Assembly: GCA_902619265.1 (NCBI GenBank) | Contig: CACNDL010000004.1 | Location: 1 to 64,000, forward strand | Direction: 5' to 3' | Origin: an uncultured SAR86 cluster bacterium | GTDB lineage: Bacteria; Pseudomonadota; Gammaproteobacteria; Magnimaribacterales; TMED112 | Length of the DNA: 64,000 bases | Shown here: one piece after another, positions 1 through 64,000 of the stretch | How positions within the stretch are numbered: the stretch's first letter is position 1 | Layout of the letters: each line of letters starts with the position of its first letter | Position numbers and translations under genes: made by a program | Notes under the pieces: model-generated | The model's database searches: none | Told to the model about the DNA's origin: nothing | What the model saw: the letters and a program-made list of their open reading frames with translations, nothing else

Positions 1-17
1 TGCAAGAATAATTCCCT

Positions 18-1088
18 TCATTTGTTAATCACTCCAATTCTTTTAAGAGGGTTTATTTCTAATAGTGGATCCCACCAATCTTCGTTTTCCAGGTACCATA
101 AAACTGTTCTTTCAAGGCCAGTTTCAAAATTATATTTTGGAGACCAGTTAAGTTGGTTTTTTAACTTAGAAGAGTCAATTGCATATCTCGCATCATGGCC
201 TGGTCGATCCTCAACAAATTTAATGAGATCTTTAAATTTTGAAATACTTCTTTTCTTATCAGGTATGAAGATTTCTAGTATTTCACAGATCTTATTTACA
301 AGCTCAATATTAGTGATTTCATTGTTTCCCCCAATAACATATGTTTCTCCTATAATCCCTTTATTCGATATCTCAATTAGGGCATTGGTATGATCTTCAA
401 CATATAACCAATCTCTAATTTGCATCCCATTACCATATATTGGAATCTCCTGATTTTTGATTGCTTTAAGTATCGTTAAGGGCACGAGTTTTTCTGGATA
501 CTGGTAGGGTCCATAGTTGTTAGAGCAATTTGTAGTAATCGTTGGAAGCCCATAAGTTCTATTCCATGCTCTCACAAGATGATCACTCGATGCTTTCGAT
601 GCGGAATATGGAGAGTTAGGCTCATATTTTGAGCATTCTGTAAAGAATTCATCTTTGTTTCTTAGATCACCATATACTTCATCTGTTGAAATATGAATAA
701 ATTTAAAATTATTTTTATGCTGCATACTACCGAGCCAATTATTCCTGGTAACTTCAAGAAGATTTAAAGTTCCCAAGACATTTGTTTCTATGAATATATT
801 TGGATTATCTATTGATCTATCTACGTGAGTTTCAGCTGCTAAGTTAAACACCATTTCAATTCTATTCTCCTCAAATATTTTTTCGATGCTGCTTCTATTG
901 CGCAAATCTGCTTTGATAAATTTGTATCTTTCTGAGGTTGCAATTTCATTGCATGATTGCTCATTCCCTGCATAAGAAAGATTGTCAAAGTTAATTACTT
1001 TATAAGAAGTATTATTTATAAGATCCCTTATTAATGCTGAACCTATAAAACCAGCACCACCAGTGACCAAAACACATTCATTTTTCAT
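18..1088 (-). CDS. rfbB: dTDP-glucose 4,6-dehydratase
   Basis: N-terminal VTGGAGFIGSALIR Rossmann motif, HISTDEVYGDL and YSASKASSDHLVRAW motifs typical of RmlB/RfbB. Confidence 0.9.
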   Translation of the reverse strand: MKNECVLVTGGAGFIGSALIRDLINNTSYKVINFDNLSYAGNEQSCNEIATSERYKFIKADLRNRSSIEKIFEENRIEMVFNLAAETHVDRSIDNPNIFIETNVLGTLNLLEVTRNNWLGSMQHKNNFKFIHISTDEVYGDLRNKDEFFTECSKYEPNSPYSASKASSDHLVRAWNRTYGLPTITTNCSNNYGPYQYPEKLVPLTILKAIKNQEIPIYGNGMQIRDWLYVEDHTNALIEISNKGIIGETYVIGGNNEITNIELVNKICEILEIFIPDKKRSISKFKDLIKFVEDRPGHDARYAIDSSKLKNQLNWSPKYNFETGLERTVLWYLENEDWWDPLLEINPLKRIGVINK

Positions 1089-2104
1089 ATATTTTCTTTA
1101 TACCATTCAATTGATCTTGCAAGACCTTCTTCAATTTTAAAATTAGGTTTATAGCCAATTTCTTTAACTGCTTTTGCAACTGATGCTTGGGAGTGCCTTA
1201 CATCACCCTCTCTAAAGCCTCTATAAATTGGTTGTTTCAAAACTTTAACACCTTGCAGCATTACCAATTTCTTTATGATTTTATAAAGCTCATTAAGTGT
1301 TGTTCGTCCACCCACCGATACATTAAATACTCTGCTTCTGTCACTATTTGCATTAACTGCACACATAATATTCATTTGTATAACATCTTCGATAAAACAA
1401 AAATCTCTACTTGTTTCTCCATCACCATTAATAAAAATTTCTCTGTCATTTAACATTGATGATATCCATAATGGAATTACAGCAGCATATGCACCACTTG
1501 GATCTTGTCTTTGGCCATAGACATTAAAATATCTAAGACCTGTCGAGCAGAAGCCATATGTATTCTGATAGACACTTGCATATTGCTCATTTACTAATTT
1601 TGTATTTGCATATGGAGATAATGGTTTTCCAATTTTTTCTTCATACTTCGGTAATGTTTCAAGATCACCATAAACAGAACTGCTTGAAGCATAAATAAAA
1701 TTTTTTACTTTATTAGATTTAGATGCATCAAGCATATTTAAGAAGCCTGAAACATTTACTTCATTTGAAGTATGAGGGTCATTTATTGAACGAGGAATAG
1801 AGCCAAGTGCTGCTTGATGCAGAACATAATCAGTTTTTTGTGTGATACTCAAGCAATCTTTAATATTTCTGATATCTCCCTCAACAAAAGTAAAATTACT
1901 ACAAAGTTCATCAGAGATAGATGACGTGATTTGCTCAAGATTTTTTCTCTTACCGGTTGAAAAATTATCTAAGCCTATTACTTTCTGATTTATAGTTAGT
2001 AGTTTTTCAACAATATTTGATCCAATAAATCCAGCAGCGCCTGTCACAGCCCAGACTTTAGGGTTATCTTTTAACTCATTGCATATTTCTTCATAATCTT
2101 TCAT
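1085..2104 (-). CDS. NAD-dependent epimerase, UDP-GlcNAc/UDP-GlcNAcA 4-epimerase-like (WbpP/TviC family)
   Basis: TGAAGFIGSNIVEKLL, ALGSIPRSINDPHTSNEVNVSGFLNML, YANTKLVNEQYA motifs; adjacent to nucleotide-sugar dehydrogenase. Confidence 0.85.
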   Translation of the reverse strand: MKDYEEICNELKDNPKVWAVTGAAGFIGSNIVEKLLTINQKVIGLDNFSTGKRKNLEQITSSISDELCSNFTFVEGDIRNIKDCLSITQKTDYVLHQAALGSIPRSINDPHTSNEVNVSGFLNMLDASKSNKVKNFIYASSSSVYGDLETLPKYEEKIGKPLSPYANTKLVNEQYASVYQNTYGFCSTGLRYFNVYGQRQDPSGAYAAVIPLWISSMLNDREIFINGDGETSRDFCFIEDVIQMNIMCAVNANSDRSRVFNVSVGGRTTLNELYKIIKKLVMLQGVKVLKQPIYRGFREGDVRHSQASVAKAVKEIGYKPNFKIEEGLARSIEWYKENI

Positions 2105-2105
2105 T

Positions 2106-3380
2106 TTATAACCTCATATCAACTTGATCAGAATTTAAAATGTTTTTTAGATCAAAGATTATATGATTTGATTTACATATTTTTTTAGCATCTTCGATAG
2201 ACATTTTTGTGAAATTATCGTGAGGCACAGCAAAAATGAGACCGTCGTAAGTTTCTTCTCCAAGATCTTGAATTAAATCTATACCATATAAATCTTTTGC
2301 TTCCGATATTGAGCAGATTGGATCACTTACTTTTACATCTAAACCTTTTAATTTCAAGCTAGATACTATATCTATGATTTTTGTATTTCTTAAGTCAGGA
2401 CAATTTTCTTTAAAGGTTAATCCCATGACTAAAACTTTTGCTTTTGATACATTAATATTTTTTTTATCCAATGCTTCAATAAATTTTTCTGCAACATATT
2501 CGCTCATTCCATCGTTTATCTTTCTTCCGGCTAGAATTATTTCCGGATTGTATCCTACCTGCTGAGCTTTATGAGTAAGATAATATGGGTCTACTCCAAT
2601 GCAATGGCCACCAACTAAGCCTGGTTTAAATGGTATAAAGTTCCATTTAGTTTCTGCAGCTCTGAGCACTTCACTAGTGTCTATGTCTAGAATATTAAAA
2701 ATTTTGGACAGCTCATTTATTAAAGCTATATTTACATCTCTTTGAGTGTTTTCAATTACTTTAGCTGCCTCTGCAACTTTGATACTTGAAGCTTTGTATG
2801 TGCCTGCAGTTATTATTGAGCCATAAAGATCATCGATAAATAAAGCAGCTTTCTTGCTTGAGCCAGAAGTAATTTTCAGTATTTTTGTAATTGTATGAAC
2901 TTTATCACCCGGGTTAATCCTTTCTGGCGAATATCCAACAAAAAAATCGTCATTTAATTTTAATTTTGAAATTTCTTCTAGTAATGGGACACATACTTCT
3001 TCTGTCGTTCCAGGATAAACTGTTGACTCATAAATTATGAAGCTACCGTTCTTTACATACTTAGAAACAGTTTTTGTAGCCTCAACAATTGGTGAAAGAT
3101 TTGGCTCTTTATCATCATTTATAGGTGTCGGAACAGTTACGATAAATACATTACAGTGAGATAAGTCACTTTCATTGTATGAAAAATTCATTGATGATTT
3201 TTTTAATTCATCATTTTCGACTTCATTAGTATTATCTTTCCCTGAAATGAGTTGCTTTATTCTTTTTGAATTTACATCAAATCCTATGACTTCATACTTT
3301 TTTGAAAATTCAATAGCGAGAGGAAGCCCCACATAACCAAGACCAATAACACCTATTTTAATTTTTTCTTTAGGTATCAT
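2106..3380 (-). CDS. nucleotide-sugar dehydrogenase (UDP-N-acetyl-hexosamine 6-dehydrogenase, WbpO/TviB-like)
   Basis: [44 protein letters not shown] catalytic Cys motif; C-terminal UDP-binding domain [15 protein letters not shown]. Confidence 0.9.
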
Positions 3381-3693
3381 GCTTGTTTTGGTCTCCTAAG
3401 ATTTTGTTAATTTTTTGATATTCCTTATATTTAATAGTCAAAAAATTTCTAGCAAGTTTAGCTTTTTCGGATATTCCTTTTGGGGTAAGCACATATAAGT
3501 AACCAAACTTGTTATCAGAATTAATAAAGTTTTTAGTTTTTACTAGGCCCTTATCTATCAGTTTGTTTAAAGCATAATTTACTGCTCCCAAGCTAATATT
3601 AGCTTTTTTTGCAAGATTTCTCTGAGATATGCTTGGATTCCTTTCAATCTCATCAAGAATATATAAATGTTCTTCTTTATCTTTCTTACTCAT
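3370..3693 (-). CDS. MarR-family EPS-associated transcriptional regulator
   Basis: 107 aa winged helix ([35 protein letters not shown]), overlaps start of sugar dehydrogenase gene. Confidence 0.8.
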
Positions 3694-3718
3694 AATAAAT
3701 CTGTTTTCAGCATTATGC

Positions 3719-3733
3719 GTTCAATGGTTGAAC
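3719..3733. promoter_or_regulatory. putative operator: perfect inverted repeat GTTCAA-TGG-TTGAAC upstream of the MarR-type regulator
   Basis: 15-bp palindrome 25 bp upstream of the regulator ATG. Confidence 0.45.
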
Positions 3734-3780
3734 AGTGTACAGTTTTTAGACAAAAAAGTGAATAAATAAGTTTAGATTAA

Positions 3781-3867
3781 TGGTGCCCAGGGCCGGACTT
3801 GAACCGGCACGAAGTTTCCTTCGAGGGATTTTAAGTCCCTTGTGTCTACCAATTTCACCACCTGGGC
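3781..3867 (-). tRNA. tRNA-Leu (anticodon TAA), CCA encoded
   Basis: acceptor arm GCCCAGG/CCTGGGC, anticodon arm AGGGA-CTTAAAA-TCCCT, long variable arm, T-arm GGTTCAAGTCC, encoded 3' CCA. Confidence 0.93.
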
Positions 3868-3877
3868 GTAACAAGCA

Positions 3878-4741
3878 TCAAATTTTATCATCGAACGAAA
3901 CATTTTGCTCAGATTCGCGTTCATCAAGGCCTTTATATCTAGACCTAATTCTATTATTTTTTTTGATTACAGATTTTAAAACTGAAAGATCGATATTTAA
4001 ACTTTCTCCAAGTTTAGCTAATGCCAAGCTATCTTTTGGGAAACATGCTCCTCCGAAACCTTTTTTTCCATCATGGCCAGGAACATTCATGTGGCTAATA
4101 CCCAACCTGTTATCACTAGATATAATTTTTATTATTGACTCCCAAGAATCGTTTACATTAAGCTTTTGATAAACCTCATAAAGCTCATTAAAAAATATTA
4201 CTTTTGAAGCTAAAAAAGTATTTATTGCATATTTAATCAATGAGGCAGTTTCTGTATCAGTAAATATATGATCTTTTGTGACGCAACGCGAATGATCATA
4301 GTATGCTTGAGAGACCACTTTTGATATATTTTTTTTACCCCCAAATATCAAAAATTTAGAATTGATAAAATCTTCATTAGCATGCTTTTCCCTGAGAAAT
4401 TCGGGATTATAGATAAGGTTTTGATCTAATTTTTTTAATTCATTTAGTATTGATGGTAATACAGTACTCTTTACAACTTTGATGCTTGATGAGCATTTGC
4501 AGACTAATTCTTTTACAACACTTTTTAAAATCGATGCATCTTGATCACCATCATTGCCCATTGGAGTTGGAACACATATGAAAATTATATCTGGCATAAA
4601 TTTACTGAGGTCCGAGATAGTAGTGTTTAACTTTGGATCAACTATGAATCTTTCAACATTTTTATGAAAGCCCCAGTCAGTAGCCTTACCAACGAAACCA
4701 TGTCCAACAATGCCTAATTTTAGTTGTTTATTTTCTTTCAT
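3878..4741 (-). CDS. short UDP-glucose/GDP-mannose dehydrogenase-family protein (no C-terminal UDP-binding domain)
   Basis: LGIVGHGFVGKATDWGF Rossmann motif, FICVPTPMG, GKKGFGGACFPKDSLALAKL catalytic Cys; ends at 287 aa. Confidence 0.75.
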   Translation of the reverse strand: MKENKQLKLGIVGHGFVGKATDWGFHKNVERFIVDPKLNTTISDLSKFMPDIIFICVPTPMGNDGDQDASILKSVVKELVCKCSSSIKVVKSTVLPSILNELKKLDQNLIYNPEFLREKHANEDFINSKFLIFGGKKNISKVVSQAYYDHSRCVTKDHIFTDTETASLIKYAINTFLASKVIFFNELYEVYQKLNVNDSWESIIKIISSDNRLGISHMNVPGHDGKKGFGGACFPKDSLALAKLGESLNIDLSVLKSVIKKNNRIRSRYKGLDERESEQNVSFDDKI

Positions 4742-5675
4742 ATTTTTTACACCATTCCAAGAATTTTTTCATACCAATATCAATGGATGTTTCTGGCTTA
4801 TATCCTAATATTTTTTTTGCTTTAGTAATATCTGCGTGAGTATATTTTGACTCATTATTTGTATGTGCATGGATAACAGCAGCTTTCAAAGATAATTGCT
4901 TTTCAATTTCCTTAAGGAGATCAACTACCATAACTGGAGAATCATTACCAAGATTAAATATTTCATTTTTAAATTTAGTTTTTTCTTCAGTTATCAATTT
5001 AAAGCTACTTATAACTCCAGAAATAATATCGTCTATGTATGTCATATCTCGAGCCATTGTTCCATAATTATTCAGTATTATTTTTTCATTATTCATTAAT
5101 GATCTTGCGAAGGAATAATATGCCATATCAGGTCTGCCAAAAGGACCATAAACAGAAAAAAACCTCAACCCTATGATTGAAATATCCTCTTTATAAGCTA
5201 AATATGATGCATATTTTTCATTTTCTAATTTTGACTTTCCATATAAGCTCTTAGGTCGAAGTAGAGTATGACTTTCTTTGAACTTTTCTTCTCCATCATC
5301 TGAATAAACAGAGCTACTTGAAGCATAAATAATTTTTTTGATGTTTCTTTCAATGCAAAAATTGCAAAATTTTATAAAACCCTCTTCATTTGTTTCTCTA
5401 TAAAGATACTCTTTAGATTTATCAACCCTCACTCCAGGTTGAGCGGCTAGATTAATAGCTAAATCAAATTTAACATTTGGCAGCTTAATATTTCGAATGT
5501 TTTGCTCAAAAAAGAAATAATTATCCTTAACTGTCTTTTGATATCTTTCCTTTTTTAATGAGATGTCATAATTATTAGAATAACTATCAATTCCATATAC
5601 TTCATGGTTTTTTAATAATTTGTTAATAAGGTGAAAGCCAATGAAACCTGACGCTCCTGTAATAAGAATTCTCAT
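4728..5675 (-). CDS. NAD-dependent epimerase/dehydratase (UDP-glucuronate 4-epimerase-like)
   Basis: ILITGASGFIGFHLINKLL, YASSSSVYSDDGE, LYGKSKLENEKYA, LRFFSVYGPFGRPDMAYYSFARSL. Confidence 0.85.
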   Translation of the reverse strand: MRILITGASGFIGFHLINKLLKNHEVYGIDSYSNNYDISLKKERYQKTVKDNYFFFEQNIRNIKLPNVKFDLAINLAAQPGVRVDKSKEYLYRETNEEGFIKFCNFCIERNIKKIIYASSSSVYSDDGEEKFKESHTLLRPKSLYGKSKLENEKYASYLAYKEDISIIGLRFFSVYGPFGRPDMAYYSFARSLMNNEKIILNNYGTMARDMTYIDDIISGVISSFKLITEEKTKFKNEIFNLGNDSPVMVVDLLKEIEKQLSLKAAVIHAHTNNESKYTHADITKAKKILGYKPETSIDIGMKKFLEWCKKYERK

Positions 5676-5748
5676 AACTATAAAATTAAATTAAATTTAC
5701 ATTAAGTAAACAACTGATTTCAAAGTTTACTTTTCATGTCAATTTATT

Positions 5749-5782
5749 TTGAAATACTTATTATTAAATCAATGTATATAAT
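5749..5782 (+). promoter_or_regulatory. possible sigma70-type promoter ahead of the flippase gene (perfect TATAAT at 5777-5782)
   Basis: TATAAT -10 in the 207-bp divergent intergenic region; the -35 candidate TTGAAA at 5749-5754 has a long spacer, so weak. Confidence 0.3.
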
Positions 5783-5882
5783 GAACACAGGATATTTTAA
5801 ATTTTACTTTTTAGATTAATGAGCTTTAGGAAATTATGTCATACAAATTTTTAATAGCTGTTGAAAATTTTCGTAGAGAATA

Positions 5883-7367
5883 ATGAGTGGATTTAAGAAT
5901 CTTATTGGGGGAACATTTATTTTGGGATCCTCAAGATTTATTGAATTTTTTTTTAGCCTTTTAAGAACAAAGGTAAGTGCAGTTTTCTTGGGATTAACTG
6001 GAATAGGAATTTTAAACCAAACTAACTTCCTCTCAAATAAATTAGGTGCTCTCACATTATTAAGCATGAATGAGGGCCTTGTTAAACAGATAGCTGAAAA
6101 CTCTTCATCAAAGAAGACAGTTAACCTAATTCATTCCTCTTTAAAGATTTATATCAAATTAAGTATTCTATTTATGGCAATAGCAACCTTGATCCTTAGT
6201 CTTTTTGCAGAGGGTATAACAATGTATGTTTTTGGAGACAATAAGTATGGTTATGCTTTTTGGGTATGTTTGCTATCTTTGCCAATTCTTATATTTAATA
6301 GCATTCCCTATTCCATATTACTCGCTTTTCAAAACGTAAAGCTTATCGCAAAACTTAGGATAATATCCTCAATTACAACATTGCTTTTGAGCATATCTCT
6401 AATATATTTTTTCGGTCTTAAAGGAGCAGTATTTTCAATTCTTCTGTCTCACGCTTTTAATCTAATTATTCATTATTATTTTGCAAGAAAAGCTTACTTC
6501 TCAGAAATTAATATTACTTCAGGCACAATTCTGCACGCAAAAAATGACTCTAAATTACAAAAGGAACTCATAACATTCTCAGGGTTTGGTTTAACTATAG
6601 GGACTTATGTAATTTTGAGTGAACTTGTATGCAGAGCTATAGTTATTAACCAGTTAGGTATTGATACTTTTGGTTTATATAGTCCTGCAATTCTTTTTGG
6701 CACTTTTCTAACTGGGTTCATGGCGCCTGCTTTAACAACTTATCTTTATTCAAGCCTTTGCAAAGCAGATGGAAATAATGAAATCACTGAACTTTTGAAT
6801 GATGGGCTAAGAGTTGGGACATTTGTCTTAGTTGTTTTTTTCACTATTTCTGCTTCTTTCAGCGAACAACTTATATATTTAGTTTTTTCAAAAGATTTTA
6901 TACCTGCAGCGAAATATGTTCCTTATCATGTGTTAGGTGTATCTTTTTATATATGGTTTGCAATTCTTGCAAAATCTCTCCCAGCAACTGGAAAAGTCAA
7001 GGATCATGGTTTTTTTAGGTTTTTTTACTTAACTTTAGATATATTAATAACTTATTTTCTTGTTTTAGAATTTGGTCTATGGGGATGGACAGCTAAATAT
7101 ATATTTAGCCCTTTGCTATTCTTTTTTATATATTTTCTTTACTGTAAATTTAATTTTAATCTCAGAATCAAAAGAGAGAACCTTTTATTGATGAGTTATT
7201 TCTTATTAACGGTTTCTGCAGTAATCGCAATAAATAAATTTATGGCCGATATGTTAATTTTAAAAATGTTATCAGTATTAATTATTTTAGTTATATTGAT
7301 TGTATTTCTTTCTAGAGAAGAGAGGGTATTTATTAATAATTCTATTAAAAGGAGAATAGTGCAATAA
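5883..7367 (+). CDS. polysaccharide/O-antigen flippase (Wzx/MATE-like, PST family)
   Basis: 494 aa, many predicted TM segments, N-terminal FKNLIGGTFILGSSRFIEFFFSLLRTKVSAVFLGLTGIGILNQ typical of Wzx. Confidence 0.8.
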   Translation: MSGFKNLIGGTFILGSSRFIEFFFSLLRTKVSAVFLGLTGIGILNQTNFLSNKLGALTLLSMNEGLVKQIAENSSSKKTVNLIHSSLKIYIKLSILFMAIATLILSLFAEGITMYVFGDNKYGYAFWVCLLSLPILIFNSIPYSILLAFQNVKLIAKLRIISSITTLLLSISLIYFFGLKGAVFSILLSHAFNLIIHYYFARKAYFSEINITSGTILHAKNDSKLQKELITFSGFGLTIGTYVILSELVCRAIVINQLGIDTFGLYSPAILFGTFLTGFMAPALTTYLYSSLCKADGNNEITELLNDGLRVGTFVLVVFFTISASFSEQLIYLVFSKDFIPAAKYVPYHVLGVSFYIWFAILAKSLPATGKVKDHGFFRFFYLTLDILITYFLVLEFGLWGWTAKYIFSPLLFFFIYFLYCKFNFNLRIKRENLLLMSYFLLTVSAVIAINKFMADMLILKMLSVLIILVILIVFLSREERVFINNSIKRRIVQ

Positions 7368-7392
7368 TCAATAACTTATTTTCAAAATAATC

Positions 7393-8214
7393 ATGATCTA
7401 CAAAAAATTTAAAGATAAATATTTCCAACTATTCGTTAAAGGTGCTCTAAATGGTGTTTTTGAAAATGATCTAGATCTCATTAAAAAGTCTGTTAATAAG
7501 CATTTAGTTATCGTTTGTTCTCCTAAGTCTGGGAGTACCTGGTTAACTCGATCGCTACAGGAAATAACAAGTTTTAAAAGACTTGATCTTATCGCAAGCT
7601 TTGAGCGCAGGGAACAAGAAATTGATTTTTATCATTTGTTGCAACAAAAACCATCTGGAGAAATATTATCACCTCATATTCATCTCAAATATAGTGAATT
7701 TTCGGAAAATTTATTCATGTCTATTGGCTCAAAGATTATCTTACAAGTACGAGATATTTTTGATTCTGTAATAAGCCTTGTTGATCATGTTGATAAAGAA
7801 GGTGTTAAATTTCCAAGCGCATTTATTGATCATGAGTCATGGATTAGTTTTTCAAGATTTGAAAAAATTGAGTTCATAATTGATATGGCAATTCCTTGGT
7901 ATATATCCTTTTATGCTGGATGGTATAATTCAAAAATTTTTCAATCGGGAGGAGTTTATCTAATCACATATGAAGAATTGTTAAAAAGTACTGCAGAAGA
8001 AATAAAGAATATCCTTGATTGGGCAGACATAAAAAAGGATAAAAGTGAAATTATTCTAGCCCTTAAGAACACTTCAAAAATAAATACTAGAAAAAATGTT
8101 GGCCGAGCAGGTCGTGGATCGGAAATACCAGTACCACTGAAAAAAAAGATAATTAAAATGGCTGCTTATCATCCAAATGTTGACTTTGGGCCCTTAGGAA
8201 TTGGTTTAGATTAG
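7393..8214 (+). CDS. PAPS-dependent sulfotransferase
   Basis: 5'-PSB motif LVIVCSPKSGSTWLTRSLQEI; ILQVRDIFDSVISLVDH (3'-PB-like); YEELLKS. Confidence 0.85.
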   Translation: MIYKKFKDKYFQLFVKGALNGVFENDLDLIKKSVNKHLVIVCSPKSGSTWLTRSLQEITSFKRLDLIASFERREQEIDFYHLLQQKPSGEILSPHIHLKYSEFSENLFMSIGSKIILQVRDIFDSVISLVDHVDKEGVKFPSAFIDHESWISFSRFEKIEFIIDMAIPWYISFYAGWYNSKIFQSGGVYLITYEELLKSTAEEIKNILDWADIKKDKSEIILALKNTSKINTRKNVGRAGRGSEIPVPLKKKIIKMAAYHPNVDFGPLGIGLD

Positions 8215-8982
8215 ATCATCCGATTGGGATCTAAGACCCCTTGCTAAAAAGTTTGGATTAAGAAGATTAGATTTATTATATTTTAGGTTTTGTTTTTTTA
8301 CAGATATAAGCTCACCGCCGGCTTCTTGTAAAATTAAATCAGCTGCAGCGGTATCCCATTCCATCGTTGGCCCATATCTAGGATAAAAATCTGCAATGCC
8401 TTCGGCAACCTTACATATTTTCAATGAGCTACCATACTGCAACACATTAATATCATATCTTTTTGAAAGCTTAACAATAAAAGCTTCAGTTTCTTTATTT
8501 AAATGAGATTTACTAGCTACAATGTTTATTTTTTCTTCAATTGATTGATTTGAATGTATCTGTACTCCATTTTTATATGCTCCCTTATCCTTTTCAGCGT
8601 AAAATAATTCATTTCTTCCAGGTACATATACAATTGAAAAAATCGGATATTCATCAAAGCATAGTGCTACATTTAACGTGTAATCGTTACTTTTATTTAG
8701 GAATTCTTTCGTCCCATCAATAGGATCAACTAGCCAAAACCAGTTCCAGCTTTCTCTTTCAATGTAATCAATATTCTTATTCTCTTCAGAGATTATATTT
8801 TGGTAATCTGTTTTCTTTATGAATTCATTTAAACTTTTATTTACTAAATTATCTGCTTCTGTAAGTGGTGATCCATCTTCTTTTAGTTCATATCTAATCT
8901 TTCGTTTTTTTATATTCTCAGCCTCTTTGCCAAGATCTTTCAAAAGACTAAATAAATAATTTTTTTCTTTTGTACTAATCAT
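8206..8982 (-). CDS. cysQ: 3'(2'),5'-bisphosphate nucleotidase (PAP phosphatase)
   Basis: inositol-monophosphatase fold motifs SEE, WLVDPIDGTKEFLNKSNDYTLNVAL and EWDTAAADLILQEAGG. Confidence 0.9.
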   Translation of the reverse strand: MISTKEKNYLFSLLKDLGKEAENIKKRKIRYELKEDGSPLTEADNLVNKSLNEFIKKTDYQNIISEENKNIDYIERESWNWFWLVDPIDGTKEFLNKSNDYTLNVALCFDEYPIFSIVYVPGRNELFYAEKDKGAYKNGVQIHSNQSIEEKINIVASKSHLNKETEAFIVKLSKRYDINVLQYGSSLKICKVAEGIADFYPRYGPTMEWDTAAADLILQEAGGELISVKKQNLKYNKSNLLNPNFLARGLRSQSDDLI

Positions 8983-9209
8983 CAGCTACGACCTATTTTT
9001 ATGTAACGGAACCATATTCTTTCGTGAATGTAATATAAAACCATTTTTGTAAGAATTTCGAAAGTTGCGATTCCTGCTGCCCAATCGACTTTCCCTGTTA
9101 TTAACAGAGAAATAATGAAAGTATCAGTGGTAGCTATTACACGCCAGGAAATAGTTTTATAGAGATGTCTTAATTTAAGGTTGTTTTCTTTTTCAGAGTT
9201 TGCCTTCAT
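8982..9209 (-). CDS. DUF2061-like small membrane protein
   Basis: 75 aa, RHLYKTISWRVIATTDTFIISLLITGKVDWAAGIATFEILTKMVLYYIHERIW; two hydrophobic segments. Confidence 0.75.
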   Translation of the reverse strand: MKANSEKENNLKLRHLYKTISWRVIATTDTFIISLLITGKVDWAAGIATFEILTKMVLYYIHERIWFRYIKIGRS

Positions 9210-9582
9210 CTCGCATTTTTTTTCTTATGTTTGTTGCGCTTATATTATGTATTTCATCTTCAAAGACTTCTTCTTCAAAGACATAACCAACACCTCTTCC
9301 ATATGTGATATTTACTATGTTTGGCACAAGCATAATTTCGTATTCTTTCCCTCTTCTAAAACCATCTTTTGCTAATCCATTTTCAATATTTTTGCACACA
9401 GTTTCCCAGTCAAATGGGTTATCATCTTGACCAGCACCCCCTGATGCCCCTTGAACATCTCTTACTTGTATTGCTACTTGACCTGTCTTTGCAACACATC
9501 TTTTAAAAAGTGCCTGGTGGCCATCATGCCATGGCTGCCATCTTCCAAGCATCTGTACAGTTGGTTTTTTCCAATCAAACAT
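9193..9582 (-). CDS. small HxGH-superfamily nucleotidylyltransferase (adenylyl/cytidylyltransferase-like)
   Basis: GRWQPWHDGHQALF (HxGH-type) and ISATNIRKKMRDEG (ISxTxxR-type) motifs; 129 aa. Confidence 0.75.
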   Translation of the reverse strand: MFDWKKPTVQMLGRWQPWHDGHQALFKRCVAKTGQVAIQVRDVQGASGGAGQDDNPFDWETVCKNIENGLAKDGFRRGKEYEIMLVPNIVNITYGRGVGYVFEEEVFEDEIHNISATNIRKKMRDEGKL

Positions 9583-9982
9583 TTTTTAACTCCTTTAAAA
9601 TAATTTTTGGCGTGTCCTCTTTCCACTCAGTTATATGAAAGTTTACTTTTTTGGGTGGTTCAAAAATTTTATTTGTGTCATCAAATCTACCTTTTTCAAT
9701 TGTATCCATCCAAATGATTATATCTGGATTAAATATCTCTCTTGTTCTTTCTGTAGGACAGACAAAATCGCATATTACATATCTTCCATGAGACTTTTCA
9801 AACTCTGCAAAGGTATTCATGCGCTGGCTTTGTCTTGATCTTCCTTCATCAGAAAAATCCCAATCCCCAGCCATTTCTCTAACATTGTCTGCGTTATACC
9901 AAGCACACTTCATAATTTCTTTTAATTTTTTTGCTAGATAAGTTTTTCCACTGCCGGGAAGACCCATAATTAGTATTTTCAT
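9575..9982 (-). CDS. adenylylsulfate kinase-like protein (APS kinase, CysC-like)
   Basis: P-loop GLPGSGKTYLAKKL; YNADNVREMAGDWDFSDEGRSRQSQRM resembling CysC DGDNVRxGLxxDLGFSxxDRxENIRR; CDFVCPTERTREIF. Confidence 0.75.
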   Translation of the reverse strand: MKILIMGLPGSGKTYLAKKLKEIMKCAWYNADNVREMAGDWDFSDEGRSRQSQRMNTFAEFEKSHGRYVICDFVCPTERTREIFNPDIIIWMDTIEKGRFDDTNKIFEPPKKVNFHITEWKEDTPKIILKELKNV

Positions 9983-10048
9983 TATTTTATAAAATGTGTA
10001 GAGCTATTATAGATAATTCTAATTCAATTGCTATAAATCCCTTTTAAT

Positions 10049-10122
10049 TGGAGGCTGAGAACGGAATCGAACCGATGTACACGGAGTTGCAGTCCGCTGC
10101 ATAACCACTCTGCCACTCAGCC
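10049..10122 (-). tRNA. tRNA-Cys (anticodon GCA), CCA encoded
   Basis: acceptor GGCTGAG/CTCAGCC, anticodon loop CTGCAAC, U73 discriminator, T-arm GGTTCGATTCC, encoded CCA. Confidence 0.93.
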
Positions 10123-10167
10123 AGAAATTTATTATCTCATTAAATTAGAATTAATTTTCTTTAATGC

Positions 10168-10989
10168 TTACTTTTTGAAAACTTTTTTTGCTGCCCTAAG
10201 AATTATTGGAGGACATACATCTTTAACAAATGCATTAAAGTTAAAGGGGTTCTCAAACTTCTCATTTTCTCTTTCTCTAAATAAAGTACTATGTTTAGAT
10301 TTATTGCTAAGCACCTCATTAGCTGGCCTTCCCCTGGAAAAATAATAATATGCTAAAGATTTTCTACTTCTATCTTCTGGACACATTAATGCGTCAGGGT
10401 GTCCATGATAAGTAAACGATGTCGTCGTAAATATTACGCATTTATTAAAATTTGGAAGAATTGATTGAACAGGACTTCCCATTGAATCATTAAAAAGCTC
10501 AAGTCTCCCTCCCCAAGACTCATCCCAATCTTTATTTAAGTATATTAATAAATTTAATCTTCTGTCTAAATCTAAACTTGGATGCTTATTAAAATCTGCG
10601 TGAACCTTTAGAAGACCTCCTTTTTTAATTTCATGGTAACCTCCTCCTGCAAGGTAAGGGTCTGAAATCAAAGGCTCTTTGATACCAGTTAGCGTGTTAA
10701 GCCAATTAAGCATTAAATCTGATTGCATGTAACTATTTAACTCTAGTGCACTTTTACTAATATGACGCATTCCTTTACTAGCAAGTTTAATTTCTTTTTC
10801 ATTCTCAAATTGAATTTTAGAGTCTTTTAGTTTTGATAAATCTGGAAACTCATCCTCAACTCTAGATAATAAGTCGCCAATGAAAAAGTCTTCCATAACA
10901 ATGTGAGGAAATGGATCAGCTTTTAAGTAATCTTTTTTGTGCTTTTCAGCATCAAGCCATTTTTTATTTATAATATCTGATAATTCCAT
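10168..10989 (-). CDS. 2-oxoglutarate/Fe(II)-dependent oxygenase (prolyl-4-hydroxylase-like)
   Basis: HxD in LLKVHADFNKHP, LNLLIYLNKDWDESWGGRLELF, distal H in FTYHGHPD followed by RSRKSLAYYYFS. Confidence 0.8.
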   Translation of the reverse strand: MELSDIINKKWLDAEKHKKDYLKADPFPHIVMEDFFIGDLLSRVEDEFPDLSKLKDSKIQFENEKEIKLASKGMRHISKSALELNSYMQSDLMLNWLNTLTGIKEPLISDPYLAGGGYHEIKKGGLLKVHADFNKHPSLDLDRRLNLLIYLNKDWDESWGGRLELFNDSMGSPVQSILPNFNKCVIFTTTSFTYHGHPDALMCPEDRSRKSLAYYYFSRGRPANEVLSNKSKHSTLFRERENEKFENPFNFNAFVKDVCPPIILRAAKKVFKK

Positions 10990-11039
10990 TTTTAAATATA
11001 AGTATATAAAAATTACATAGTTTTAGTTATTTATTGATT

Positions 11040-12404
11040 CTAATAATTATAAGAATCTCCTTTGAAAGGGCCATTCTCCTTAACGGAAATATATTCTTGT
11101 TGATGTTTTGTTAACTTTGTTAATGTACCTCCAAATCCTTGAACCATAAGAGCTGCAACTTCCTCATCAAGCTTCTTTGGAAGAACTTTAACATAAAGCT
11201 CTTTTTCTTCTGGTCTTTTTGAAGCATAACCATCTTTAAATAATGCTATTTGTGCTAAAACTTGGTTACAAAATGATCCATCCATAACTCTGCTTGGATG
11301 TCCAGTAGCTAATGCTAAATTAACAAGCCTTCCTTCACCTAATAATAATAAATAGTCCTCATCAGATCTTTTAACTTTATGGACACCCGGCTTAACTTCA
11401 TACCATTCAAAAGTTTTAAGATGCTTGATATCTATTTCATTGTCAAAATGGCCAATATTGCATATGACACAGCCTGACTTTAAAGCATCAAGCATAAATT
11501 TATCTAGAACATTAATATTACCTGTTGTTGTAACAACTAAATCATATTTTTTTAGTAATTCTTTATTAAGTTTTGTTCCATCACTAGTAACTTCACCTTT
11601 CTGATAAGCTGAAACTACAGAAAAACCGTCAAAACACGCCTGCATAGCGCATATTGGGTCCACTTCTGTAATATCAACAATCATTTTTTGCTGGGCGAGA
11701 GAGTCTGCAGAGCCTTTGCCAACATCTCCGTATCCTATTACAAGCGCTTTTTTACCGGCTAACAGCATGTCTGTGCCTCTTTTTATCGCGTCATCAAGAC
11801 CATGCCTACAGCCGTACTTATTATCATTTTTGGATTTAGTCAAAGAATCATTAACGTTGATTGCTGGCACCTTAAGCTCTCCAACTTCGAGCATTTCTTT
11901 AAGCCTCTTAACACCTGTTGTTGTTTCTTCAGAAATACCATGAATTTTTTCTAGCATATCAGGATATTCCTTGTGAACTTTGACAGTTAAATCGCCTCCA
12001 TCGTCTAGAATCATATTGGCATTCCATGGTTTGCCATCTTTATTAATTGTTTGATCAAGACACCACTCATATTCTTCTTCTGTTTCACCTTTCCAAGCAA
12101 AAACTGGAATTCCTTTTGCAGCAATAGCTGCAGCAGCATGGTCTTGGGTAGAAAAAATATTGCATGATGACCATCTCACTTCTGCACCTAAGTCAATTAG
12201 TGTTTCTATAAGAACTGCTGTTTGAATAGTCATGTGAATACAACCCATAATCTTTGCACCTTTAAGAGGCTGCTCGTCACGATAATTTTCTCTCAATTGC
12301 ATAAGAGCTGGCATTTCATCTTGTGCGAGTAAAATTTCTTGTCTTCCAAATTCTGCTAACGAAATATCTTTTACTTTATAATCATTCATCTTTATTGCCT
12401 TCAT
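11040..12404 (-). CDS. ahcY: adenosylhomocysteinase
   Basis: [43 protein letters not shown] motifs. Confidence 0.96.
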
Positions 12405-13182
12405 AAAACTCTAATCTTTCAATATCATCTTCAGAGGTCTCATCACCATATTGAATCTCAATTATTCTACATTCTTCAGTGTAAGGATTATATATTTGAT
12501 GCCAATCTTCTTTGCCTACTTTGAATACATCATGCAAATCTAGTTTTTCAACATGCTTATCTTTTTGTTTAGCCCTCTGATACTTAACATCACATCTGCC
12601 TTTAGAAACAAACCAAATCTCATCTCTATTAAAATGTCTTTGCAAACTCATACCTTTTCCGGCATGAATTATTAACTCTTTTAATTTAATTTTTTCATTC
12701 TTGTAAAGATTAAAAAATTTTCCCCAAACCCTATCTTCAGCTTCGCCAAGCCAATTTTTAAGAATCCAACTGCTTGAATTCTTTTTATCGTCACCACCAA
12801 CTCCAAATTCAAATTCTATATTTTCAACAATCATTTCTGGTATATTAGTTTTATCTCGATCGCCACCATTACAAAAAATTATTTGGTTTTCAGGATAAGA
12901 AAGCTTGATTTGTTCTAATGCATTACAACAACTTCCATCACTATCATCAAAATCTATAACCTCATTAACTGCTTTCAGATTTTCTAAAATTTCTTTTCTT
13001 TCATTAAAAGACATAAATGGTTGTCCTTTTTTTTCTGTTAGCCAATTATCAGAATTTAAAGCTACTATCAGGTGATCTCCAAGTAAGCTAGCCGTATTGA
13101 TATATGCAAGATGACCAGAATGTAAAGGATCAAAACCTCCACTTACAACGATAATTTTCATAGTTTTTTTGCTTTTTCCCAC
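12382..13182 (-). CDS. nucleotidylyltransferase-cupin fusion protein
   Basis: N-terminal [16 protein letters not shown] cytidylyltransferase motif; C-terminal [25 protein letters not shown] cupin of mannose-6-P isomerase type. Confidence 0.75.
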
Positions 13183-14279
13183 TCAAAACCAATATTTTCT
13201 CTGCCAAAGTGTCCATAAGAAGCAGTTTTTAAGTAAATTGGGGTTAAGAGGTCTAAGTTTTTAATCAGGCCAGATGGTGATAGATCAAAGTTTTCATTAA
13301 CAATTTTATTGATTTTATCTAAACCTAATTTTTCAGATTCAAATGTGTTGATATAAATTGATACAGGTTCAGAAATGCCAATGGCGTAAGATGCTTGTAC
13401 TTCACAATAATCGCAAAGATCATTCTTTACTAATGACTTAGCTACTTGCCTAAGCCCATAAGCAGCTGAGCGATCAACTTTTGTTGGGTCTTTGCCTGAA
13501 AAACCTCCACCACCATGTCTAGCCATACCACCATAGGTATCTACAATAACTTTTCTTCCAGTTAAGCCACAGTCACCAACTGGACCTCCTATAACAAAAC
13601 GGCCAGCAGGGTTAATTAAATATTTAGTTTTATTGTCTAGAAGTTTTTTAGGTAAACATGAATCAATAATTTGTGTTTTAACGATTTCTCTTAAGTCCTC
13701 CAAATCCAGATCATCACTATGCTGTGTTGATAGAACAATTGAATCAATTCGTTTTGGTTGATAATTTGAATCGTATTCTATAGAAACTTGAGATTTTGCG
13801 TCTGGTCTTAATCCAAGGCCCTTAGATTTTCTTATTTCTGAGTGTTTGAGCACTAATTTATGAGCTAAAGCAATTGGTAATGGCATAAGTTCTGGGGTCT
13901 CTTTGCAGGCATAGCCAAACATCAAACCCTGATCTCCTGAGCCTAAAACCGCATCTCCTGAGATACCAGCATCAATATCTTTGCTCTGCTCAGATATTAG
14001 ATTTTGAAATTCAAAGCTAGCGCTAGTAAATCCAAGATCATCTTCGATATACCCTATATCTTTAACTACATTTCTCGCTACAGTTTCATAATCTACATTA
14101 GCGATAGACGTAATCTCTCCAGCAACAACAACTGTATTATTTTTTATAAGAGTCTCACAAGCTACTCGAGAGTTTGGATCTGATTTAAGACATTCATCTA
14201 ATATTGCATCAGAAATTTGATCACAAATTTTGTCAGGATGCCCTTCTGAAACTGATTCAGACGTGAAGATATAAGACAT
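13158..14279 (-). CDS. metK: S-adenosylmethionine synthetase
   Basis: FTSESVSEGHPDKICDQISDAILD, GDQGLMFGYA, GGGGFSGKDPTKVDRSAAY. Confidence 0.97.
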   Translation of the reverse strand: MSYIFTSESVSEGHPDKICDQISDAILDECLKSDPNSRVACETLIKNNTVVVAGEITSIANVDYETVARNVVKDIGYIEDDLGFTSASFEFQNLISEQSKDIDAGISGDAVLGSGDQGLMFGYACKETPELMPLPIALAHKLVLKHSEIRKSKGLGLRPDAKSQVSIEYDSNYQPKRIDSIVLSTQHSDDLDLEDLREIVKTQIIDSCLPKKLLDNKTKYLINPAGRFVIGGPVGDCGLTGRKVIVDTYGGMARHGGGGFSGKDPTKVDRSAAYGLRQVAKSLVKNDLCDYCEVQASYAIGISEPVSIYINTFESEKLGLDKINKIVNENFDLSPSGLIKNLDLLTPIYLKTASYGHFGRENIGFEWEKAKKL

Positions 14280-16216
14280 TACAAGCCCTCAATATTGATA
14301 CCATCAATTTGTAAAGATTCTTTAATTAATGGATTCATGACAGCTTCAGTTTCTTCATCAGTTATATTATTTTCAAGAGCTTGGAATTTAAATCTATATC
14401 CAACCTTTAAAAGGTTTTGTTTTTTATTTTCAAATAAATCAAAGACAAAACAGTCTACCATCAATTCAGATGATTCTTTGTACTTTTTAATAAGTGTGGC
14501 AAGCTGCTCAAGATTTTCATGGTTATCAAGGCTGAACGATAGATCACGGTAAGAGGCAGGATAGTCTGAAATTCTGCTTTGCTTCTTGGTAGGCAATTTC
14601 AAATTGTTGGTGGCTATTTCAAAACTGAATACAGGTGTTTTCGTTTTAGAGCCAACGAATTCTTTAGATAGCTTACCAATTCGTCCAATATGTTCGTCAT
14701 TACAATAGACTTTTTCATATAGATCATAGTTTTGAGACTGATCCAGTTCAAAATTTAGTTCCCTACCCAAGATCTCTGAAAAAATTGTTTTAATTAGCCC
14801 TTTCAAATAAGAATAATCTAGCTGGGCATTAAATTCTTTGAAATTTTTATTGGTTTTACCACTAACAATAACAGCTAACTTATTCTCATTACCATCTTTA
14901 GTGTAAATATCGGAAAATTCAAATAACTTTATTGAATCTTTTTGTCTGTTTTGATTGAAGACCACATTTTCTTTGATTGATTTCGTTATGCAAACCCTCA
15001 TCTTTGATCTTTGCTTATCTAGCGGGTTATCCACTGAAATAGCAGAATCATCTTGATTATCGTTGAAAGGAAAATTTACTACTTCAAAAAAACCATTATT
15101 TACAAGGTAATCTCGACATAGTTCCTCAAAGTTTGCTTCTATTCTCTTCGCTTTAACAGGCAAGGCTAATGCTTCCGGGGCAATATTGTCATAGCCAATC
15201 ATTCTGGCAATCTCTTCTGCAAGGTCATTTAGTTGATCAACATCTGATCTATGTGATGGAACCTCAACTTTATCATCTGTCATGAAGTAGAGAGAGTTTA
15301 GATAGTTTTTTTGTTCTTTTTCAGTAAGCTCTGTGCCAATTATCTTATTTAATCTTTCAGAATCGAACTCTACTTCAGTTCTGTCCACTTTTCTTTGCTC
15401 TGTTTTTAATGCAAGTGATTTAATCTTTGCATGATCAGCTACTACAGCAATAAACCTTCTTAAAACTTGTTCTTGCGCAAGAAAATCAACCCCTCTCTCA
15501 AATTTGTAGGATGCCTCTGAGTTAAGATTATATTGACGAGCTTTACCAAGAATCACCTCAGGTTCGAAATAGGCACATTCAACTAAAACTTTCGTTGTGT
15601 CTTCACTGCATGAAGTACTTTCGTCACCCATGGTACCAGCTAAATCAACGGCAACATCGTTGATAGTAAAAACTAAATTTTCACCATTAAGTTCTATTTC
15701 AGAACCCAGAAGTGTTTTAAATTTTTCTTGTTTATTTCTTTTCTCGAGTACCAAAGGACCATCAATCTTCGTAGCGTCATAGCAATGAGTTGGCTGGCCA
15801 GTTTCATAGGCAAGATAGTTTGAAATATCGGTAAACAAATTGTTTTTATTCAGCTTTAGGTCTTGAAAGTAATTCTCCAGGTAAGGTGCATAATCTTTAA
15901 TCTTTCCCTCAATTTCAATTTCAACAAAACTGATATTTGGACATAGATCTTCTGCTTTATTCTCAAATACTAAACTTGATTCTGGTATTCCAGCATCATA
16001 GACCTCTTTTTCCAAAGCAGCTTTATAGAAATGGTTCAAATCTCTGGCAATACCTTTGAGCGATAAACAATCACCTCTATTAGGTGTGATTTCTAAGTCC
16101 AGGACTTCTCCCTCTATCTCATGCTCATGGCCCAATTGAAATAATTTATCGGAAAGCTCTTCAAGAGATGGTTTTTTTTCCAAGAAATTGAGCAAATGTG
16201 AATAAACTATTTTCAT
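14279..16216 (-). CDS. pheT: phenylalanyl-tRNA synthetase beta subunit, short form
   Basis: ITPNRGDCLSLKGIARDLN, B3/B4 domain, C-terminal FDX-ACB domain (SDYPASYRDLSFSLD); 645 aa and apparently lacking the N-terminal OB-fold tRNA-binding domain. Confidence 0.92.
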   Translation of the reverse strand: MKIVYSHLLNFLEKKPSLEELSDKLFQLGHEHEIEGEVLDLEITPNRGDCLSLKGIARDLNHFYKAALEKEVYDAGIPESSLVFENKAEDLCPNISFVEIEIEGKIKDYAPYLENYFQDLKLNKNNLFTDISNYLAYETGQPTHCYDATKIDGPLVLEKRNKQEKFKTLLGSEIELNGENLVFTINDVAVDLAGTMGDESTSCSEDTTKVLVECAYFEPEVILGKARQYNLNSEASYKFERGVDFLAQEQVLRRFIAVVADHAKIKSLALKTEQRKVDRTEVEFDSERLNKIIGTELTEKEQKNYLNSLYFMTDDKVEVPSHRSDVDQLNDLAEEIARMIGYDNIAPEALALPVKAKRIEANFEELCRDYLVNNGFFEVVNFPFNDNQDDSAISVDNPLDKQRSKMRVCITKSIKENVVFNQNRQKDSIKLFEFSDIYTKDGNENKLAVIVSGKTNKNFKEFNAQLDYSYLKGLIKTIFSEILGRELNFELDQSQNYDLYEKVYCNDEHIGRIGKLSKEFVGSKTKTPVFSFEIATNNLKLPTKKQSRISDYPASYRDLSFSLDNHENLEQLATLIKKYKESSELMVDCFVFDLFENKKQNLLKVGYRFKFQALENNITDEETEAVMNPLIKESLQIDGINIEGL

Positions 16217-16935
16217 TTAAATTGCCTCAAGAAATCTAAGTTGGATTTGTAAAAATCTCTTATATCAGACACACCGTACTTGAGCATAGCAATCCTTTCA
16301 ATGCCTAGACCAAAAGCTAAGCCTGAATATTTTTTAGAATCAACTTTGCAATTTTCTAAAACTTTTGGATTAACTACACCACAACCAAGTATTTCTAACC
16401 ATTTATCACCAAATAAGACATCTACCTCTGCAGATGGTTCAGTAAACGGAAAGTAAGATGGTCTGAATCTTAATTTTGCTTCCTCACCGAATAATGAGTG
16501 GCAAATTTTATAGATAAGGTCCTTTAAATGGGCAAAACTTACATCCTCATCAATAAATATGCCTTCAATCTGATGAAACATAGGAAGATGAGTCGCATCA
16601 TCATCTTTTCTATAAACTTTGCCTGGTGATATAAACGCCATTGGACCTTGCTCCTCTAGCATGCATCTTACTTGAACTGGTGAAGTATGCGTTCGAAGAA
16701 CGCTTTTCATACCATCCACATAAAAGGTGTCGTGCATTTCTCTAGCAGGGTGAGTTGCAGGAATATTCAGCATATCGAAGTTGTATTCTTCGCTTTCAAT
16801 TTCAGGGCCCTCAGCAACTTCAAAGCCAAAAGATGTAAGCAATTTTACTAATTCAAACTTTACTTGATTAATGGGGTGAACTGCCCCGATCTCTCGATCT
16901 AGACTAGGTAAGAATATCTCTTTTGGTTTTGACAT
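16213..16935 (-). CDS. pheS: phenylalanyl-tRNA synthetase alpha subunit, catalytic domain only
   Basis: HPAREMHDTFYVDG, HQIEGIFIDEDVSFAHLK, RFRPSYFPFTEPSAEVDV, GLAFGLGIERIAMLKYGVSDIRDF; starts within TAATG overlap with rplT. Confidence 0.94.
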   Translation of the reverse strand: MSKPKEIFLPSLDREIGAVHPINQVKFELVKLLTSFGFEVAEGPEIESEEYNFDMLNIPATHPAREMHDTFYVDGMKSVLRTHTSPVQVRCMLEEQGPMAFISPGKVYRKDDDATHLPMFHQIEGIFIDEDVSFAHLKDLIYKICHSLFGEEAKLRFRPSYFPFTEPSAEVDVLFGDKWLEILGCGVVNPKVLENCKVDSKKYSGLAFGLGIERIAMLKYGVSDIRDFYKSNLDFLRQFK

Positions 16936-17282
16936 TAATCTATAGCAGTTTTCACAACTTTCTCAAAAGCTGCTTTATCCTGTATAGCTAACTCTGACAG
17001 CATCTTTCTGTCAAGTTCTATGCCTTTTTTGTTCATGCCAGCGATGAACTTAGAATAGGTATGCCCAAGATTTCTAACTTCTGCATTAATCCTAGTAATC
17101 CATAATCTTCTGAAATCTCTTTTTCTATTTTTTCTATCCCTATAGGCATATTGCAGGGATTTAATTAATGATTGTTTGGCCGTTTTGAATAAACGAGAAC
17201 GAGCGCCATAATGGCCTTTTGTTCTAGCTAGAACAGCTTTATGTTTTTTAGCGGCTAAATTTCCTTTTGTTGTTCTTGGCAT
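16935..17282 (-). CDS. rplT: 50S ribosomal protein L20
   Basis: [55 protein letters not shown]. Confidence 0.97.
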
Positions 17283-17283
17283 T

Positions 17284-17475
17284 TTATGCTTCCAATAGTT
17301 TATTCACTACTTTAAGGTTTGCACCTTCAAGATGTGATGTCCCTCTAGCGTGTCTTTTCTTTTTTGTCTTATGCTTAGACAAAATATGGTTTCTGCCAGC
17401 GGACCTCATCTTCAGGCCTGAACCAGTTACTTTAAATCTCTTTTTTGCACCGGAGTGATTCTTTAATTTACTCAT
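17284..17475 (-). CDS. rpmI: 50S ribosomal protein L35
   Basis: [37 protein letters not shown]. Confidence 0.96.
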
Positions 17476-18011
17476 TTTACCTTCTTAGGTGTCAGTAGCG
17501 CGCTATAAGTTCTATTTTCAAACTTTGGTTCCACTAACACAGATGCAATATCTTCCGTTTCTTTAATGATGCTGTCAAGTAAAGTTTTACCAAAACTCGT
17601 GTTCCCAAGCTCTCTTCCACGGAAGGTAACCGAGATTTTAACGTTAGCTTTTTTCTCAATAAAGCCCATAATCTTTTTTAGTTTCGTATTAATATCGCCT
17701 GTATCAATATTAGGACGCATCTTAATTTCTTTTTGTTCTATCTTTTTCTGTTGTTTTTTTGCCGCAGATTGTTTTTTCTTTTGATCAAATTTGTGTTTGC
17801 CATAATCCAGAATTTTCGCCACACAAGGTTCCTTATCGAAGGTGATTTGCAACAAGTCCAAGCCCTTATCCTGAGCAATTTTTAAGGCATCATCTTTACT
17901 GTAAACGCCAAGTTTTTCTCCGTTATTATCGATCACTGTTAATTTTTGTGCTTTAACGTATTTGTTAACAGGTGCCTGGGGTGGTCTTCTTCTTTGTCTT
18001 TGTGGTCTCAA
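17472..18011 (-). CDS. infC: translation initiation factor IF-3 (TTG start)
   Basis: [58 protein letters not shown]; position upstream of rpmI-rplT. Confidence 0.96.
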
Positions 18012-18113
18012 ATTATTATGGGTTGTAAAGATTTAATGTGCATAGAATTAGCACTGCTGATAAGTCTTAAGTAATGTCATAGAATGCAAATATTATACGA
18101 TTTATGGATTTAA

Positions 18114-18548
18114 TCAAGAGTTTGTATCCCACAAAGATTCCGGCACTTTCATAGTTTTAATTTCTATGGCATTGCCACTTGGATCACGAATAAAAAATGT
18201 TTCTTGTTCACGATAACCTCCTTTAAATCTTAAAAAAGGTGCATCCAGGAAATTATATTCATCGCTATTGTGAATTCTTTTCTTAACTTCCTGAAAATCG
18301 TCATTTGAAAGATGTATACCAAAATGTGGCACACAAACATCAGCCATATCTACGTGATGTCTGTGACTATGAGTTAATTCATCTTCACCAGCATTATGTA
18401 GAGTAAGTTCATTGCCCCAGAAATTAATGTCTTGCCATTTACCTTTTTCACAATTACCTTCCTCGCAACCTAAAAAATCACAATAAAATTCTTTTGATTC
18501 TTCAATTGATCTGACTGGAATAGCTAGGTGAAATCTTGAACTCATCAA
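18114..18548 (-). CDS. VOC-family (glyoxalase/dioxygenase superfamily) protein
   Basis: FHLAIPVRSIEESKEFYCDFLGCEEG...FFIRDPSGNAIEIKTM. Confidence 0.85.
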   Translation of the reverse strand: MMSSRFHLAIPVRSIEESKEFYCDFLGCEEGNCEKGKWQDINFWGNELTLHNAGEDELTHSHRHHVDMADVCVPHFGIHLSNDDFQEVKKRIHNSDEYNFLDAPFLRFKGGYREQETFFIRDPSGNAIEIKTMKVPESLWDTNS

Positions 18549-20294
18549 CTAATTATAAAACTCTTTTGTAAGACTTTGAATCTCCTTAGCCAAATCTATT
18601 TTTATACTCAAGTCTTTTGAAATTTGTTGTAGGCTCAGTTTTGCAATAGGTTCTATTGAATTGTATTTAGCATAGATTCGTTCAACTATTTTTGGTCCGA
18701 CACCATTAATATCAAAAAGAAAATGTTTCTTCATATCCTTGCGTTTTTTGCTTCTAAAATTCTTAAGCGCAAATCTATGTGCCTCATCCCTAATATCTAA
18801 AAATAGTTTTGAGATATCTTCTGAATTACGAAATTCATAATCACCAACATTGGTATGTAAGGTTTCAAGACCGTATTTTCTCTTAACGCCTTTAGATACT
18901 GATACACATTGAATGTCTATATCTAATCTTTCTGATATGTAATTCAAGTGGGTCTTGCCACCGTCAATTAAAATTAGATCTACTTCAGGTATTGATTTTA
19001 GATATTTATTAATTCCAAATAACAATGAGTCTAAATCGGACTCAGAAATTGTAATGGGCACTCGAAAAAATCGGTATTTGCTTTTATTGAACGAATTTTC
19101 TGAGAAATTTACACATGAGACTGTTTTTATATCTCCACTAACGCCACTAACGTCAAATCCTACGATAGTTGGCTCCTCGATTGTATTAAGATTTCTGCGC
19201 AGAAAATCTAAAGATTGAGCATATTTTTGATATTTCGTAGCTTGGTTTAATAGACCTTCATTAGCATTTTTGTTAGCAAGCTCAATCCACTCAGCTTTTT
19301 TTCCTTTCTGTGGTTTAAGAAATTTTACATTTCCAAATATATCATTCTCATCAACTTTAAATTCTGTGATGATCTTACTAACAGAGGGGTATTTTTGAAT
19401 CAAACTTGGAATAAATTCTAATAAAGCGTCGTAATCGTTTTTTTGAAGATGGTTTTTAAAAATGAATTTTTGTAAATTAACAAACCTGTCTGATTCGACT
19501 TGTATTACTGCAACTGAAATAAGTTTTTCATTTGTTCGAATACCAACTACTCTTGTATTGCTACCTTTTGAAAAAATAATTTGTTTTTGATTGATTTTGT
19601 TTAATTGCTCTAGTCTGTCTCTTATAGCTGCTGCTTGTTCAAATTTTTCAAGATTAGCTGCTTGCACCATTTCTTCCTTCATTTTCTTTTCTAGATGTTT
19701 GAAATTGCCCTTAAGAATTGTTTTGGTATCTTCAATGTCTTTTCTATACTCTGTTTTATTAATTTCACCGACACAGGGTGCAGTACACCGACCAATTTGA
19801 TACTCCATGCATGGCCTTGATCTATTTTTAAAGTAGTTATCGCTACAAGTTCGTATCTTAAAAACTTTTTGAATTTGATTTACAGCTATTCGTGTTGCAT
19901 AAGCACTTGTGTATGGACCATAAAGACCTTCGTGACCTTTCAGAACTCTTTTAGTTTCAATTTTGGGGAAGTCATGATTTTCGTCTAGGTGAATGAAAGG
20001 ATAACTTTTATCGTCCCTTAATAAGATATTGAATCTTGGTTTTTCTGATTTAATCAGGTTTTGTTCCAAAAGTAATGCGTCAACCTCATTATTTGTTGTA
20101 ACAAAATCTAATTTGTTTGCCAAAGACACCAGTCTTTTCGTTTTATACGTTTGTGTGCCAGAAAAATAACTTCTAGCTCTTTTTTTAAGATTTTTTGCCT
20201 TACCGATATATAAGACTTCATCGTTATTGAAAAACTTATATATGCCTGGCTCTTCGGGAAATTTGGCGGTTAAGGCTTTTAGATCTTTATTCAA
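18549..20294 (-). CDS. uvrC: excinuclease ABC subunit C
   Basis: GIYKFFNNDEVLYIGKAKNLKKRARSYF GIY-YIG motif; RPCMEYQIGRCTAPCVG; RNase H-like VGFDVSGVSG; HhH C-terminus. Confidence 0.96.
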   Translation of the reverse strand: MNKDLKALTAKFPEEPGIYKFFNNDEVLYIGKAKNLKKRARSYFSGTQTYKTKRLVSLANKLDFVTTNNEVDALLLEQNLIKSEKPRFNILLRDDKSYPFIHLDENHDFPKIETKRVLKGHEGLYGPYTSAYATRIAVNQIQKVFKIRTCSDNYFKNRSRPCMEYQIGRCTAPCVGEINKTEYRKDIEDTKTILKGNFKHLEKKMKEEMVQAANLEKFEQAAAIRDRLEQLNKINQKQIIFSKGSNTRVVGIRTNEKLISVAVIQVESDRFVNLQKFIFKNHLQKNDYDALLEFIPSLIQKYPSVSKIITEFKVDENDIFGNVKFLKPQKGKKAEWIELANKNANEGLLNQATKYQKYAQSLDFLRRNLNTIEEPTIVGFDVSGVSGDIKTVSCVNFSENSFNKSKYRFFRVPITISESDLDSLLFGINKYLKSIPEVDLILIDGGKTHLNYISERLDIDIQCVSVSKGVKRKYGLETLHTNVGDYEFRNSEDISKLFLDIRDEAHRFALKNFRSKKRKDMKKHFLFDINGVGPKIVERIYAKYNSIEPIAKLSLQQISKDLSIKIDLAKEIQSLTKEFYN

Positions 20295-21615
20295 TTTCTT
20301 TCTTCGTATTTAATTTACCTAATTCAACCCCCCATTGATCGAATGGATTAATGTTCCAAAACATACTCATTAATATGGTTTTATTTTCCCAAATTGCAAT
20401 TAACTCTCCTAGAGATTCTGGTGATATATTTTTTAAAAGTACTGTTGTATATCTCTTAGGTAAAACTCTCTTTTGTAAGTCAGATTCGTTTAGTGTGCCA
20501 TCTCTAAGAGATTTAGTTTGTCCTTTGAATTGTTTGAAATTCAAATCGTCATTTTCTGAAGCAATAAAGTAGCTATTGGTTTCCCTATTTCCTTGAAATA
20601 AATGCTGAAAAAAGGAGTGTTGAGATCTTGGGCCATACCCACCCCAAATAATTGATCCAGTATTAAAATCCAATAGTTCATTTGTATCTCTATCCACTGA
20701 TTTTCCGAGGGACTCCATTTCAAGCTGTTGGGCATAGGCATAGAAATTTCTCAACTTATAGTCGTAATTAAGGATTAATGTCGTATCAAAATTTAATAAA
20801 TTATTGAAAACGATATCTTGTATAGCTAATGAAAGCGCTGGATTTAACCCAGGCTTCTGTGAACTTAAAATATCTATACTAATTGCACCAGATAAGAATT
20901 TTTCAAAAGCGGTTCGACCATTGGATAAAAAGAATCCTATGTTTATTCCAGTCCATATTGAAAATCTGCCACCAGTACCAACGTCAAAATCTAGAATGTT
21001 GTTTGCATTGATTCCATAGTCAATTGCTGATTTTCTCGATGCCGTTACAGCAAATGTGTTGTTAAGATATTTATTTTTAGTAATTACTTCATAACTTCTT
21101 AAAGTTTCAAGAGTTGAAAAAGATTTTGAAGCAATGACTAAGCCGTATTCAGACAAATCTAAATTTTTAAACTTTTCAAACTCTGCTGGGTCACTGCCTG
21201 TAACAAAATTAATTTCGATTTCATCATTTGAAAAAACATCGTGCATAAGTTTTGGTCCTAGGTATGAACCTCCAATACCAAAAATTATTATTTTTTTAAA
21301 ATTGGTTTTAATTAATTTCGCTAAAACTTCAATTTCATCTAAACTTTTTGAATATAAATCTGATTCTGGGTCCCTATATTTAAAGTGTGTGACTGCTCTA
21401 TTTTCAGTATTATTTAGTCTGGCTCCAGACTTGAGATCCTGAAATTTTTTTGTAAATTCATGTTTTTCAGCGTAATTTTCAAAATAATTAAAAGTTGCTT
21501 CGTTGATTAATGTTGTGGATTGGTCAATTGACAAAAAGCCTGTTGAAAACTTTCGTTTACATACTCCACGAGTTTGTTCAGCAGAAATATTATTTAATAA
21601 ATCTTGAAACTTCAC
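20287..21615 (-). CDS. pgi: glucose-6-phosphate isomerase
   Basis: FGIGGSYLGPKLMHDVF, VTGSDPAEF, DVGTGGRFSIWTGIN, NPFDQWGVELGK. Confidence 0.93.
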   Translation of the reverse strand: MKFQDLLNNISAEQTRGVCKRKFSTGFLSIDQSTTLINEATFNYFENYAEKHEFTKKFQDLKSGARLNNTENRAVTHFKYRDPESDLYSKSLDEIEVLAKLIKTNFKKIIIFGIGGSYLGPKLMHDVFSNDEIEINFVTGSDPAEFEKFKNLDLSEYGLVIASKSFSTLETLRSYEVITKNKYLNNTFAVTASRKSAIDYGINANNILDFDVGTGGRFSIWTGINIGFFLSNGRTAFEKFLSGAISIDILSSQKPGLNPALSLAIQDIVFNNLLNFDTTLILNYDYKLRNFYAYAQQLEMESLGKSVDRDTNELLDFNTGSIIWGGYGPRSQHSFFQHLFQGNRETNSYFIASENDDLNFKQFKGQTKSLRDGTLNESDLQKRVLPKRYTTVLLKNISPESLGELIAIWENKTILMSMFWNINPFDQWGVELGKLNTKKEIE

Positions 21616-22265
21616 GAGTAATCCTTTATGGCTTCTTCAATGTCTTTTGCCTGTGTAATCGGTCTACCAACTACAATGTAATCGGCACCTTTAGAATATG
21701 CTTCACCCGATGTCATTACTCTTTTTTGATCATCGAATGTGTGTTGATTTCTTATACCTGGCACAACTTTTATCAATGAAGTGTCTTTAATGAATTCAAG
21801 CTCTTGTGAACTACATACAATTCCATCAATTTTCGTCTCCATTGCAACATTGATTAAGTTATCAAATTGTTTTTTGAAATCATTGTTATAAAGTTCTCTG
21901 GTATCACTATCATCAAGACTTGTGAGCAAACTAACACCAAGAATCTTTGTATCTCCCTTAGATTCATTCGCAGCTTGAATCATATCTCGACCACCTTGAA
22001 GATGTATTGTTGTTAGTTTGACATTATATTGAGATATTTCTTCAACCGATTTTTTGACAGTATTTGGTATATCATGCAATTTCAAATCTAAAAATATCTC
22101 AAAACCCTTATGAGACAAAAATTCTAAAACCTTTGGTCCTTCTGATATAAATAGCTGTAAACCTACTTTGGCAATACATTTTTGAGGATCAAGCTTAGAA
22201 ATGAAATTAGACACTTCATCGATGTTTTTAAAATCGAGGGCAATAATTAGTCTTTTGTTCGACAT
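21612..22265 (-). CDS. pyrF: orotidine 5'-phosphate decarboxylase
   Basis: IIALDFKN, FLDLKLHDIPNTVKKSVEEI, GIVCSSQEL, ADYIVVGRPITQAKD. Confidence 0.96.
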   Translation of the reverse strand: MSNKRLIIALDFKNIDEVSNFISKLDPQKCIAKVGLQLFISEGPKVLEFLSHKGFEIFLDLKLHDIPNTVKKSVEEISQYNVKLTTIHLQGGRDMIQAANESKGDTKILGVSLLTSLDDSDTRELYNNDFKKQFDNLINVAMETKIDGIVCSSQELEFIKDTSLIKVVPGIRNQHTFDDQKRVMTSGEAYSKGADYIVVGRPITQAKDIEEAIKDYS

Positions 22266-22298
22266 AACTTGAATTGTATTTAAAAGATTTGATATTTA

Positions 22299-23615
22299 CT
22301 AGGAAACAAGGGTAAGAGAGATTCTCTCTCTTTCAGAATCCATGCCACTAATAGAAACTGTAACTTCTTCACCAGCTTTATATAAATCTTGTATTGTTTG
22401 AGAGCCTACTTCGATCTCTGAGTGGTGTATTAATCCATCAATACCACCATCTAATTCAACAAACACACCAAAATCGGTCACTGATTTAATTTTAAGTTTC
22501 TCAAGAATATCACCATTGTTATGTTTATCTTCAAACTCTTTCCATGGATTTTCTGTGGTATGTTTTCTACTCAACGAAACTTTCCTTTCTTCAAGATCAA
22601 TTTCCATAACTTTCACATCAATTTTATCGCCTTTCTCTAGAATTGAAGCTGGGTTGATGTTTTTATTTTTCCAATCAAGATCGGTGATGTGTACTAGTCC
22701 TTCGATATCATCATCAAGTTTAACGAAGCATCCATAATCTGTAGTTAAAGCAACTTCTCCGTTCACAACTTGGCCAACATGATACTTACTTTCAATATCT
22801 TTCCAAGGATCCTCAGAAAGTTGTTTTAGACCTAAAGAAACTCTCATTTTTTCTTCGTCAAAGGAGAGAACCATGAATTCCATTTTATCACCAACTTTAA
22901 GTACTTCTTTTGGATGCATTACTCTTTTCCAAGATAAATCGGTAATATGAAGTAGGCCGTCTAAACCGCCCAGATCAACAAAAGCACCATAGTCTGTCAG
23001 GTTTTTGATGGTGCCCTCAATTTTTTCGCCTTCTTTGATGATTCCTAGCAATCTTTCTCTCTCTTCAGAATTTTGTTCTTGCAATACTGCTTTTCTGGAA
23101 AGAACAATGTTTGATCTTTTCTTATCGAATTTCATTACTTTGAAATCAAGAGTTTGGCCTGTTAAGTCTGGATAATCCTTACCTCCTTTTGGATCTATAA
23201 GAGAGCCAGGTAAGAATGCTTTGACGACATCAACGAATACTGTAAAGCCACCCTTAACTTTATTAACGACTTTACCTTCGACGTAGACACCGTCATTATG
23301 GGCTGTTTCCAACTTATCCCAAGTTTCTTGTTTTCTTGCTTTATCTCGAGAAAGTCTGATCTCACCGTATCCATCATCGAGTGCATCAAGCATGACTTCG
23401 ACCTCATCGCCTACCTCAACAACTAATTTACTTGCGTGATCTTGAAATTCTTCAATGGATACAAGCCCGTCAGATTTGAAACCAATGTCTAATGTGACCC
23501 ACTTCTTACCAATTTCTACAACATTGGCTTTAACCAATGATCCTTGCACAAGATTAAACTCGCTAAAACTTTTATCTAGCAAATTTTGTAATGTGTTATC
23601 AGTATTTTTCATCAA
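22299..23615 (-). CDS. rpsA: 30S ribosomal protein S1 (five S1 domains)
   Basis: five S1 repeats recognisable (e.g. GTIKNLTDYGAFVDLGGLDGLLHITDLSWKR); follows cmk. Confidence 0.94.
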   Translation of the reverse strand: MMKNTDNTLQNLLDKSFSEFNLVQGSLVKANVVEIGKKWVTLDIGFKSDGLVSIEEFQDHASKLVVEVGDEVEVMLDALDDGYGEIRLSRDKARKQETWDKLETAHNDGVYVEGKVVNKVKGGFTVFVDVVKAFLPGSLIDPKGGKDYPDLTGQTLDFKVMKFDKKRSNIVLSRKAVLQEQNSEERERLLGIIKEGEKIEGTIKNLTDYGAFVDLGGLDGLLHITDLSWKRVMHPKEVLKVGDKMEFMVLSFDEEKMRVSLGLKQLSEDPWKDIESKYHVGQVVNGEVALTTDYGCFVKLDDDIEGLVHITDLDWKNKNINPASILEKGDKIDVKVMEIDLEERKVSLSRKHTTENPWKEFEDKHNNGDILEKLKIKSVTDFGVFVELDGGIDGLIHHSEIEVGSQTIQDLYKAGEEVTVSISGMDSERERISLTLVS

Positions 23616-24240
23616 TCAATTTTTTTATCAAATTTGTAATTTCTCCAACAGTCTTCTCTGAACTGTCAATGAAGATTGAATCCTCAGTTTGTTTTAATGG
23701 TGATTGAGTTCTTTTAGTGTCTCTATCATCCCTGAGCACAATCTCATTTTTGAGTTCGGAAATATTAACCTTTTGTCCAGCATTTCTCAACTGATTTGCT
23801 CTTCTCATTACTCTTTCTTCTAAATTTGCGGTTAAAAAAATTTTTACGAGTGAATCTGGAAAAAGTTTAGATGACATATCACGTCCTTCAGCGACTAAAC
23901 CCGGTGCTTTTCGATAGGTTTTTTGAATCATGGTTAATTTATCTCTTACCGCAGATAATTGAGATAGCTCTGATGAAAGTTTTGTTATTGCAGGACCTCT
24001 TATTTCATCAGTGATACTCTTATTTCGGTATGAAATAGTTTCATGTTCGAGATCATATTCGTGATCTATATTGTTTATCTCTTGCGTTATATCTGAGACC
24101 CCTATTGAATGCAGAAAAGCATAACATCTATATATCAGACCACTATCTAAGTAATTCCAATTTAAATCAATTGCTAAGGCTTTTGAGATAGTTCCTTTAC
24201 CAGAACCAGAGGGTCCATCAATTGTAACTATTGGTACCAT
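23599..24240 (-). CDS. cmk: cytidylate kinase
   Basis: VTIDGPSGSGKGTISKALA, YLDSGLIYRCYA, VAEGRDMSSKLFP. Confidence 0.94.
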   Translation of the reverse strand: MVPIVTIDGPSGSGKGTISKALAIDLNWNYLDSGLIYRCYAFLHSIGVSDITQEINNIDHEYDLEHETISYRNKSITDEIRGPAITKLSSELSQLSAVRDKLTMIQKTYRKAPGLVAEGRDMSSKLFPDSLVKIFLTANLEERVMRRANQLRNAGQKVNISELKNEIVLRDDRDTKRTQSPLKQTEDSIFIDSSEKTVGEITNLIKKLIDEKY

Positions 24241-25409
24241 GCTTTTATCACCTCAAAGAAACCTGGAAATGAAGTTTCCACTGATTCAGTTTCATCAAAA
24301 TTAATTTTTTTACCTGTTACTAGCGCTGCAATCACAAAACTCATAATAATCCTATGATCGCCACCTGTCTCTAAATCTACACTATCATTATCATAATTTT
24401 TCGACGGGATGATTTCAAAACCGTCTTCAAATTCTGTTAGACCAATATTTGGATTAAACTTTTTCATGTTATCCAGCAATAAACTAATCCTGTCAGATTC
24501 TTTATATCTCAGTTCTTTAGCATCTCTAATTGTAGTTTTCCCCTCAGCAAACATTGCCAAAATTGCAATCAAAGGTATTTCATCTATTAAATTAGGAATA
24601 CTTTGTCCTGAAATTGAAACTCCTTTTAAATTTGTATCAAGCTTGGCGGTTAGGTCTGCTCTAGGTTCATTGGATATTGTGCAAGCATTATGTAACTCAA
24701 TTTTTGCGCCCATCTCCTCTAAAACATTTAGAAAAGCTGTTCTGGTTTTATTCACTCCGACACCTTCTAGAGGAATATCTTTGTTTGTGAGAATATTTGC
24801 GGCAATAAGGTATGCTGCGGAAGAAAAATCTTTGGGAACATCGATGAATTTCTTTGTTATTTCTTTGGTGCCATCAAAGATTATTTTATTTCCCTCTTTG
24901 AAAATTTCTGCATCACATTCTTTCAATAAACGCTCTGTGTGATCTCTGGAAGGTATATTTTCGATTATTTCAATTTTAGTTTTTGATGAAAGAGCTGCTA
25001 ATAGCAAACATGATTTAATTTGAGCACTTGGTATTTCTAATTCATATACAAAATTCGATTGTAATTTTGATTCAGCTATTTCAATTGGTGGGTATTTATC
25101 TTCTCTCAAAAAAATTTTTGCACCCCAATTATTTAGCGGATCAGAAATTCTTCTCATTGGTCTTTTAGAAAGTGATTTGTCACCTATTAAAGTACATTTT
25201 TTTCCTGATCCAGCAATATATCCCGTCAAAAGACGAATACCTGTACCTGAGTTACCTAAATTAAGCGTAAGATTTTTACTGTATTGAGCAAATTGTTTTG
25301 CAGCCTCAAGGGTATTTTTTACGTCTTCTCCAATGAACCTTTCATCGAAATCTAAATTTAAAACAGCGCATCTTTGAGCAATAGATTTGTCTTTGGGCAG
25401 TTCAATCAC
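24228..25409 (-). CDS. aroA: 3-phosphoshikimate 1-carboxyvinyltransferase (EPSP synthase)
   Basis: LGNSGTGIRLLTGYIAG, KRPMRRISDPLNNWGAKI, ELRYKESDRISLLLDNM, TGGDHRIIMSFVIAA. Confidence 0.92.
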   Translation of the reverse strand: MIELPKDKSIAQRCAVLNLDFDERFIGEDVKNTLEAAKQFAQYSKNLTLNLGNSGTGIRLLTGYIAGSGKKCTLIGDKSLSKRPMRRISDPLNNWGAKIFLREDKYPPIEIAESKLQSNFVYELEIPSAQIKSCLLLAALSSKTKIEIIENIPSRDHTERLLKECDAEIFKEGNKIIFDGTKEITKKFIDVPKDFSSAAYLIAANILTNKDIPLEGVGVNKTRTAFLNVLEEMGAKIELHNACTISNEPRADLTAKLDTNLKGVSISGQSIPNLIDEIPLIAILAMFAEGKTTIRDAKELRYKESDRISLLLDNMKKFNPNIGLTEFEDGFEIIPSKNYDNDSVDLETGGDHRIIMSFVIAALVTGKKINFDETESVETSFPGFFEVIKAWYQ

Positions 25410-26128
25410 AATAGTTTTTTCTTAAGCTTTTCTTTTATATATTCAAGATTTTCTTTATTATCCAAAAATATTTCACGCCAAAGATGTTCATCTGCTTCTG
25501 ATAGCCTCAGTATTTCTTTGAGGCTATCGCCCGAGAATCTTTTGTAGTCAATATTTTCTTCATCAAGTATTTCTCTGTATATAAAACTAAACAAATGAGG
25601 AAAATGGCTGAGAAAAGCGTAATTCTTATTATGTTCTGAAAAATTCATTACAGTGGTGTTTGCCCCCAGTGAGCTCCAAAATGATCTTAATTCAGATAAC
25701 TTTTCTTGATAAGGTGTATCAATAATAATTACTTCTTTTCCCTTAAATAAATCTGGTTCAGCATCTACAGGTCCAACTTTATGACTTCCACAAATAGGAT
25801 GTGATGAAATAAAATTTGGAGGCAGATCTGCTTCTTGCAAAAAGTTTTTAGAACTTGAAATATCAGTAATAAGGCTTTCAGGAAATTTGGAAGAAAAATA
25901 TGAGATATGCTCAAGAACATCTTTTTGTCTTGTACAAATAATTATTAAATCAAACTCTCCTTTGATATCTGAAACATCTGAAAATATATTTTTATAGATA
26001 TTAAGGTTTTTTAAAGTTGTAAGATAAGCTTCATGTGTTTCAAAACATGTAACATTATGGTTTTCTAAGGCATGAGCCATTGAAGTACCCATAAAACCTG
26101 AACCTGCTATTAATATTTCTTTACTCAT
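25406..26128 (-). CDS. tyrA: prephenate dehydrogenase
   Basis: ILIAGSGFMGTSMAHAL, SSHPICGSHKVGPVDAEPDLFKGKEVII; located in the aro supraoperon. Confidence 0.85.
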   Translation of the reverse strand: MSKEILIAGSGFMGTSMAHALENHNVTCFETHEAYLTTLKNLNIYKNIFSDVSDIKGEFDLIIICTRQKDVLEHISYFSSKFPESLITDISSSKNFLQEADLPPNFISSHPICGSHKVGPVDAEPDLFKGKEVIIIDTPYQEKLSELRSFWSSLGANTTVMNFSEHNKNYAFLSHFPHLFSFIYREILDEENIDYKRFSGDSLKEILRLSEADEHLWREIFLDNKENLEYIKEKLKKKLL

Positions 26129-26405
26129 TATTTTTTTGAGCGTTAAGTGATGTTTTCATAATCTCGACGAATATAGACTTTAAATCCTCTTTTGGATATA
26201 GGAGTGAAAGTTCTTCAATCTTTTTTAGGATTTCTTCTTCTCTAGAATCATCATGCATATTTTTATCTAAGTTTTTTTTAACTTTTCCTATTTGAAGTGA
26301 AAGATTTAGTCTAGATTCAAGTAAAGCAATAATTTCTGAGTCAATTGCGTCTATTTCTTCTCTAATAAATAAAAGTGCTTTTTCATCATCCATAATTTTT
26401 CTCAA
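26121..26405 (-). CDS. stand-alone chorismate mutase (AroQ-type, PheA N-terminal domain only)
   Basis: IREEIDAIDSEIIALLESRLNLSLQIGKVKKN ... DDSREEEILKKI. Confidence 0.88.
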   Translation of the reverse strand: MRKIMDDEKALLFIREEIDAIDSEIIALLESRLNLSLQIGKVKKNLDKNMHDDSREEEILKKIEELSLLYPKEDLKSIFVEIMKTSLNAQKNNE

Positions 26406-27471
26406 AATTTTCCATAAAATCTTTCAGAGCAGAAACTGATTCCATTTTCATTGAATTGTAAATGCTAGCTCGCATTCCACCAACTGTTCGATGGCCTTTC
26501 AAATATCTTAGATCAGCTTTTTCAGCTTCATCTAAAAAAACTTTTTCTAGCTCGCTATTTACAATAGTGAATACCACATTATTAATAGATCTTTGTTCTG
26601 GATTTACTGGGTTCAGATAAAAATCTGATTTATCGATTAGATCGTATAACATGGCTGTTTTAGCTATGCTTTGTTTTTCCATTTCAGCTACGCCGCCGTT
26701 TTCCAAATACCAATCAAACATTTTTCCGGCCACATACCAACCGAATGTATTAGGTGTATTAAGCATGGATCCTTCATTAGCATGCGCATCATACTTAAGA
26801 ATATTTGGTAAATCAGGGTTAGATTTTTCCATGAGTTCTTTTTTTGCAATTACTAAGGTTATCCCTGAAGGACCAAAATTCTTTTGTGCACAAGCGTAAA
26901 TGAAGTCATATTTTGTGACATCGATATCCTCAGAAAATAAACATGAAGACATATCAACAAAAGAGTACGGAGAAAACTTAGGTTCTTGTGTAATTCTAAT
27001 ACCTTGAATGGTTTCATTTTTACAGTAATGAACAAGAGCAGAATTTTCCTTGATATTCCAATCAGAAATAAGGTCAATGTTCGTATAGTTATTTTCTTTA
27101 GATGATGTGCATATATTTACATTACAAATCTTTGAAGCTTCTTTTATTGCCTTGGCAGACCATGAGCCAACGTCTGCAAAGTTAGATATTTCACCTAAAT
27201 GAGCAAAGTTCATTGGAATGAGTGAAAACTGTAAGGTTGCTCCACCTTGCATAAAAATTACATCGTAGTCGACAGGTATGGAAAGCAATTTTCTAACTGA
27301 AATTTCAGCCTTGTTAGCTACTTCTTTAAAAACTTGATCACGATGACTGATTTCAATTATAGAAGATCCAATACCTTCATAATCGTACAACTCAGATTCA
27401 ACTGCTTCTAATATTTCAACGGGCAATGTGGCTGGACCAGCACTGAAATTATGAACTCTCTTCTTCATCAA
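26386..27471 (-). CDS. serC: phosphoserine aminotransferase
   Basis: HNFSAGPATLPVEILEAV, GGATLQFSLIPMNF, ACAQKNFGPSGITLVI. Confidence 0.96.
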   Translation of the reverse strand: MMKKRVHNFSAGPATLPVEILEAVESELYDYEGIGSSIIEISHRDQVFKEVANKAEISVRKLLSIPVDYDVIFMQGGATLQFSLIPMNFAHLGEISNFADVGSWSAKAIKEASKICNVNICTSSKENNYTNIDLISDWNIKENSALVHYCKNETIQGIRITQEPKFSPYSFVDMSSCLFSEDIDVTKYDFIYACAQKNFGPSGITLVIAKKELMEKSNPDLPNILKYDAHANEGSMLNTPNTFGWYVAGKMFDWYLENGGVAEMEKQSIAKTAMLYDLIDKSDFYLNPVNPEQRSINNVVFTIVNSELEKVFLDEAEKADLRYLKGHRTVGGMRASIYNSMKMESVSALKDFMENFEKNYG

Positions 27472-29998
27472 GACTTTCTTTGAAGCCTACTGCATCAACA
27501 AGCATCTCTGCCTCTCTGGTTGTAACTACCTTCACTCCTTGTGTGTTTCTGCCGATTACACTTATTTGATCAACTTTTGTTCTAATCATGGTGCCTTTGT
27601 TTCCTATAAGCATAACTTCGTCTCCGTCTAAAACTTGAACTGCAGCTACCATTTTTCCATTTCTAGTTGAGGTATTCAGAGCAATAACGCCTTTCCCGCC
27701 TCTTTTTTGTCCACTAAATTCTGAAATATTAGTCCTTTTACCGTATCCGTTTTCACTTAGAGTAAGCAGCTTTGCATCTGGTATGACTTTAATCATTGAA
27801 ATTACTCTGTCGGTTTTACCGATATTCATGCCTTTCACACCTCTGGTAGATCGACCCATTGCTCTAACATCAGATTCTTTGAATCTTATAGCTTTTCCTG
27901 TTTCAGATGCTAGACAAACCTCATCTTTGCCATCTGTAATTATAGTGCCGATTAATTTGTCACCTTCATCAAGATTGATTGCTCTTAAACCTGGCGCATA
28001 TCTCTTTTGAAATGCGGTCAGAGCAGTTTTCTTTACTACTCCATTCTTGGTAGCCATTATTATGAAATGACCTTCCTTGTATTCATCTACTGGCAAGAAA
28101 GAAGTAACTTTTTCATCTTCTTCAAGAGGTAGGACATTTGAAATAGGTCTGCCTTTTGCAGTTCTAGACATTACAGGCAACTTATAAATCTCCAGCCAAT
28201 GTACTTTACCCTTAGTTGTGAAACATAAAACTTGAACGTGCGTGTTAAGAACCAAGACCTGTTTTATAAAGTCTTCCTCTCTTAAAGCAGAAGCAGTTTT
28301 TCCAACGCCACCTCTCCTTTGTGATCTATATTCCGCTAACTGTTGGGTTTTAACAAAACCGTTATTAGAAATTGTGAATACTCTTTCTTCTTCTGGTATT
28401 AAGTCAGCGTCATCAATCGTTAATCTTCTTTCAATGATTTCTGTTCTTCTTTCATCTCCAAAATTTTCTTTGATTTCATTAAGTTCTTCTTTTACAACTT
28501 CAACCAATCTGGATTTGTTCGAAAGAATTTCTTGCAGTTCTTTTATTTGTTTTACAAGCTCTTCGTATTCTTCGTTTAATTTGTCAGTTTCAAGTGCTGT
28601 AAGTCTGCTTAATCTTAATTCTAAGATTGCTTTTGCCTGCACAAGGGAAAGCTTATATTCCTTTCCATTTAAACCAAAACCTTCCTCTAATCCTTCGGGT
28701 TTACAAATATCAGGATCAGCAACTTTGTCTAATAGCGGTTTGATAGTTGATGCTGACCAATTTCTTTCGCAAAGTTTATCAGCAGCAACTTTGGAATTTT
28801 CTGATTTTTTTATTATTTCGATTACTTCATCAATATTAGCAATTGCAACGATTAGACCTTCAACAATGTGTCCCCTTTCCTTCGCTTGACGAAGCTCATA
28901 AAGAGACCTATTAGTAATAACATCTTTCCTATGATCTAAGAAGATATTAAGTAGCTGTTGTAAATTGCATAATTGTGGTTTGCCATCAACAAGAACAACA
29001 TTATTAATACCAAAAACTTGCTCCAACTGAGAATGTTTTATGAGATTATTTAAAACCACTTCTGGGACTTCACCTTTTTTTAGCTCCACAACTACCCTCA
29101 TTCCATCTTTATCTGATTCATCCCTAATTTCACCTATGCCTTCAAGTTTCTTTTCCTTGACGAGTTCAGCAATTCTTTCAAGCATTCTTGCCTTATTAAC
29201 CATAAATGGTATCTCGGTAATAATTATTGCTTCTTTCCCACCTTTCATTTCCTCGATAGCAGTCTTACCTCTTACATAAACTTTTCCTTGGCCTGTTCTG
29301 TAAGCTTGTTCAATGCCATCTATGCCTGTTACTATTCCACCTAGTGGAAAATCTGGTCCTTTAACAATTTTTATTAAGTCATCAACTGAAGCATCAGGAT
29401 TATCTAAAATATGCAAACAGGCATCCAATACTTCGGTCAGATTATGTGGCGGAATATTAGTTGCCATACCAACTGCTATGCCTGAAGAACCGTTTATCAA
29501 CAAATTAGGAATTCTAGTTGGCAGAACATCAGGAATGTCTTCAGTCCCGTCGTAATTTGGAGAGTAACTTACTGTTTCTTTTTCAATGTCTGCAAGTATT
29601 TGATCAGTAATTTTTTGCATTCTGATTTCTGTGTATCTCATCGCTGCAGCTGAATCACCATCAATGCTACCAAAGTTCCCTTGTCCTTGTATTAGTGGAT
29701 ACCTGAGAGAAAAGTCCTGTGTCATTCTTACTATGGCGTCATAAACTGCAGTATCACCGTGTGGATGATATTTACCAATCACATCTCCTACGACTCTCGC
29801 TGACTTTTTATTAGGTTTATTGTAGGTGTTGGACAGTTTGTGCATGGCAAACAAAATTCGTCTGTGAACTGGTTTCATGCCATCTCGAGCATCAGGTAAA
29901 GCTCGCCCAACTATGACACTCATAGCGTAGTCCAAATAGGACTTTTTTAACTCTTCTTTAATGTCAACAGAAAGGACTTCTTTAGCAAACTCTTGCAC
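27449..29998 (-). CDS. gyrA: DNA gyrase subunit A
   Basis: SYLDYAMSVIVGRALPDARDGMKPVHRRILFAM, HPHGDTAVYDAIVRMTQDFSLRYPLIQGQGNFGSIDGD. Confidence 0.98.
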   Translation of the reverse strand: MQEFAKEVLSVDIKEELKKSYLDYAMSVIVGRALPDARDGMKPVHRRILFAMHKLSNTYNKPNKKSARVVGDVIGKYHPHGDTAVYDAIVRMTQDFSLRYPLIQGQGNFGSIDGDSAAAMRYTEIRMQKITDQILADIEKETVSYSPNYDGTEDIPDVLPTRIPNLLINGSSGIAVGMATNIPPHNLTEVLDACLHILDNPDASVDDLIKIVKGPDFPLGGIVTGIDGIEQAYRTGQGKVYVRGKTAIEEMKGGKEAIIITEIPFMVNKARMLERIAELVKEKKLEGIGEIRDESDKDGMRVVVELKKGEVPEVVLNNLIKHSQLEQVFGINNVVLVDGKPQLCNLQQLLNIFLDHRKDVITNRSLYELRQAKERGHIVEGLIVAIANIDEVIEIIKKSENSKVAADKLCERNWSASTIKPLLDKVADPDICKPEGLEEGFGLNGKEYKLSLVQAKAILELRLSRLTALETDKLNEEYEELVKQIKELQEILSNKSRLVEVVKEELNEIKENFGDERRTEIIERRLTIDDADLIPEEERVFTISNNGFVKTQQLAEYRSQRRGGVGKTASALREEDFIKQVLVLNTHVQVLCFTTKGKVHWLEIYKLPVMSRTAKGRPISNVLPLEEDEKVTSFLPVDEYKEGHFIIMATKNGVVKKTALTAFQKRYAPGLRAINLDEGDKLIGTIITDGKDEVCLASETGKAIRFKESDVRAMGRSTRGVKGMNIGKTDRVISMIKVIPDAKLLTLSENGYGKRTNISEFSGQKRGGKGVIALNTSTRNGKMVAAVQVLDGDEVMLIGNKGTMIRTKVDQISVIGRNTQGVKVVTTREAEMLVDAVGFKESLDEEESS

Positions 29999-30025
29999 GT
30001 ACCTATTTTATCATAGGGATCTCAA

Positions 30026-31423
30026 CTAATCTTTAAATTCAGCGACTAATTTAGAAATACTTTCCTTCGCATCGCCAAAAAGCATTCGAGAATTTTCTTT
30101 GAAAAATAATGGGTTCTGAACCCCTGCAAAACCTGAAGCCATTGACCTTTTCAAGACCATTACCGTTTTAGCTCTATGTACTTCAAGAATAGGCATACCA
30201 TAGATTGGGCTACCTGGCTCTTCGGTTGCTGATGGGTTTACTACATCGTTTGCTCCAATCACAATTGCAATATCAACAGTTTCCATTGTTGGATTTATAT
30301 CTTTTGGTTCAAGAAGATTGTCATATGAAACATTAGCCTCAGCCAAAAGTACATTCATATGTCCCGGCATTCTGCCTGCTACAGGATGAATGCCATAAGA
30401 AACTTCACAACCATTTTCCTCCAGCAAATCACCTAATTCTTTTACAACATGTTGAGCTTGAGCAACTGCCATACCATAACCAGGTACTATTAGTGCTGAT
30501 CTTGCTGCTTCAACAACAAGATATGCATCCTCAGCAGAGATTGGTTTAATTTCTCCATCAATTTCTGCAGCACTTGAACCTGAACTTTCATAACCTACAA
30601 AAAAGATGTTGTATAAGGTTCTATTCATTGATTTGGCCATAATTAGCGTCAGGACTAATCCTGAAGCACCAACTAAACAACCAGCAACTATCAAAGCAGT
30701 GTTTGTTAACAAAACACCAGCAGAGGCTGCTGCTATACCTGAGAATGAGTTAAGCAAGGAAATAACAACTGGCATATCTCCTCCTCCAATTGGTAGAACG
30801 AAGGCTAATCCTGCAAACAAGGATATGATAAGAAGAGCTATAAATATTTTTTGTATCAGGGCTAAATCTATGAATTCATAGCCCAGACCTCCAGCTATTA
30901 CTTGAATAACTGCGATGATTACGAATAAAAAGCTAAATATTAAAAACCATCTTGAAGCTTTATTAAGAAAATTATTATTCCCTTTTAAGATTTCCGAGAG
31001 CTTGAAAAATGCAACGACGCTGCCGCTGAAAGTAATGCCACCAATAAGCACAGTCATAAAAGATAAAACCATTATTAAACTAATTGCAGAAAGATTATTG
31101 AATTCTGACCAAGCTAAAAAGAAAGAAGATAAACCACCAAACCCATTAAATAGTGCAACCATCTCAGGGATTGAAGTCATTTTTACTTTCAAAGCAAAAG
31201 CAGAACCAATTAAAGCGCCAAGCAGCACGGCTGAAAGCACAAGTACTGGATTTACGATTTCAATGACAGTGACAAGCACTGCAAAAAGCATCCCTATGGA
31301 ACTCACAACGTTGCCTCTCGCAGCAGTACTCTCATTAGAGAGCATTTTTAAACCATAGATGAATAATATAGCTGAGAATATATATCCAAGCTGTTGCAGT
31401 AAATTTAAATCAAGTTCCATCAT
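30026..31423 (-). CDS. pntB: NAD(P) transhydrogenase subunit beta
   Basis: GGGDMPVVISLLNSFSGIAAASAG, VPGYGMAVAQAQHVVKEL, IGANDVVNPSA. Confidence 0.97.
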   Translation of the reverse strand: MMELDLNLLQQLGYIFSAILFIYGLKMLSNESTAARGNVVSSIGMLFAVLVTVIEIVNPVLVLSAVLLGALIGSAFALKVKMTSIPEMVALFNGFGGLSSFFLAWSEFNNLSAISLIMVLSFMTVLIGGITFSGSVVAFFKLSEILKGNNNFLNKASRWFLIFSFLFVIIAVIQVIAGGLGYEFIDLALIQKIFIALLIISLFAGLAFVLPIGGGDMPVVISLLNSFSGIAAASAGVLLTNTALIVAGCLVGASGLVLTLIMAKSMNRTLYNIFFVGYESSGSSAAEIDGEIKPISAEDAYLVVEAARSALIVPGYGMAVAQAQHVVKELGDLLEENGCEVSYGIHPVAGRMPGHMNVLLAEANVSYDNLLEPKDINPTMETVDIAIVIGANDVVNPSATEEPGSPIYGMPILEVHRAKTVMVLKRSMASGFAGVQNPLFFKENSRMLFGDAKESISKLVAEFKD

Positions 31424-31692
31424 TTCTTTTTAAACATTCTCAACATTCGATTTGTAACTAGGTAGCCACCGAAAACATTAATTGAAGCAAAAGTAATTGC
31501 TGAAAAGGCCAGGATCATCTGTAAGTTGCTGCCTGTATCAAGACTTAACGCGCCGACTAAAGTGATGCCACTAATTGCATTTGCTCCAGACATTAAAGGA
31601 GTATGTAGAGTGCTTGGGATTTTAGAAATCAATTCCAAACCTAGAAAAATTGCTAAAATTAAAATAAAAAATAATAAAAGTATAATTTCCAT
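31420..31692 (-). CDS. pntAB: NAD(P) transhydrogenase subunit alpha part 2
   Basis: 90 aa membrane protein, LHTPLMSGANAISGITLVGAL. Confidence 0.92.
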   Translation of the reverse strand: MEIILLLFFILILAIFLGLELISKIPSTLHTPLMSGANAISGITLVGALSLDTGSNLQMILAFSAITFASINVFGGYLVTNRMLRMFKKK

Positions 31693-32810
31693 TATTTAAA
31701 CGCTCCATTTAGTATTTCGCCATCATGAACAAGCAATGCAGATTTTATAATTTCATCTTCAAGGTCTAATTCAATACACTTTTTCTCTGTGCAATAGAAA
31801 TCAGATATAAAATTTGTAAAGTTATTACTTAAGGCATATGATGCATGATCTGAAACCATAGATGGTAAATTTGAAAAGCCCATTACTTTCACACCATTTA
31901 TTACATTTATTTCGTCCAGAATAGAGCCCTCAACGTTGCCTCCACTTTCAACAGCCATATCAAAAATTACACTACCTGGCTTCATTTTTTTAATAGTTTT
32001 ATCATCGATCAGTTTTGGGGCTGGTCTTCCAAAAAGTTGTGCAGTTGTAATCACAATGTCTGATCTTGCACAAACTTCACTTTGTAGATCTTTCTGCAGT
32101 TGAATTTGTTCTTTAGTGAGTTCATTTGCGTAGCCTTGTTCGGTTTGGCCGGTATCCCCCAAATCTATTTTTACGAACTTAGCTCCCAATGATTTAACTT
32201 GTTCTTCAACAACTGGCCTGGTATCAAATGCTTCAACTTTTGCACCTAGCCTTTTTGCAGTTGCAATTGCTTGCAAACCTGCCACTCCAACTCCAATTAC
32301 AAAAACTGTAGCTGGTTTCAATGTCCCTGCTGCTGTCATCATCATTGGTAAAGCCGACTTTAACTCTTTAGCTGATTCAATGACTGCAACATATCCAGCT
32401 AAATTGGATTGGCTACTTAACACATCCATTTTTTGTGCTCTAGTAATTCTTGGTATGAACTCCATACTTACTGCTGAAATATTATTTAGTTGAAACCCAG
32501 AAAATTGCTCCTTATTTGAAAAAGGTTCCATTAGGCCGAGAAATAGAGCTTTGTCTTTCATTGCTGTAATCTCATCGACTGAAATTGGTGACGTTGACAT
32601 AAGTACGTCTGATTTGGATAGACATGCTTCCCGACTAACTGACTTCGCACCAAGGCTTGTTAAAACTTCATCATTTACATCTATACCTTCACCGAGACCA
32701 CTTTCAAATATAATATCTATACCCATATCTAAAATTGGCTTTATCGTGTTTGGATGTAAACTCGATCTAAGATCTTTTTGGTTTTTTGGTGTGACGGCCC
32801 CTAAAATCAT
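31692..32810 (-). CDS. pntAA: NAD(P) transhydrogenase subunit alpha part 1
   Basis: PKIT RAQKMDVLSSQSNLAGYVAVI, VFVIGVGVAGLQAIATAKRLGAKVEAFDTRP. Confidence 0.96.
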   Translation of the reverse strand: MILGAVTPKNQKDLRSSLHPNTIKPILDMGIDIIFESGLGEGIDVNDEVLTSLGAKSVSREACLSKSDVLMSTSPISVDEITAMKDKALFLGLMEPFSNKEQFSGFQLNNISAVSMEFIPRITRAQKMDVLSSQSNLAGYVAVIESAKELKSALPMMMTAAGTLKPATVFVIGVGVAGLQAIATAKRLGAKVEAFDTRPVVEEQVKSLGAKFVKIDLGDTGQTEQGYANELTKEQIQLQKDLQSEVCARSDIVITTAQLFGRPAPKLIDDKTIKKMKPGSVIFDMAVESGGNVEGSILDEINVINGVKVMGFSNLPSMVSDHASYALSNNFTNFISDFYCTEKKCIELDLEDEIIKSALLVHDGEILNGAFK

Positions 32811-32844
32811 AAAATATTTAATGTCTAAAGATATACTTTAACTT

Positions 32845-33537
32845 ATGGAAAATTTTGATCAATTAGAATTAGAAAAATTCTCAAAGCTTGCTGACCAGTG
32901 GTGGGATCCAAATGGAAAATTCAAACCGCTGCATTTAATAAATCCATTACGAACAAGTTACATTGAAGACAAGGTAGACATAAAAAATCTAGAAATTTTA
33001 GATATTGGTTGTGGCGGTGGTATTCTTGCTGAACTTTTGGCACAAAAAGGAGCAAATGTAACAGCTATTGATTTAGCTGATGGCCCATTAAACGTAGCCA
33101 AAATAAGACAAAAAAAATCCAAGCTTGATATAAATTACAGAAAAATAAGTACGACTGAAATAGTAAAAGAGAAAAAAACATTTGATGTAATTACATGTTT
33201 AGAAATGTTAGAGCATGTTCCAGACCCAGCAGAGGTTGTAAAAGAATGTGCCCAACTTTGTAAACCAGGTGGAAATTTATTCTTTTCAACGATCAATAGA
33301 AATTTAAAGTCTTTTATTTTTGCAATTTTAGGTGCTGAATATATTCTTAATATTCTTCCTCAAGGAACACATGAATTTGAGAAACTTATTAAGCCTTCTG
33401 AAATGAAAGATTATATTGACCGAGCAAGTTTAGATTTTGAAGAGGTTAAAGGTATGTCATATCTACCATTTTTGGATATTGTTCGCCTTACTGACGATCC
33501 TTCAGTTAATTATATTATTCATGCAACCAAAAAATAA
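32845..33537 (+). CDS. ubiG: ubiquinone biosynthesis O-methyltransferase
   Basis: FSKLADQWWDPNGKFKPLHLINPLR, LDIGCGGGILAELLA, EMLEHVPDP. Confidence 0.95.
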   Translation: MENFDQLELEKFSKLADQWWDPNGKFKPLHLINPLRTSYIEDKVDIKNLEILDIGCGGGILAELLAQKGANVTAIDLADGPLNVAKIRQKKSKLDINYRKISTTEIVKEKKTFDVITCLEMLEHVPDPAEVVKECAQLCKPGGNLFFSTINRNLKSFIFAILGAEYILNILPQGTHEFEKLIKPSEMKDYIDRASLDFEEVKGMSYLPFLDIVRLTDDPSVNYIIHATKK

Positions 33538-34168
33538 CGCTGTATTATTTGATCTTGATGGCACATTGATCAATTCAGGTCTTTCGTTTTTAAAAATTGT
33601 TAATGAATTAAAGGAAAATGAATCCCAAGCTCCTGTTAATTTTGAAATTGTGAGAGAATTTTCCTCTCGAGGTGCTTCGCTAGTTTTAAGAAATGCTTTC
33701 CCAGACGCCAGTGATGAAAAAATTGACGCGTTAAAATCAAAATTTTTAGAAAGATATACTCAAATAATGACAACTGACATTCATTTGTATAACGGTGTTG
33801 GAGAATTATTGAATTATTTAAATGAAAATAGCATCTCCTGGGGAATTGTTACGAATAAATCGGCTAAGTATACTCTTCCTATTATTGAGACACTAAACTG
33901 GCATAAAGAAACTAGTGTAATTATTTGTCCAGAAGATGTTCATCAAACAAAACCTGATCCTGAGGGAATTCTTAAAGCACTAAATTCATTGAATGCCAGC
34001 ATTGAAACATCTTTTTATGTTGGAGACCATGAAAGAGATATACAAACTGCAAAAAATGCTAATGTTAAATCTATTGCTTGCACTTATGGGTATTTTCAGT
34101 CTGATCCGCTGAAATGGGGTGCAGACTATATTATTGATTCGCCAAATGAAATAAAAAATATATTATGA
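33521..34168 (+). CDS. gph: phosphoglycolate phosphatase-like HAD hydrolase
   Basis: AVLFDLDGTLINSG, TNKSA, PDPEGI, YVGDHERDIQTAKNA; start chosen at ATG 33521 giving MQPKNNAVLFDLDGT. Confidence 0.88.
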   Translation: MQPKNNAVLFDLDGTLINSGLSFLKIVNELKENESQAPVNFEIVREFSSRGASLVLRNAFPDASDEKIDALKSKFLERYTQIMTTDIHLYNGVGELLNYLNENSISWGIVTNKSAKYTLPIIETLNWHKETSVIICPEDVHQTKPDPEGILKALNSLNASIETSFYVGDHERDIQTAKNANVKSIACTYGYFQSDPLKWGADYIIDSPNEIKNIL

Positions 34169-34908
34169 AACATGTTCCTTCTATAAGCTTTTCTGAAGAC
34201 TCTCTTTCTAATAAAAATATCCTTATTACAGGAGCTGGTTCAGGAATTGGCAGGGCTGTAGCTAAAATTGCTGCTAAGAATCAAGCAAATCTAATATTGC
34301 TCTCCAAAGACATAAAAAAACTTTATTCACTGCAGGATGAAATTTGCGATGAGGGTGGGAATGAGCCCTTAATAGTTGAATTTGATTTTTTGAAAGCCAG
34401 TGAAAAAGATTACAAGAAATTGGCTGACAGCTTATATGAAAATTATGAAAAATTAGATGGTTTAGTGCATATAGCTGGGGTTCTGGGATATTTGTCGCCA
34501 GTAATAAACACCTCATTTAATCAACTTAAAACAGTAATGCAGGTAAATTTTGAAAGTAATTTTTTACTGACTCAGTTATCGTTGCCTCTATTGCTCAAAG
34601 CCAAAAAACCATCTGTTGTTTTCACATCATCCGGAGTTGGAAGAAAAGCTCGAGCATTTTGGACAAGTTACTCTATTTCTAAATTTGCCGTTGAAGGTCT
34701 TATGCAAAGTCTTGCAGATGAGTACGAGAAAGATCTGAGAGTTAATTCCTACAATCCTGGTCCAACAAGGACGCAAATGAGGGCTCAGGCTTTTCCAGCT
34801 GAAGACCCAAACACTTTAAGAACACCTGATGAAATTGCTGTGGATTATTTATGGTTATTGTCAGATGAATGTCAGGAAACAGGTATTATGTATAACTATC
34901 ATGAATGA
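34165..34908 (+). CDS. SDR-family oxidoreductase (YciK-like)
   Basis: ILITGAGSGIGRAVAKIAA, HIAGVLGYLSP, SSGVGRKARAFWTSYSISKFAVEGLMQSLADEY. Confidence 0.87.
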   Translation: MKHVPSISFSEDSLSNKNILITGAGSGIGRAVAKIAAKNQANLILLSKDIKKLYSLQDEICDEGGNEPLIVEFDFLKASEKDYKKLADSLYENYEKLDGLVHIAGVLGYLSPVINTSFNQLKTVMQVNFESNFLLTQLSLPLLLKAKKPSVVFTSSGVGRKARAFWTSYSISKFAVEGLMQSLADEYEKDLRVNSYNPGPTRTQMRAQAFPAEDPNTLRTPDEIAVDYLWLLSDECQETGIMYNYHE

Positions 34909-35140
34909 ACTAATTACTGCTTTAAAGAGAGGTATCGTCGTAATCAGTTTTAAAAAAATTGATTCAGGTGAAATAAGGGTTATGCCCTCCACACTCAATG
35001 AAGAGTTAATGCCTGAAGGTGTTAAAATTATGAATATTTCTGCAGAAAGCGAAACAATAATGGTTTGGTCGCTCGATAAAAATGCTTGGAGGGATATAAG
35101 AGTCAACACAATAACTGAATGGAGAGTTGAGAATGAATAA
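34901..35140 (+). CDS. small SH3-barrel (DUF2693-like) protein similar to marine phage proteins
   Basis: 79 aa from ATG 34901: MNELITALKRGIVVISFKKIDSGEIRVMPSTLNEEL...VWSLDKNAWRDIRVNTITEW. Confidence 0.55.
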   Translation: MNELITALKRGIVVISFKKIDSGEIRVMPSTLNEELMPEGVKIMNISAESETIMVWSLDKNAWRDIRVNTITEWRVENE

Positions 35141-36131
35141 TTTACTTAAAATATTTGCAGCGTTATTTTTTTCTGTTTCTTTATATGCTGAAACTGTGTC
35201 AGTGATGACATTTAATGTTGAAAATCTTTTTGATAATAAAAATGATGCTTATAAAACAGATGAAACTTATCTTGAATTTTCAAAAAAACAAACACCTTTA
35301 CATATAAAAAACTGTGAAAAAATTTCTACAAAAAGATGGAGAGACGATTGCTTGTATATTGATTGGACAGATGAGGTGATTGAACATAAATTAAATTCCA
35401 TTGCTTCAGTTATTTTATCTTATGGATCTAATGGTCCAGATATAATTGGCTTACAAGAAGTAGAGAATAAAAGAATTCTAAAACAACTATTCAAAAAACT
35501 AGAAGAAGCTGGATATAAGCATAGTGTCCTTCTCGAGGGTAGTGATAATAGAGGCATAGATACAGCTTTTATATCAAAATATAAAATCATTAAATCAAAA
35601 TTACATAAGATTCAATTTAGTGGCGGCACGAAACAACAAATTGGTGATACAAGAGAAATCCACGAAAGTGTTTTTTCTGTCAAAGATAAAAAAATAACTG
35701 TTTTCAATGTACACTTTCCTGCGCCCTATAATCCAGTTTTTATGAGAAAAGATGCCTTTTCAACATTAGAAAAACTAGCCTCAGCTACTGAAGGTCCTGT
35801 CTTAGCTTTAGGTGATTTTAACGTCACTAAAACTGAGGATGATAAAGAAGGTACTTTTAAAAATGCCAATAAGGATTGGTATGTATCTCATAGGGATCAA
35901 TGTTCAGAATGCAACGGAACAAGCTACTGGTTCACAGGCAAATCGTGGAGTTTTCTCGATGTAATTATGATAAGAAAAAATAGAGAAACAAATTTTGTTA
36001 CAGATGGAGTAAGTATTGTGAATCATCCGCTTCAAACAAGGAAAGATGGAACACCCATCAGGTACGATGCAAAAAATTTAATTGGAGTATCAGATCATTT
36101 TCCTGTTGTCGGAATAATCAAACTCAATTAA
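35133..36131 (+). CDS. secreted endonuclease/exonuclease/phosphatase family protein
   Basis: signal peptide MNNLLKIFAALFFSVSLYAE; MTFNVENLFD, IGLQEVEN, LALGDFNV, GVSDHFPVVGII. Confidence 0.85.
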   Translation: MNNLLKIFAALFFSVSLYAETVSVMTFNVENLFDNKNDAYKTDETYLEFSKKQTPLHIKNCEKISTKRWRDDCLYIDWTDEVIEHKLNSIASVILSYGSNGPDIIGLQEVENKRILKQLFKKLEEAGYKHSVLLEGSDNRGIDTAFISKYKIIKSKLHKIQFSGGTKQQIGDTREIHESVFSVKDKKITVFNVHFPAPYNPVFMRKDAFSTLEKLASATEGPVLALGDFNVTKTEDDKEGTFKNANKDWYVSHRDQCSECNGTSYWFTGKSWSFLDVIMIRKNRETNFVTDGVSIVNHPLQTRKDGTPIRYDAKNLIGVSDHFPVVGIIKLN

Positions 36132-36888
36132 TTTCTAGAATATTTTTTAACTTTGAAACTTCTTTTTTGGAAAACTTTTTCCATCCACCAGGTTTTAAAT
36201 TATCAGGCAATAAAATTGGCCCAAACCTTAGCCTTATCAATCTATTAACATCTAATTTTTGTGTTTTCCAAAGCTTTCTAACTTCTCTATTTTTTCCACT
36301 AAATAAACAGACATAGAACCAATGATTTTTTGATTTTGAAGTTTTCTTAACTGCTACGATATCAGAGAATTGAGCTAGCTCATTATTTACCTTTACTCCT
36401 TTGAGTAAATTTTCAATCTTTTTGTCTGATACATCACCGTAGACCCTGCATAAATATTCCCTATCAATATTGCTGCTTGGATGTGCTAAGAGATTTACTA
36501 GATTTCCATCGTTAGAAAAAATTAAAAGTCCGGATGTATTTACATCAAGCCGCCCAACCATAATCCACTTGCCTTTTTTTCTTGCTGGCAACCCCTGAAA
36601 AACACTATCATTCTTATCTGTTGGAATATTTGAACATACCTGACCAATGGGTTTGTGATATATAAGCACCTCAGTTTCAGGGTTCAACTCAACAACCAGA
36701 TCCTCGCCATCAATATTTAAAATATCGTCATTTTGAACAAATGTATCTTTTTTAACTTTTTTAGAATTTAGTGTAACTTGTTGTGTCTTTAGAAATTCAT
36801 TTACATTACGACGAGATGCAAAACCCAAATTTGCCAGGTATTTTTCAAGCTTTTCTTTATTGTTTTGGAGCTTCTTGCTCAATTGCAT
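36124..36888 (-). CDS. rluB: 23S rRNA pseudouridine synthase RluB-like
   Basis: S4 domain then VLIYHKPIGQVCSN, MVGRLDVNTSGLLIFSNDGNLVNLLAHPSSNIDREYLCRVYG. Confidence 0.9.
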   Translation of the reverse strand: MQLSKKLQNNKEKLEKYLANLGFASRRNVNEFLKTQQVTLNSKKVKKDTFVQNDDILNIDGEDLVVELNPETEVLIYHKPIGQVCSNIPTDKNDSVFQGLPARKKGKWIMVGRLDVNTSGLLIFSNDGNLVNLLAHPSSNIDREYLCRVYGDVSDKKIENLLKGVKVNNELAQFSDIVAVKKTSKSKNHWFYVCLFSGKNREVRKLWKTQKLDVNRLIRLRFGPILLPDNLKPGGWKKFSKKEVSKLKNILEIN

Positions 36889-37438
36889 CTTCCTGAAGAC
36901 TTAATTCCGGCGAAATATTTTCTATTTCAGGTAAATCAGGTAAAACCGGAAGATCATCTAATGTTTTCATAGAAAAATCATCCAAGAATTTTTGCGTAGT
37001 TATAAAAAGAGCTGGTCTTCCAGGCACATCTCTGTAACCTTTTATTTTAATCCAACCTTGATCCATCAAAACTTTAATCACGTTGGTTGCTACGTTCACT
37101 CCTCTTATATCCTCAATGTCTCCTCTTGTAACTGGCTGCATGTATGTGATTATTGAGAGTGTCTCCAATGTAGCTCTAGAAAGTCTTAATGGCTTCACTT
37201 CCCATAGCTTGGCAATATCTTTTGAATAATCTTGATTCAATTGGATTCTGTAACCGCTTGAAACTTCAACTAAATCATAAGGCTTATCTGCATAATCTTC
37301 TTTAAGAGATACAACTGCACTTAAAACTTCAGATTCTTCCTCAGCAGATTGAGTTTCTAATAACTCTACAATGTCTTTCACAGATAAAGCTCTGTTTGCT
37401 GCTAGCAATAATGCCTCTGTTCTTTTTTTAATATCCAT
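36857..37438 (-). CDS. scpB: segregation and condensation protein B
   Basis: TLETLSIITYMQPVTRGDIEDIRGVNVATNVIKVLMDQGWIKIKGYRDVPGRPALFITT. Confidence 0.95.
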   Translation of the reverse strand: MDIKKRTEALLLAANRALSVKDIVELLETQSAEEESEVLSAVVSLKEDYADKPYDLVEVSSGYRIQLNQDYSKDIAKLWEVKPLRLSRATLETLSIITYMQPVTRGDIEDIRGVNVATNVIKVLMDQGWIKIKGYRDVPGRPALFITTQKFLDDFSMKTLDDLPVLPDLPEIENISPELSLQEDAIEQEAPKQ

Positions 37439-38235
37439 TAATGAACTACCTCTTCTGACCCCTTAAAGTAAATCTCTCCAAACTGCTCTGCTTGTACGAT
37501 TTCAATGTAACCTTTTCTGTTTAATTCCAAAGCAGCAGACAAAATAACTGAAACTGCCAGTTTAGATTCACCTTTAAGAATAAGCTCTGGCAAAGATATA
37601 AAATCTCTCTCTTTCAAACTATCCAATAAGAGTTTCATTTTTGATTCAAGAGTTATATTTTCGAGTTTGATTTTATGACTTGATAATCTCACCATTTCAT
37701 CAAGCATTGATCTAAGCGCAAATGTTAAATCATTTTTATCATAATTATTCTTTGGTTTAGGTAGTTCAAATTCTGGCAACTTTCCTGCCGCAGGGAATAT
37801 ATCTCTATCTATTCTTGGCATTTCATCTAACTTAAAAGATACTTCTTTAAATCTTTTATATTCTTGCAGCCTTCTAAGAAGTTCTGCTTTCGGATCCCCG
37901 TCTTCCTCTTCATTTTCTTCTTCTCGTGGTAATAGAATTCTAGATTTGATTTCAGCTAAATACGCAGCCATTGCTAAATAATCCCCTGCCAACTCATACT
38001 CAAAATCTTCCATCATTTCAATATAGGCAATATATTGATCTGTAATTTCAATTAAATTAACTTCTAAAATATCTAAATTTTTGCGTTGTATGAGGTACAA
38101 CAAAAAATCCATCGGCCCGGAAAAAACATCTAACAGCAAAAGCAGTGCTTTTGGAGGTACATAGAGGTTTTCTGGTAACTGATCTACCGTACTACCTTTA
38201 ACTTTTGGTAATGCTATTTCCTGAACGGCTTCCAT
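37438..38235 (-). CDS. scpA: segregation and condensation protein A
   Basis: VFSGPMDFLLYLIQRKNLDILEVNLIEITDQYIAYIEMM ... LAMAAYLAEIKSRILLP. Confidence 0.95.
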   Translation of the reverse strand: MEAVQEIALPKVKGSTVDQLPENLYVPPKALLLLLDVFSGPMDFLLYLIQRKNLDILEVNLIEITDQYIAYIEMMEDFEYELAGDYLAMAAYLAEIKSRILLPREEENEEEDGDPKAELLRRLQEYKRFKEVSFKLDEMPRIDRDIFPAAGKLPEFELPKPKNNYDKNDLTFALRSMLDEMVRLSSHKIKLENITLESKMKLLLDSLKERDFISLPELILKGESKLAVSVILSAALELNRKGYIEIVQAEQFGEIYFKGSEEVVH

Positions 38236-38378
38236 ACACTAGATATTGTATATAAAAAAGAAAATAAATACTAAATATTGTGTTTATTAATAAAAAAATT
38301 ATTTCTTGCTAAATGTTTGATTTTTAAAGAGAAACTTTAGCTTCGATGATGTAAAATTTACAGCTCTGTTTAAATAAT

Positions 38379-39422
38379 ATGATGTATATAACTGACAACA
38401 GTAGAATTCTCTCAAGAGAGGAACTTTCTACACCTGAAGAAATAACTAATGAAATACCATTAGATAAGGAATCTTCAAAATTAATTTTTGGAGCAAGAAG
38501 AAGTATTAGCCAAATATTACATAGGCAGGATGATAGGGTTATAGTAGTTGTTGGCCCTTGTTCAATACATGATCCAAAGGCTGCTTTAGAATATGCAAAA
38601 CTTTTAAAAGATTTCTCTTCATCCGTTGAGAATGAACTTATGGTGGTTATGAGGGTTTATTTCGAAAAGCCTAGAACCACAATTGGTTGGAAAGGCCTCA
38701 TCAATGATCCTAGGCTTGATAATTCTTTCAAAATTAACGAAGGCCTCAGAATTTCTAGAAAGTTATTAAAGGATATTGCTGATTTAGGCATGCCAACTGG
38801 AACAGAATTTTTAGATTTAATTTCACCTCAATATGTCTCAGACCTTGTTTGCTGGGGAGCAATTGGAGCACGAACAGCAGAAAGTCAGGTTCACAGAGAA
38901 TTAACATCTGGGCTCTCATGTCCAATGGGTATCAAAAATTCTACTAAAGGAGATATTCAGATAGCAATTGACGCAATTAAATCAGCACAATATCAACATG
39001 TCTTTCTAGGAACAACCAAAAAAGGAAAAGTAGCAATATTTAAAACATCAGGAAATGATGATACTCACATTATTTTACGAGGAGGCCTCGAACCAAATTA
39101 TCATGCGTCAGATATTGAAAATTGTCGTGCTGACCTAGAAAAAAATGAGGTCAACGCCAATATTATGGTCGATTTTAGCCATGGGAATAGTCAAAAAAAT
39201 CATGAAAATCAAAAAAAGGTATCTGCTTCTATATGTGATCAAATTGCAAGTGGTAACAAAGACATTATAGGTGTAATGATTGAAAGTCATTTAAAAGAAG
39301 GTAATCAGAAAATTTCTGAAAATATGGAATATGGTAAAAGTATTACTGACGCTTGTGTAGACTGGGAAGAAACTAAGAAATTACTGAATGATTTAGCACA
39401 AGCAGTTAAAGCCCGAAGATAG
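38379..39422 (+). CDS. aroG: 3-deoxy-7-phosphoheptulonate synthase (DAHP synthase)
   Basis: VVVGPCSIHDPKAALEYAKLL, MRVYFEKPRTTIGWKGLINDP, GARTAESQVHREL, VDFSHGNSQK. Confidence 0.95.
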   Translation: MMYITDNSRILSREELSTPEEITNEIPLDKESSKLIFGARRSISQILHRQDDRVIVVVGPCSIHDPKAALEYAKLLKDFSSSVENELMVVMRVYFEKPRTTIGWKGLINDPRLDNSFKINEGLRISRKLLKDIADLGMPTGTEFLDLISPQYVSDLVCWGAIGARTAESQVHRELTSGLSCPMGIKNSTKGDIQIAIDAIKSAQYQHVFLGTTKKGKVAIFKTSGNDDTHIILRGGLEPNYHASDIENCRADLEKNEVNANIMVDFSHGNSQKNHENQKKVSASICDQIASGNKDIIGVMIESHLKEGNQKISENMEYGKSITDACVDWEETKKLLNDLAQAVKARR

Positions 39423-39428
39423 AAATAT

Positions 39429-40235
39429 ATGGAATTTAAATTCAAGCGTGAGATAGCAGAAACATTAGGTCTGAATACTGCAGTTCTGTTGGAGTACATA
39501 ACAAATTCTGAGTTGCAAAAATGTAAAATTGAATTTCTGCTGAAAGAATTGAGTTTTTGGGACGAGAATGAGTTAATGAGTTTACTAATTGACTTAAATG
39601 TCAGGGGCCTAATTGACCTGGATACAGAAAAAAAATTAGTTTCACTCACAAAAGGGCAGCCAAAAACAAAACTTCAAACTCCAAAGAAAATTAAAAGATC
39701 AAACATTGCTTCTGATTGGAGTCCTACGGACGACGTTCTTGAAATATTAGTGCGGTCTGGTATGGAAGAATCATTCATAAAGGAACTTATTCCTGAATTT
39801 GTTATTTATTGGTCAGAAAGACCTGATGTTTTAATTTCTTATAATTCAAAATTTATCGAACATGCAAGATTAAAGTGGGCGCAATTTAATGCTGAAGTAG
39901 ATACGAAAAAATCTCCTACTGTTATTGATAATTCTTGGACACCATCTGACGATTGCATGGACATAATTAAAATGACAGGTATAGATATAGAGTTTGCAGA
40001 AAAATATTTACCTGAATTCATACTTTATTGGAAAGAAGATGGCAGAGCTTTTACATCTTGGGACATTAAATTTCTAGATTTCATAAAGAAAAAATGGAAT
40101 TTTAATGTTGAAGATTCATCTAATGGACATAAAGAAGAATTTGACTTTTTTGATCCTTATAAGGAGACTGTAGGATCTCCAGACAAAAGTAATAGTGATA
40201 CTTTAGCTAATTTGAGAGAGAAATATAAAATTTAA
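39429..40235 (+). CDS. DnaT-like domain protein with two tandem DnaT C-terminal-type repeats
   Basis: repeat 1 SDWSPTDDVLEILVRSGMEESFIKELIPEFVIYWSERPDVLISYNSKFIEHARLKW; repeat 2 NSWTPSDDCMDIIKMTGIDIEFAEKYLPEFILYWKEDGRAFTSWDIKFLDFIKKKW. Confidence 0.7.
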   Translation: MEFKFKREIAETLGLNTAVLLEYITNSELQKCKIEFLLKELSFWDENELMSLLIDLNVRGLIDLDTEKKLVSLTKGQPKTKLQTPKKIKRSNIASDWSPTDDVLEILVRSGMEESFIKELIPEFVIYWSERPDVLISYNSKFIEHARLKWAQFNAEVDTKKSPTVIDNSWTPSDDCMDIIKMTGIDIEFAEKYLPEFILYWKEDGRAFTSWDIKFLDFIKKKWNFNVEDSSNGHKEEFDFFDPYKETVGSPDKSNSDTLANLREKYKI

Positions 40236-41234
40236 ATGAACAAGAAAAATTTAAGAGCTTCAGGTGTAATACTTTTTTTTACAGTTATATGGATGATTTC
40301 TGGTTATTTTGCGCAAACAGAGCCGGAAGAATACGTAGCACCAGTTTCTAAAGAAGTTGTTCTAGTAAATAACTCAAAAGCAGTCGACTATAGACTGCCA
40401 GTCACTGTGAAAGCTGAATCCCAAGCTTTTTCAAAAGTAGATGTTAAATCTCAAACTTCAGAAAAAGTTGTTGAAGTTGGTTTTGCTGATGGTGATTATG
40501 CCAAGAAAGATGATGTAATTTGCAAACTTGACTCAGGCCAAAGAGAGGCTAACTTTAAGAAAAGTAAAATTGATTACGATTCTTCTATTGAGCTAAAGAA
40601 AAAAGGATTAATTTCAGAATCAGCTTTAGTAACAACTGAAACAGTATTCGAGAGTGCAAAAATAGAATTAGAAAGAACTGAAATTAAAGCGCCCTTTGAT
40701 GGCTTCGTCGAAAATCTAGCTAAAAAAGGACAACTTCTTCAAAATGGACAAAACTGTGCTTCGATAATTTCTCTGACACCATTGAAAATAGTGGGAAATG
40801 TGTCCGAAATGATGGTGGCAAAAATTAAACCTGGGCTAGATGCTGAGATTAATTTTATATCAGGTGAAAAATATAATACTGAGGTTTCATTTATAAGTTC
40901 TGCTGCAGACACTAGGACTAGGACATTTAGGGTTGAGGCTGAGTTAGATAATGCAGATCTAAATATCAAAGATGGGTTGACTGGAGAATTAATAATCTAT
41001 ACTGAGCCAGTTAAAGCACACTTTATTCCGACTTCAGCCTTCTTGCTTGGGGACCAAGGTAATGTAGCACTTGCTACTGTTTTAAATGATGTGGTGCAGA
41101 TTATGGATGTACAGATACTAATCGATACTGTCCAAGGTGCCTGGATAACCGGTATCCCTGATGAAACTAATGTTATCGTTGGTGGTCAAGGCTTTGTCAA
41201 AGATGGTGATGAAGTAATTTCAAAATATAGATAA
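40236..41234 (+). CDS. RND efflux system periplasmic adaptor (HlyD/AcrA family)
   Basis: VVEVGFADGDYAKKDDVICKLDSGQREANFKKSK, IKAPFDGFVENLAKKGQLLQNG. Confidence 0.9.
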   Translation: MNKKNLRASGVILFFTVIWMISGYFAQTEPEEYVAPVSKEVVLVNNSKAVDYRLPVTVKAESQAFSKVDVKSQTSEKVVEVGFADGDYAKKDDVICKLDSGQREANFKKSKIDYDSSIELKKKGLISESALVTTETVFESAKIELERTEIKAPFDGFVENLAKKGQLLQNGQNCASIISLTPLKIVGNVSEMMVAKIKPGLDAEINFISGEKYNTEVSFISSAADTRTRTFRVEAELDNADLNIKDGLTGELIIYTEPVKAHFIPTSAFLLGDQGNVALATVLNDVVQIMDVQILIDTVQGAWITGIPDETNVIVGGQGFVKDGDEVISKYR

Positions 41235-44200
41235 TGGGAATTGTTAAAACAGCGGTAAGCAAGTTTAGAACCACTCTCCTTGTAATGATTTTCTTAATTA
41301 TTATGGGTATGTTTGGAAGAGCAGCAATGCCTATTGCCTCTAACCCTAATATTCAATTTCCATTTGTGAATGTTTCAGTATTTTTAGAGGGTGCTGCACC
41401 TGAGGATATGGCACGAATTGTTGCAAAACCATTAGAAAACAGATTTTTACGTCTCGAAGGCCAAGAACAAGTAAGATCGATAAATACACAAAGTTTCACT
41501 AATTTAACCATTCAATATGATGTTGATTATGATATGGATCAAGCAATTTTAGACGTAGAAAGAGCTATTGGTGAAGTAAGAAATCAATTACCCCCAGAAG
41601 CAAATGATCCTATTGTAAGAGAAAGATCTGACAATGATTGGCCAATATTAATTTATAGCATATATGGTTTTTCAAATCTCAGATCTGGATACGCCGTCGC
41701 CCAAGAAATTCAAGACAGATTTGAAAAAGTCCCAGGCGTTTTGGGCGTCGAAATTGGTGGTGTACCTGAAGAGCTTTTAGAAGTTGAAGTATCACAAGCA
41801 AAATTAGAAAGCTTGGGTGTTAGTCTCACTGAAATTTACAGCGCTGTGCGAAATAATAACGTTTTAATACCTGCAGGCTTTCAAGATACAGGTTCGGGAA
41901 AATTTGCAGTAGAAATTCCAAGTATATTTGAGACAAGACAGGATGTTTTTGACCTTCCAATCAAATCCGATGGCAATAAAGTCGTGAAAATGGGTGATGT
42001 TGCCGATATTAAAAGAACATTTAAAGACCCAAGTAGTTTTTCTAGGATTAATGGTTTTGATGCAATTTCTCTTTCAATAACTAAAAGAGTTGGTTTTAAT
42101 GAATTGGATATTGCTCAAGCTGTGCAAGCAGAAGTTGAAAAAATTAGAGAAGATTTCCCAGATGACTTAATCATACAGCCTGGACTAGATACAACAAAAT
42201 TTGCTGGTGATATGGTTTCTGAACTTGAAGGAAATATAATCACAGCTGTAATACTTGTAATGGTCCTAGTTGTGGCAACGCTTGGTCTGAGAAATGGACT
42301 TATTGTTGGTATTGCCATTCCCTTCTCTTTTCTGGTTGGTTTTGGAATTCTACACTTCTTTATAGGATACGAATTTAATTTTCTCGTAATGTTCGGGATG
42401 TTGCTAGGTTTGGGTATGCTTATTGATGGCGGGATCGTGATTGTTGAGTACGCCGACAAATTAATCGACAAAGGTCTGTCTCGAAAAGAAGCATATACGA
42501 ACGCTGCTGAAAGAATGTTTACACCGGTTTTTGCTTCAGTTCTAACAACACTAGCAGCCTTTTCACCACTTATGATTTGGCCAGGAATATCAGGCAAATT
42601 TATGCGTTACTTGCCAGTAACAGTTTTTGTTATCTTGGCGGCTTCATTAGCATACGCATTAATCTTTGCACCAGTTATTGGATCTTTATTAGGAAGAAGA
42701 AAAAAAGCTAATGACACAAATAATGATAGTGATGACACGCCTTTAAAAAAATCATATAGAAAAGCAATAAATTTTGCGGTTAAAAATCCAGTTGAGTCAG
42801 TTGCTTACACTTTTTTAACTATGTTTTTAATCTTAGGAAACATCGTTCCAAATTATGGTAAACAGTTTGTATATTTCCCTTCAGTTGAACCTTGGTTGAT
42901 TGAGGCTGATATTCAAGCTAGAGGAAACTTATCACCGTACGAAGCCAGGGACTTTGCAATAGATGCTGAACAAAAATTGATTGCAGTAAAAGGAGTGGAT
43001 GATCTTAATATTAGCGTTTCCGGTGGCGGTGGAAGTGGTGACGGAGTTGGAAGAGGTTATATAGTCTTAGAAGATCCTAAAGAACTAGACATCACAGGTT
43101 TTGAGGTATTAGCCCTATTAAGAGAAGCAGTCTCTGATATATCAGGATATAAACTTAGCATAAGAGAAGTTCAGGAAGGGCCTGGTCAATTCAGTGCACC
43201 CGTAGAAATACAGCTAATGAGTGAAGATTTAGGTCTTATTGAAAGAAAGACACGAGAACTGAGAAATTATATTGATCAAAATATTGAAGGTCTCACTGGG
43301 GTTAATGACACGTTACCTAAATATAAAATTGAATGGAAAATTGATGTAGATAAAGAGAGAGCCTTTCAATCAGGCATAAGCCTATATGATATAGGGTCGA
43401 CCATCCAAATGGTTACAACAGGCATAATGCTTGGAGAATATAGACCAGATGATTCTAAAGAAGAGATCGATATAAGAGCTAGATTTGCCAAAGATAAAAG
43501 AACATTGTCGAATCTTGAAAATATAACCGTTAATTCCAGAAATGGAGCAGTACCTGTATCAAGTTTTGTTGATGTCGAAGCTCGCCCAAATGCAGCTAGT
43601 CTTGTAAGAAGAGACGGCCAGTTTTTTTATGAAATTAATGCTACTAATGTGCCAGGTTTTAACTTAAATGGTGAAATCAACAAGATTCAACAATGGATAG
43701 ATGATACTGGTTTTGATGATCCTAGAATGGATATAACATTCGGTGGGTTAACTGAAAGAGGTGCAGAAGCAACTGACTTTCTAATTCAGGCATTCTATGG
43801 CGCTCTATTCTTAATGTTCATAATTTTAGTTACCCAGTTCAATAGTATTTCTCAACCAATAGTTATTCTTTTGTCGGTATTATTTTCAACAGCAGGAGTA
43901 TTTTTGGGTTTAACTGTCACTGGATCAGAGCCGTCAACCATTATGACTGGAACTGCCTTAGTTGGTTTGGCCGGGATAGTTGTGAATAATAATATTGTAT
44001 TGATCGATACCTTTAATAAATTAAGATTAGATTTTCCAGATAAGCCAGCAACTGAGTTAATAGCAGAAACTTGTATGAGTCGACTTAGACCTGTGCTTTT
44101 AACAACTGTTACTACTATCTTTGGACTAATGTTTTTATCATTCGGGTATAGTATCGATGTAATAAATAGAGCTATTTATGAGGGAACATCGACAGTTAAA

Positions 44201-44377
44201 TGGTACCAAGTGTTTGGAATAAGTATTTGTTGGGGCTTAGGTTTTAGCACTATTATTACCTTGTTAGTAACCCCATCATTCTTAATGATTCTTGAAAATC
44301 TCAAAGAGTACAGAATGAGTGCGAGGAATTTTGTTACATCAATACCTAATAAAATAGGCACGCTTTTTAAAAGTTAA
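41234..44377 (+). CDS. RND efflux permease (AcrB/MmpL-type HAE1-like)
   Basis: 1047 aa, FGMLLGLGMLIDGGIVIVEYADK, AAERMFTPVFASVLTTLAAFSPLM, LVGLAGIVVNNNIVLIDTFNKLR. Confidence 0.93.
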   Translation: MGIVKTAVSKFRTTLLVMIFLIIMGMFGRAAMPIASNPNIQFPFVNVSVFLEGAAPEDMARIVAKPLENRFLRLEGQEQVRSINTQSFTNLTIQYDVDYDMDQAILDVERAIGEVRNQLPPEANDPIVRERSDNDWPILIYSIYGFSNLRSGYAVAQEIQDRFEKVPGVLGVEIGGVPEELLEVEVSQAKLESLGVSLTEIYSAVRNNNVLIPAGFQDTGSGKFAVEIPSIFETRQDVFDLPIKSDGNKVVKMGDVADIKRTFKDPSSFSRINGFDAISLSITKRVGFNELDIAQAVQAEVEKIREDFPDDLIIQPGLDTTKFAGDMVSELEGNIITAVILVMVLVVATLGLRNGLIVGIAIPFSFLVGFGILHFFIGYEFNFLVMFGMLLGLGMLIDGGIVIVEYADKLIDKGLSRKEAYTNAAERMFTPVFASVLTTLAAFSPLMIWPGISGKFMRYLPVTVFVILAASLAYALIFAPVIGSLLGRRKKANDTNNDSDDTPLKKSYRKAINFAVKNPVESVAYTFLTMFLILGNIVPNYGKQFVYFPSVEPWLIEADIQARGNLSPYEARDFAIDAEQKLIAVKGVDDLNISVSGGGGSGDGVGRGYIVLEDPKELDITGFEVLALLREAVSDISGYKLSIREVQEGPGQFSAPVEIQLMSEDLGLIERKTRELRNYIDQNIEGLTGVNDTLPKYKIEWKIDVDKERAFQSGISLYDIGSTIQMVTTGIMLGEYRPDDSKEEIDIRARFAKDKRTLSNLENITVNSRNGAVPVSSFVDVEARPNAASLVRRDGQFFYEINATNVPGFNLNGEINKIQQWIDDTGFDDPRMDITFGGLTERGAEATDFLIQAFYGALFLMFIILVTQFNSISQPIVILLSVLFSTAGVFLGLTVTGSEPSTIMTGTALVGLAGIVVNNNIVLIDTFNKLRLDFPDKPATELIAETCMSRLRPVLLTTVTTIFGLMFLSFGYSIDVINRAIYEGTSTVKWYQVFGISICWGLGFSTIITLLVTPSFLMILENLKEYRMSARNFVTSIPNKIGTLFKS

Positions 44378-44398
44378 AAACTTAAGTAAAATTTTATA

Positions 44399-44611
44399 AT
44401 GGCAAAATTTGAAGAATCTATAAAAGAACTCGAAAAAATTGTTAAGGCTCTTGAAGATGGTGAGCCTAGCCTAGATGAATCATTAAAGAGTTTTGAAAAA
44501 GGCATATCGTTAATTAAGGTGTGTCAGAAAGAGCTTGAATCAGCTGAAAACAAAATAAAAGAGTTAACTGAAGACGGCGAAACAAAAACTTTTGAAAGTG
44601 ACGAATCTTAG
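44399..44611 (+). CDS. xseB: exodeoxyribonuclease VII small subunit
   Basis: [50 protein letters not shown]; precedes ispA-dxs. Confidence 0.95.
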
Positions 44612-45467
44612 TTTAGATAACTTTGAAGTAGAGCTTCAAAAAAGAATAAATAATCAACTTAATTCTTATTTAAATTCAAATAATCAAATCCAAGAAGCAA
44701 TTAAGTTTGCACTTTCAGCTCCTGGAAAACGTGTAAGACCGACTTTAATATACCTAGTAGGTGATCTTTATAATGTAGCGTTGGAAGATTTAGATTCACT
44801 TGCTCTAGCAGCAGAAATCATTCATACCTACTCTCTTGTTCATGATGATCTGCCCTGCATGGATGACGATGATCTTCGAAGAGGCCAACCAACTCTTCAT
44901 AAAAAATATTCAGAGGCAACTGCTGTGCTCGCTGGTGATGCTATGCAATCATTAGCAATCCAGATCATTCTTGATGATCACAAACTATCAGACGAACTTA
45001 AAGTTTCAATAGTAAAGCTTTTGATGGAAAAAATTGGCTATGAGGGCATGATACTTGGACAAGCATTAGACATAAGTTTTGAGCAAGAATCTGCAAATAA
45101 AGATGAGATAATTCAAATGAATTATTTGAAAACCGGCCTACTTATTGAATTTTGTATATTAGCACCCTTAATGATTGCTAAACAGTCTGAGAAAGAGTGG
45201 ACTGGAATTGCAAGAAATATTGGTATAGCTTTTCAATTAATTGATGACTTGCTTGATTTAGAGGAGTCAGAAGAAAGTTTGGGCAAAGCAACCAATAAAG
45301 ATCATTCTAAAAACAAAAAAAATCTTCCTTTATTAGTGGGCCCATCAGAAACTATGAATGAGATTAAAAAATTTCAACATGAAACATTGGAATCATTATC
45401 AAAATTGAGTTTAAATAATCACCCATTTAAGTTTTACGTAGAAAACTTATTTAATAGAAGAAATTAA
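44592..45467 (+). CDS. ispA: farnesyl diphosphate synthase / geranylgeranyl-type polyprenyl synthetase
   Basis: [24 protein letters not shown] and [11 protein letters not shown] Asp-rich motifs. Confidence 0.95.
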
Positions 45468-47323
45468 TGAAAATTTTTAAAGAGTTTCCCAAAGATAAAC
45501 CAAAGAGCATTCTACTTGATAAAGTAAATTTTCCTGCTGATTTAAAACAACTAAATTTAAGTGAGCTAGAGGTTTTGGCTGACGAATTAAGAGAATTCTT
45601 GCTTTATTCTGTGAGTCAGTCTGGAGGCCATTTTGGTGCAGGATTGGGCGCCATTGAACTAACTATTGCATTGCATTACGTTTTGGATCTGCCGAACGAT
45701 AAAATTGTATGGGATACAGGACATCAAGCCTATCCTCATAAAATTCTTACCGGCAGGAAAGATAAGATGCATAAAATAAGACAACTAGATGGCTTAGCTG
45801 CATTTCCATCAATCACAGAATCTGAATACGATGCCATGAGTGTTGGTCATTCCAGTACATCCATAAGTGCATCATTAGGCATGAACGAAGCTAATCAATT
45901 ATTGAAAGGTAACAAAACTATATTTTCAGTTATTGGGGATGGCGCTATGACAGCTGGTCTTGCATTTGAAGGTCTTATGCATGCCGGCCATCTTGGCAGG
46001 GACCTAAATATCATTTTGAATGATAACGATATGTCTATTTCAAAAAATAAGGGGGGCTTATCAGATTATTTAGCTAAAGTATGGGCATCAAAAAGTTATA
46101 AAAAACTTAAATCAAGTGGTAAGAAAGTTCTTAAAAACTTACCTTTTGGATTACATATTTCTCGATCACTCAAAGATGGTTTGAAATCAGCTGTAATGCC
46201 AGGAAATTTATTTGAAGATCTTGGCATGCATTATATAGGACCAATTGATGGCCATGATGTGAAATTGCTAGTCAAGACTCTTGAAAGAATGAAAGAAAAG
46301 TCAGAGCCTTATTTGCTTCACATTATTACAAAAAAAGGTGCAGGGTTTGAACCTGCAGAAAACGAAAGAATAAAATTCCATGCTATTTCAAAAATTGAGA
46401 AAAATCCCTCTAAATCACAAATAAAATTTCAAGATATTTTCGGTGAGTGGCTTTGTGATAAAGCTGAGATAGAAAAAAAATTAGTTGCCATCACTCCTGC
46501 AATGACAGAGGGTTCTGGTATGGTAAATTTTGAGAAACAGTATCCTGAAAGATTTTATGATGTTGCAATTGCAGAGCAACATGCAGTGACATTTGGGGCT
46601 GGTTTAGCCTTAGGCGGCATGAAGCCAGTGGTTGCAATATACTCAACTTTTTTACAAAGGGCATATGATCAACTTATCCATGATGTATGTTTAGAAAATA
46701 TTGATGTTACATTTGCTTTGGATAGAGCTGGGATCGTAGGTGAAGATGGCCCTACTCATTCTGGAAGTTTTGATATAAGTTTTATGCGCTGTATCCCCAA
46801 TTTAGTAATTGCAACACCCTCTGACGAAGATGAAACAAGAATCCTGCTGAATACATGTTTTGAATACGAAGGTCCAGCTGCAGTAAGGTACCCGAGAGGT
46901 AGTGGCTGTGGTGCTCAAGTGAATAAAGAGTTATCAACAGTGGAAATTGGTAAAGGCAAAAAAATAAATGAGGGTAATGATGTATGCATTTTAAACTTTG
47001 GGGTGCTGATTGACAGAGCTTTGGAAATTGTTCAGGAAACAAATTATGGTTTATGTGATATGCGATTTGTAAAACCACTGGACGAAGAATTAATCGATGA
47101 AATATGTAATAAATATTCGAAAATAGTAACGCTTGAAGATCATACCACTAAAGGTGGCTGTGGAAGTGCAGTAAATGAATACCTTTTAAGCAAAAAAATT
47201 ACTATACCAGTGTTAAATCTTGGTTTAGATGATGCTTTTCCAGAACATGGAAGCAGAAATGAAATTCTAAAAATCAATGGCTTAGATATTGATTCCATTA
47301 AGGAACAGATTTCGAATTTTTAG
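45467..47323 (+). CDS. dxs: 1-deoxy-D-xylulose-5-phosphate synthase
   Basis: GHFGAGLGAIELTIALHYV, VIGDGAMTAGLAFEGL, DRAGIVGEDGPTHSGSFD. Confidence 0.97.
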   Translation: MKIFKEFPKDKPKSILLDKVNFPADLKQLNLSELEVLADELREFLLYSVSQSGGHFGAGLGAIELTIALHYVLDLPNDKIVWDTGHQAYPHKILTGRKDKMHKIRQLDGLAAFPSITESEYDAMSVGHSSTSISASLGMNEANQLLKGNKTIFSVIGDGAMTAGLAFEGLMHAGHLGRDLNIILNDNDMSISKNKGGLSDYLAKVWASKSYKKLKSSGKKVLKNLPFGLHISRSLKDGLKSAVMPGNLFEDLGMHYIGPIDGHDVKLLVKTLERMKEKSEPYLLHIITKKGAGFEPAENERIKFHAISKIEKNPSKSQIKFQDIFGEWLCDKAEIEKKLVAITPAMTEGSGMVNFEKQYPERFYDVAIAEQHAVTFGAGLALGGMKPVVAIYSTFLQRAYDQLIHDVCLENIDVTFALDRAGIVGEDGPTHSGSFDISFMRCIPNLVIATPSDEDETRILLNTCFEYEGPAAVRYPRGSGCGAQVNKELSTVEIGKGKKINEGNDVCILNFGVLIDRALEIVQETNYGLCDMRFVKPLDEELIDEICNKYSKIVTLEDHTTKGGCGSAVNEYLLSKKITIPVLNLGLDDAFPEHGSRNEILKINGLDIDSIKEQISNF

Positions 47324-48210
47324 AGAGAATCCCAGCCTAGATTTTTAAAATTAATATTTTTTCCAGTCTTGTCCGTCACTAAAATTTCTTTTTCTTGAGT
47401 AATGCTTCCCAACTTGATTGAATTTGGCAAAATTTTCTTTACAAGCTCGTTGTGTTTTGAAGGACACGTAAAAAGTAATACATAATCATCTCCCCCAACT
47501 ATATCTTCAATTGAATTTGTGAATACATGATCATTTATACTTACAACTGCACCCTTTTGAGATTGTTCACAAATTCTATTTAAATCTAAAAGTAAGCCAT
47601 CAGACACATCAATAGCAGAATTCAGAATAGGATTTAATGCTTTAATAGCTTCTTTTGAAAGCAATTTAGGTTTGAGATACTGATTTGGTAAATCAAATAT
47701 TTGTTTTTTATAGAGCTCATACCCCTGTTTTCCATGTCCTATTGCATTTGAGACATATATTTCATCATCAACTTCAGCGCCTCCTCGTTTAATAATATTT
47801 TTGAATTTTTTCCCAAATACTGTGACAGAAATATTTAATTGTCCTTTCGTTAGATCCCCTCCAATTAAATTAGTCCCATAATCATTATTGAAATCACTAA
47901 TGCCGTTAGAAAATTGTTTAAACCATTGGTCTGAAGGTTCCGGAAGCGTAATGTTAAGCAAATAACCTTCTGGGTAAGCACCCATTGCAATAATATCTGA
48001 TGCTGCAATTGCTACAGATCGATAAGCTATAAAATAAGGGTCAAAAGTGTTAGGAAAATGAACATCTACTACGGAATTATCTGAAGAAATTAATAAGTCC
48101 TCAGAGAAGGTTATAACAGCACAATCATCCCCAATTTCAAGAGGAAACTGTTTATTTACACCGGCGCAGGGTTTTAAATATTTTTCTAGAAAATATTCTT
48201 CTTTATTCAC
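47320..48210 (-). CDS. thiL: thiamine-monophosphate kinase
   Basis: IGDDCAVI, DVHFPNTFDPYFIAYRSVAIAASDIIAMGA, GGDLTKG, AIDVSDGLLLDL. Confidence 0.93.
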   Translation of the reverse strand: MNKEEYFLEKYLKPCAGVNKQFPLEIGDDCAVITFSEDLLISSDNSVVDVHFPNTFDPYFIAYRSVAIAASDIIAMGAYPEGYLLNITLPEPSDQWFKQFSNGISDFNNDYGTNLIGGDLTKGQLNISVTVFGKKFKNIIKRGGAEVDDEIYVSNAIGHGKQGYELYKKQIFDLPNQYLKPKLLSKEAIKALNPILNSAIDVSDGLLLDLNRICEQSQKGAVVSINDHVFTNSIEDIVGGDDYVLLFTCPSKHNELVKKILPNSIKLGSITQEKEILVTDKTGKNINFKNLGWDSL

Positions 48211-49400
48211 TAAGAGGGATATCGCTCAAACAGACCTGCTGCTCCCATACCACCACCAACACACATTGTCACAACTCCAAATTGTTGTTCTCTATTTTGA
48301 AGTTCACGCACAATATGTCCAGTAAGTCTTGATCCTGTCATACCAAATGGATGACCAATTGCTATTGATCCACCATCAACATTCAATTTATCCATTGGAA
48401 TTCCTAATTCGTCTCTACAATAGACTACTTGGACAGCAAAAGCTTCATTTAGCTCCCATAGACCAATGTCTTCTATAGTTAGATTGTTTTGAGCCAATAA
48501 TTTTGGAATAGCAAAAACAGGTCCTATTCCCATTTCATCTGGATTGCAACCTACAGTTGTGAAACCTCGAAAATAAGCTTTAGGTTTCAAGCCTAATTCT
48601 AAAGCCTTGTCTTCAGACATTACTAATGTAATTGATGCTCCGTCAGACATTTGTGAAGAATTCCCAGCTGTGACACTACCGTTCTCATCAAAAACAGGTT
48701 TCAGAGCAGATAAACCTTCCATTGTTGTTGTTGGTCTATTACATTCATCTTTGACGCATTCAGCATCAACTACTTTTTGCTCTCCAGTTTCTTTGTTGGT
48801 TAAAAGCATTTGGGTTTTCATTGGAACAATTTCATCATCGTACCTGCCAGCTTCTTGTGCTTCAGCTGTTCTTAATTGGCTTTGAAGAGAATATTCATCC
48901 TGTGATTCTCTGGAGACGTTGTATCTTTTAGCTACAACTTCAGCTGTTGTCCCCATAGGAAAATATATGCCTGGATTTTCTGCATTTATTTTGTCATTAA
49001 CAAATCCATTCATGTTGATGTTTGGTTGTGTCATAGAGATAGATTCTACACCGCCTGCAATGACAGTATCATAACCTCCTGCCATAATTTGACCGGCAGC
49101 CATAGAAACAGTCTGTAAGCCTGATGAACAATACCTGTTAACGGTTGTACCGCCTACTGTAATAGGTAATTTAGATAAAATTACAGAATTTCTTCCGATA
49201 TTATGGCCTGTGGCACCCTCAGGATTACCGCATCCCATAATGACATCTTCTACTGCATCTGCAGGAAGATTAGGATTCCTATTTAACATTTCATCTATGA
49301 GGTGGGAGAGCATATCATCTCCTCTGGTCATGTTAAATGTACCTCTAAAAGATTTAGCTAAACCTGTTCTTACACTATCTACAATTACGACATTTTTCAT
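48210..49400 (-). CDS. acetyl-CoA C-acyltransferase (thiolase, FadA-like)
   Basis: VNRYCSSGLQTVSMAAGQIMAG active-site Cys; WELNEAFAVQ; GGSIAIGHPFGMTGSRL; CVGGGMGAAGLFE. Confidence 0.95.
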   Translation of the reverse strand: MKNVVIVDSVRTGLAKSFRGTFNMTRGDDMLSHLIDEMLNRNPNLPADAVEDVIMGCGNPEGATGHNIGRNSVILSKLPITVGGTTVNRYCSSGLQTVSMAAGQIMAGGYDTVIAGGVESISMTQPNINMNGFVNDKINAENPGIYFPMGTTAEVVAKRYNVSRESQDEYSLQSQLRTAEAQEAGRYDDEIVPMKTQMLLTNKETGEQKVVDAECVKDECNRPTTTMEGLSALKPVFDENGSVTAGNSSQMSDGASITLVMSEDKALELGLKPKAYFRGFTTVGCNPDEMGIGPVFAIPKLLAQNNLTIEDIGLWELNEAFAVQVVYCRDELGIPMDKLNVDGGSIAIGHPFGMTGSRLTGHIVRELQNREQQFGVVTMCVGGGMGAAGLFERYPS

Positions 49401-49417
49401 ATTTATCTCCGAAAAAA

Positions 49418-49732
49418 TTATTTTAACTTGTTTTCTTCATCATTTAAATCAAGTTTCTTATACCAGGCTGGGATAATATCAATACCAAGCTTTTGTGCTC
49501 TTTTGAGTAGATATGGAATAGTTATTGGTGAAAATGGTAGGACCAAAAGTATCCCAAACCCTGCACCTTTCAATATTTCTCTCAGTTGATTATTTGCTAA
49601 CTTCAGGTATTTCTTATCGTCCGTCTCTAGATAAGTGTAAAAATTATCTAACATCTCAGTATTAGCTTCGTTTTCTTCTCTTAAAGCATTTACTAAGTTT
49701 TCAAGATATTTATTGATTGTTTTAAATTCCAT
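49418..49732 (-). CDS. hypothetical protein with LETM1-like segment
   Basis: 104 aa; LREILKGAGFGILLVLPFSPITIPYLLKRAQKLGIDIIPAW resembles the LETM1-like motif of small bacterial proteins. Confidence 0.5.
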   Translation of the reverse strand: MEFKTINKYLENLVNALREENEANTEMLDNFYTYLETDDKKYLKLANNQLREILKGAGFGILLVLPFSPITIPYLLKRAQKLGIDIIPAWYKKLDLNDEENKLK

Positions 49733-49733
49733 A

Positions 49734-49763
49734 AAAAAACCTCTGCCGAAGCAGAGGTTTTAT
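49734..49763. terminator. bidirectional-looking rho-independent terminator hairpin (AAAACCTCTGC-CGAA-GCAGAGGTTTT)
   Basis: perfect inverted repeat with tetraloop flanked by A-run and T-run, just downstream of the TonB receptor gene's stop side and upstream of the 104 aa gene. Confidence 0.8.
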
Positions 49764-49781
49764 TATATAAAATCTTATGTA

Positions 49782-52757
49782 TTAGAAGTTATATTGTATG
49801 GATATACCTCCATTCATTGGTTCCTGCAAATAAAGGTTATAACCACCTCCATTTGATTGAGAACCTATGAAAGCACCCGTAACAATATCTTTATCTTCAA
49901 TATTATGCACATAAAAATCTACCATCCATTTTCCGTCAGGAGATTGATATGTTAAATCAACGTTCATGAAATCGAACTCCTCAACTTGTTCATGTTCGTT
50001 GTTAAATACTGTTAGATAGAAGTCACCTCTATAGATATAGTCCAATCTAGCTGTAAGCAAGCCATTATCGTTATTCATTAGATCAACTTCACCACCGATT
50101 GAGAAAGACATATCTGGCACACCAGGTAACTTTCTACCGGAAAGATCTTGAATATTGAAGCCAGTGTTTGGACAAGCTGGCCCAAGCAAAGCATTAAATG
50201 GTTGGTTACACGTACTACCTAAACTTCTGTAGATCATACCCACATTCGTCATACCAAATACAACCCCTTGTGATTCGCCAATTGTACTTAAATCAACAGA
50301 TGTAACACCATATGGGTTTCTTGGATCATAATCTTCATAACCATCAAGCTCAGATGTATTAATAGCTCCAGTGAAATTAAATCTGGAATACTCATTTGGC
50401 ACAAACACTGCTTCAAGCTCAAATCCAGATACATTCACATCTGAATTAAAAGTTTGTGATGCTAGACCAATAATTTTATTAAGTTGCATATCTGTTACAG
50501 AGTTCCAGAAAACAGCAGAGTTTAGTGTCAATGCACCACCCAAATATGAACCCTTGGTACCAATCTCAAAGATGTTGTGAATTTCTTCATTAACTAGAGA
50601 CTGATTTTCACCCGGCAACAAGTTTAATGTTGGGTTGAAACCACCTGATTTAAGACCTCTATCAAATTTGAGGTATAAAAGTGTGCCGTCATCTAGTTTT
50701 TTATCCAATATAGCTCTTCCAGTAAATTCATCTAAATCTACTGTTTGTGCTGGTGGATTTGGGAAACCTTGAATTGATCCATTATATCCAGCTAAGGATT
50801 GAGAAATATCTGTAATACCTGAGAAAATGAAGTCAGTTTTTGTAACTCTATTGAATCTACCACCTAAGGTTAGATTATCAAACCAACGATCCTCGGATAA
50901 CTCAGTATTAGTTTCTACGAATAACCCAAAGGTATCATTTTCTGATTTATTCCATGATTGAAACTGTTGCTGCCATTCAGGTAAAGCTGGGAGAACAGGG
51001 AACAATCCAGCTGCTAAAACAGTTGATATTGGAAGTCCTGCTACAAACCTAACTTGATTAGCTGCATCTACGTGAGATTGATTCACACCAGCAACTGTTC
51101 CTGCTCCAACAATTTGAGGTAATTGTGCAGCATTTCCAACAAGCACTTGTTGCGCTAAAGCAACACAGTCACCTGCTGGGTCTGTACATTGTCCAGCTGC
51201 TAATAACTGAGGTATTAGAGCCGCAATCTGTGCTGGGGTTGTTGGATCATTGGCTACATAGTCAGTTGCTGCTGAAATAACGCCATTAGTAATGTTATCC
51301 AAAGCAACATTGCCGTAAGTGACAAAATATGTTGCCCAAAAACCCAGACCACCATAAACACCCAAATCTGGGAATAAATTACCTATTGGTCCCAAGCTAA
51401 CATCAGAGTAATACTGCATACCAGGAGAAGTAACTTTATAGTTTGTTTGAGAAACTGTATCCTCAAAATATATACCACCAGTACCGTTAGTAGCACTATC
51501 AAGCATAGATTGAATTCTGATCTCAAATTGTTTACTCACATAATTTGATTCTGATTCATCTGCTGTTTCTGTTGTTGTGAAATTACGCTGTGTTCCAAAA
51601 ATATTACCTTGAATTGGTCCCATTCTGTAATCTCTTGTTGCTGCACCACCATTTAATGATTGACTGTGTGTGTACTCTTGGTCTATCCAAGCGTAAGTAA
51701 CAAACATTCTATAATCGTCATTAATCATATGATCGAGTACTAAACTAGCACTATCATCAAATCTCTTTAACTTAGGATTTAAAGTTTGAAAAACTTGATT
51801 TGGATCTTTCGGAACAACTGCACCGTCAGAGAAACCTAGAAGTAAGCTAGGCTGAACGATATTACCAGGATAGTTAAGTGTAAGGAAATCAATAGACGCA
51901 AAAGCACCAACACCTGAGAACGGTATACCTCTATCAGGTAGGCCATCGCCCCACTGATCGCACCCTAATAAAGGGTTTGGATTACAAGCTGCATTTTGAT
52001 GTCTTAACCTAGCATCTTCTTCTTCGTTATGCATCATTGTAAGTTTTAATGAGGTTTCATCAGATATATCCCAAATTGTCTTTAGCCTAACGCCAAGATA
52101 ATCTCTATCGTCAATGTCTGAGCCATCGTATAAGTTTTCAACGTACCCATCTCTCATAGTGCTTCTGAATGACAATCTTGTTCGCAAGCTTTCACCTGCA
52201 CCAAAAGTCATACCACCTGAATATCTTTCAAGGTTTTTATCACCAAATTCTGCTTTAAGGTAAGCATCTGCATCGTCTCCAGGATCAATACTTTTGATCA
52301 AGAAAGTTCCACCAGGGTTATTACCACCATATAGCGTACCTTGAGGACCCCTTAAGACTTCAAAACTTGCTAAATCAAATAGCTCGTTTTGTGCCATTTG
52401 AAGTGTGCCCATATTGATGTCGTCCTGTCTCGGAACTGCGACAGCTGAAAAGGAACCACCAACAGCATAGTTGGAAATACCTCTAATTTGCACACCTGCT
52501 CCTGAGAAGTTTGTTTTGTTAAAAAGAACACCTGGAACATTAAATTGAAAGTCATAAAATTCCTTTAAGTTCTTCGATTCGATATCTGACGCAGATATAA
52601 CTGTGACAGCAAGACCCGTATCCTGCAGTGCTGTATCCTTTCTCAAAGCTGATGTAACAACTTCCTCAATATTTTCTGTATCAACTGATTCAGAATCTTC
52701 TTGAGCATAAGAAAAAGAACTGACTAGCAGAACTAATAATAATAGTATGTATCTCAT
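49782..52757 (-). CDS. TonB-dependent outer-membrane receptor
   Basis: signal peptide MRYILLLLVLLVSSFSYAQ, IEEVVTSA TonB box, plug domain VRGPQGTLYGGNNPGGTFLI, C-terminal aromatic QYNF; start chosen at the internal Met preceding the signal peptide. Confidence 0.93.
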   Translation of the reverse strand: MRYILLLLVLLVSSFSYAQEDSESVDTENIEEVVTSALRKDTALQDTGLAVTVISASDIESKNLKEFYDFQFNVPGVLFNKTNFSGAGVQIRGISNYAVGGSFSAVAVPRQDDINMGTLQMAQNELFDLASFEVLRGPQGTLYGGNNPGGTFLIKSIDPGDDADAYLKAEFGDKNLERYSGGMTFGAGESLRTRLSFRSTMRDGYVENLYDGSDIDDRDYLGVRLKTIWDISDETSLKLTMMHNEEEDARLRHQNAACNPNPLLGCDQWGDGLPDRGIPFSGVGAFASIDFLTLNYPGNIVQPSLLLGFSDGAVVPKDPNQVFQTLNPKLKRFDDSASLVLDHMINDDYRMFVTYAWIDQEYTHSQSLNGGAATRDYRMGPIQGNIFGTQRNFTTTETADESESNYVSKQFEIRIQSMLDSATNGTGGIYFEDTVSQTNYKVTSPGMQYYSDVSLGPIGNLFPDLGVYGGLGFWATYFVTYGNVALDNITNGVISAATDYVANDPTTPAQIAALIPQLLAAGQCTDPAGDCVALAQQVLVGNAAQLPQIVGAGTVAGVNQSHVDAANQVRFVAGLPISTVLAAGLFPVLPALPEWQQQFQSWNKSENDTFGLFVETNTELSEDRWFDNLTLGGRFNRVTKTDFIFSGITDISQSLAGYNGSIQGFPNPPAQTVDLDEFTGRAILDKKLDDGTLLYLKFDRGLKSGGFNPTLNLLPGENQSLVNEEIHNIFEIGTKGSYLGGALTLNSAVFWNSVTDMQLNKIIGLASQTFNSDVNVSGFELEAVFVPNEYSRFNFTGAINTSELDGYEDYDPRNPYGVTSVDLSTIGESQGVVFGMTNVGMIYRSLGSTCNQPFNALLGPACPNTGFNIQDLSGRKLPGVPDMSFSIGGEVDLMNNDNGLLTARLDYIYRGDFYLTVFNNEHEQVEEFDFMNVDLTYQSPDGKWMVDFYVHNIEDKDIVTGAFIGSQSNGGGYNLYLQEPMNGGISIQYNF

Positions 52758-52826
52758 ATACTCTCCCATAAGATATTTATCCCAATATAATATAACAATT
52801 AACTTGGTAAGCAAACATTTGAAACA

Positions 52827-53480
52827 TTGAGAAAAAGCGAGAAAAGAGAAAAAATTATCAGTCTATTAAATAGACATTTTCCTGATCCGGACGTACCACT
52901 CGATCATAAGGATGCGTATACCTTATTGATAGCTGTTTTGTTGTCCGCACAATGTACCGATGAAAGAGTAAATCTCATAACTCCTAAACTCTTTAAAAAG
53001 GCTGCAAATCCTTTAAAAATGAGTAGATTAAGCCAAGATACAATCTATAGAATTATTAAGCCATGTGGCTTAGGGCCGCAAAAATCAAAAGCTATAAAAA
53101 AACTTTCCGAGATTTTAGTAAAAGAATATCAGGGCGAAGTACCTCAAGATATTACGCTTTTGGAGCAATTACCCGGTGTTGGTCATAAAACTGCATCTGT
53201 GGTAGTTGCACAAGCATTTGGCATTCCATCCTTTCCAGTTGATACGCATATTCATAGATGTGCTCAGAGATGGGGATTAACGTCAGGAAAGAATGTTGCA
53301 ACGACGGAAAGAGATTTAAAAAAGTTTTTCCCTATTGAAGAATGGAATAAACTTCATATACAAATTATCATGTATGCGAGGAAATATTGTTCTGCAAGGA
53401 GTTGTTTCGGTCTAGAGTGTCCAATTTGTACGAGCTGTTACCCAAATAGAAAATCGAAATTTATACATAAAAAACCATAA
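52827..53480 (+). CDS. nth: endonuclease III
   Basis: [46 protein letters not shown], 4Fe-4S cysteines [17 protein letters not shown]. Confidence 0.96.
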
Positions 53481-54745
53481 TGAATGAGTTTATAAAAACA
53501 CAAAATCAGAAAATATCAGACTACGATGCTGATCTATCTAAATTCTTAGAGGCTGAATCTAATAGACAAGAAGAACACATTGAATTAATTGCTTCTGAAA
53601 ACTATGCCTCAAAAAGAGTATTGGAAGCACAAGGTAGTGTTTTAACCAATAAATATGCTGAGGGCTATCCAAATAAAAGGTATTACGGCGGATGTGAGCA
53701 CGTTGATGGTGCCGAAACTCTAGCTATTGAAAGAGCAAAAACACTTTTTAATGCAAAGTTTGCAAACGTCCAACCACATTCAGGTGCTTCAGCTAATGCC
53801 GCAGTTTTTCTAGCTCTAATGGAGCCTGGAGATACTTTTTTAGGCATGGCTTTAGATCAAGGAGGCCATTTAACTCATGGATCGAAAGTAAATTTTTCCG
53901 GCAAAAATTTTAATGCAATTCAGTACGGTTTAGATCAAGTAACCGGCGATATTGATTATGTAGAAATAAGGAAATTGGCGCATGAACATAAACCTAAGAT
54001 GATTGTAGCTGGATTTTCTGCTTTTATGGGGATTGCCAATTGGAAACTATTTAGAGAGATTGCCGATGAAGTTGGAGCGTTTCTCATGGTCGATATGGCT
54101 CATGTATCAGGTTTAGTTGCTGGAGGAGTTTATCCCAATCCTGTGGAATTTGCTCATGTTGTCACAAGCACAACACATAAGTCTTTAAGGGGACCAAGAT
54201 CAGGTATTATCTTGTCTAACGAAGACGAGGAATTTCAGAAAAAATTAAATTTTGCGGTCTTTCCCGGATCACAAGGTGGACCATTAATGCATGTGATAGC
54301 TGCTAAAGCTGTGTGTTTTAAAGAAGCAATGACAAATGATTTTAAAGAATACCAAAAACAAATTATTTCAAACGCTAAGACCATGTGTGAACATTTCATA
54401 TCTAGAGGATTTAATTTAGTCCAAAAAGATACAGATAATCATCTAATTTTAATGGATCTTAGAAATAAAAACGTTACTGGAAAAGAAGCTGAAGAACTTC
54501 TAGGCACTGTAAATATTACAGTAAATAAGAATTCAATTCCAAATGATCCTGAATCTCCGTTTGTAACGTCTGGTATTCGTATTGGTACACCAGCTATGAC
54601 AACACGAGGCTTTAAGAACGATGAGGCAAAACAGGTAGTCGATTTAATTTGTGATGCGATAGAAAATAAAGAAAACTCTGATGAACTTGGTATAGTAAAG
54701 GATAAGGTAAAGGAGTTATGCAGTAAATTTCCTGTTTATAAATAA
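53480..54745 (+). CDS. glyA: serine hydroxymethyltransferase
   Basis: [57 protein letters not shown]. Confidence 0.98.
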
Positions 54746-55197
54746 TGTTTTGTCCATTTTGTACACATGAAGAAACAAAAGTAGTCGATTCAAGATTAGT
54801 AGCCAATGGTTCTCAAATTAAAAGAAGAAGGGAATGTTTAAACTGTGGAGAGAGGTTCTCTACTTATGAAGAAGCAGAACTTGTAATGCCCAGGATCATA
54901 AAATCTAATGAAAGGCGCGAACCATTTGACGAAGAAAAACTAAGAGCAGGCCTGCATAAAGCCCTTGAAAAAAGACCAGTATCTTCTGATCAAATTGAAA
55001 ATGCCCTACAAAATATTAAAGACTACATAAGAAAAATAGGAGAAAGGGAGATACAAGCTCAAGTGATAGGAAAGCAAGTAATGAACCAATTAAAAGATCT
55101 TGATCAAGTCGCCTATGTAAGATTTGCCTCTGTATATCAAGATTTTCAAGATATAAAAGACTTCGCCGATGAAGTCTCCGAACTTTCAAAAAATTAA
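54745..55197 (+). CDS. nrdR: transcriptional repressor NrdR
   Basis: [42 protein letters not shown] zinc ribbon plus ATP cone. Confidence 0.97.
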
Positions 55198-56186
55198 TGA
55201 ATTATACATCGCTCATGGAAAGAGCTATAGAGATTTCTATGCCTTTCAAATATCTTGTAAAACCAAACCCAATGGTTGGTGCTTTAATTCTTAAAGGCGA
55301 TCAAATAGTTTCAGAAGGTGCGCATCAAAAATATGGTGAAGCTCACGCGGAAATTAATTGTTTTCAGGCATTAAAGGAACCAATTACCAATGAACATGTG
55401 ATGGTTTGTTCTCTTGAACCATGCAATCATCAAGGTAAGACTGGTCCATGTACAGAAAAAATCATTGCTTCAGGAATTAAAAAGATAATTATTGGTAGTT
55501 TAGATCCGAATCCTAAAGTAGCTGGAATGGGAATAAAAAAACTTCAGGATGCAGGCATAGAAGTAATTCAAGGCATTCTTGAAGATAAGGTAAAAAAATT
55601 GAATAAGTTCTTTTTTTTCAAGCACTTAAATGGAAGACCATTTATAACCATTAAAATTGCTAGTTCAGCTGATGGCAAATCTCATAGTAAGGATGGAAGT
55701 ACTACATGGATTACATCGAAGAAATCTAGAAAAGATGTCCAATTAATCAGAGCAGAACATGATGCTATTTTAACTGGCGGAAATACAGTAAGAAACGATC
55801 AACCCAGAATGAATGCCCGCGTTGACTTCGCATTAAACCAACCTAAAAAACTTCTTCTAACTTCTCAAAATGAATGGAATAGAGATATGGATTTTTTCCA
55901 AACATCTGAAGTTGAGTTAATTGCAGAAAAAAATCTTCATACAGTTATAAATAACATAGCTCAGCAGGATATAAATTCTGTTTTAGTTGAAGCTGGACCA
56001 AAATTAGTAAGAGCATTTCTAAAAGAAGATTTATGTGAGGAATTAATTGAATACAAATCACCAAATAATTTAGGAGATGACGGTGTCCCCTGGTTTGAAG
56101 ATAACGAGGGAATTGATAAATTTAATTTTAATCTTAAATCTTCGTATACAATTGACCGAGATTTAAAAAGTATTTTTACAAAATGA
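55197..56186 (+). CDS. ribD: riboflavin biosynthesis deaminase/reductase
   Basis: NPMVGALILKGDQIVSEGAHQKYGEAHAEINCF, CSLEPCNHQGKTGPCTEKI, ITIKIASSADGKSH. Confidence 0.95.
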   Translation: MNYTSLMERAIEISMPFKYLVKPNPMVGALILKGDQIVSEGAHQKYGEAHAEINCFQALKEPITNEHVMVCSLEPCNHQGKTGPCTEKIIASGIKKIIIGSLDPNPKVAGMGIKKLQDAGIEVIQGILEDKVKKLNKFFFFKHLNGRPFITIKIASSADGKSHSKDGSTTWITSKKSRKDVQLIRAEHDAILTGGNTVRNDQPRMNARVDFALNQPKKLLLTSQNEWNRDMDFFQTSEVELIAEKNLHTVINNIAQQDINSVLVEAGPKLVRAFLKEDLCEELIEYKSPNNLGDDGVPWFEDNEGIDKFNFNLKSSYTIDRDLKSIFTK

Positions 56187-57262
56187 ACAAAGATGAGATA
56201 AAGGATGTAATTGCCGATTTAAAAAAAGGCAAAATGGTTATCATTTTAGATGATGAAGATCGAGAGAATGAGGGCGATCTAATTTGTGCCGCTGAAGCAA
56301 TTACACCTGAAATTGTGAACTTTATGGCAACAAATGGTCGAGGCCTAATATGTTTAGCTTTAGATGCTGAAAAATGCGAAAAACTAAACTTACGACCGAT
56401 GACTAACAATAATAAGGCAAGTAATCGCACAGCCTTCACAGTTTCAATTGAAGCCAAGGAAGGTATAACTACAGGAATTTCAGCAAAGGATAGAGCTCAT
56501 ACAATTTTAACTGCTGTAAATGCTGATGCCTCAAAAGATGACATCGTCCAACCAGGTCATGTGTTTCCATTACAAGCTATGCGAGGAGGAGTTCTCGCTA
56601 GAGCCGGGCATACTGAAGCTGCTTGTGATTTAGCTGCTTTAGCTGGCTTTTCAGCAGCTGGTGTAATCTGCGAAATAATGAACGACGACGGTACTATGGC
56701 TCGAAGGGACGATCTACTTAAATTTGGAGAAAAACATAATTTAAAGGTTGGCACTATTGCCGACCTGATTGATTACAAACTCTCCAAAGAATCTACTATT
56801 GAAAATGTTCATACAAAAGACGTAACAACAGAATTTGGAGAATTTAAGTTAAACGTTTGGCGGGATGTAATCTTTGATGAATATCATTTTTCTCTAACAA
56901 AAGGGTTTCCAGAAAAGGTTGATGTGCCAATGGTTAGAGTCCAGACACAAAGCGTACTTCAAGATACTTTGGGTATAGATGAAATTGGCAAAAAATGGTC
57001 AATTAGAAAATCTTTACAAAAGATAGCTGACGAAGGTACTGGAGTTTTTGTCTTAATCAATCATAGAGATGCAAAAACTTATTGGCTTTCTAGTTTGAAA
57101 GATGAAAATATTGAGCCAAAAAGAAATCGAAGAGTTATTGGTATTGGTTCACAGATATTAAGAGCCATAGGTCTAAACAAAATTAAAGTTTTGGGAACTC
57201 CCACAAAATATAGTGGACTATCAGGATTTAATATTGAAATAGAAGGATTTATTGATGAATAA
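56183..57262 (+). CDS. ribB: 3,4-dihydroxy-2-butanone-4-phosphate synthase with degenerate GTP cyclohydrolase II domain (RibBA/RibBX)
   Basis: MVIILDDEDRENEGDLICAAEAITPEIVNFMATNGRGLICLAL, AGHTEAACDLAALAG; C-terminal GCHII-like half lacks the zinc cysteines. Confidence 0.92.
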   Translation: MNKDEIKDVIADLKKGKMVIILDDEDRENEGDLICAAEAITPEIVNFMATNGRGLICLALDAEKCEKLNLRPMTNNNKASNRTAFTVSIEAKEGITTGISAKDRAHTILTAVNADASKDDIVQPGHVFPLQAMRGGVLARAGHTEAACDLAALAGFSAAGVICEIMNDDGTMARRDDLLKFGEKHNLKVGTIADLIDYKLSKESTIENVHTKDVTTEFGEFKLNVWRDVIFDEYHFSLTKGFPEKVDVPMVRVQTQSVLQDTLGIDEIGKKWSIRKSLQKIADEGTGVFVLINHRDAKTYWLSSLKDENIEPKRNRRVIGIGSQILRAIGLNKIKVLGTPTKYSGLSGFNIEIEGFIDE

Positions 57263-57710
57263 CGCACCAAACTTTGATGCTGAATTAAAAAATATAGCTA
57301 ATAAAAAAATTCTTGTAGTTACCACAGCTTGGAATAAAGATTTTCTGGCCCCTGCAGTCGAAGAAATTACTCAACATGCAAAAGCAGAGGAAATAGATGT
57401 TTCACTCAAATTTTGTCCAGGTTCACTTGAATTAGCTGCAACCATCAAAAGAACAATTAAAAATGCTGAATTTGATGGTGTGATAGCATTGGGCCTTGTC
57501 ATAAAAGGAGATACTCCTCACTTCAAACTAGTTTCTAGACAAACGTTCCATGATCTAGGTAAAGTTGCATTAGATTTTGAAGCCATTCCCTTGGTAAATG
57601 GAGTTTTAACTGTTGATAATAAAGTTCAGGCTGAGGAAAGAATTAATCCTCAAAAAATGAACAAAGGAAGAGAATTTTCAAGTTCCTTATTTCAGATGAT
57701 GTCTGCTTGA
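57255..57710 (+). CDS. ribH: 6,7-dimethyl-8-ribityllumazine synthase
   Basis: CPGSLELAATIKRTIKNAEFDGVIALGLVIKGDTPHFKLVSRQ. Confidence 0.93.
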   Translation: MNNAPNFDAELKNIANKKILVVTTAWNKDFLAPAVEEITQHAKAEEIDVSLKFCPGSLELAATIKRTIKNAEFDGVIALGLVIKGDTPHFKLVSRQTFHDLGKVALDFEAIPLVNGVLTVDNKVQAEERINPQKMNKGREFSSSLFQMMSA

Positions 57711-57711
57711 T

Positions 57712-58131
57712 ATGAAAAATCTTAGTCAGCATAAAGAGAAGGTAAATGCTCGAGAACTTTTAGTCCAAGCTTTGTACGAATATTCATTTGGTCATAATGA
57801 AGCTAAATCAATTGAAGAGTCTTTTAGAAAAGATTTTACTAAAACAAAGGTAGATTACATTTTCTTTAGGAATACTTTCAATTACATAGTTGAAAATATC
57901 GTACAACTTAAAGAAACTATCCTAGAATCGGCAGAATTAGAAGTCTTTGGCATAAAATCAATTGAGATTATGGAAGAGAATATTCTTTTAATAATAATGG
58001 CTGAAAATACACTAGATGAAACACCGAGAGAGATTTTGATAGATGAAGGAGTAAGATTAAGTAAAAAGTTTTGTTCTGAAAACTCTTATAAATTTATCAA
58101 TGCAACATTAGAAAAAATATTAGAATCCTAG
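57712..58131 (+). CDS. nusB: transcription antitermination factor NusB
   Basis: ARELLVQALYEYSFG ... NTLDETPREILIDEGVRLSKKFCSENSYKFINATLEKI; follows ribH. Confidence 0.9.
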   Translation: MKNLSQHKEKVNARELLVQALYEYSFGHNEAKSIEESFRKDFTKTKVDYIFFRNTFNYIVENIVQLKETILESAELEVFGIKSIEIMEENILLIIMAENTLDETPREILIDEGVRLSKKFCSENSYKFINATLEKILES

Positions 58132-58132
58132 A

Positions 58133-58906
58133 ATGAGTAAAATTGGTTTTATAGGTTGCGGCCACATGGCTAAGGCGTTAATTAAGGGACTAAAAAGCAA
58201 TAAATCTTATGAGTTGTTTGGCCACGACAGAAACACTAAAAATTTAGCTTGGCTTGAGCAAGAAAAGATCCCTTTTTGTTCATTAAAAGAAATCTGTCAA
58301 GAATCTGATATTTTGATGATTTGTGTAAAGCCAAAAGACATGTATGACCTGTGCTCAGAAATGAGAACATATATTGGTAATGAATTAAAAATAGTAAGTG
58401 TTGCTGCTGGCACAACATTAGAAAATTTAAAAGATGCTCTGCCTGGAGGAAAAGTGTATAGAGCAATGCCCAATATTGGTGCGAAACATAACCTTGGAAT
58501 AACAAGTATTTTTTCTTATGAAGAACTAAATGAAATTATAGAAATTTTTAATTATCTCGGTAAAGCTATAGTTGTTGAGGATGAAGACAAAATAAACTTA
58601 CATACATCGCTTATTGGCAGTGCCCCAGCATTTTACTTTGAAATTATAAATGAATTTGAACATAGACTGAGTGAACTTTTACCCGATGATGTCTCAAAAA
58701 GAGATATAACTCTTTTATTTCTAACTAGTTTAATTAGTGCAATACAAAATGGGGAGAATTTGGAAGACTTAATTCAAAGCATTAAATCAAAAGGCGGAAC
58801 TACCGAAGCTGGCCTTAACCACTTGTACGAAAAAGATTTTATAAATATTTTTTCCGAAGCTATTGATGCTGCTAAAAATAGAGCAGCAGATTTATCTATG
58901 GATTAA
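58133..58906 (+). CDS. proC: pyrroline-5-carboxylate reductase
   Basis: IGFIGCGHMAKALIKGL, VKPKDM, RAMPNIGAKHNLGITSIF, GSAPAFYFEIIN. Confidence 0.92.
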   Translation: MSKIGFIGCGHMAKALIKGLKSNKSYELFGHDRNTKNLAWLEQEKIPFCSLKEICQESDILMICVKPKDMYDLCSEMRTYIGNELKIVSVAAGTTLENLKDALPGGKVYRAMPNIGAKHNLGITSIFSYEELNEIIEIFNYLGKAIVVEDEDKINLHTSLIGSAPAFYFEIINEFEHRLSELLPDDVSKRDITLLFLTSLISAIQNGENLEDLIQSIKSKGGTTEAGLNHLYEKDFINIFSEAIDAAKNRAADLSMD

Positions 58907-60154
58907 ATCTTCTCTATTTGGGCCATTAGAAATTAAACTGATCTTTACTCCAACAAAGTTTTCAATAAAGTTTAAAAAATCTTTTGCTTTATCTGGAAGC
59001 GAATCATAATTTTTACAATCTGCCAGAGAACAATTCCAGCCTTTGAAGTCCTTATAGATAGGTTCAGCTTTGTGAAGTAATCTAGATTTAAAGGGAGTCT
59101 CCTCACCATTTACTTTATATCCTATGCAAGCTTTTATCTCATCAAAAGCATCTAGAACATCAAGTTTTGTAATACAAAGCTCAGTTAAATTATTTAATTT
59201 TGCTGAATATTTAAGTGCAACAAGATCAAGCCAACCGCATCTTCTTGGTCTACCAGTTGTTGCGCCAAATTCGTGACCAAGCTCCGCAATTTTCTGCCCC
59301 ACATCACAAAATAATTCAGTTGGAAATGGTCCTGCACCTACTCTAGTTGTATAGGCTTTTGCAACGCCAAGAACATCTGAATAGATGCTTTTAGGAAACC
59401 CTGAACCAATGCCTACAGAAGTAGCTAAAGTATTTGATGAAGTAACATATGGATAAGTACCATAATCAACATCTAACAAAGTCCCTTGAGCACCTTCATA
59501 TAATATGTTTCCACCTTGTTCGTATATGTTTTCAAGGGTATCTGTTACATCACCAAAATATTTTGCTGCCTTTTTATAGGATTGCATTAGCTCGCTATAA
59601 ACTTCTTCATACACAAAAGGTTCTGAGTCATGAATGTTTTGAATTTGATAATTATAATATTCAACCAAACTTTTAAGCTTAGTTTCTAGTAGATCATTAT
59701 CTTCAAGATCAAAAGCCTTGATGCTTCTTCTAGCTGTTTTATCTTCATAAGCAGGACCAATACCTCTTCGAGTAGTGCCTATCGAATTTTTGTTATCTTC
59801 CCTTAGCTGATCAATTTTAGCGTGTAGAGGCAACAGCAAACTACAATATCTACTTATTCTTAGCTTGTCCTCGAGATTGATACCTTTTTGCTCCAATTGT
59901 TCAATTTCTTCAAGCAATGAGTCGATAGATAAGATGACTCCTTGACCAATGAAGCATGACACATGGTCATAAAATATCCCTGATGGTATAAGATGAAGAA
60001 CAAATTTTTCTTCTTCCTTATAAATTGTATGGCCAGCGTTATGTCCCCCTTGAAAACGACAAACGGCATCAAATTTTTTTGAATAAAAATCTACGATTTT
60101 TCCTTTTCCTTCGTCACCCCATTGAGTGCCTACAAGGATCAGGGATTTTTTCAT
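58892..60154 (-). CDS. purA: adenylosuccinate synthetase
   Basis: GTQWGDEGKGKIVD, GGHNAGHTI, GTTRRGIGPAYEDK, YEGAQGTLLDVDYGTYPYVTSSNT. Confidence 0.98.
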   Translation of the reverse strand: MKKSLILVGTQWGDEGKGKIVDFYSKKFDAVCRFQGGHNAGHTIYKEEEKFVLHLIPSGIFYDHVSCFIGQGVILSIDSLLEEIEQLEQKGINLEDKLRISRYCSLLLPLHAKIDQLREDNKNSIGTTRRGIGPAYEDKTARRSIKAFDLEDNDLLETKLKSLVEYYNYQIQNIHDSEPFVYEEVYSELMQSYKKAAKYFGDVTDTLENIYEQGGNILYEGAQGTLLDVDYGTYPYVTSSNTLATSVGIGSGFPKSIYSDVLGVAKAYTTRVGAGPFPTELFCDVGQKIAELGHEFGATTGRPRRCGWLDLVALKYSAKLNNLTELCITKLDVLDAFDEIKACIGYKVNGEETPFKSRLLHKAEPIYKDFKGWNCSLADCKNYDSLPDKAKDFLNFIENFVGVKISLISNGPNREDLIHR

Positions 60155-61027
60155 TTACTTAGGTTCAGATTTATTTAGATACTTAAAGTAATCACTATCA
60201 GGATCTATTAATAAGATATCTCCCTCGTCATTAAAGGTATTTCTGTAAGCTTTTAGGCTTCTTGTAAAATCATAAAATTCAGGATCTCTGTTATAAGCAT
60301 CAGCATAAGTAGCTGTAGCTGTTGCGTCGCCCTCACCTCTGATTTTTTCAGCCTCTTTTGTAGCATTAGCCAAAATAATAGTTCTTTGCTTATCAGCATC
60401 AGCTCTTATCTTTTCAGCTGTTTCTCTACCTTCTGCTCTTAATTGCTCTGCAATTCGGTTTCTCTCAGTTTTCATTCTCTCAAAAACTGAAGCTCTGATC
60501 TCTCTTTCAAAATCGATTCTTTTTACACGAAAATCTATTATTTCTACACCTAGCTGAGCTGAATCTTCGCCAAGAGAATTCTTTAACGCAAGCATCAGAC
60601 CATCTCGATCACCCGAAACAACTTCAATAAGGGTACGTTTACCAAATTCGTTTCTAAGTTTGTCTTTAATTCTTCTTTGCAATGTATCCTCGGCTACTCT
60701 ACTTTGACCACCATTAGTAGATGTGTAGTATGTTTCAGCATCTACAATTTTATATTTAACAAATGAGTCAACATTAAGAGGTTTTGCTTCACTTGAAAGT
60801 ACTCTGTCAGGAGGAGTATCAAGTGAACGAATTCTTGCCTCGAATTTGGTTACAGTATCTATAAAAGGTATCTTGAAATTTAAACCAGGCTCCAATGTTC
60901 TCTCAAAAGCACCAAGTTTCAATAAAATTGCTTTTTCAGTATCTCTAACAATTACAACAGATTGTACCAGTGCTGTTAAAACTAAGACTACTAGCAATGT
61001 AATAAAACCGTTTCTATTCATCTTCAT
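60155..61027 (-). CDS. hflC: FtsH protease modulator HflC
   Basis: SPFH/band 7 protein, VRDTEKAILLKLGAFERTLEPGLNFKIPFIDTVTKFEAR. Confidence 0.94.
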   Translation of the reverse strand: MKMNRNGFITLLVVLVLTALVQSVVIVRDTEKAILLKLGAFERTLEPGLNFKIPFIDTVTKFEARIRSLDTPPDRVLSSEAKPLNVDSFVKYKIVDAETYYTSTNGGQSRVAEDTLQRRIKDKLRNEFGKRTLIEVVSGDRDGLMLALKNSLGEDSAQLGVEIIDFRVKRIDFEREIRASVFERMKTERNRIAEQLRAEGRETAEKIRADADKQRTIILANATKEAEKIRGEGDATATATYADAYNRDPEFYDFTRSLKAYRNTFNDEGDILLIDPDSDYFKYLNKSEPK

Positions 61028-62045
61028 CCTCCTGTTTTTTGATAAGTTGGTCTAGCGGAAGATATAGTAAATTATTGCCTCCCTCGACATCTATCATGAC
61101 TTTTGTACTTGAAGAAAGCACCTCCTCAAGTGCATCTATATACAATCTCTCTCTAGTGACTTCCGGTGCTTTGTCATACTCAACTAAAAGTGCTTTGAAT
61201 CTTTCAGCTTCACCTTCAGCTACCGCAATTACTTTTTGTTTATAGGCTTCAGCGTCTTGGAGTTGTCTCTGGGCTTCTCCCCTAGCCTGTGGGACAATTG
61301 ATAACTCATATTTTTCAGCTTCGTTTCTTAATCTTTCTTTGTCTTCCCTTGCTGCCACCACATCTCTGAAAGAGTCAATTACCTCTGCTGGTGGTTGTCT
61401 TTGCTCGATATTAACTTGTTGAACTGATATACCAGCATCATAAATATCTAAATATTCTTCAAGCCTGAGTAATATACCTGAACTTATTGCTGCTGCACCA
61501 GATGTAAGCAAGTTGTCCATATTATTTTCACCAACAACATGCCTTAGTGCACTCTCAGTTGCTTGCCTTATTGTTATTTCAGGATCTTCAACATTCAATG
61601 AGTATTTTACCAAATCACTGATCGTATACTGAACGTTAAGCTCGATATCGACGATGTTTTCATCTCTAGTTAACATATTTGTTGGCAATACAAATGTTCT
61701 AATCTTTGATACATTCTCCTCAGCATAAATTTCTTCAACTACTGGAAAATGAAACTGCAAACCAGGACCAAGAACTCTATTATATTTTCCTAGAGTAAGC
61801 ACGACTAACCTGTCAGCCTCATTTACTATTCTTATTCCGAGAAAAACGTAAAGTACAAGCAAGCCCATTAGAAGATATGAGAAAAACTTGAAGTCAAACT
61901 TAAAGCTTGCGCCTCCCCCTTTGGAGCCGCCTCCGCTTGAATTACCAGAAAAAAACATTTTTCTTAGTTGTTTAATTGCATCATCTAAATCTGGGGGTGA
62001 ATTTTTTCTGCCCCAAGGATCATTGTCATTTGGATTCCAACTCAT
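61014..62045 (-). CDS. hflK: FtsH protease modulator HflK
   Basis: MSWNPNDNDPWGRKNSPPDLD, IRIVNEADRLVVLTLGKYNRVLGPGLQFHFP. Confidence 0.96.
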   Translation of the reverse strand: MSWNPNDNDPWGRKNSPPDLDDAIKQLRKMFFSGNSSGGGSKGGGASFKFDFKFFSYLLMGLLVLYVFLGIRIVNEADRLVVLTLGKYNRVLGPGLQFHFPVVEEIYAEENVSKIRTFVLPTNMLTRDENIVDIELNVQYTISDLVKYSLNVEDPEITIRQATESALRHVVGENNMDNLLTSGAAAISSGILLRLEEYLDIYDAGISVQQVNIEQRQPPAEVIDSFRDVVAAREDKERLRNEAEKYELSIVPQARGEAQRQLQDAEAYKQKVIAVAEGEAERFKALLVEYDKAPEVTRERLYIDALEEVLSSSTKVMIDVEGGNNLLYLPLDQLIKKQEDEDE

Positions 62046-62993
62046 TTATTTAAGCTCCTTAAGATAAGTTTCTATTGTATCAGAAAAAAACGTTGATTCA
62101 TTTTGATTTTTACCAATATTAGTTAATGAAATATCAAATTTTTTCATCCATGTTTGTTGCGTCTTAACCAATTTCTTTGTTGCACTTAATGCATCTAGGA
62201 AAGCTTCTTCAAGGTTTATTGAGCCTTCTACATATGGAAAAAATTGTTTGTAATTTATTGAGTTCATACTATGTGATTCTGAAGTTAATTTATAGGTATT
62301 TATTAATTTCTCAAGTTCATTTACTAAACCGTCTTCAATAATACTCCTCAATCTTTTCTCAACACTTATATCAAGATTATTTTTAGAGTCATTCATTCCT
62401 AGAATTAAGCAATTTTCACTATTTAAGAATTTTTTGGATGGTTCTTTTTTTAATAAAGAGAGTTTTGTTTTAGTTAGTTTGATAATTTCTAGTGCTCTTT
62501 GCACACGCCTCGGATTTTTCTTGTCAATCAATTGGAAAGTTTCAGGATCTAACAACTCCAGCTCATTTAGGAGAAGCTGATAACCTTTATTTCTTCTTAT
62601 GTGGTCAATTTCTTCTCTCAAACTATCATCACGCGGAAAATCATGTATTCCATCAAATAGCACTTTATGAAACATCATAGTGCCGCCAACAAATAATGGA
62701 ATTTTTTTATTTTGAATTATTGTTTGAATCGCAGAGTCTACGTATCTAATAAAAATACCGACATCAAATTCAGCATCAGGTTGAAGTATATCTATTAAAT
62801 GATGAGGAACATTTTCAAGATTTTGCAATGAAGGTTTGCAAGTGCCTATGTTCATTTCCTTAAATACCATGGCGCTATCAACACTTATAATTTCTAGTGA
62901 GAATTCTTTAGCTAATCTTAATGAAGTCTCTGTTTTACCAGAAGCAGTTGGGCCAATTAGAAAAATTGCAGGAGTTTGGAATTTATACGTCAT
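62046..62993 (-). CDS. miaA: tRNA dimethylallyltransferase
   Basis: IFLIGPTASGKTETSLRLA, ISVDSAMVFKEMNIGTCKP, PLFVGGTMMFHKVL, NPRRVQRALEI. Confidence 0.95.
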   Translation of the reverse strand: MTYKFQTPAIFLIGPTASGKTETSLRLAKEFSLEIISVDSAMVFKEMNIGTCKPSLQNLENVPHHLIDILQPDAEFDVGIFIRYVDSAIQTIIQNKKIPLFVGGTMMFHKVLFDGIHDFPRDDSLREEIDHIRRNKGYQLLLNELELLDPETFQLIDKKNPRRVQRALEIIKLTKTKLSLLKKEPSKKFLNSENCLILGMNDSKNNLDISVEKRLRSIIEDGLVNELEKLINTYKLTSESHSMNSINYKQFFPYVEGSINLEEAFLDALSATKKLVKTQQTWMKKFDISLTNIGKNQNESTFFSDTIETYLKELK

Positions 62994-63990
62994 TTAATGA
63001 GTCAATTATAAGTTCATAGGAACCAGACAGATCTTCTAGTGCTTTTTGTTGTGCAAATAATTTTTCATTACGCATTACAGAATCTTTGTATTTATCAACC
63101 AAAGCTCTCAATTGATTTTTTGTCTCAAATGTCTCAATTTGATTTGTATCACATAAATCTTTTTTCAATTGTTTGTAATTATTCAATTTAGAGCCAGTAA
63201 TGCATAAAGTATTAGCAAATATTGGTTCCATAAAATTATGACCTTTGTCAAAGATAATACTTCCAGCAACAATAGCCAGGTCTACAACAGAGTATAAATT
63301 TATAAGATCTCCCACTTCATCAAATACTGTTATAGTTTTGCCATCAATCTCTTTTATCTGGCCATAATTTTCAACATCAGAAACTTTTATTGGTTTATAT
63401 CCTTTTGACTCAGCAATTTGTAAAACTTTATTGATCCTTTCAGGATGTCTTGGAGCTAAGATTAAATTTATATTGAGCCCTTCTAATGCATCGATAACGA
63501 ATTCTTCTTCACCATTATGCGAACTTCCCAAAACAATGTTTAAAACATCAGTGGCTAAAATTTTTGCATATTTTTGTTTTTTCTTTTCATCAGTTGAGTA
63601 ATTCTCAGGATTAATTTTCATATTTCCCAGAAGCTTGGTATTAGATGCCCCTAGAATGTTTAATCGATTAATTGTTTCTTTTGATTGAGCTAAAAAAAGA
63701 TCAATTTTTGAAAATATATATGTTGTAAAAAATTTCATTGATTTATATCTAGAAAAGCTCCTATCAGAAATTGATGTATTCAATGAAATGATTTTTGCAT
63801 CCGAAGATGAGCTCAGTAAATTAGGCCAAAATTCACTTTCAAATAAAACTATTTTTTTTACACCATAATTATTAATGATTTTTTTATGGACGAAATCTAA
63901 ATCGTACGGAAATGGCAAGAATTCGATATTGGAATCACTAAAGTTTTTCTCTAATTCTGCACGGCCTGTATTGGTGGTAGAAGTTATCAA
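62983..63990 (-). CDS. waaA: 3-deoxy-D-manno-octulosonic-acid transferase (N-terminus runs off the window)
   Basis: PFPYDLDFVHKKIINNYGVKKIVLFESEFWPNLL, LGSSHNGEEEFVIDAL, IVAGSIIFDKGHNFMEPI. Confidence 0.88.
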   Translation of the reverse strand: MITSTTNTGRAELEKNFSDSNIEFLPFPYDLDFVHKKIINNYGVKKIVLFESEFWPNLLSSSSDAKIISLNTSISDRSFSRYKSMKFFTTYIFSKIDLFLAQSKETINRLNILGASNTKLLGNMKINPENYSTDEKKKQKYAKILATDVLNIVLGSSHNGEEEFVIDALEGLNINLILAPRHPERINKVLQIAESKGYKPIKVSDVENYGQIKEIDGKTITVFDEVGDLINLYSVVDLAIVAGSIIFDKGHNFMEPIFANTLCITGSKLNNYKQLKKDLCDTNQIETFETKNQLRALVDKYKDSVMRNEKLFAQQKALEDLSGSYELIIDSLNDV

Positions 63991-64000
63991 TACATTATGG

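Follow-up and report, generated by a model that had tools for sequence, protein, structure and literature searches.

A small NadM-like nucleotidylyltransferase as a candidate third form of ATP sulfurylase in marine bacteria and viruses

The contig of an uncultured SAR86 bacterium analysed here (the window, 64,000 nucleotides) carries at positions 9193..9582 of the minus strand a gene for a 129-aa HxGH nucleotidylyltransferase (termed here NT), read from an ATG start, which is a candidate APS-forming ATP sulfurylase and, judging from genome context, most likely makes APS. The explanation that best accounts for our observations, and in which we have considerable confidence, is that NT represents a third, NadM-like ATP sulfurylase, that either a linked short kinase (KIN) or the ordinary APS kinase CysC turns its product into PAPS for sulfotransferases, and that CysQ clears the resulting PAP. 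Sulfate enters biology through ATP sulfurylase, of which two forms are known, Sat and CysDN, that are unrelated to each other. No earlier description of an ATP sulfurylase such as that proposed here was found in the open literature, a body of work to which most subscription journals and preprints do not belong.

The gene pair and its surroundings in the window

NT belongs to a run of minus-strand genes in the order KIN-NT-DUF2061-CysQ. KIN (9575..9982, minus strand) encodes a short, 135-aa APS-kinase-like P-loop kinase, for which we propose the conversion of APS to PAPS. The KIN and NT genes overlap by 8 nt and the ribosome-binding sequence AAGGAG precedes the NT start codon by about 10 nt, bearing out the placement of NT directly downstream of an APS-kinase-like gene in the first-pass annotation of this DNA. 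On the other side, the NT end overlaps the start of a gene for a small DUF2061 membrane protein (8982..9209, minus strand; PF09834, 75.2 bits), whose stop in turn overlaps the start of a gene for a CysQ-like 3'(2'),5'-bisphosphate nucleotidase (8206..8982, minus strand; PF00459, and TIGR01331 at 222.7 bits, just under the cut-off of 228.8), the proposed function of which is the removal of PAP. A sulfotransferase gene on the plus strand (7393..8214; PF00685, 53.4 bits) converges on the CysQ end of the run and is the sole PF00685 match at E <= 1e-4 in the window's source assembly, which comprises 974 kb and is 89% complete. Directly upstream of the run is a tRNA-Cys gene (GCA; 10049-10122, minus strand), a possible site of integration for the run as a cassette. 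Elsewhere in the window, between AhcY and MetK, a gene at 12382-13182 (minus strand) encodes an RfaE-II-like nucleotidylyltransferase (PF01467) fused with a mannose-phosphate-isomerase-type cupin (PF01050), and the same fusion occurs near KIN-NT in the marine viral contigs L069, L098, L100, L102, L104-L106, L110 and L112.

The 129-aa reading frame contains both GRWQPWHDGHQ and ISATNIRKKMR, exactly as the first-pass annotation had claimed. Full-length NT sequences with 80-88% identity are present in many SAR86 genomes as well as in bacteria labelled as other phyla, which shows that this is not a chance reading frame, and NT is under strong purifying selection at the level of the protein, the nucleotide differences between the window NT and one relative numbering 15, 8 and 60 at the first, second and third codon positions. 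The motifs of the protein are GRWQPWHDGH (13-22), R41, DNP (54-56), VPN (86-88), YGRxVGY (94-100) and ISATxIR (114-120). In an alignment of 95 sequences, 45 of the 129 positions are invariant, among them H19, H22, S115, T117 and R120, and the two catalytic motifs vary little or not at all. The second half of the protein contains an invariant loop, VPNIVxIxYGRxVGY, that is peculiar to NT, and the four arginines R14, R41, R96 and R120, likewise invariant, are putative binders of the ATP phosphates and of a small anion. The two motifs had been put forward as hallmarks of the superfamily that includes Sat-type enzymes; they are present, but are also typical of NMN and phosphopantetheine adenylyltransferases, and by themselves are therefore uninformative with respect to sulfate. 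Similarly, the small size that had been remarked upon is small for an ATP sulfurylase but not for the superfamily, in which the TagD-type glycerol-3-phosphate cytidylyltransferase is also about 129 aa long.

KIN passes the Pfam APS_kinase model (PF01583; 33.3 bits versus a cut-off of 21.1) and remains below the full-length equivalog TIGR00455 (25.2 versus 138.7 bits). Its main solved relatives in a PDB profile search, which rests on an alignment of KIN only, are APS kinases, and its AlphaFold model (pLDDT 91) is predicted to fold like an APS kinase, with TM-scores (query) of up to 0.85. When aligned with the CysC of another SAR86 genome (G170), KIN is seen to keep the P-loop, the DNxR motif, the Arg, Phe and Arg positions shared with CysC, and the FxxP motif, with G7-x-P-G-S-G-K13, D32, R35, F43, R48, R54, F73 and P76 all invariant or nearly so. 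It lacks the lid stretch DPKGLYKKAR...FTG and has Asn in place of the first Asp of the human APS kinase DGDN.

Distribution of NT, its kinase and sulfotransferases

Canonical ATP sulfurylases are nearly absent from the SAR86 order: Sat was detected in one of 204 genomes and CysN above its cut-off also in one, the remaining CysN matches being far below cut-off, as expected of other translation-type GTPases. The window's own genome contains no Sat and no CysN above cut-off, and its only PF01507 match, at 21.9 bits, is below cut-off. Sulfotransferases in general need PAPS. NT is present in 124 of the 204 genomes, 120 of which also encode a sulfotransferase and 4 of which do not, and among the others 18 encode a sulfotransferase only and 62 have neither; in the 40 near-complete genomes of the order, NT occurs in 22 and each sulfotransferase family in 21. 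Many of the genomes behind these counts are incomplete, and the contrast lies mainly between families (f3 and f4 versus f1 and f2), such that it is phylogenetically confounded. Within families, the association is not significant in the PF00685 data, which is due in part to incomplete genomes. The 61 genomes of f1 and f2 have neither NT nor a sulfotransferase, with two exceptions: the window's genome, which has both, and G186, in which NT is probably viral. Within the window's genus, a PF00685 match and a close CysQ are found in the window's genome only, at the same locus as KIN-NT. G186, from the same genus, carries a KIN-NT pair beside a carbamoyltransferase gene (L130, C3:27000-44000), and because its NT is only 60% identical to that of the window, about as distant as the viral copies, the pair is probably viral sequence within that assembly.

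In family f4 of SAR86, a sulfotransferase (PF13469), KIN and NT form operons with short gaps, and in one genome (G164) KIN adjoins a sulfotransferase with NT located elsewhere. G170 carries CysD together with a CysN-CysC fusion (CysNC) and has no detected NT, a gene that most genomes of its family possess, although at 74% completeness the absence is suggestive and not certain. No PF13469 sulfotransferase was found in 3 of the 17 NT genomes tested that were non-SAR86 or otherwise named. The first-pass annotation had considered that a canonical sat or cysDN elsewhere in the genome, combined with no co-conservation, would refute a minimal ATP sulfurylase; we encountered neither, and co-conservation is strong.

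A scan of a species-level genome collection yielded 420 encoded relatives of NT, the best 80 of which are mostly from SAR86, with others from SAR116, other Alphaproteobacteria, Woeseiaceae, Bacteroidota, Rhodothermota and Neomarinimicrobiota (names of metagenome bins as in their records, single ones of which may be wrong). Public viral contigs contain a further 136 relatives, and the NT tree divides bacterial from viral copies as two clades (100/99 support). KIN is situated directly upstream of NT, or separated from it by one DUF2061 or small reading frame, in 79 of 80 viral and 71 of 80 bacterial loci. DUF2061 lies between the two genes in 17 of the 80 viral loci and adjoins the pair in several bacteria, a position that suggests a role for this membrane protein in sulfate or PAPS metabolism. 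In Stenotrophomonas phages, kinase and nucleotidylyltransferase, in that order, are joined in a single protein of about 245 aa; a search with this protein returned no further fused phage homologues. Some of the marine viral contigs with KIN-NT (L033-L112) carry genes for UDP-sugar dehydrogenase, epimerase, KdsA/KdsB-like proteins, carbamoyltransferase and T4-like replication proteins, and within about 4 kb of the viral KIN-NT copies no sulfotransferase was seen by either motif or profile.

Exchange of the kinase partner and the apr locus of SAR116

NT is also found without a neighbouring KIN, in 8 genomes from three other lineages (labelled Bacteroidota/Rhodothermota, Woeseiaceae and SAR116), and there its partner is exchanged: all eight encode a full canonical APS kinase (PF01583, E <= 4e-66), none encodes CysD, and seven have no Sat. 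An APS kinase without an ATP sulfurylase would be pointless if APS did not come from another source. CysQ comes next after CysC at four of the five Bacteroidota/Rhodothermota-labelled loci, and at the fifth the contig stops at this point. Canonical CysC was not found in 7 of 9 genomes with the KIN-NT pair, a difference from the lone-NT genomes (Fisher p = 0.002) behind which stand about three independent lineages, given the close kinship among five of those eight genomes.

In two SAR116 loci (L194 and L205), NT is followed, after 110 bp, by an aprM-like gene, aprB (TIGR02060, 190 bits) and aprA (TIGR02061, 951 bits), and 1.2 kb beyond aprA by cysC; in one of the two genomes (G211), Sat is missing altogether. 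In Allochromatium vinosum, it is sat that directly precedes aprMBA, with which it is co-transcribed (PMC3779200), and SAR116 has been reported to possess aprABM and sat (PMC8547437). The SAR116 arrangement links NT with APS through a further pathway, one that is unrelated to glycans. Taken together, the exchange of KIN for CysC, the aprMBA locus and the sulfotransferase-KIN-NT operons support APS formation by NT much more than its motifs do.

NT and Sat occur together in G164, G210 and G217; outside these exceptions, NT shows the linkage expected of an ATP sulfurylase, being associated with an APS kinase, an APS reductase or a sulfotransferase where no other ATP sulfurylase is present. The KIN-NT pair coexists with a canonical APS kinase (CysC) in G217 and G218. 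In G164, a 717-aa protein (L132:6451-8604) unites a pyruvate-kinase barrel, PUA_2 and ATP sulfurylase, and in the SAR116 genome G210 Sat and a pyruvate-kinase-like reading frame adjoin one another (L271, 2156-3229 and 3245-4660). Sat may therefore serve another process in these two genomes, possibly a separate and undescribed use of this enzyme.

The gene neighbourhoods allow for a different assignment, in which the pair activates a surface-glycan precursor, either a sugar or a small alcohol, that KIN phosphorylates and to which NT adds a nucleotide to give a CDP- or ADP-linked intermediate, with the sulfur-related neighbours being incidental. The window locus and many viral loci do lie among genes for UDP-sugar dehydrogenase, epimerases, KdsA/KdsB-like proteins and carbamoyltransferase, and cytidylyltransferases are common among HxGH proteins of such a length. 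We nevertheless judge this assignment improbable: KIN is nearest to APS kinases in both sequence and fold, a canonical APS kinase accompanies the lone NT in every one of the eight genomes, NT precedes aprMBA in SAR116, and many SAR86 copies of NT are situated outside glycan clusters. Activation of a glycan precursor would, moreover, leave PAPS synthesis in these genomes unexplained.

Family relationships, proposed reaction and comparison with known enzymes

NT matches no Pfam family, even at E <= 1, and no Sat model is among its NCBIfam matches; it resembles the C-terminal half of phrog_10255. We could not recover any similarity to the Sat profile, and hhalign against three Sat sequences returned probabilities of 0.7-2%, which, along with the lack of a Pfam match, led us to reject a shrunken Sat. 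Sat binds sulfate through a QxRN motif (PMC3779200); NT has no such sulfate/phosphate loop before HxxH and reads GRWQ instead. The HxxH and SGTxxR motifs of Sat do have counterparts, in HDGH (19-22) and SATNIR (115-120), and the invariant G95-R96 within YGRxVGY, which is not followed by Asp-His, may be equivalent to the GRD loop of Sat. Nor does NT resemble CysDN, which combines a PP-loop CysD with a CysN GTPase partner, since its motifs are of the HxGH kind and no such family is among its matches.

By both profile and predicted fold, NT appears to be NadM-like. Its best solved match in profile searches is the archaeal NMN adenylyltransferase 1f9a (E 1.4e-8), and a structural comparison places the predicted structure (pLDDT 82) nearest to another archaeal NMN adenylyltransferase, 4yp7 (TM 0.65, E 1.7e-3). 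The earlier suggestion of a minimal ATP sulfurylase gains support from genome context, but for a NadM-like protein and not for a relative of Sat. The missing QxRN and this kinship with NMN adenylyltransferases count against APS formation, as do the mainly between-family nature of the association with sulfotransferases, the many incomplete genomes, the genomes that combine NT with Sat or KIN-NT with CysC, the viral copies with no sulfotransferase seen within about 4 kb, and, in KIN, the Asn in DGDN and the lost lid.

These same matches, and the precedent of NadR, which too combines an NMN adenylyltransferase with a P-loop kinase, speak for a different reading, in which NT is an NMN or phosphopantetheine adenylyltransferase acting in NAD or CoA salvage. 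We rejected this candidate as very unlikely because NT scores far under the curated NadM cut-offs (24.9 versus 127 bits for PRK01153, 22.8 versus 181.2 bits for TIGR01527), because the similarity is mainly in the ATP-binding half and the C-terminal motif, because its gene context is that of APS and PAPS metabolism, and because it is missing from 18 of the 40 near-complete genomes of the order, such that NAD or CoA synthesis cannot depend on it. There is scarcely any chance that NT instead serves the APS kinases, to which it is genetically tied, as an adenylyl-nucleotide-binding regulator or chaperone-like protein, without itself synthesizing APS: although the sulfate-binding residues of Sat are not conserved in NT, both of its catalytic motifs are invariant or nearly so across the 95 sequences, APS would be left sourceless in genomes lacking Sat and CysDN, and the position before aprMBA suits an APS-converting enzyme.

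As an ATP sulfurylase, NT would bind ATP through its HxGH and ISATxIR motifs, and sulfate would attack the alpha phosphate to yield APS and PPi. The linked KIN, or an ordinary CysC in other lineages, would then phosphorylate APS to PAPS, which sulfotransferases would consume, with CysQ destroying the leftover PAP. In SAR116, the reaction of NT is probably reversed, operating behind AprBA in sulfite oxidation to convert APS and PPi into ATP and sulfate. The computations establish the genes and their linkage, the scarcity of canonical ATP sulfurylases and the exchange of kinase partners; the reaction and its direction, the residues that would hold sulfate and the part played by DUF2061 are inferred. 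We consider it probable, taking all parts of this reading jointly, that NT constitutes a third evolutionary type of ATP sulfurylase (NadM-like, about 129 aa) that forms with the short APS kinase a two-gene PAPS synthase in marine bacteria of several phyla and in T4-like marine viruses, that it replaces Sat in the sulfite oxidation of SAR116, and that part of the annotated viral cysC belongs to this pair. If so, a third form of the enzyme has gone unnoticed behind labels such as kinase or cytidylyltransferase. Its recognition would account for the use of sulfotransferases by SAR86 and other streamlined ocean bacteria that have neither Sat nor CysDN, would correct pathway predictions that call such genomes incapable of sulfate activation, and would supply a concrete enzyme pair behind the cysC-like auxiliary genes of marine viruses.

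Among known systems, the Sat-type ATP sulfurylase (PF01747; PUA_2 plus a catalytic domain) resembles NT in its HxxH-type ATP site, in having an S(G/A)TxxR motif in the C-terminal part, in being linked to APS kinase and aprMBA, and in the reaction that we propose; NT differs in having no PUA domain and in its length of 129 aa, compared with roughly 360-400 aa in the Sat sequences at hand. CysDN (a PP-loop CysD with the GTPase CysN) catalyses the same reaction as that proposed for NT, which it apparently replaces in G170, but its fold is unrelated and NT is without a GTPase partner. Archaeal NadM (1f9a, 4yp7) has the GRxQPxHxGH and ISxTxIR motifs in common with NT, which is shorter, has VPNIVxIxYGRxVGY as its putative acceptor-substrate loop, and occurs in the gene context of APS and PAPS rather than NAD. 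The phage family of KIN-NT fusions corresponds to PHROG 10255 ('kinase'), whose description covers the kinase only and leaves the second half without a function. The order of the domains in this fusion, kinase and then sulfurylase, is the same as in human PAPS synthase (PAPSS), which joins an APS kinase to an ATP sulfurylase; in KIN-NT, however, both domains are much smaller, and the second comes from a different branch of the nucleotidylyltransferase superfamily.
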